This document shows, piece after piece, positions 1-22,936 of a stretch of 22,936 nucleotides of DNA; the stretch's first letter is position 1; each line of letters begins with the position of its first letter. The stretch comes from Candidatus Micrarchaeum sp. (GTDB taxonomy: Archaea > SpSt-1190 > DYHY01), in the NCBI GenBank assembly GCA_020723935.1, contig DYHY01000005.1:24160-47095 (forward strand), given 5' to 3'. Under the pieces are notes generated by a model. The model ran no database searches. It was not told where the DNA came from and saw only the letters and a program-made list of their open reading frames with translations. The position numbers and the translations under genes are program-made.

Positions 1-70
1 TCCCAAGGGTTCCCAAGGGTTCCCAAGGGTTCCCAAGGGTTCCCAAGGGTTCCCAAGGGTTCCCACGGGC
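1..70. repeat. 10-bp tandem repeat at the window edge
   Basis: The unit TCCCAAGGGT occurs six times without error (1-60), followed by a degenerate seventh copy, TCCCACGGGC (61-70). The array starts exactly at the first base, so its true length is unknown. It lies upstream of the cytidylate kinase promoter and encodes nothing evident. It may be a genuine minisatellite or an assembly artefact at a contig end. Confidence 0.95.
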
Positions 71-97
71 CCGGATGCAGTTTCCCTTTTGCAAAAC

Positions 98-106
98 GAT
101 TTAAAG
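98..106 (+). promoter_or_regulatory. TATA-like box before cytidylate kinase
   Basis: GATTTAAAG stands out in a G+C-rich context. Its centre is about 38 bases before the ATG at 140, further than the 25-29 seen elsewhere in this window. If used, the transcript would have a leader of roughly ten bases. Confidence 0.4.
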
Positions 107-139
107 ACCACTTCAAAGTAATGACTCTAGGAAAACGGG

Positions 140-734
140 ATGAAGATAGCAATCTCCAGCTTCTCGGGCGCCGGAACGACCACTGCCTGCGACCTCGTCT
201 CCACCAAATTCGGAGGGCCGTTCGTCAACTACACTTTCAGGACGCTTGCGGACGACCTCAAGATCTCCCTTCGCGGAAGTCAGGCGGCGCGCGGAGAAGG
301 ACGACATTTACGACTATCTCACGGACGACAGGCTCATGAAGGCGGCCGCCGCTTCTCGGGGCGGGTTCGTCCTCGGCTCGCGCCTGTCTGTATGGATCGC
401 CCCGGAGTACGACCTCTCTGTGTGGCTGGAAGCCTCGCCGGAAGTGAGGGCGCAGAGGATCTCCAAGCGCGAGAACAGGCTCTACGGCGAGGTGCTCGCG
501 GAGACCATCGGCCGCGACCGGGACGACCTGGCGAGGTACGTGCGCCTCTACGGGATAGACATGCTCGACCACAATTTCGTTGACTTGGATCTGAACGCCG
601 GGGAGATGGATGCTGAGGAAGTGGCCGCGAGGATAATAGAAACCGCGCGTTCGGAGGGGCGCCTCCGGGAGAACCCGAGGCACGCCCCGGTCTACGAGCA
701 CATCTTGGCGATCCTTGGTCCTGGGAAGTATTAA
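140..734 (+). CDS. cmk: Archaeal-type cytidylate kinase, interrupted by a one-base frameshift
   Basis: Phosphorylates CMP/dCMP with ATP in pyrimidine nucleotide metabolism; cytosolic. The N-terminus from ATG 140 (MKIAISSFSGAGTTT) carries a P-loop of the SGxGTTT type typical of the archaeal CMP kinase family. The frame then changes near 265-280. The remainder is read in the frame ending at 734 and has the family's AEKDDIYDYL, SRLSVW, VWLEASPEVRAQRISKRE and RLYGIDMLDHNFVDLDLNA segments. Removing one T from the CCCTTCGCG stretch (about 269-277) restores one reading frame of normal family length, just under 200 residues. The symbol follows the family. The break may be a sequencing error or a real mutation. 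The end overlaps or abuts the TraB-family gene, depending on that gene's start. Confidence 0.8.
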
Positions 735-735
735 G
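728..735 (+). promoter_or_regulatory. Possible TATA-like box for the TraB-family gene
   Basis: GTATTAAG overlaps the stop codon of the cytidylate kinase. It is centred about 31 bases before a TTG at 763 that is in frame with the TraB-family protein, which favours that start. Weak evidence. Confidence 0.3.
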
Positions 736-762
736 AGGCGCCGCGGGCCCCTGCCTTGCGCC

Positions 763-1449
763 TTGGCCGCAGCAGCAACATCAGCAGAAGCGGGGGGAAG
801 ACGCCGCGTCTACATCCTCCCGATATCGCACGTCGCAAGCGAGAGCAGGGCGCGCGTCGCCTGGGCCGTCGAGACCCTCAAGCCGGGCTTCGTCGCGGTG
901 GAGCTGGACCCTCGACGCCTCTTCTTGCTCTTCAACGGCGAGCACCTGCGCGGCAGGCGGGGAGGGATGTGGGATTGGCGCCGGCCGCGCGAATCCATAG
1001 TCGCGCTCACGCTCTCCTTGATCCAGGGCTTCTTCGGCGGGAAGACGGGCCAGACACCAGGCGAGGAATTCCTCGTGGCGATAAGGCTCGCGCAGAAGGG
1101 GAACATCCCGATAGTCCTGATAGACCGCGACGTCTCCATCACGATCTCGCGCCTCTCGTCAGCGATAACCGCCGGGACCCTGCTGAAGTTCCTCAAGGTG
1201 GCGCTCTTCGGGAGGCGGGTCGAGAGGTTCGACCTGAACCGCGTCCCGAGCGAGAGAATCGTGCGCTCCCTCCTGCGCGAACTCAAGGGCGAGTTTCCGA
1301 GGATCTACGCGGCGGTGGTCTCGGAGAGGGACGAGTTCATGGCGGCTAGGCTCGCGGAGCTCCCGGAGGGCAAGTCCGTCCTCGTCGTCGCCGGGGCCGC
1401 CCACATACCGGGCCTTCGCAGGCGCATCCCTTCCTCGACAATCTTATAA
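763..1449 (+). CDS. TraB/PrgY-family protein
   Basis: 228 residues from the TTG at 763. The frame is also open from a TTG at 715, which would add 16 residues and overlap the kinase gene; neither start is certain. It has the conserved TraB/PrgY/GumN (TIKI-like) blocks: SHVASES, VAVELDPRR, an IDRDV block, SERDEFMA and VVAGAAHIPG. The histidine and acidic residues of these blocks suggest a metal-dependent hydrolase-like fold. The bacterial relatives PrgY and TraB limit peptide pheromone signalling, and animal Tiki cleaves Wnt. The archaeal role is not known. Unlike many archaeal homologues it ends soon after the core domain, with no run of C-terminal membrane helices. The next gene encodes a membrane protease, so a shared function in peptide processing is conceivable but unproven. 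Confidence 0.8.
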   Translation: MAAAATSAEAGGRRRVYILPISHVASESRARVAWAVETLKPGFVAVELDPRRLFLLFNGEHLRGRRGGMWDWRRPRESIVALTLSLIQGFFGGKTGQTPGEEFLVAIRLAQKGNIPIVLIDRDVSITISRLSSAITAGTLLKFLKVALFGRRVERFDLNRVPSERIVRSLLRELKGEFPRIYAAVVSERDEFMAARLAELPEGKSVLVVAGAAHIPGLRRRIPSSTIL

Positions 1450-1450
1450 C
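1443..1450 (+). promoter_or_regulatory. TATA-like box for the M50 protease gene
   Basis: CTTATAAC overlaps the TraB-family stop codon. It is centred 27-28 bases before ATG 1474, the spacing expected for a leaderless archaeal transcript. Confidence 0.6.
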
Positions 1451-1473
1451 CGGGCCGCAGGGACGCGGGCACG

Positions 1474-2130
1474 ATGTTCCCGCACGAGCAGGCTGCAAGG
1501 GGGAGGGATTTCCACGTGGGGATCGGGCAGTTCCGGTTCTCCGGGACTGAGCTCCTCCACCTTCTCGTCTCGGCCCTCGTCCTCTCGGCCATCTTCGCCC
1601 TGCCCTTCCCGGTCTGGGGCGCCTTCTCCGACCTCCCGGGCTTCGGGATAACATTCCTCTTCACGTTCCTGATCGTGGGCTCGGCGTTTATGATACACGA
1701 GTCCAGCCACAAGCTCACCGCGCAGTACTACCGCGTCTGGAGCGAGTACCGGATGTGGACGGGCGGCCTGATCTTCGCGCTCCTGATGAAGGTAGCGATC
1801 GGCTTCGCCCTCATAGCTCCGGGGGCGGCATACTATGCGGGCTACCGCAGGCACGGCCCATGGGCGATCCCTCTCACCAAGGCTCAGGTGGGGAGGATCA
1901 GCTGGGCCGGCCCGGTGTCAAACATCGTGCTCGCCGCGACCTTCTTCACCCTTTCCCCCTTCCTCGGGGGGCTCGCGGCGGTCGGGATGAGCATAAACCT
2001 GTCCCTCGCCCTCTTCAACCTGATACCCTTCGGGCCCTTCGACGGCCGGGCGGTCTTCTCCTGGAACTGGAGGGTCTGGCTCGGGACGGTCGCCGCCGTG
2101 GTGGGGCTGCAGTACTTCCTTTTGGCCTGA
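1474..2130 (+). CDS. Site-2-protease-like M50 family membrane metalloprotease
   Basis: 218-residue polytopic membrane protein. A hydrophobic N-terminal part leads to HESSH (75-79), the zinc-binding HExxH of M50 intramembrane proteases. A late hydrophobic segment contains NLIPFGPFDG (182-191), matching the family's NxxPxxPxDG motif that supplies the third metal ligand. WAGPVSN (144-150) corresponds to the usual GPxxN element. The length fits the minimal core without PDZ or CBS domains. Members of this group cut transmembrane segments of regulators or clear membrane peptides; the substrate here is unknown. ATG 1474 was chosen because of the TATA-like box 27-28 bases upstream. The gene is followed by a convergent hypothetical gene whose stop directly abuts it. 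Confidence 0.87.
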   Translation: MFPHEQAARGRDFHVGIGQFRFSGTELLHLLVSALVLSAIFALPFPVWGAFSDLPGFGITFLFTFLIVGSAFMIHESSHKLTAQYYRVWSEYRMWTGGLIFALLMKVAIGFALIAPGAAYYAGYRRHGPWAIPLTKAQVGRISWAGPVSNIVLAATFFTLSPFLGGLAAVGMSINLSLALFNLIPFGPFDGRAVFSWNWRVWLGTVAAVVGLQYFLLA

Positions 2131-2535
2131 TCAGGCGGCGGGCCTCGCGAGCTCAAGGAGCCTCTCGTATACGCGCTCCTTCCTCGCCTCGTCCCCGATG
2201 CCATCGACCGCTTCGATGAGGTATGCCGCAGCCGTGGCCATCACCATGTTCCCGCTCAGCTCCCAGGATTCGTCGCTCCTCCTGACGGCGTCGTTGCGCC
2301 TCCGGTCGTCGGTGAGGAAGGAGACGACCTCGTCCATGTCGGTCGTCACTATCGCGCCCCTCGGGCTTATGTGGTCCTCGACCCTGTACTCCTGTACGCC
2401 CTCGCGCCGGCCTATCCCGACGAACGCCTTCTCGCCCTTCGTGCACTCCTTCGGGACCGCGGCGTAGGAGAGCTGCGCGACCTTGGCGACGTCCGCCGGG
2501 AAGCCGCCCCTGGACTGGATTTTCAAGATCTCCAA
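2131..2535 (-). CDS. Hypothetical protein, probably longer at the N-terminus through a frameshift
   Basis: 134 residues from a TTG at 2535; no family recognised. The C-terminal half (ATAAAYLIEAVDGIGDEARK) looks like a soluble helical protein, and the G/C-rich third codon positions match the neighbours. Upstream, another frame from TTG 2618 to 2523 encodes a basic segment ending GAEIAPDIW, preceded by a Shine-Dalgarno-like GGGAGGAGGG (2629-2638) and a TATA-like box (2661-2669). One base added near 2530 would join the two frames into about 161 residues reading ...DIW-x-ILKIQS.... I therefore infer that the real start is 2618 and that the sequence has a one-base gap. The opposite strand has only shorter, less convincing frames. 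Confidence 0.6.
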   Translation of the reverse strand: MEILKIQSRGGFPADVAKVAQLSYAAVPKECTKGEKAFVGIGRREGVQEYRVEDHISPRGAIVTTDMDEVVSFLTDDRRRNDAVRRSDESWELSGNMVMATAAAYLIEAVDGIGDEARKERVYERLLELARPAA

Positions 2536-2660
2536 ATATCCGGCGCAATCTCTGCCCCCGCGGCGCGCCGCTCCTGCAGGTCCGCCTTCCCACGTCTCCT
2601 GGTCCGCTTCCCGAACAAGGTGATTGAACCCTCCTCCCGAGTGTGCCTATGCCTGCGTTC

Positions 2661-2669
2661 GTTTTAACC
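2661..2669 (-). promoter_or_regulatory. TATA-like box upstream of the minus-strand hypothetical gene
   Basis: On the minus strand this reads GGTTAAAAC. A transcript starting about 27 bases downstream would carry the GGGAGGAGGG element (2629-2638) and then TTG 2618, supporting that codon as the original start of the hypothetical gene. Confidence 0.4.
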
Positions 2670-2740
2670 GTTTTCAGTGCGGGCGCCCGTTTGGACGCCT
2701 CGGGGGCCGCAAAGGAGCTGCCGCGCGGGGCAGTTCAGAA

Positions 2741-2750
2741 CTTTTTTAAA
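2741..2750 (+). promoter_or_regulatory. TATA box for Sec61 beta
   Basis: CTTTTTTAAA, centred 27-28 bases before ATG 2773, in an otherwise very G+C-rich stretch. Spacing suggests a leaderless mRNA and decides the start of the short gene. Confidence 0.65.
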
Positions 2751-2772
2751 CGGCCCCGCGGGCACCCTAGGC

Positions 2773-2931
2773 ATGGCAACGCAGGGGGCTCTCCCGTCCG
2801 GCGGCGGCGGGTTCATGAGGTATTTGGACGACTTCAAGAGCAAGATAGAGCTCACCCCGGAAGCCGTCGTCGTGGCCTGCGGCGTCGTGATCCTCGCCGA
2901 GCTCATCCTGCGCATGGCTTTCAAGCCCTGA
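2773..2931 (+). CDS. Preprotein translocase Sec61 beta subunit (archaeal SecG)
   Basis: 52-residue tail-anchored subunit of the SecYE-beta channel in the cytoplasmic membrane. The N-terminus has the Gly-rich SGGGGFMRYLDD segment typical of archaeal and eukaryotic Sec61 beta. It is followed by SKIELTPEAVVV, the conserved stretch before the membrane anchor, and one transmembrane helix (about 31-49) ending in a short basic tail. The frame is open upstream to 2677, but the extra 32 residues would lie upstream of the promoter and have no family counterpart, so ATG 2773 is preferred. The gene stands alone between a divergent hypothetical gene and an endonuclease IV-like gene that has its own promoter. 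Confidence 0.85.
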   Translation: MATQGALPSGGGGFMRYLDDFKSKIELTPEAVVVACGVVILAELILRMAFKP

Positions 2932-3002
2932 TTAATCCTGCAAGCGGAGGCGCAGGCAATTCTTTCCGTCCGGCAGCGGGCGCGCCGCCGCGCGGACTCA
3001 AT

Positions 3003-3012
3003 AAGCTTAAAT
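3003..3012 (+). promoter_or_regulatory. TATA box for the endonuclease IV-like gene
   Basis: AAGCTTAAAT, centred 28-29 bases before ATG 3036, consistent with leaderless transcription. Confidence 0.6.
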
Positions 3013-3035
3013 GAAGGCCTGCTAGCCCCCGGGAA

Positions 3036-3923
3036 ATGCGAGGCGAGAAACCGCATGCGGCGGGGCCAAGGTTCGGACCTGCGGGCGTCCCCCCCGAATG
3101 CTCCGGCATCCTAGACGCCCTGCCCTTCGTGAAGGGCGAGGGGCTTTCGGCCTTCGAGATGGAGTTCGTCCAGGGAGTCAAGATGGGCCCTGAGCTCGCC
3201 GGGAAAATAGGGAAGCTAGCCGGCGACCTGGAAATCCTCCTCTCGTGCCATGCGCCCTACTGGATAAACTGCTGCGCCCTCGAGGAGGTCAAGATCAACC
3301 GCTCCGTGCACCATCTCAAGGACTGCGTCGACGTCGGGCAGGCCCTGGGCGACCCGAGGTTCGTGATAGTCTTCCATCCGGGGTTCTACTTGGGCCAGAG
3401 CTCCGCCGAATCAGGGAAGAAGGTGATGTCGACGATGCAGCGCGTAGTGGACGTCATCAGGGAGAAGGGCCTGAGGAACGTCGTCCTCGGGATGGAGACG
3501 ACGGGCAAGCAGAGCCAGTTCGGGACCCTTGACGAGATCCTGGGTGTCTGCTCGCAGATGGATTTCTCCGTCCCCGCGGTGGATTTCGCCCACCTGCACG
3601 CGCGCGGCAGGGGCTGCATGAGGACGGAGGACGACTACCTGGCGGTCTTCGAGAAGATAGAGCGGAAGCTCGGTGCCACGGCGGCGAGGGGAGTCCACTG
3701 CCATTTCTCCGAGCTCAACTTCGACCCCGTCAAGGGCAACGAGAGGAACCACGTCCCCATCGGATCGGCTAGCCCCCCGAGCCCCGATTTCATGCCCCTC
3801 GCCAAGGTAATAGTCAAGAACGGCCTCTCGCCCGTGCTGATATGCGAGTCGCCGCTCCAGGACAAGGACGCCCTCAAGATGAAGGCGATTGTGGAGGAGG
3901 CCGACGCTGCGGCGAAGAAATGA
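3036..3923 (+). CDS. Endonuclease IV-like TIM-barrel protein (AP endonuclease family 2)
   Basis: 295 residues, TIM-barrel fold. By family it is a metal-dependent apurinic/apyrimidinic endonuclease in base-excision repair. Candidate metal ligands fall in the expected order: His72 (CHAPYW), His114 (FHPGFY), Glu154 (METTGK), Asp183 and His186 (VDFAH), His223 (HCHFSE), Glu271 (CESP). The region that in E. coli Nfo carries the Asp-x-His pair for the third zinc reads NERNH (235-239), so that site differs. I recall similar sequences in other archaeal members, but AP endonuclease activity should not be taken for granted. ATG 3036 fits the promoter spacing. The stop overlaps the start of the next gene (ATGA at 3920-3923), so the two are probably co-transcribed. 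Confidence 0.82.
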   Translation: MRGEKPHAAGPRFGPAGVPPECSGILDALPFVKGEGLSAFEMEFVQGVKMGPELAGKIGKLAGDLEILLSCHAPYWINCCALEEVKINRSVHHLKDCVDVGQALGDPRFVIVFHPGFYLGQSSAESGKKVMSTMQRVVDVIREKGLRNVVLGMETTGKQSQFGTLDEILGVCSQMDFSVPAVDFAHLHARGRGCMRTEDDYLAVFEKIERKLGATAARGVHCHFSELNFDPVKGNERNHVPIGSASPPSPDFMPLAKVIVKNGLSPVLICESPLQDKDALKMKAIVEEADAAAKK

Positions 3924-4264
3924 AAATACCCTTGAAGAAACTCAGGAGCGGATTTTCGATGCCGGCCCTCGGGGTGGGGATGTGGGGGTTCGGCGGGGAA
4001 GGGGCGGGCTTGATCAATGTCCCGACGAAGGTGGGCGTGCTCCCGGTGAAGATAGTCCTGCCGGACCTTGGCAAGGCCGCTAGCGTCCAGAACTACCTGA
4101 TAACTGAAGAGAAGCCCCTGCGCCTTTCCGTCGTGCTCCTCGCCGACTGGGTGAAATACTTCCTCCGGGCGATTGCCGCGGCGGCGGAGTTCCTTGCCTT
4201 CAGGCGGTACAAGGAGCTGGGCGCCGCTCCCGCAGCAGCCAAGGGCTGGGCGTCGAAGGCCTAG
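3920..4264 (+). CDS. Short protein with an aldo/keto reductase-like N-terminus
   Basis: 114 residues, translationally coupled to the endonuclease IV-like gene through an ATGA overlap. The first 27 residues (MKIPLKKLRSGFSMPALGVG, then MWGFGGE) look like the first strand and loop of aldo/keto reductases. The rest of that enzyme, including its catalytic Asp-Tyr-Lys-His residues, is absent. What follows (LINVPTKVGVLPVKIVLPDL, then a hydrophobic/amphipathic LSVVLLADWVKYFLRAIAAA) is not recognised. It could be the remnant of an internal deletion, a fusion, or a small protein whose resemblance is chance. Codon use matches the neighbours. The stop is 27 bases before the convergent serK-like stop. Confidence 0.5.
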   Translation: MKIPLKKLRSGFSMPALGVGMWGFGGEGAGLINVPTKVGVLPVKIVLPDLGKAASVQNYLITEEKPLRLSVVLLADWVKYFLRAIAAAAEFLAFRRYKELGAAPAAAKGWASKA

Positions 4265-4290
4265 GCCGGATTGGCTTAACCCGGCCTGAC

Positions 4291-4704
4291 CTAGGGGGCA
4301 GCTTCCCCGGCAAGGACGAGCAGCTCCAGAGGTATCCTTGTCCCCCTGATCCTGTTCCCGACGAGGTGCTTCGTGGTCTTCGGCGGGAACACCCTCCCGG
4401 CCAGGGCCGTCTCGACGACGAGCTCCTTTGTCACGGGACGGCTCTTCCTGCGCGCGAGGAGCCTTATTTCCCCGTAGTTGACGACGACCGCGGGGACAGC
4501 CTTGGCGCCTATCCGGCGCAGGGCCTCCGTCCTGTGGTGGCCGTCCAGTATTATCAGGTGCTCGCCCTCGACGATTATGGGCTCCTTCATGACGCCACTC
4601 TCCTCTATGAGCCGGCGTATCTCGCGCACGTGCGGCTCCATCGTCCTCTCGTGGGGCTTTAGCGATCCTATCGGGATGAGCTTCCAGCCCCGCCTCCTAG
4701 GCAA
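4291..4704 (-). CDS. serK: SerK-like free-serine kinase (ParB/SbnI fold), compact form
   Basis: 137 residues from TTG 4704, which overlaps the upstream cysteine synthase-like gene by 8 bases (4697-4704). It has a ParB/sulfiredoxin-like fold. KPHE (16-19), LDGHHR (53-58) and FPPKTTKH (106-113) match, in order, the active-site blocks I recall from Thermococcus kodakarensis SerK, which makes O-phosphoserine from free serine using ADP, and from staphylococcal SbnI. SerK is over 200 residues, so this copy lacks much of the region between the DGHHR and PKTT blocks. The coupling to a cysteine synthase-like gene supports a role in the O-phosphoserine route to cysteine. A DNA-binding or nuclease ParB role is less likely because the PKTTxH block is SerK-specific. 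Nucleotide preference cannot be read from sequence. Confidence 0.72.
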   Translation of the reverse strand: MPRRRGWKLIPIGSLKPHERTMEPHVREIRRLIEESGVMKEPIIVEGEHLIILDGHHRTEALRRIGAKAVPAVVVNYGEIRLLARRKSRPVTKELVVETALAGRVFPPKTTKHLVGNRIRGTRIPLELLVLAGEAAP

Positions 4705-5653
4705 GGCCCTTCCCCTCCAGCCACCCGTCCGAATAGAACTTGGAAAGGTACCTCTCCCCCCTGTCCGGGAGGATGACGACGACCGTCCTCCCCGGGCCCG
4801 CCCGCGCCGCCACCCCCCGCGCGGCGAAGACCGCCGCCCCCGCCGAGCCGCCAGCAAAGATCCCCTCCCCGCGCGCGAGCCTGCGCGCCTCCGCGAACGC
4901 GTCCCTGTCAGAAACTGTCACGATCTCGTCCGTCAGGGAGAAGTCTACGTTCTTCGGGACGAAGTCCATCCCTATCCCCTCGACGAGGTAGAACTTCGCC
5001 TCCCCCTCCTTCCCGGCCCGCCTGTCGGCGAGGATGGAGCCGACGGTGTCGACGGCCACCGCGCGCATCGCCGGGTTCCTCTCCTTGAGGTATCTCGCCG
5101 TCCCGGAGAGAGTCCCTCCCGTCCCCATGCCCGCGACGAGGATGTCCACCTTCCCACCCGTTTCCGTCCATATCTCGGGCCCCGTCGTCCTGTAGTGCGC
5201 GCCCGGGTTCTCCGGGTTGTCGTACTGGAACGGCATAAACCCGCCGCGCTCGGCGGCAAGCCTCCTCGCGACGGAGATGTCGGAGCGCGGGTCATCGGGC
5301 CCGACGCCCGCGGGCGTGACGATCACCTGCGCGCCGAAGGCGCGCAGGAGCGAGACCTTCTCCGCGCTCATCTTGTCCGGAATCACGAACGTGCACTTGT
5401 AGCCCTTCACCGCGGCGGCTATCGCGAGGCCCACGCCGGTGTTCCCGGACGTAGGCTCAATTATCTCCCCGCCGGGCGCAAGCCTGCCGCTCTTCTCGGC
5501 CGCCTCTATCATGGCGAGGCCTATCCTGTCCTTGACCGACCCGCCGGGGTTCATGTATTCCAGCTTCGCCAATATCTCCGCCCCTCCGCTCGGGCCCTTC
5601 AGCCTGACAAGGGGCGTCCGGCCCACAAGTCCGAGTATGCTTTCGTGTATCAT
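4697..5653 (-). CDS. PLP-dependent cysteine synthase / cystathionine beta-synthase-like enzyme
   Basis: 318 residues from ATG 5653; the frame is open for 27 more codons to 5734, including another ATG at 5686. Fold-type II PLP enzyme. The PLP lysine is Lys41 in MNPGGSVKDR, the phosphate loop and substrate site are PTSGNTG (67-73) and GMGTGGT (175-181), and GGSAGA (268-273) sits near the cofactor ring nitrogen. The VEGIGMDFVPKNVD stretch resembles CBS more than classical CysK. No C-terminal CBS regulatory pair is present. By context (overlapping SerK-like gene) the likely reaction is O-phosphoserine + sulfide -> cysteine, but O-acetylserine or homocysteine as partner cannot be excluded. A GGAGGG element lies 12 bases before ATG 5653. 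No convincing TATA box was seen. Confidence 0.82.
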   Translation of the reverse strand: MIHESILGLVGRTPLVRLKGPSGGAEILAKLEYMNPGGSVKDRIGLAMIEAAEKSGRLAPGGEIIEPTSGNTGVGLAIAAAVKGYKCTFVIPDKMSAEKVSLLRAFGAQVIVTPAGVGPDDPRSDISVARRLAAERGGFMPFQYDNPENPGAHYRTTGPEIWTETGGKVDILVAGMGTGGTLSGTARYLKERNPAMRAVAVDTVGSILADRRAGKEGEAKFYLVEGIGMDFVPKNVDFSLTDEIVTVSDRDAFAEARRLARGEGIFAGGSAGAAVFAARGVAARAGPGRTVVVILPDRGERYLSKFYSDGWLEGKGLA

Positions 5654-5866
5654 TTCTTTTGCATTCCCTCCGATCAGTCTACACATGCGAAACGCCGAAA
5701 AAGCGAGAGATGAACGGCAAGCGCTAGAAATCAACGGGACCGATTTTGCCTGGCATCCTGAAAAACAGGGGCTTATGTTCGGCCTTGATGGGACTAGTCA
5801 GCAACAGGCGCAGAGCATCAAGACGCGCGCGTTCCCCATCTTGGTGGTACGTTTTCCGTACTGGAG
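5654..5866. other. Gene-poor spacer at the start of the A/T-rich island
   Basis: Lies between the cysteine synthase-like start and the promoter of the broken protease gene. From about 5740 the composition becomes visibly richer in A+T. I found no tRNA, no inverted repeat and no convincing coding frame on either strand, apart from the possible N-terminal extension of the cysteine synthase-like protein (to 5734). Confidence 0.5.
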
Positions 5867-5876
5867 TTTATTAAGA
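5867..5876 (+). promoter_or_regulatory. TATA-like box of the broken M50-like gene
   Basis: TTTATTAAGA, centred 26-27 bases before ATG 5898, the same spacing as for intact genes in this window. Confidence 0.5.
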
Positions 5877-5897
5877 TTCTGTTACTGTATTTAGTAA

Positions 5898-6372
5898 ATG
5901 GACTTACTTTCGTCTATTGTTCCAAGGGTCGGATTTATTGCAGCATTTCTGGTCTGGTTTGGATATCTACCCCTATTCACGAATTGGCCCATAAAAATGA
6001 AGCAAAAAAGCAGGGCATATCTACCGTAGCGCTTAGGTGCCTTCCCATTATAGGTGGAAACGCTGAATTCTCAGAAAAAGATGAACTCAAGCTCAGAAAA
6101 TTGCCTATCAAGGCACGTTTCCAAATTACACTGGCAGGGATAAAATCCGCGCTGATTATCTTATCGGCACTTCTTGGAGCAGCTTTCCTGTACTTTGCGT
6201 ATCTTTTTTTACTCAGAGCTACCGTTTTCTTGTTCTTCTTTTAGCTGCAGTTTCCCTTGCCCTGTCCGTTACAACCTATGTTAACTTGTTTAATCCGGTT
6301 AAATCTACCAATAACGACATTTACGTATTGCGGAAATTGGTCGGTGACAAAGACGTGTCAGAAAAGCTCTAA
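5898..6372 (+). pseudogene. M50-like membrane metalloprotease broken by two one-base frameshifts
   Basis: Three consecutive frames together encode one protease-like protein. Frame A from ATG 5898 gives a signal/TM start (MDLLSSIVPRVGFIAAFLVW). Frame B gives HELAH (5978-5992), the zinc-binding HExxH, a soluble loop, and a hydrophobic segment (ALIILSALLGAAFLYFAYLF). Frame C gives a second hydrophobic stretch and NLFNPVKSTNNDIYVLRK, which occupies the place of the M50 NP...D motif, then a stop at 6370-6372. Each switch is repaired by adding one base: one in the CCCC run near 5971, one in the run of seven T near 6204-6210. Both sites are homopolymers, so sequencing error is a serious alternative to gene decay. 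The composition is A/T-rich, unlike the neighbours, which suggests transfer. The end overlaps the convergent DUF192 stop. Confidence 0.65.
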
Positions 6373-6726
6373 TTTTTGTCCTTTCGTTAGTTTTGTCCCC
6401 GCCCTGCACTCGATTATGTACCTGGCCGGGGACGAGGGCGCGTAGATTCGCCATGTCGCCGGCGCGAGGAGCGAGAACGGGACGGCCTGGGCGACGTCCA
6501 CGACCCGCCCTTCCCCGTCCAGCCACGCGACGGTTATCGGGAGGAAGCAGAACGCCATGTGTATCGACGCGGAGATGGGGCCCGCCTCCCTCTCCTCAGT
6601 GAAGAGGAGGCATTCGGCCCTCCCGATGGGCCGCCTGCGCCCCATTATCCCGAGCATCTTGTCAAGGACGGAGGAGCAGACCTTCACGCGGGAGAAGAGG
6701 ACCCTCTTCCCTGCCCTTATTTTCAC
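6358..6726 (-). CDS. DUF192 family protein
   Basis: 122 residues from GTG 6726. The single small beta-rich domain has the DUF192 (COG1430) sequence plan: a KVCSSVLDKMLGIMGRR block near the start, a hydrophobic FCFLPITVAWLDGEGRVVDV centre where relatives have WMKNT...D..F...G.VV, and PARYIIECRAG...KGQKLEL at the end. The biochemical function of the family is not established; bacterial members are often exported, but no signal peptide is seen here. The frame is open upstream into the ppsA gene. GTG 6726 is chosen because it begins the conserved domain and lies 27-28 bases from the shared TATA box. The stop overlaps the end of the broken M50-like gene. Confidence 0.75.
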   Translation of the reverse strand: MKIRAGKRVLFSRVKVCSSVLDKMLGIMGRRRPIGRAECLLFTEEREAGPISASIHMAFCFLPITVAWLDGEGRVVDVAQAVPFSLLAPATWRIYAPSSPARYIIECRAGTKLTKGQKLELF

Positions 6727-6749
6727 TCCCGGCAGTGGCCGGCAAACCC

Positions 6750-6757
6750 TTATATAA
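6750..6757. promoter_or_regulatory. Symmetric TATA box shared by divergent ppsA and DUF192 genes
   Basis: TTATATAA is a perfect palindrome. Its centre is about 25-26 bases before ATG 6779 (ppsA, plus) and 27-28 before GTG 6726 (DUF192, minus). The intergenic region is only 52 bases and contains no other A/T-rich box, so one TATA element appears to serve both leaderless transcripts. Confidence 0.65.
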
Positions 6758-6778
6758 TTACCCGGCGTCCCTGCGGGC

Positions 6779-9175
6779 ATGGCAGGGCCCAAGGACAGGT
6801 CAAGGGAGCTCATTTTGTGGTTCGAGGATCTAAGGAAGGACGACATCCCCCTCGTCGGGGGGAAGAACGCGAATCTCGGGGAGATGATTTCGGCCGGGAT
6901 CCCGGTGCCCGGCGGCTGCGCGGTCACGGCGTATGCCTACAAGAAGTTCATCACCGAGACGGGCATCGCCGACAAGATCTACGAGATACTCAACAAGGCC
7001 GACGTCAACAACTCCGACGCCCTCAACAAGGCCTGCGCCAAGATCCGCCAGATGATAGAGGAGGCGCAGATGCCGAAGGACATCGAGGCCGCGATCAAGG
7101 AATCCTACGCGGCCCTCTCCAAGAGGTACAAGCAGGAGGGCCTCTTCGTCGCGATCCGCTCCTCCGCGACGGCCGAGGACCTCCCGGACGCCAGCTTCGC
7201 CGGCCAGCAGGAAACGTTCCTCAACGTCAAGGGCGACAAGGACGTCCTCCTCTTCACCAAGAAGTGCTGGTCGAGCCTCTTCACGCCGCGCGCCACGTTC
7301 TACCGCCACGACAAGGGCTTCCGCCACGAGGACGTCCTCCTCTCCGTCGCCATCCAGAAGATGGTCAACTCCCGCTGCGCTGGCGTCATGTTCACGATGG
7401 ACATAACGACAGGGGACCCGGACGAGATAATAATCGAGTCCAACTGGGGCCTCGGCGAGGCGGTCGTGTCCGGCGCGGTGACACCCGACAACTTCCACGT
7501 GAACGAGAACAACCTGCAGATAATCCAGAGGAACTTGGCGGTCAAGCACGTCGAATACCTGAGGGATCCCAAGACCGGGGGGGTTGTGCACTCCCAGGTC
7601 CCGCCCGAGAGGCAGAACGCGCCCTCCCTGACCGACGAGGAGATCGTGAGGATCGCGGAGCTCGGGAAGATGATAGAGAAGCACTACGGCCGCGAGATGG
7701 ACATTGAATGGGCAGTCGACCGGGACATGAAGTTCCCGGAGAGCGTCTTCCTCGTGCAGGCGCGCGCCGAGACCGTCTGGAGCAAGAAGGCCAAGGGCGC
7801 GTCCGCCCCCTCCGAGCCGGTGCCGGCGACGAGCGAGAGGAAGGTCGTCTGCAAGGGGATGGCCGCATCTCCCGGAACGATCGCCGGGGTCGCCAAGATC
7901 ATCCCGTCGGTTGACCAGATAGACCTCGTCAAGCAGGGCGACCTGCTCGTGACCAGCATGACGACGCCGGACTGGGTGCCGGCGATGAGGAAGGCATGCG
8001 CGATAGTCACCGAGGAGGGCGGGGCCACGTGCCACGCCGCGATAGTCTCCCGCGAGCTGGGCATCCCGTGCATAGTCGGGACCGGGAACGCGATGTCGAT
8101 CATGAAGGACGGCTCCACCTACACCGTCGACGGCAAGGCCGGCGTCGTGTACGAGGGGCGCCTCGAGGAGAGGAAACCGGCGGCCGAGACCGCCTATTCG
8201 CGCGGCACGGCCGTGATAGCGGAGGGCTACATACCGACCGGGACCAAGGTCTACATGAACCTGGGGATCCCGGAGAAGATCTCGGACTACGGCGACCTGC
8301 CCTTCGACGGCGTGGGCCTGATGCGCCTCGAGTTCATCATAGCGACCTACGTGAAGGCGCACCCGATGGACCTCATCACGCAGGGCAAGGGCCAGGCGTA
8401 CGTGGACAAGCTCGCCGAGGGCGTCGGGATGGTGGCCAAGGCAATAAACCCGCGGCCCGTAGTAGTGCGGTTCTCGGACTTCAAGACGAACGAGTACCGG
8501 GAGCTACCCGGAGGCGAGAAGTACGAGCCGAAGGAGGACAACCCGATGATTGGCTGGCGCGGCGTCTCGCGCTACATCTCCCCTGGCTTCGAGAAGGCGT
8601 TCAGGCTGGAATGCCAGGCGATCAAGAAGTGCCGCGAGGAGTACCGGCTCAAGAACGTCTGGGTGATGCTGCCGTTCGTGCGCACGGTCTGGGAAGTGGA
8701 GAGATGCCTCGCCATAATCAAGGAGGAGGGCCTCGAGAGGAACTACGACTTCAAGATATGGGCCATGGCGGAGGTGCCCTCGATAGTGTTCCACGCGGCC
8801 AAGTTCTACGAGTATTTCGACGGCTTCTCGATCGGGAGCAACGATCTCACGCAGCTGACTATCGGCGCGGACAGGGACAGCGAGCTCCTCGGGAACATGG
8901 GATACTCCGACGAGCGCGACCCGGCGGTGGTGGAAGCGATAAGGATGCTCATCGTCGCCGCGCACAAGGCTGGGAAGACCATCTCCATCTGCGGCCAGGC
9001 GCCGAGCAACCTCCCTGACTTCGTGGAGTTCCTCGTCTCCGAGGGGATAACCTCTGTCTCGGTGAACCCGGACGCGGTCGTCGCGACGAGGAAGCTCGTC
9101 GCCGCTATAGAGCAGAAGGTGATGCTGCGGCGCCTGCGGGAAGCGGCGGAAGGGAAGGACCCGGCGAAGAAATAG
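6779..9175 (+). CDS. ppsA: Phosphoenolpyruvate synthase (pyruvate, water dikinase)
   Basis: 798 residues, close to E. coli PpsA (792). Converts pyruvate + ATP + water to PEP + AMP + phosphate; in archaea it can serve gluconeogenesis or run toward pyruvate. The N-terminal ATP-grasp part has LVGGKNANLGEM and RSSATAEDLPDASFAGQQET. The swivelling domain carries the phosphorylated His419 in GGATCHAAIVSRELGIPCI. The C-terminal PEP/pyruvate barrel has GFSIGSNDLTQLTIGADRD and Cys738 in SICGQAPS, the proton donor of the family. All key residues are present and the frame is intact. ATG 6779 fits the symmetric TATA box. It ends 8 bases before the convergent thymidylate kinase stop. Confidence 0.96.
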   Translation: MAGPKDRSRELILWFEDLRKDDIPLVGGKNANLGEMISAGIPVPGGCAVTAYAYKKFITETGIADKIYEILNKADVNNSDALNKACAKIRQMIEEAQMPKDIEAAIKESYAALSKRYKQEGLFVAIRSSATAEDLPDASFAGQQETFLNVKGDKDVLLFTKKCWSSLFTPRATFYRHDKGFRHEDVLLSVAIQKMVNSRCAGVMFTMDITTGDPDEIIIESNWGLGEAVVSGAVTPDNFHVNENNLQIIQRNLAVKHVEYLRDPKTGGVVHSQVPPERQNAPSLTDEEIVRIAELGKMIEKHYGREMDIEWAVDRDMKFPESVFLVQARAETVWSKKAKGASAPSEPVPATSERKVVCKGMAASPGTIAGVAKIIPSVDQIDLVKQGDLLVTSMTTPDWVPAMRKACAIVTEEGGATCHAAIVSRELGIPCIVGTGNAMSIMKDGSTYTVDGKAGVVYEGRLEERKPAAETAYSRGTAVIAEGYIPTGTKVYMNLGIPEKISDYGDLPFDGVGLMRLEFIIATYVKAHPMDLITQGKGQAYVDKLAEGVGMVAKAINPRPVVVRFSDFKTNEYRELPGGEKYEPKEDNPMIGWRGVSRYISPGFEKAFRLECQAIKKCREEYRLKNVWVMLPFVRTVWEVERCLAIIKEEGLERNYDFKIWAMAEVPSIVFHAAKFYEYFDGFSIGSNDLTQLTIGADRDSELLGNMGYSDERDPAVVEAIRMLIVAAHKAGKTISICGQAPSNLPDFVEFLVSEGITSVSVNPDAVVATRKLVAAIEQKVMLRRLREAAEGKDPAKK

Positions 9176-9183
9176 AGCCGGCT

Positions 9184-9867
9184 TCAGGCCTTCCTTGCCG
9201 GAAGGAGGGGTAGGACATCCCTCCAGAGCTCCTCGGCGATGTCCTCGATTGAGCGCAGCTTCCCCCCTGGCGCGCAGTCCACGACCTTCCAGCCATATTT
9301 CCTTGCGACGTATAGGTAGGCTTCCGAAGCCTTCTTCAGGTGGGAGATGTCCGCTTCATGGATGTCGCGCGTCTTGCCGCCTTCGATATAGGTGCGCCGC
9401 GCTTTCCTTGAAACGAGCTCCTGCCCAACCTCAAGGGGCATGTAGAGGAGGATCACCGCGTCCGGCCTAGGTATCCCAAATATCTTGAACTCCATGTTGT
9501 CGAGCCATTCGAGGAAGCGGTCACGCTCCGCGGCGTCCACAATCTTGCCCGCCTGGTGGCCCATGTTGGAGGAGACATACCTGTTGGATAGGACGACCTT
9601 CCCCTCGGCGAGGGCCTTCCTCATGCGGAAGGACGCGGCATACCTGTCGCAGGCGAAGAGGATGGACGCCCTGTAGGGCCCGACCTCCTCGGGGGAGCCG
9701 AACCTTCCGTTCAGGTAGTCCTCGACGAGGACGGCGCTCTTCTGCCCGTACTGGGGGAAGTCGAAGACCTCCGTCTCCAGGCCCGCCTTCTTCCCCAGGC
9801 GCTCAAGAAGGAGCTTCGTCTGCGTGGCCTTGCCGCTGCCGTCAGTCCCGTCTATGACGATGAACAT
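9184..9867 (-). CDS. tmk: Thymidylate kinase
   Basis: 227 residues. Phosphorylates dTMP to dTDP for DNA synthesis; cytosolic. P-loop GTDGSGKATQ (7-16), DRY (74-76) of the substrate-binding helix, and NRYVSSNMGHQ (95-105), which corresponds to the family's DRYxxSxxAyQ block. FDFPQYG (36-42) matches the family's FPR/FPxY segment that contacts the nucleotide monophosphate. A lid-like RKARRTYIEGG... stretch follows. The sequence departs from common bacterial Tmk, so a related dNMP kinase activity is possible. ATG 9867 is supported by a TATA-like box 28-29 bases upstream. It is divergent from the secreted-protein gene at 9947. Confidence 0.88.
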   Translation of the reverse strand: MFIVIDGTDGSGKATQTKLLLERLGKKAGLETEVFDFPQYGQKSAVLVEDYLNGRFGSPEEVGPYRASILFACDRYAASFRMRKALAEGKVVLSNRYVSSNMGHQAGKIVDAAERDRFLEWLDNMEFKIFGIPRPDAVILLYMPLEVGQELVSRKARRTYIEGGKTRDIHEADISHLKKASEAYLYVARKYGWKVVDCAPGGKLRSIEDIAEELWRDVLPLLPARKA

Positions 9868-9890
9868 GCCGCCGGAGGACCGCCGGAGGG

Positions 9891-9900
9891 AATTAAATGC
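9891..9900 (-). promoter_or_regulatory. TATA box for thymidylate kinase
   Basis: Reads GCATTTAATT on the minus strand, centred 28-29 bases before ATG 9867. Confidence 0.6.
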
Positions 9901-9914
9901 TTGCTACCGGGTCA

Positions 9915-9924
9915 CTAATTTAAA
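9915..9924 (+). promoter_or_regulatory. TATA box for the secreted membrane-anchored protein
   Basis: CTAATTTAAA, centred 27-28 bases before ATG 9947. It lies only 24 bases from the divergent tmk box, so the two promoters overlap in the bound region. Confidence 0.6.
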
Positions 9925-9946
9925 CGCCCGGCGCCCCGGACGCGGC

Positions 9947-10534
9947 ATGGCGCGCCTGCGCGGTCCCCTGCTTTGCGTGCTCCTGCTCCTCGCCCTGGCC
10001 CTCCTTTCGGCGGCTCCCGCCCTCGCGAAGGTGACGATGGAAAAGCGGGCGCCGGCGCGCACCGACGTGGGCGCCAAGACCATGGTTTCGGTGGAGATAT
10101 CGTCCGACTCCGTTGTGTCGGGGCTTGACGTCGTCGAAGACATCCCAATCCCCCTCAAGATATCGGAGTGGTCGGTCTCCGGCTACGACCCGTCGAAGGT
10201 CTCCTACGAGACGAGGTCCTTTGGCACGAGCACCAAGGCGAGATGGAGCTTCCCGGCGGGCCTTGCCGCCGCAGACAAGGTGACGATCGCGTATTTTTTC
10301 TCGTCCCCCTCGCCCGGGACCTTCAACCTGACGACCACCTACCTCTACCCGTCGGCGTTCGACAGGGTGGTCTCGACGGTCAAGGTGGAGAGCAGCAACC
10401 GCGTCGTCCTCGCCTTCGTGGGCGGCCTCCTCGCCCTGACGGTCGTGCTGTACCTGCGCGAGAGGAAGCGGCGCGGCGAGGGCAAGCTCCTGTCGCGCCT
10501 GGGAAAGTTCGGCAAGAAGAAGAGCATGGAATAG
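9947..10534 (+). CDS. Secreted, C-terminally membrane-anchored protein of unknown function
   Basis: 195 residues. A signal peptide (about 1-27: hydrophobic LLCVLLLLALALLSAAPALA) is followed by an extracytoplasmic beta-rich domain (28-150). The pattern V-x-V-x-I followed by DVVEDIPIPLKISEW resembles the conserved-repeat/CARDB-like domains of archaeal envelope proteins. A C-terminal transmembrane helix (153-170, VVLAFVGGLLALTVVLYL) leads into a strongly basic cytoplasmic tail (KRRGEGK...KFGKKKS). No catalytic motif is recognised. The frame is open further upstream, but ATG 9947 begins the signal peptide and matches the TATA spacing. The gene ends 31 bases before the convergent acdB stop. Confidence 0.72.
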   Translation: MARLRGPLLCVLLLLALALLSAAPALAKVTMEKRAPARTDVGAKTMVSVEISSDSVVSGLDVVEDIPIPLKISEWSVSGYDPSKVSYETRSFGTSTKARWSFPAGLAAADKVTIAYFFSSPSPGTFNLTTTYLYPSAFDRVVSTVKVESSNRVVLAFVGGLLALTVVLYLRERKRRGEGKLLSRLGKFGKKKSME

Positions 10535-10565
10535 CCCGGGAGGCGCCCCCCCCCGGTTCTGCGGC

Positions 10566-11189
10566 CTATCCTACGACGGCCCTGCCGTCCACCGCGACGA
10601 GCCTTCCGTCGGAGGTCGCCACAACCGGGTTGAGGTCAAGCTCCAGGACGCCCTCGCCCTCCGCAAGCTTTGAGACAGCGACGAGGAGCCTGGCTAGCGC
10701 CTTCCTGTCCACGGAAGGCTTGCCCCGGAAGCCGTCAAGGAGCTTCTGGCCCCTGATCTCCCCTATCATCCTCTCCGCGTCCGGCTCGGAGAGCGGGGCG
10801 ATCCCGAAGGACACGTCGGCGTATGCCTCGGCAAGCGTCCCGCCGATCCCGACCATCACGACCGCGCCGAACACCGGGTCTGCCTTCGCCCCGACAATGA
10901 GCTCCGTCCCCGAAGCCATCTCCTGGACGATCGCATCGCCCTTCCCTATCTTGGAGAGCGCCGCCTCCAGCTCCTCGCGGCTCCGTATGCCGAGGAACAC
11001 GAGGCCCTTCTCCGACTTGTGCTCGGAAGTGTCGGGCTTGGCGGCGAGGGGAAACGACGGCAGGGGCCCGTCCGCCTTGACCGTCCTTGCGATATGTATC
11101 CCGTATTTCTCGGCAAGGCGCAGGGTTTCCAGGACCGACAGCGTCAGCTTCGCCCGGCGGATCCCCGCCGCGGCCCGTCCGTCCGTCAT
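10566..11189 (-). CDS. acdB: ADP-forming acetyl-CoA synthetase, beta subunit (ATP-grasp_5 domain)
   Basis: 207 residues. Beta subunit of the archaeal enzyme that makes ATP from acyl-CoA + ADP + phosphate, the energy-conserving last step of sugar or amino-acid fermentation. The ATP-grasp_5 features are LAEKYGIHIA near the start, IVQEMASGTELIVGAKADP, FGAVVMVGIGGTLAEAYADV, SFGIAPLSEPDAERMI and ELDLNPVV near the end. It starts inside an ATGA overlap with larC (11186-11189), so it is translationally coupled as the third gene of a minus-strand operon. The CoA-binding alpha subunit is not adjacent and not in this window. The length is slightly short for the family but the domain is complete. Confidence 0.88.
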   Translation of the reverse strand: MTDGRAAAGIRRAKLTLSVLETLRLAEKYGIHIARTVKADGPLPSFPLAAKPDTSEHKSEKGLVFLGIRSREELEAALSKIGKGDAIVQEMASGTELIVGAKADPVFGAVVMVGIGGTLAEAYADVSFGIAPLSEPDAERMIGEIRGQKLLDGFRGKPSVDRKALARLLVAVSKLAEGEGVLELDLNPVVATSDGRLVAVDGRAVVG

Positions 11190-12361
11190 GACAGCGCCTC
11201 CTTCCTCACCTGCCTTAAAGTCTTCCCCGTCCTGCGCGCCTCGGCTTCCGCAGTGTCATGCTCGGCCTTGCGCGAGACCTCAACGCCGTCGAGGAAGAAC
11301 TTCTTGACGACTACCTTGCCCCTCCTCTCGTAGCTTCTCTGCGCCATCAGCATCCTGCAGCTGGAGATCCTCACACCCCCGGTCCCGCTCTCCTCTATGA
11401 GCCTGCGGGCGAGCCTCTCGGAATCTTCCCAGCGGCATATCAGCTTGACCGCGAAGACGGGGCGGCCCTTCTTCCCTATCCCCTGCAGGACCGAGAAGTC
11501 CAATGCCCCCTCCGCCATCAGGCGCTTCCCGACGTAGCCTATCAGCTCGCCGTCCACGTCGTCCAAGTTCGTCTCTATGACGCCTATCTCCTCCGCTCCT
11601 GCGGGGGCGGCGCCGGAGGACGGGGCGCCCTCGGCGACAACTATCCTGAATGTCCTGCCGCGCCAGCCGATCCCCTGGCCGATCCTCAGGATCCGCCCCT
11701 CCAAGGACGCCTCCCTGGGCGCGATGCTCAGGGCGAGCGAGACGCCCGTCGGCGTCGCAAGCTCCCCCTCCCCGCCGGAGGAGAAGCCTATCTTCTCCTT
11801 GGCAAGGATCCTGGAGACCACAGGGACGGGCACCTGCATGAGGCCGTGGGCGGTCCTCACACTCCCGCTCCCGACGGCGAGGCGGGTCCTAACAATGTCG
11901 GCTTCCAGCAGGCCGAGCTTGCGCAAGCCGTAGATTGCCGCGCATATGTCAAAGACGGTGTCGGCCGAGCCGAGCTCATGGAGGTGGATGTCCCTGGCGG
12001 GGACCCCGTGGACCGACGCCTCGGCCCAGTTTATCGTCCCCACGGCAGCCAGGGCGAGCCTCGCGGCCCCGTCCGGGAAGCCCAAGAGCTTCGCGCACTT
12101 TGCCACAGCCGCCCTCACCTCCCTTACGCTCCGCGCGCCCGCCTTCTCCTCGATCCGCAAGTCCAGGCCGCAGCCGAGGACAGGGTCCCTTCTGACGACC
12201 CTCCTCGCCTCGATCTTCCCGCACCACCCCTGGCACGCCTTCTGCGCGGCCGCCGCGACCCGGTCGAGGTCCTTTTGGGTCATCCCCAGGTCCAGGAGGG
12301 CGGAGACGACGAGGTCCCCGCTCACGCCCGCCGAGCAGTCGAGGAAGACTGTCCTTGCCAT
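11186..12361 (-). CDS. larC: LarC-like nickel-pincer cofactor (NPN) nickel-insertion protein, DUF111
   Basis: 391 residues in one frame. In Lactiplantibacillus, LarC inserts nickel into the pyridinium dithio-mononucleotide with CTP to form the NPN cofactor of lactate racemase and related LarA enzymes. N-terminal DCSAGVSGDLVVSALLDLG, then VHGVPARDIHLHELGSADTV, ATPTGVSLA, and a C-terminal part starting IETNLDDVDGELIGY are the hallmarks of the DUF111/LarC family. In some bacteria larC is split and needs ribosomal frameshifting; here it is continuous. No larA, larB or larE lies in this window, so the acceptor enzyme is unknown. It starts 4 bases after the ACT-protein stop and overlaps acdB by four bases: a tight three-gene operon. 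Confidence 0.88.
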   Translation of the reverse strand: MARTVFLDCSAGVSGDLVVSALLDLGMTQKDLDRVAAAAQKACQGWCGKIEARRVVRRDPVLGCGLDLRIEEKAGARSVREVRAAVAKCAKLLGFPDGAARLALAAVGTINWAEASVHGVPARDIHLHELGSADTVFDICAAIYGLRKLGLLEADIVRTRLAVGSGSVRTAHGLMQVPVPVVSRILAKEKIGFSSGGEGELATPTGVSLALSIAPREASLEGRILRIGQGIGWRGRTFRIVVAEGAPSSGAAPAGAEEIGVIETNLDDVDGELIGYVGKRLMAEGALDFSVLQGIGKKGRPVFAVKLICRWEDSERLARRLIEESGTGGVRISSCRMLMAQRSYERRGKVVVKKFFLDGVEVSRKAEHDTAEAEARRTGKTLRQVRKEALS

Positions 12362-12365
12362 GTCT

Positions 12366-13028
12366 TCAGCCCCCTTTCGCCTTCCGTATGAGCTCCAGGG
12401 TCCGCCCCAGGTCCTGCTCCTCGACGAGCAGGATCGTCTCCGTGTAGCAGGAGAGGGTCTCTATCATGTTCACGCCGTTGCGCGCGAGGAGGCGCGATAT
12501 CAGGGCGACCCATCCGACGGTGTTCTCCACCTTCCTCGTGGTCATTATCGATAGCTCGGCGACGCTCTTCCTCTCCCGTATTATGAGGCTTGCGCACGCC
12601 TTCTTGACGAGGTCGTAGTTCTCCGAATCCACTATTATCGTCGTCGCCTCCTGCCCGAAGACGACATGTATTATCTCGCCGCGGCCGGGGTGTATCTTCT
12701 TCACAATCTCGGCGACCTTCGAGAGCGTGACGCTCTCCGACTCGAGCGTGAAGTCGGCGACGCCAGTCCTGACACGCATCCTGCTCCTGGAGAGCATCGC
12801 TGAGAGCGCCTCGTCCGCCGCCCTTGCATCCTTCCTCGCCTTCTCTCCGTACCTCCTCAGGGCTATTGCTATCGCCTCGATGCTTCCCTGCCGCACCCTG
12901 GGCTTGATCTTCTTTGCCGCGGCGCGAAGGTTCAGTATGTCCTCGAAGAGCGCCTCCTCCATGTAGAACAGGCCCTTCACCTGCCTCTCGACGGCCTTCT
13001 GGATGCTTTCCCCCTTTTGGAGCGCCAT
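12366..13028 (-). CDS. ACT-domain protein, putative regulator
   Basis: 220 residues. The N-terminal helical region (about 11-62: ALFEDILNLRAAAKKIKPRV ... SIEAIAIALRRYGEK) resembles the leading part of a family of archaeal ACT-domain proteins. The middle (RMRVRTGVADFTLESESVTL and onward) and the C-terminus (VGWVALISRLLARNGVNMIE, then TETILLVEEQDLGRTLELIR) look like two ACT-type beta-alpha folds, so the protein probably senses a small molecule such as an amino acid. No DNA-binding motif is certain. The frame is open to 13319, but the TATA-like box at 13051-13060 is 27-28 bases before ATG 13028, which decides the start. First gene of the operon with larC and acdB, divergent from argG. Confidence 0.7.
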   Translation of the reverse strand: MALQKGESIQKAVERQVKGLFYMEEALFEDILNLRAAAKKIKPRVRQGSIEAIAIALRRYGEKARKDARAADEALSAMLSRSRMRVRTGVADFTLESESVTLSKVAEIVKKIHPGRGEIIHVVFGQEATTIIVDSENYDLVKKACASLIIRERKSVAELSIMTTRKVENTVGWVALISRLLARNGVNMIETLSCYTETILLVEEQDLGRTLELIRKAKGG

Positions 13029-13030
13029 AT

Positions 13031-13044
13031 GTTTCATTTGAAAC
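13031..13044. promoter_or_regulatory. Palindrome between TATA box and start of the ACT-larC-acdB operon
   Basis: GTTTCA-TT-TGAAAC, perfect 6-base arms with a 2-base spacer. It lies between the TATA-like box (13051-13060) and the predicted leaderless start (13028), where a bound repressor would block transcription. Operator function and the cognate protein (possibly the ACT protein itself) are inference. Confidence 0.45.
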
Positions 13045-13050
13045 AGAGGC

Positions 13051-13060
13051 CGTTTAAAAT
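13051..13060 (-). promoter_or_regulatory. TATA box for the ACT-larC-acdB operon
   Basis: Reads ATTTTAAACG on the minus strand, centred 27-28 bases before ATG 13028. On the plus strand it is about 22 bases before an ATG at 13078 that is in frame with argG, so it might also contribute to argG, though less well spaced. Confidence 0.55.
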
Positions 13061-13155
13061 GTTTTGTTTGGTTCGTCATGTCTTTAAGCGCGCCCGGGGC
13101 TCTCCTTTTTCGGGGAAAAATCCGCAAGGATGGCGGTAGGGGCTGGAAACACACA

Positions 13156-14487
13156 ATGGCAAAAAAGAATGCTGACGGGGGAAGCGTGAAGAAGAAGGCG
13201 GTCCTCCTCTTCTCAGGGGGCCTTGACACGTCGACGATATGCAAGTGGCTGCAGGCCGAGCACGGGTGGGAAATTGTCACGCTCACGCTCGACATAGGCC
13301 AGCACGAGGACCTCTCCAAGGTGGCCGAGAAGGCGAGGAAGATAGGGGCGGTCTCCCACTACACCGTGGACGTGCGCGAGGAGTTCGTGAGGGCCTGCAT
13401 AATCCCGGCGATCAAGGCGAACGCTCTCTACCAGGGCATCTACCCTGTGGGGACGTCGATAGCAAGGCCGCTGATCGCCAAGTACGGCGTGGAGGTGGCG
13501 CGGAAGGAGGGGGCCGTGGCGGTCGCCCACGGGTGCACGGGCAAGGGGAACGACCAGGTGCGCTTCGACATAATAATCAAGTCGATGGCTCCCGACCTGC
13601 AGGTCCTCGTCCCGGTGAGGGAGTGGAACATGGGCAGGGACCAGGAGATAGCGTACTGCAAGGCGCACGGGGTGTCTGTCAACGAGAAGAAGAGCCAGTT
13701 CAGCGTCGACGAGAACCTCTGGGGGCGCTCGGCCGAGTGCGGGGTGCTTGAGGACCCCTGGAACGCCCCCCCGGAGGACGCCTTCGGATGGACGGCGGCG
13801 CCCGAGAGGACGCCTAACGCCCCGGAATACGTCCAGGTGGACTTCAAGAAGGGCGTCCCGGTGTCGATGCTCGTGGAGTCGGCTGGCAAGCGGGTCGACG
13901 GGACGCTGGAGCTGATCCTTTCCCTCAACAAGCTCGCGGGAGCCCATGGGGTCGGGCGCCTGGACCACATGGAGGACAGGGTCGTCGGCCTCAAGAGCAG
14001 GGAAGTCTACGAATACCCGGCGGCGGTCGTCCTGATATCGGCGCACAGGGACCTGGAGAAGCTCGTCAGCACGACGCACACGAACTCCTTCAAGGAGGGC
14101 GTGGACGCGATGTGGGCGCGCCTCGCGTACTCCGGCCTCTGGACAGACCCCTTGATAAGGAGCCTCAACGCATTCATTGACTCGGTGAACGAGAAGGTCA
14201 CGGGGACGGTGAGGGTGATGCTGCACAAGGGGGCGTTCAGGGTGGTCGGAAGGAAATCCGCTAACGCTATATACGACTTCAACCTCTCTAGCTACAACAT
14301 CGACAGCAAGTTCGACCAGAAGAACTCGGTCGGCTTCATCGAGCTGTGGGGCCTGCAGACGAGGATGTCCAACGCGATATCCGAGAAGGCCCGCGCGTCG
14401 CGCTCCTCAACGCCCCAAGTGGGGAAGGAAAAGGAGAAGGAACAGGTGAATATAGGCTTGGCAAAGGCAAAGAAGAAGAAAAAGTAA
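13156..14487 (+). CDS. argG: Argininosuccinate synthase
   Basis: 443 residues. Joins citrulline and aspartate with ATP to give argininosuccinate, the penultimate step of arginine synthesis; cytosolic. The N-type ATP pyrophosphatase loop SGGLDTS is at 20-26. Further family blocks are IYPVGTSIARPLIAK, AHGCTGKGNDQVRFD, and ENLWGRSAECGVLEDPW, followed by a C-terminal oligomerisation region. ATG 13156 is preferred because the family begins just before the P-loop. The frame is open from ATG 13078, which would add 26 basic residues. No well-placed TATA box precedes 13156, so either a leader exists or the longer form is used. The C-terminus ends in a Lys-rich tail. 38 bases separate it from argH. Confidence 0.95.
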   Translation: MAKKNADGGSVKKKAVLLFSGGLDTSTICKWLQAEHGWEIVTLTLDIGQHEDLSKVAEKARKIGAVSHYTVDVREEFVRACIIPAIKANALYQGIYPVGTSIARPLIAKYGVEVARKEGAVAVAHGCTGKGNDQVRFDIIIKSMAPDLQVLVPVREWNMGRDQEIAYCKAHGVSVNEKKSQFSVDENLWGRSAECGVLEDPWNAPPEDAFGWTAAPERTPNAPEYVQVDFKKGVPVSMLVESAGKRVDGTLELILSLNKLAGAHGVGRLDHMEDRVVGLKSREVYEYPAAVVLISAHRDLEKLVSTTHTNSFKEGVDAMWARLAYSGLWTDPLIRSLNAFIDSVNEKVTGTVRVMLHKGAFRVVGRKSANAIYDFNLSSYNIDSKFDQKNSVGFIELWGLQTRMSNAISEKARASRSSTPQVGKEKEKEQVNIGLAKAKKKKK

Positions 14488-14525
14488 AACCTAGTCTCTA
14501 GGGTTGGAAGGGGGGAGGGATCCGA

Positions 14526-15977
14526 ATGGTTCCGCCCGCTAAGAAAGGGAAGAACGTACGAGGGAAGGGCGCCGGAACAAGGCGCGACTCCCGAAGGCTC
14601 TGGGGCGCAAGGCTCGGCAAGAGCCCCGCACCCCGGACGCTCCTGTTTCTCTGCGGCCGGGATGCAAGTCCCCTCCTCCCTTCCGATATTCTGCTTCTCC
14701 CGCACGACGTTTCAGGTTCAATCGTCCATGCCAGGATGCTCGCAAGGCAGGGGATAATTTCCGGCAAGGAGCTCTCCGCCCTTCTTTCGGGCCTCAGAAG
14801 GATAGGGAAGTCCGGCGTCGCCCTGACCCCGCAGTCCGAGGACGTCCACACCGCCGTGGAGAAGGCCCTCGGCAAGGCGGGCCTGCCCCTACACACCGCC
14901 AGGAGCAGGAACGACCAAGTGGCCCTCGACACGCGGCTCTTCCTCAAGGAGGCCGCGGAGGAGTATTCCTTCCTCCTGGGAAAGCTCATCCTCGCCCTAC
15001 TTTCCTGCGCGGAAAGGAACGCGCGCGCCGTCATGCCCGGCTACACCCACCAGAGGCGGGCAATGGTGACGACCTTGGGCCACTACTTCTTCTCGGTCGC
15101 CTGCGGCCTTGAGCGGGACAGGACGAGGTTCCTGCAGTGGAGCGCCCTCTTCGACAAGTCCCCCCTAGGGGGGGCCGCATCCTACGGGACGGCGTTCCCG
15201 ATAGACAGGCGCTACACGGCAAGGGAACTGGGGTTTTCCGCCCCCGAGCCAAGCTCGCTTGATCCCGTCCAGAACAGGTGGGAGCCCGAGGCGACTTTCG
15301 CCTTCGCGGCCTGCACGGCGATGGACCACCTCTCCTCCTTCGGCCAGACGCTCATAGTCCTCTCCTCGCCCGAGTTCGGGTTCCTTTCCCTCCCGGACGA
15401 GTTCTGCACGGGAAGCTCGATGATGCCGCAGAAGAAGAACCCGGATTTCCTGGAGGCGGTCAGGGGCAGGGCTTCCCTGTGCCACGGCCACCTCCTCTCG
15501 CTCCTTTCGGAGGGCCAGGCGTCTTTCATGGGATACAACAGGGACAGCCAGGTGACGAAGCAACTCGTCATGGACGTCATCCTGGAGACGCGGCCCGCCC
15601 TCGAGCTCTTCCCCTCGCTAGTCTTTGGGATCCGGCCCGACGCCGGGAGGATGAAGGAGGAGGCCGGCAGGCACTTCATCTCGGCGACCCACTTCCTAGA
15701 GGCTTTCGTCGCGAAGACGGGCGTCCCGTTCAGGAAAGCCAAGGTCCTGGTTGAGAAGGCGGTGAAGCTCTCTGAGGAGACGGACGGGGCAGACAGGATA
15801 ACATACGGCGCGTACCTCGCTGCCGGCGGCCCGAAGGAAGCATTTTCTGCGGACGAGTTGGAAGCCGCCCAGGACCCGGAAAGGATAGTGGACGCGTATT
15901 CCTCAGAAGGGAGCCCCAACCCCAGGCTCCTCCTCGCGCAGATAGCGGCGATGAGGAAGCGGGTCCGCGGCGGCTAG
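14526..15977 (+). CDS. argH: Argininosuccinate lyase
   Basis: 483 residues. Splits argininosuccinate into arginine and fumarate. The fumarase/aspartase-superfamily signature GSSMMPQKKNPD (296-307), with the catalytic serine in the mobile loop, is intact. HTARSRNDQVALDTRLF and EDVHTAVE are typical ASL blocks. The usual YTHLQxAQP appears as YTHQRRAM, a small departure. The N-terminus begins with a basic stretch (KKGKNVRGKGAGTRRDSRR) before the family region WGARL, somewhat unlike the standard start. A GGGAGGG element sits about 6 bases before ATG 14526 and supports this start. It follows argG in the same direction, so they are probably one transcription unit. Confidence 0.94.
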   Translation: MVPPAKKGKNVRGKGAGTRRDSRRLWGARLGKSPAPRTLLFLCGRDASPLLPSDILLLPHDVSGSIVHARMLARQGIISGKELSALLSGLRRIGKSGVALTPQSEDVHTAVEKALGKAGLPLHTARSRNDQVALDTRLFLKEAAEEYSFLLGKLILALLSCAERNARAVMPGYTHQRRAMVTTLGHYFFSVACGLERDRTRFLQWSALFDKSPLGGAASYGTAFPIDRRYTARELGFSAPEPSSLDPVQNRWEPEATFAFAACTAMDHLSSFGQTLIVLSSPEFGFLSLPDEFCTGSSMMPQKKNPDFLEAVRGRASLCHGHLLSLLSEGQASFMGYNRDSQVTKQLVMDVILETRPALELFPSLVFGIRPDAGRMKEEAGRHFISATHFLEAFVAKTGVPFRKAKVLVEKAVKLSEETDGADRITYGAYLAAGGPKEAFSADELEAAQDPERIVDAYSSEGSPNPRLLLAQIAAMRKRVRGG

Positions 15978-16020
15978 GCCGGGGCGCGGGCCGCCGCCGG
16001 CGAAGAAGGCGCCAACAAGA

Positions 16021-16030
16021 GTTATAAAAC
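16021..16030 (+). promoter_or_regulatory. TATA box for argS
   Basis: GTTATAAAAC, centred 24-25 bases before ATG 16050. It indicates that argS has its own promoter besides any read-through from argGH. Confidence 0.6.
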
Positions 16031-16049
16031 GCCGGAAGGGGTCTTGCGC

Positions 16050-17954
16050 ATGGAACGTTCCTCATCGCGCCCCGGCTCGGCTTGGGACGACTTCGCATCA
16101 CAGGTTTCCGGCGCCGCAGGGGTCCCGAGGGAGAAGCTGGAGAAGCCGCCAAAGACCGCCGGGACGGGAGCGGACCTCTCGAGCTCCGCCTGCTTTGAGC
16201 TTGCCCGCGCTAGGAAGGCTGCGCCGTTCAAGATAGCAGACGAGCTCGTCTCCTCTATGGACCTCACCAAATACCCCTTGATAGCGAGGGTCGAGAACAA
16301 GGGCGGCTACCTTAACTTCTTCGCCAGGCGCGAGGCGCTGTTCTCGGGGACGGTCTCAAAGGCCATCTCCGAGAAGGAATCCTACGGGAAGACCTCCTCG
16401 TTCTCCGGCAGCGTCCTTGTGGAGTTCCCCTCGGTCAACCCGAACAAGCCCTGGCACATAGGCCACGCGAGGAACGCGGTGCTCGGAGACACCATTGCAA
16501 GGATCCTTGCGGCCGCCGGCTATTCCGTGACCAAGATGGATTACATCGACGACCTGGGGCTGCAGGTCGCCAAGGTCTACTGGGGCACGCAGCACCTCGG
16601 CAAGTCCCCAGAGGGGAAGCTCGACAACTTCCTCGGCCTCCTCTACGTGGAGGTGGAGAAGAAGTCAGGGGAGGATGCGGCAGTCGAGGGCGAGGTGCGC
16701 GAGATAATGCACAAGATGGAGAAGGGGATCAAGCCCGTCGCAGGCGAGGTGCGCGCCCTCGTAGAATCCTGCGTGAAGGCGCAGTACAAGACCGCGTACC
16801 GTCTGGGTGTCTACCACGACCTCCTGATATTCGAGTCAGACATCGTCTCCAGCGGCCTCTTCAAGAAGGCCCTGGACAAGATGTTTGCGACGGGCTGCGT
16901 CAAGAGGGAGACCGAGGGCGAGAAGGCGGGGTGCGTTGTCTGCGACCTTTCGGAGTTCCCCGAGTTCGCTAACCTCAAGGACGGCTCGGTCGTCCTCGTG
17001 CGTAGCGACGACACCGCCACGTATCCGGCAAAGGACGTCGCGTTCCAGATGTGGAAGTTCGGGCTATTCGAGAACCCCTTCAGGTTCAAGGAGTTCGAGA
17101 GGGAGCCGGACGGGACGGTAGCCCGCGCGTCCTGGAGGGAGGGCGCGGCCTATTCGCCCCCCGCCTCGCGGATGGTGATAAACGTGATAGGCGCCGAGCA
17201 GGCGCACCCACAGCGCACGGTCTACAACATCCTGAGGAAGATGGGCTTCTCCTCCGAGGAGGAGAGGAGCTTCCACCTGGCCTACGAGCACGTCTGGCTC
17301 CCCGAGGGCAAGTTCTCCGGAAGGAAAGGGACGTGGGTTGGCTATTCCGTCGACGCGGTCCTGGAGGAGGCCGCCTCGCGGGCGCGCGCGGAAGTCGAGA
17401 AGAGGAGCCCGGAGCTCCCCGAGGAGAAGAAGGCCGTCATCGCGGAGGCGGTCGGGACCGCGGCGGTGAGGTACGTCCTCGTGAAATACGCGCCCGAGAA
17501 GAAGATAACGTTCCAGTGGGACGAGGCGCTCTCCTTCGACGGGAACGCCGCGCCCTACTTGCAGTACGCCCTTGCTAGGTGCAAGAGGATCCTGGAGAAG
17601 GCAGGGGTCGACCCGCACGCGGCCGCCGCCGGAGACGCGAGGCTCGATGCCGGGGATTCCTCCGGCCTGCACGACGACGAATACCTCCTCGCCCGCCACA
17701 TCGCCGAGCTACCCTCCGAAGTAGCGAGGGTGGCAGGAAGCCTGAAGAAGGAAGTGTGGGGGACAAAGACTGAGCTCACGCGCCTCTCGGAATACGCCTA
17801 CGAGCTAGCGACGCTCCTCTCGCGCTTCTACACGACGTGCCGCGTTGTCGGGAGCGAGCACGAGGCCCGCAGGCTCGCCCTCGTCAAGGCGACGTATTGG
17901 TGCATGAGGAACACGCTCAACCTCCTCGGGATTGCCGCAGTTGAGCGGATGTAG
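16050..17954 (+). CDS. argS: Arginyl-tRNA synthetase
   Basis: 634 residues, class I synthetase that charges tRNA-Arg. An N-terminal additional domain (to about 110, ending ENKGGYLNFF) precedes the Rossmann fold with NPNKPWHIGHARNAVLGD; HIGH is at 136-139. YIDDLGLQVAKVYWG is a conserved ArgRS block. The canonical KMSK loop is replaced by FSGRKGTWV, as in many ArgRS enzymes. The C-terminal DALR-type anticodon domain holds YAYELATLLSRFYTTCRVVG. A TTG at 16044 is in frame, but ATG 16050 fits the TATA spacing better. It lies directly after argG-argH, so arginine supply and use are neighbours. The gene ends 91 bases before the giant secreted protein. Confidence 0.95.
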   Translation: MERSSSRPGSAWDDFASQVSGAAGVPREKLEKPPKTAGTGADLSSSACFELARARKAAPFKIADELVSSMDLTKYPLIARVENKGGYLNFFARREALFSGTVSKAISEKESYGKTSSFSGSVLVEFPSVNPNKPWHIGHARNAVLGDTIARILAAAGYSVTKMDYIDDLGLQVAKVYWGTQHLGKSPEGKLDNFLGLLYVEVEKKSGEDAAVEGEVREIMHKMEKGIKPVAGEVRALVESCVKAQYKTAYRLGVYHDLLIFESDIVSSGLFKKALDKMFATGCVKRETEGEKAGCVVCDLSEFPEFANLKDGSVVLVRSDDTATYPAKDVAFQMWKFGLFENPFRFKEFEREPDGTVARASWREGAAYSPPASRMVINVIGAEQAHPQRTVYNILRKMGFSSEEERSFHLAYEHVWLPEGKFSGRKGTWVGYSVDAVLEEAASRARAEVEKRSPELPEEKKAVIAEAVGTAAVRYVLVKYAPEKKITFQWDEALSFDGNAAPYLQYALARCKRILEKAGVDPHAAAAGDARLDAGDSSGLHDDEYLLARHIAELPSEVARVAGSLKKEVWGTKTELTRLSEYAYELATLLSRFYTTCRVVGSEHEARRLALVKATYWCMRNTLNLLGIAAVERM

Positions 17955-18012
17955 GAGAAGGCAGCGGGGACAAAAAACCTGGCTCCTGCGGGACCCCGGG
18001 AAATATGACAAC

Positions 18013-18022
18013 CTATTAAAAC
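18013..18022 (+). promoter_or_regulatory. TATA box for the giant GH25 protein
   Basis: CTATTAAAAC, centred 28-29 bases before ATG 18046, consistent with leaderless transcription from a promoter of its own. Confidence 0.6.
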
Positions 18023-18045
18023 AGCCGGACCCAATACTTCTCCAG

Positions 18046-21000
18046 ATGGCTAAAAACCGGGCTCTTTTCGTAGGACTAGTCGCCGTCATAGTTGCTGTGT
18101 TTTTCGCGTTCGCCGTATCGGCTGGCTTTTCCGCCGCCGACTGCGGCCCCGTCTCCGACCCGGCAGTCCTCGCGAAGCTCAACGACGCGGACAACTGGCA
18201 CTGCACCTGCAACGACGTTCCCGGGTGGCAGACCTGCCGGGTGTCGCCGACGACCTGCTTCTGGAGCCCCTACTACGCGTCAGGCACGGACCACAACTGC
18301 AAATATTCCATATACGGCTATCCCCCTTACAACTCAAATCCGCAAGGCGCCACCGGAGTGTGCGGCACCACCGGCACCGGCGATTACTGCGTGTGCACCG
18401 GCAACTATCCGGGCGACCTCGGATGCGCCGTGACCAGCAGCACGTCATGCGCCTGGCAGTCGACCGTCCCCGCGGCGGGCTCGCAGTACAGCTCCCAATA
18501 CAGCCACCTATGCGGGACGAGGAACGGGGCGGCCGTCCCGTACAGCGTCCCGACGTCCTGCCCAGCCGGCTGCAACACGAGCGTGCCCAGCCACCTTACG
18601 AACAACAAGAAATGCCTCTGCATCGTGAGCGGAACAGCTGAGAACTGCATGTGGTCTGCCTCGACGCCCGCTTCCGACCAGCGCGACAGGACCCCGCTTT
18701 GCATAGACCCCCAGGCGAGCACCGTGACCGGGGTGGGATACGTCCCGACGGGCGTCTTCTGCCCATCCAGGACATGCGCCGGCTGCGAATGCTGCGTCAA
18801 CGCCCAGTGCATGGGCGGCCCCGCCTGCACCCAGTTCGCCGAATCCCACTGCGCCGTCCCGCCCTACGGGCAGGGACGGTATTGCACCAGCGGGACGACG
18901 TGCGCGGGCGGGACGACCGCCGCCGGAGGAGCCGGACAGTCCTGCCGGCCGCAGGGATCCGCGGGCGGGCAGTGCAACGCCGGATACACCTGCGTCGGGA
19001 CCCTGTGCATAGCGACCGCACAAGTCCCGTCTAACGCGATACAATGCACTCTCGCCGGGCGGAAATGCCTGGCCGGGACCGTGACAAGCTATCCGGGATA
19101 CATGAATGCCGGGACTTGCGTCTACAGCGCGACGACCGCGGGCGCCCCCATCCTTGGCAACTGCTGGCGGGTCGCGGGGAGCGTCTCGTGCCTGGACGCC
19201 GGAGGGGAATGCGACGGATCCTGCCCCGCCGGCACCGCGCACTATCCCTCGCACGAAGGCGCCACGACCTCGTGCCCGAGCGGCACCTGCTGTAAGGTTT
19301 CCAGCAGCATAGCGAACCCGGACGGCCAATGCCCTTGCTCGTCCTACGAGCTGGGGAAGCAGTGCATCTGCTTCAAGTGCATGTCCCGGCAGACCTGGGG
19401 GAACAACAGGTGGGGCTGCAGATGGGCGAACGATGTCAGCGCGTACTGGGACTATGCCTCCGACCACTGGAGCGCCGGAACCGTCTGCCACGACGAGGTT
19501 AGCGGGGGATTTGTCACGACCGCATGCGGCACGAGCCTCTCTTGGGAGGCCCGCCCCGAGTGCGCCATCCAGACAATACCCAACACCTGCATCGGCGCCA
19601 CGCCGAACACGGCCAACTGCCCCGCGAGCGCAGGCAGCCCGCTCACGCCCACGCAGGCCAGATGCTTCTCAACGTCCTGCCAGACTGGCTGGGCGCTTGC
19701 CAATTCCCCCTCTGGAGGGATCCCCTACAACCAGCATTTCACCGGCTGGTCCACCGTCAACTGCGTCAGCGGCGGGCCCGCCCCGAACAGGAACTGGAGC
19801 TGTTGTGTCCCCAACTCCGCCCTGGACCGCGCGGGAGCCAACACTTGTGAGACTTCCCCGTCCGCAGGCGCGACGAGGAAGTGCGTCCCTAGCGGCGGCT
19901 GTACCGCGTCCGGCTGGCAGGTTGAGACCGCCGGCGACGCGAGCACCAGGTCCTGCGACACGGCCCAGATATGCTGCAAGTCCCCGTGCGGCGTGAAGAA
20001 CGGCGTCTGCCAGGTGAACACGATCTCCACGGCTCCCGATGCCTCCCACGGAATGAGGAACAACACCGTCGCCTGCCCGATCTCCAACTACATCTGCTGG
20101 CTGCCAGGGACCGCCGCGGCGACCTGCACGAGCGCGGCGAACCAGGAATGCATCACAAAATCCTCCCCGGACAACACCCGCTTCTGCGGGGCGACAATCG
20201 GCGACTACCAGGGATGGGCGATCGTGACTGGAGGGACGAATTCCTGCTCCTCAACCACGCAGGACTGCTGCGCCTCGCCGTGCAAGAACGGCGGCGGGAA
20301 GACCCGCGTGTGCGCCGCATCCAACCCCGGCGGCTACACCGAGGCGACCGCCACAGCCCTCGGCGTGACGAAGGCGTGCCCCGGGACGATGAGGTGCTGG
20401 GAGCAGTCGCACGGGGCGGCCGGCACGGGCCACTGCGCGACATACTCCAGCGGCTCCAAGACTGTCGAGGGTTACTGCATAGCGGGCACAAGCTGTCCGG
20501 TCGGAGGGACCGGCATGGCCGACTATGAACCCACCCACCCCGACTCTAGCGAGTGCAGGCGGAACGGCGGACGGTGCTGCAAGGTGCGTGTGGCGGCCTG
20601 CCCCGGGATATGCAGCACGAGCTGCGCCACCTCAAGCGTCGTGGCAGAGGACGCCTCGCAGGGCCCCACTTGCGACCAGAATTTCCCGGGCACCGGCGCC
20701 AGGTGCTGCAACGCGCCGGCGGCCGGCTCGTACACATGCCTAACTAACTCTCCTGCGGGGAGATGCGCAGCTTCGGCCCCCGCCGGCTATTCGGTGCAGA
20801 GGTCGGACCTCACGTGCCCCGAGGGCCAGGGCGGATGCTGGCTCCCCGACGGCTCGCCCACTGCCCCCGGCGGAGGGAGCGGGCCCACGACGGGGAACTG
20901 CCTGAAGGATGCTTGCGGCGGGGCGGCGATAGTGAAAGGGATGGACATCTCATACTGGCAGAGCACTATCGACTGGCAGGCCGTGGCGGGGAGCGACATC

Positions 21001-22936
21001 AAGTTCGCGTTCATACGGGCGAGCGTCTCGACCGTCGGGACGATGAGGGCGGACACCGAGTTCGCGAGGAACTGGGCGGAGGCCAAGAGGAACGGGATCC
21101 TACGGGGAGCATACCATTTCTTCAGGGCGGACAAGAACGCCGCGGACCAGGCGAACCTCTTCGTCTCCCAGCTCGGGAGCGACTACGGCGAGCTCCCGCC
21201 CGTGATAGACGTCGAGATCGACGAGATCAGCCCCTACAGCGCCGACAGAGACACCTGGATCCGCGGCATAGCGACGTGGATGAGCATAGTCGAGCAGCAG
21301 ACGGGCAAGAAGCCGATGATATACACGAGCCCCGGCATGTGGTCCGCCATCAACACGGACAGGTTCAAGGACTATCCACTTTGGATAGCCAACTGGGAGG
21401 TAAACTGCCCACGCATCCCGTCCGCCTGGGACGCCTGGTTGTTCTGGCAGAGCTGTGGGATGTGCGAGGGCGCGCCCGGGGTCCGGGGGAAGGTGGACAT
21501 AGACGCATTCAACGGGAACTTGGACCAGCTCAGGGCCCTGTCGCAGGGCGGATCTTACTCGCCCCCGACGATGCCCGGCCCCTCGGGCGGGTGCGGGACG
21601 CCCTCTCCTCCGGGCCCGGCCCCGCCGGTGACGACGACCACCGCGCCGGCGGGAAGCGACGCGCCCGTCACGCTGAACATGACCCTCCTCTCCTGCACGA
21701 ACGTCGCCTCGGGATGCAACGTCCAGTTTGACGCCTCGTCCACCAAGGGCTACACCTACATAGGCCTCGAGGTCACAAAGCCGGACAACTCGAAGATAGA
21801 CGAGAAGGACAAGGGCGAGGTGAGGCCAAAGGTAGGCGAGAACTACTACTGGAGATGGGCGGCGCCCGCGCTCCCCGACATGCGCATAAGCGCGCCCGGC
21901 AAGTACGTCCTGACATTCTTCAAGGAGCACACGATATCGGTCTCCAGCGCCGAATGCACCGTGACCGCGCCAAACACCGTGACGTGCTCGGGCGCGGGCT
22001 CGAACAAGTGCCCGTCCGAGAACGGCTTCGAGAGGAGATGCGTCACGCAGTCCGAGGCGCAGACCCTCCAGGGCCAGGGCTGGGCTGAGGACGACCTCCT
22101 CCTGTGCACCAACGACGACAGCTGCTGCACGACGGACAAGCCAATATGCATGGTGAAGCTCTCCAACCAGACGAACTCGTGCAAGTCCGAGGGCGTGACC
22201 ATCCGCCGCTGCGCCGCATCCGGCCAAAGCCCGGGCGCGGAATGGAGAGCGGACACTTCCCTCTCCTGCAGCAACTCCAATACCTGCTGCCCCGACAAGG
22301 GCTTGTGCTGGGCGAAGAGGCTCGGGATACTGGTCGGGGCCGGCGCCGAAATATACCGGCACGCGACCCTCCAGAACCGGGCCCTCGTCAACTTCACAGG
22401 CCTCGTCTCCAACTACACGGGGACGATCAGCGCCTTCAAGTTCGTCGTCAACGGGACTGAGATGGGCAGCACCAAGGTCTCCGACGTGCCGACGCCAGTC
22501 AGGAACGCGACTTTCGTCTCCGGGCCAAAGGAATACGCGCGCGCGACGACCTTCACGTACTATGGCAAGGCCGTGACGGAGGACGGAAACTTCACGACGC
22601 AGAACTACACGCTCGCGATACCCAACCTGACGATCAAGGCGGTCAACCTGACGGTCGGCGCGACCTTCGCGAGCCTGGGCGGCGGCGCCTACAACATAAC
22701 CCTCACAGCGGCGAGGAACGACACGCCGGCGGCGGGGGAGGTGGTCCGCTTCTACCTGGACTCGACTCTCAAGGGCGATGACTTCTCTATGCCCTACTCC
22801 CTGACGGTCGGGCCGTTCCAGGGTGGGACGACGCATTCCTACCAGGCGAAGCTCGTGACCGCGGACGGAAACTTCACGACACAGAACTACACGCTCGCGA
22901 TACCCAACCTGACGATCAAGGCGGTCAACCTGACGG
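18046..22936 (+). CDS. Giant secreted Cys-rich protein with GH25 muramidase domain (partial, open at the 3' end)
   Basis: At least 1630 codons without a stop; the C-terminus lies beyond the window. A signal peptide (about 1-27, ALFVGLVAVIVAVFFAFAVS) is followed by a long Cys-, Thr-, Ser- and Gly-rich region (about 30-960). Part of it is a loose repeat of disulfide-rich modules ending in CC. A glycoside hydrolase family 25 domain (about 963-1166) follows: GMDISYW, KFAFIRASVS, GILRGAYHFFRA, PPVIDVEID, TGKKPMIYTSP, YPLWIANW and VDIDAFNG. The acidic residues expected for GH25 are present (Asp967, Asp1055, Glu1057, Asp1151). A Pro/Thr linker (about 1171-1200), a beta-sandwich-like segment, two more Cys-rich modules (1322-1421) and N-glycosylation-sequon-rich repeats complete the visible part. 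By family it would cut the muramic acid-containing glycan of bacterial walls. Archaea lack that polymer, so the target is probably foreign. Anchor and export fate are unseen. Confidence 0.85.
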   Translation, partial: MAKNRALFVGLVAVIVAVFFAFAVSAGFSAADCGPVSDPAVLAKLNDADNWHCTCNDVPGWQTCRVSPTTCFWSPYYASGTDHNCKYSIYGYPPYNSNPQGATGVCGTTGTGDYCVCTGNYPGDLGCAVTSSTSCAWQSTVPAAGSQYSSQYSHLCGTRNGAAVPYSVPTSCPAGCNTSVPSHLTNNKKCLCIVSGTAENCMWSASTPASDQRDRTPLCIDPQASTVTGVGYVPTGVFCPSRTCAGCECCVNAQCMGGPACTQFAESHCAVPPYGQGRYCTSGTTCAGGTTAAGGAGQSCRPQGSAGGQCNAGYTCVGTLCIATAQVPSNAIQCTLAGRKCLAGTVTSYPGYMNAGTCVYSATTAGAPILGNCWRVAGSVSCLDAGGECDGSCPAGTAHYPSHEGATTSCPSGTCCKVSSSIANPDGQCPCSSYELGKQCICFKCMSRQTWGNNRWGCRWANDVSAYWDYASDHWSAGTVCHDEVSGGFVTTACGTSLSWEARPECAIQTIPNTCIGATPNTANCPASAGSPLTPTQARCFSTSCQTGWALANSPSGGIPYNQHFTGWSTVNCVSGGPAPNRNWSCCVPNSALDRAGANTCETSPSAGATRKCVPSGGCTASGWQVETAGDASTRSCDTAQICCKSPCGVKNGVCQVNTISTAPDASHGMRNNTVACPISNYICWLPGTAAATCTSAANQECITKSSPDNTRFCGATIGDYQGWAIVTGGTNSCSSTTQDCCASPCKNGGGKTRVCAASNPGGYTEATATALGVTKACPGTMRCWEQSHGAAGTGHCATYSSGSKTVEGYCIAGTSCPVGGTGMADYEPTHPDSSECRRNGGRCCKVRVAACPGICSTSCATSSVVAEDASQGPTCDQNFPGTGARCCNAPAAGSYTCLTNSPAGRCAASAPAGYSVQRSDLTCPEGQGGCWLPDGSPTAPGGGSGPTTGNCLKDACGGAAIVKGMDISYWQSTIDWQAVAGSDIKFAFIRASVSTVGTMRADTEFARNWAEAKRNGILRGAYHFFRADKNAADQANLFVSQLGSDYGELPPVIDVEIDEISPYSADRDTWIRGIATWMSIVEQQTGKKPMIYTSPGMWSAINTDRFKDYPLWIANWEVNCPRIPSAWDAWLFWQSCGMCEGAPGVRGKVDIDAFNGNLDQLRALSQGGSYSPPTMPGPSGGCGTPSPPGPAPPVTTTTAPAGSDAPVTLNMTLLSCTNVASGCNVQFDASSTKGYTYIGLEVTKPDNSKIDEKDKGEVRPKVGENYYWRWAAPALPDMRISAPGKYVLTFFKEHTISVSSAECTVTAPNTVTCSGAGSNKCPSENGFERRCVTQSEAQTLQGQGWAEDDLLLCTNDDSCCTTDKPICMVKLSNQTNSCKSEGVTIRRCAASGQSPGAEWRADTSLSCSNSNTCCPDKGLCWAKRLGILVGAGAEIYRHATLQNRALVNFTGLVSNYTGTISAFKFVVNGTEMGSTKVSDVPTPVRNATFVSGPKEYARATTFTYYGKAVTEDGNFTTQNYTLAIPNLTIKAVNLTVGATFASLGGGAYNITLTAARNDTPAAGEVVRFYLDSTLKGDDFSMPYSLTVGPFQGGTTHSYQAKLVTADGNFTTQNYTLAIPNLTIKAVNLT
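19189..20856 (+). repeat. Degenerate Cys-rich modules before the GH25 domain
   Basis: Protein-level repeats within the giant gene with the plan C-x(2-12)-C-x(13-25)-C-x(4-8)-CC-x(2-5)-[C]. Clear copies begin at 19189 (CLDAGGECDGSCPAG ... CPSGTCCKV), 19846 (ending DTAQICCKSPC), 20149 (ending TTQDCCASPC), 20476 (ending RNGGRCCKV), 20599 (ending GTGARCCN) and 20737 (ending EGQGGCW, one Cys of the pair replaced). DNA identity between copies is low, so they are old duplications. Confidence 0.65.
20932..21543 (+). other. GH25 lysozyme-type domain inside the giant protein
   Basis: Residues 963-1166. Starts VKGMDISYW and ends FNGNLDQLRALSQ, the usual boundaries of GH25 barrels of about 200 residues. 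The DxE pair Asp1055/Glu1057 sits at the end of a beta strand (PPVIDVE), and Asp967 and Asp1151 occupy the two flanking positions seen in the Streptomyces enzyme Cellosyl. Four Cys in the YPLWIANWEVNC to CGMCEG stretch are atypical additions that match the Cys-rich surroundings. Confidence 0.88.
22009..22308 (+). repeat. Two Cys-rich modules after the GH25 domain
   Basis: Protein-level copies of the same plan as before the GH25 domain: 22009-22149 (CPSENGFERRC ... CTNDDSCCTTDKPIC) and 22180-22308 (CKSEGVTIRRC ... CSNSNTCCPDKGLC). They match each other more closely than the earlier modules do, sharing x-RRC, an acidic Trp segment and CC-x(4-5)-C. Confidence 0.7.
22582..22936 (+). repeat. Near-identical 94-residue beta-domain repeat running into the window end
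   Basis: Bases 22582-22654 recur at 22864-22936 with one mismatch in 73 (G22599/A22881), giving a 282-base (94-codon) period. The shared protein segment starts DGNFTTQNYTLAIPNLTIKA. Each unit resembles a CARDB/Ig-like domain with several N-x-T/S sequons. The second copy is cut by the end of the window, so copy number is unknown. Confidence 0.9.

Follow-up and report, generated by a model that had tools for sequence, protein, structure and literature searches.

The giant gene and its genomic setting

The window, i.e., the whole 22,936-nucleotide stretch of DNA that was analysed, ends on its right side within a gene for a giant, probably secreted protein (18046-22936, + strand), whose reading frame runs for at least 1,630 codons with no stop and is still open where the contig end cuts it. 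A TATA-like box, TATTAAAA (18014-18021, +), lies about 25-32 bases ahead of the ATG; it is the only copy in the window, where 0.03 copies are expected by chance, and the transcript is possibly leaderless. Inspection of the translation shows an N-terminus that is basic and then hydrophobic, resembling a Sec signal. MAKNRALFVGLVAVIVAVFFAFAVSAG (18046-18126, +) is accordingly listed as a probable signal peptide, and export is probably via Sec. On the opposite strand an open frame of 611 codons (21100-22935, −) runs against the GH25 domain and the tail, and is probably a shadow of the high GC3.

The protein has 116 Cys in the 1,630 residues encoded in the window. The 96 that precede the GH25 domain (before residue 962) form an N-terminal array (18127-20850, +). 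Its modules terminate in CC or CW, nine CC dipeptides being present in the 1,630 residues, and three repeated units, each made of a CC module and then a CW module, stand immediately N-terminal to the GH25 domain (19807-20850, +). Searches of the array against Pfam, PHROGs and PDB sequences returned no match, and a profile made from the CC modules of the window found nothing convincing at the other loci examined. The GH25 domain (20929-21552, +) is followed by a linker rich in Pro, Gly and Thr (21553-21657, +), by two more CC-type modules (22000-22305, +) and by sequon-rich, possibly Ig-like repeats (22318-22936, +) that are near-identical at the assembly break; one pair of 110 nt is 86% identical, and the protein has 19 N-x-S/T sites in all. 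The first-pass annotation had described a single frame of at least 1,630 codons with an archaeal-style TATA box, Cys-rich modules and beta-sandwich repeats. The frame, the box, the modules and the repeats all stand. The beta-sandwich fold is a tentative assignment, as the match of the tail to Big_7 is below the Pfam cut-off (in a paralogue it reaches 24.0 of the 24.1 bits needed) and a structure model of the tail alone is of low confidence (pLDDT 37) and uninformative.

The window sits between two 100-N runs on a scaffold of 56,349 bases (C27) in a source genome (G000) of 1.14 Mb that is 91% complete in 47 contigs; the small size is not in itself grounds for placing it in DPANN. Its right end is an assembly gap within a repeat of the giant gene. 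The C-terminus, for which the first-pass annotation had looked to a longer assembly, apparently lies past this gap on the same scaffold, where the repeat KGDDFSMPYSLTVGPFQGGTTHSYQAKLVTADGNFT recurs and a frame of 330 residues (G000:C27:47198-48190) runs to a stop at C27:48190. As the repeat sequence is common to both sides we infer that the gene is continuous across the gap; the reading frame is shifted across it because the gap length is arbitrary. Judged from the sequence, the protein would appear to have about 2,000 residues, with a repeat number, and hence an exact length, that the assembly does not fix. No membrane anchor was seen at the apparent C-terminus, and Pfam recognised no wall-binding domain in the giant protein, to which the apparent tail past the gap adds none.

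The scaffold is archaeal, as the first-pass annotation had supposed for the contig. It encodes an archaeal LonB (820 bits), PEPCase_arch (590 bits) and a non-discriminating AspRS, and argS, which lies in the window directly upstream of the giant gene, has its nearest relative in an archaeon of the same family (G001, 54%). The SSU rRNA of the source genome matches the archaeal model with 1,422 bits, a match that alone is not proof of the domain because the same model also matches bacteria, and a kinship grouping places the genome in one domain with a genome presumed to be that of Aciduliprofundum boonei. In G001 the genes that follow argS are unrelated to those found here. One contig of that genome starts with a truncated cysteine-rich secreted protein (L174, C22:1-390).

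The GH25 domain and its relatives

Residues 962-1169 make up the GH25 muramidase domain. A GH25 domain with the expected acidic residues had been claimed from the translation, and the claim holds. In the profile search PF01183 matches residues 966-1135 over profile positions 1-170 of 180 with a score of 130.5 bits (cut-off 27, E 1.2e-37). The best match among PDB sequences is 1jfx (E 7e-29), followed by other GH25 lysozymes. When residues 940-1172 were modelled with AlphaFold on the basis of 37 relatives, the pLDDT was 90.5 and the fold was the modified beta/alpha barrel of the GH25 type. The top matches of this model among solved structures are GH25 enzymes, with 1jfx at Z 29.8 and an rmsd of 1.7 A over 207 residues at 32% identity. 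Acidic residues occupy all four catalytic positions (D967, D1055, E1057, D1151). They show no variation across an alignment of 38 sequences and coincide with the catalytic residues of 1jfx, namely D9, D98, E100 and D198. The codon of D967 (20944-20946, +) corresponds to D9 and that of D1151, within VDIDAFNG, to D198 (21496-21498, +), while the codons of D1055-V-E1057 (21208-21216, +) encode the D-x-E motif that includes the general acid Glu. The predicted structure is thus that of a genuine GH25 fold with a complete active site, which speaks against the refuting outcome named in the first-pass annotation, a model in which the acidic residues form no GH25 cleft. The domain on its own is small and well modelled.

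GH25 domains are rare but recurrent in archaea. They were found in 6 of the 394 genomes around the source genome, 3 of 371 in the phylum of G336 (see below) and 6 of 352 in the order of G336, where the last figure includes one domain below the family cut-off and the three samples overlap. Nine phylum mates of the source genome had no GH25, and it is therefore not a core function. In a tree of 57 GH25 domains the domain in the window pairs with that of G336, an archaeon of another phylum (support 99/93, 50% identity). The remaining seven archaeal domains cluster elsewhere together with the one presumed to be from A. boonei. A single clade of all archaeal GH25s was rejected (p-AU 0.007), and a common origin with the Aciduliprofundum-type domains was tested and not recovered. 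The nearest bacterial domains are from Myxococcota (44-46% identity); a joint clade with these is absent from the best tree and was not rejected (p-AU 0.395). A bacterial source of the domain is probable, Myxococcota being the nearest of the bacteria sampled; it would have arrived independently of the Aciduliprofundum GH25 and later been fused to lineage-specific scaffolds. The paralogue beside the G336 protein has cysteine-rich modules where GH25 would be, and two further genomes (G449 and G781) also have GH25 on long mixed proteins. Together these point to GH25 as a possible exchangeable part on lineage-specific scaffolds.

Possible functions of the giant protein

GH25 enzymes cleave bacterial peptidoglycan, and archaea are without peptidoglycan. 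No Mur ligase was found in the 91%-complete source genome by a search that was positive in 12 of 14 control genomes, and the substrate is therefore most likely not the archaeon's own wall. There appears to be no sign of a murein or pseudomurein wall of its own, although the missing 9% or so of the genome could hide Mur ligases. Own-wall remodelling was rejected as an explanation on the absence of Mur ligase from the 91%-complete genome.

The reading that we consider probable on balance is that this is an archaeal giant secreted GH25 muramidase, placed between a disulfide-rich array and a repeat tail, that cuts the peptidoglycan of neighbouring bacteria. The protein would be exported, probably by Sec, and its cysteine-rich and repeat parts would either release it or hold it at the cell surface. 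The GH25 domain could then cut the MurNAc-beta-1,4-GlcNAc bond in the peptidoglycan of neighbouring bacteria, and such cutting of the wall would feed the archaeon, defend it or give it access. Secretion, activity and use against bacteria are what we infer here, and that use may be as a weapon, in predation or for host entry, with a competitor, prey, a partner or debris as the possible target. Points against this reading are the lack of a recognised wall-binding domain, the assembly gap that the gene crosses, the division of the assembly into 47 contigs, the absence of GH25 from the nine phylum mates, and the limits given above for the SSU rRNA match and for the missing part of the genome. It is also tempting to speculate, although this is on the doubtful side, that in several archaeal lineages with small genomes, unrelated to one another, GH25 was repeatedly placed as an exchangeable part on the lineage's own disulfide-rich surface scaffold, and that the protein is a tiny archaeon's surface device for opening walls when preying on or entering bacterial partners.

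A mainly nutritional role, in which the archaeon or its consortium digests dead bacterial wall and the scaffold binds particles or glycans, is unlikely but has several points in its favour. The genome is small, nutritive use has been proposed for the GH25 of A. boonei (PMC4241558), and Woesearchaeota with GH23 genes have been read as recyclers of microbial biomass as well as predators (PMC9723730). The present results, however, favour debris no more than live cells. A shade less probable still is a chiefly structural surface protein or adhesin, whose GH25 would be a glycan-binding module or act on an archaeal surface glycan. The richness in cysteines and N-x-S/T sites would suit such a protein, as would the surface-protein-like genes downstream, the paralogue that has the same tail without GH25 and the paralogue in G336 that has cysteine modules in its place; but the four catalytic acids are all present and do not vary, and pure binding would not need them.

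That the right end of the window is bacterial DNA misjoined to an archaeal contig, the outcome that would have overturned the first-pass annotation, is very improbable. The identity to bacterial GH25s and the ending of the gene at a scaffold gap could be taken to point that way, but no N occurs between argS and the GH25 domain in the window, and GC3 is uniform along the gene (0.83-0.91; 0.88 in the GH25 part as against 0.87 in argS). The closest GH25 overall is, moreover, archaeal (G336), and the tail has a homologue 4 kb along the same scaffold; outside this genome, the tail modules turned up in none of the genomes of the phylum that were examined. A chimeric join was rejected on the composition, the absence of N and the modules shared within the genome. 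A provirus or phage endolysin remnant is barely credible, for although PHROGs endolysin families match the GH25 domain, the neighbours are the housekeeping genes argG, argH and argS in place of holin or structural genes of a viral context, the giant secreted architecture is unlike that of an endolysin with its holin, and a viral origin of the GH25 was rejected since there is no close viral relative, the best viral contigs being just 36-39% identical.

Comparison with known systems and related surface proteins

Peptidoglycan hydrolases are already known from archaea. The GH25 of A. boonei kills Bacillaceae (PMC4241558; PMC12352652), as two Halogranum enzymes kill bacteria (PMC12352652). The A. 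boonei enzyme (UniProt B5ID12) resembles the protein described here in being an archaeal GH25 of bacterial origin, and differs from it in belonging to another part of the GH25 tree; the presumed A. boonei frame has 574 residues and two Cys and is without a cysteine-rich array. Woldo, Danwoldo and the other modular archaeal peptidoglycan hydrolases of a 2025 survey are likewise secreted and directed against the bacterial wall (PMC12352652), secretion being a prediction in the present case. To be counted in the survey, an enzyme needed a known wall-binding Pfam domain in addition to its catalytic domain, and those of the survey's enzymes that were shown to kill carry one (PMC12352652). The giant protein, with GH25 and a sub-threshold Big_7 match only, falls outside this definition, and having no known wall-binding domain it would therefore have been missed by the screen. 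As its scaffold is undetectable in this way, archaeal antibacterial enzymes may be undercounted.

Among solved structures Streptomyces coelicolor cellosyl (1jfx) shares the fold and the catalytic acids with the model predicted here, and differs in that its solved chain of 217 residues is the enzyme domain alone. The nearest bacterial domains, those of Myxococcota (L019, L022, L052, L071, L090; up to 46% identity), share with the domain described here two Cys, one within the NWxxxCPxxP segment and one immediately ahead of the domain. They lie in frames about 250-800 residues long that contain 2-21 Cys. The G336 protein (L106:7814-10567, −), which has the nearest GH25 domain found, is also long and Cys-containing with an N-terminal membrane segment and an adjoining paralogue, but its GH25 is C-terminal, its phylum is another, its scaffold is unrelated at this sensitivity, and the CC-module profile of the window gave no match there. 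The novelty that the first-pass annotation had seen is softened by the published archaeal hydrolases and by other archaeal GH25s, one of them on a comparable long Cys-containing protein. Two things are new, a subclade of archaeal GH25s apart from the others and a giant scaffold in which no wall-binding domain is recognised. The giant protein thereby adds a second archaeal GH25 lineage, common to two phyla, and enzymes against peptidoglycan in archaea that have none point to conflict with, or dependence on, bacteria.

The paralogue of the tail, which is without GH25, starts 4 kb downstream on the same scaffold (C27:51368-52300 and beyond) and shares the two CC-type modules of the tail. Homologues of the giant scaffold or its tail modules were absent from the other genomes of the phylum examined. 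Over its longer extent (G000:C27:51367-53424) the paralogue has in-frame stops and a change of frame, and is either a decayed gene or affected by assembly errors. Between it and the giant gene lies the gene of a Cys-containing secreted protein that has a membrane anchor at its C-terminus (G000:C27:48972-51306), beside more secreted genes, and the genes of this region form a surface-protein cluster.

In G336 two long paralogues adjoin each other (L106:7814-13008, −), of which one ends in GH25 and the other in cysteine-rich modules. Another archaeal protein (L113:3992-6775, +) has a Cys-rich N-terminus and a C-terminal GH25, the only domain that Pfam confirms; by eye, a stretch in its interior is lysozyme- or transglycosylase-like (LLAIAYKESG...GGVGIMQ). 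In two further archaeal proteins GH25 is fused to an NAGPA phosphodiester glycosidase domain (L115:1-2931, +) or is joined with an apparent von Willebrand A domain (DRSGSMG) in a protein whose C-terminus bears a membrane helix (L108).
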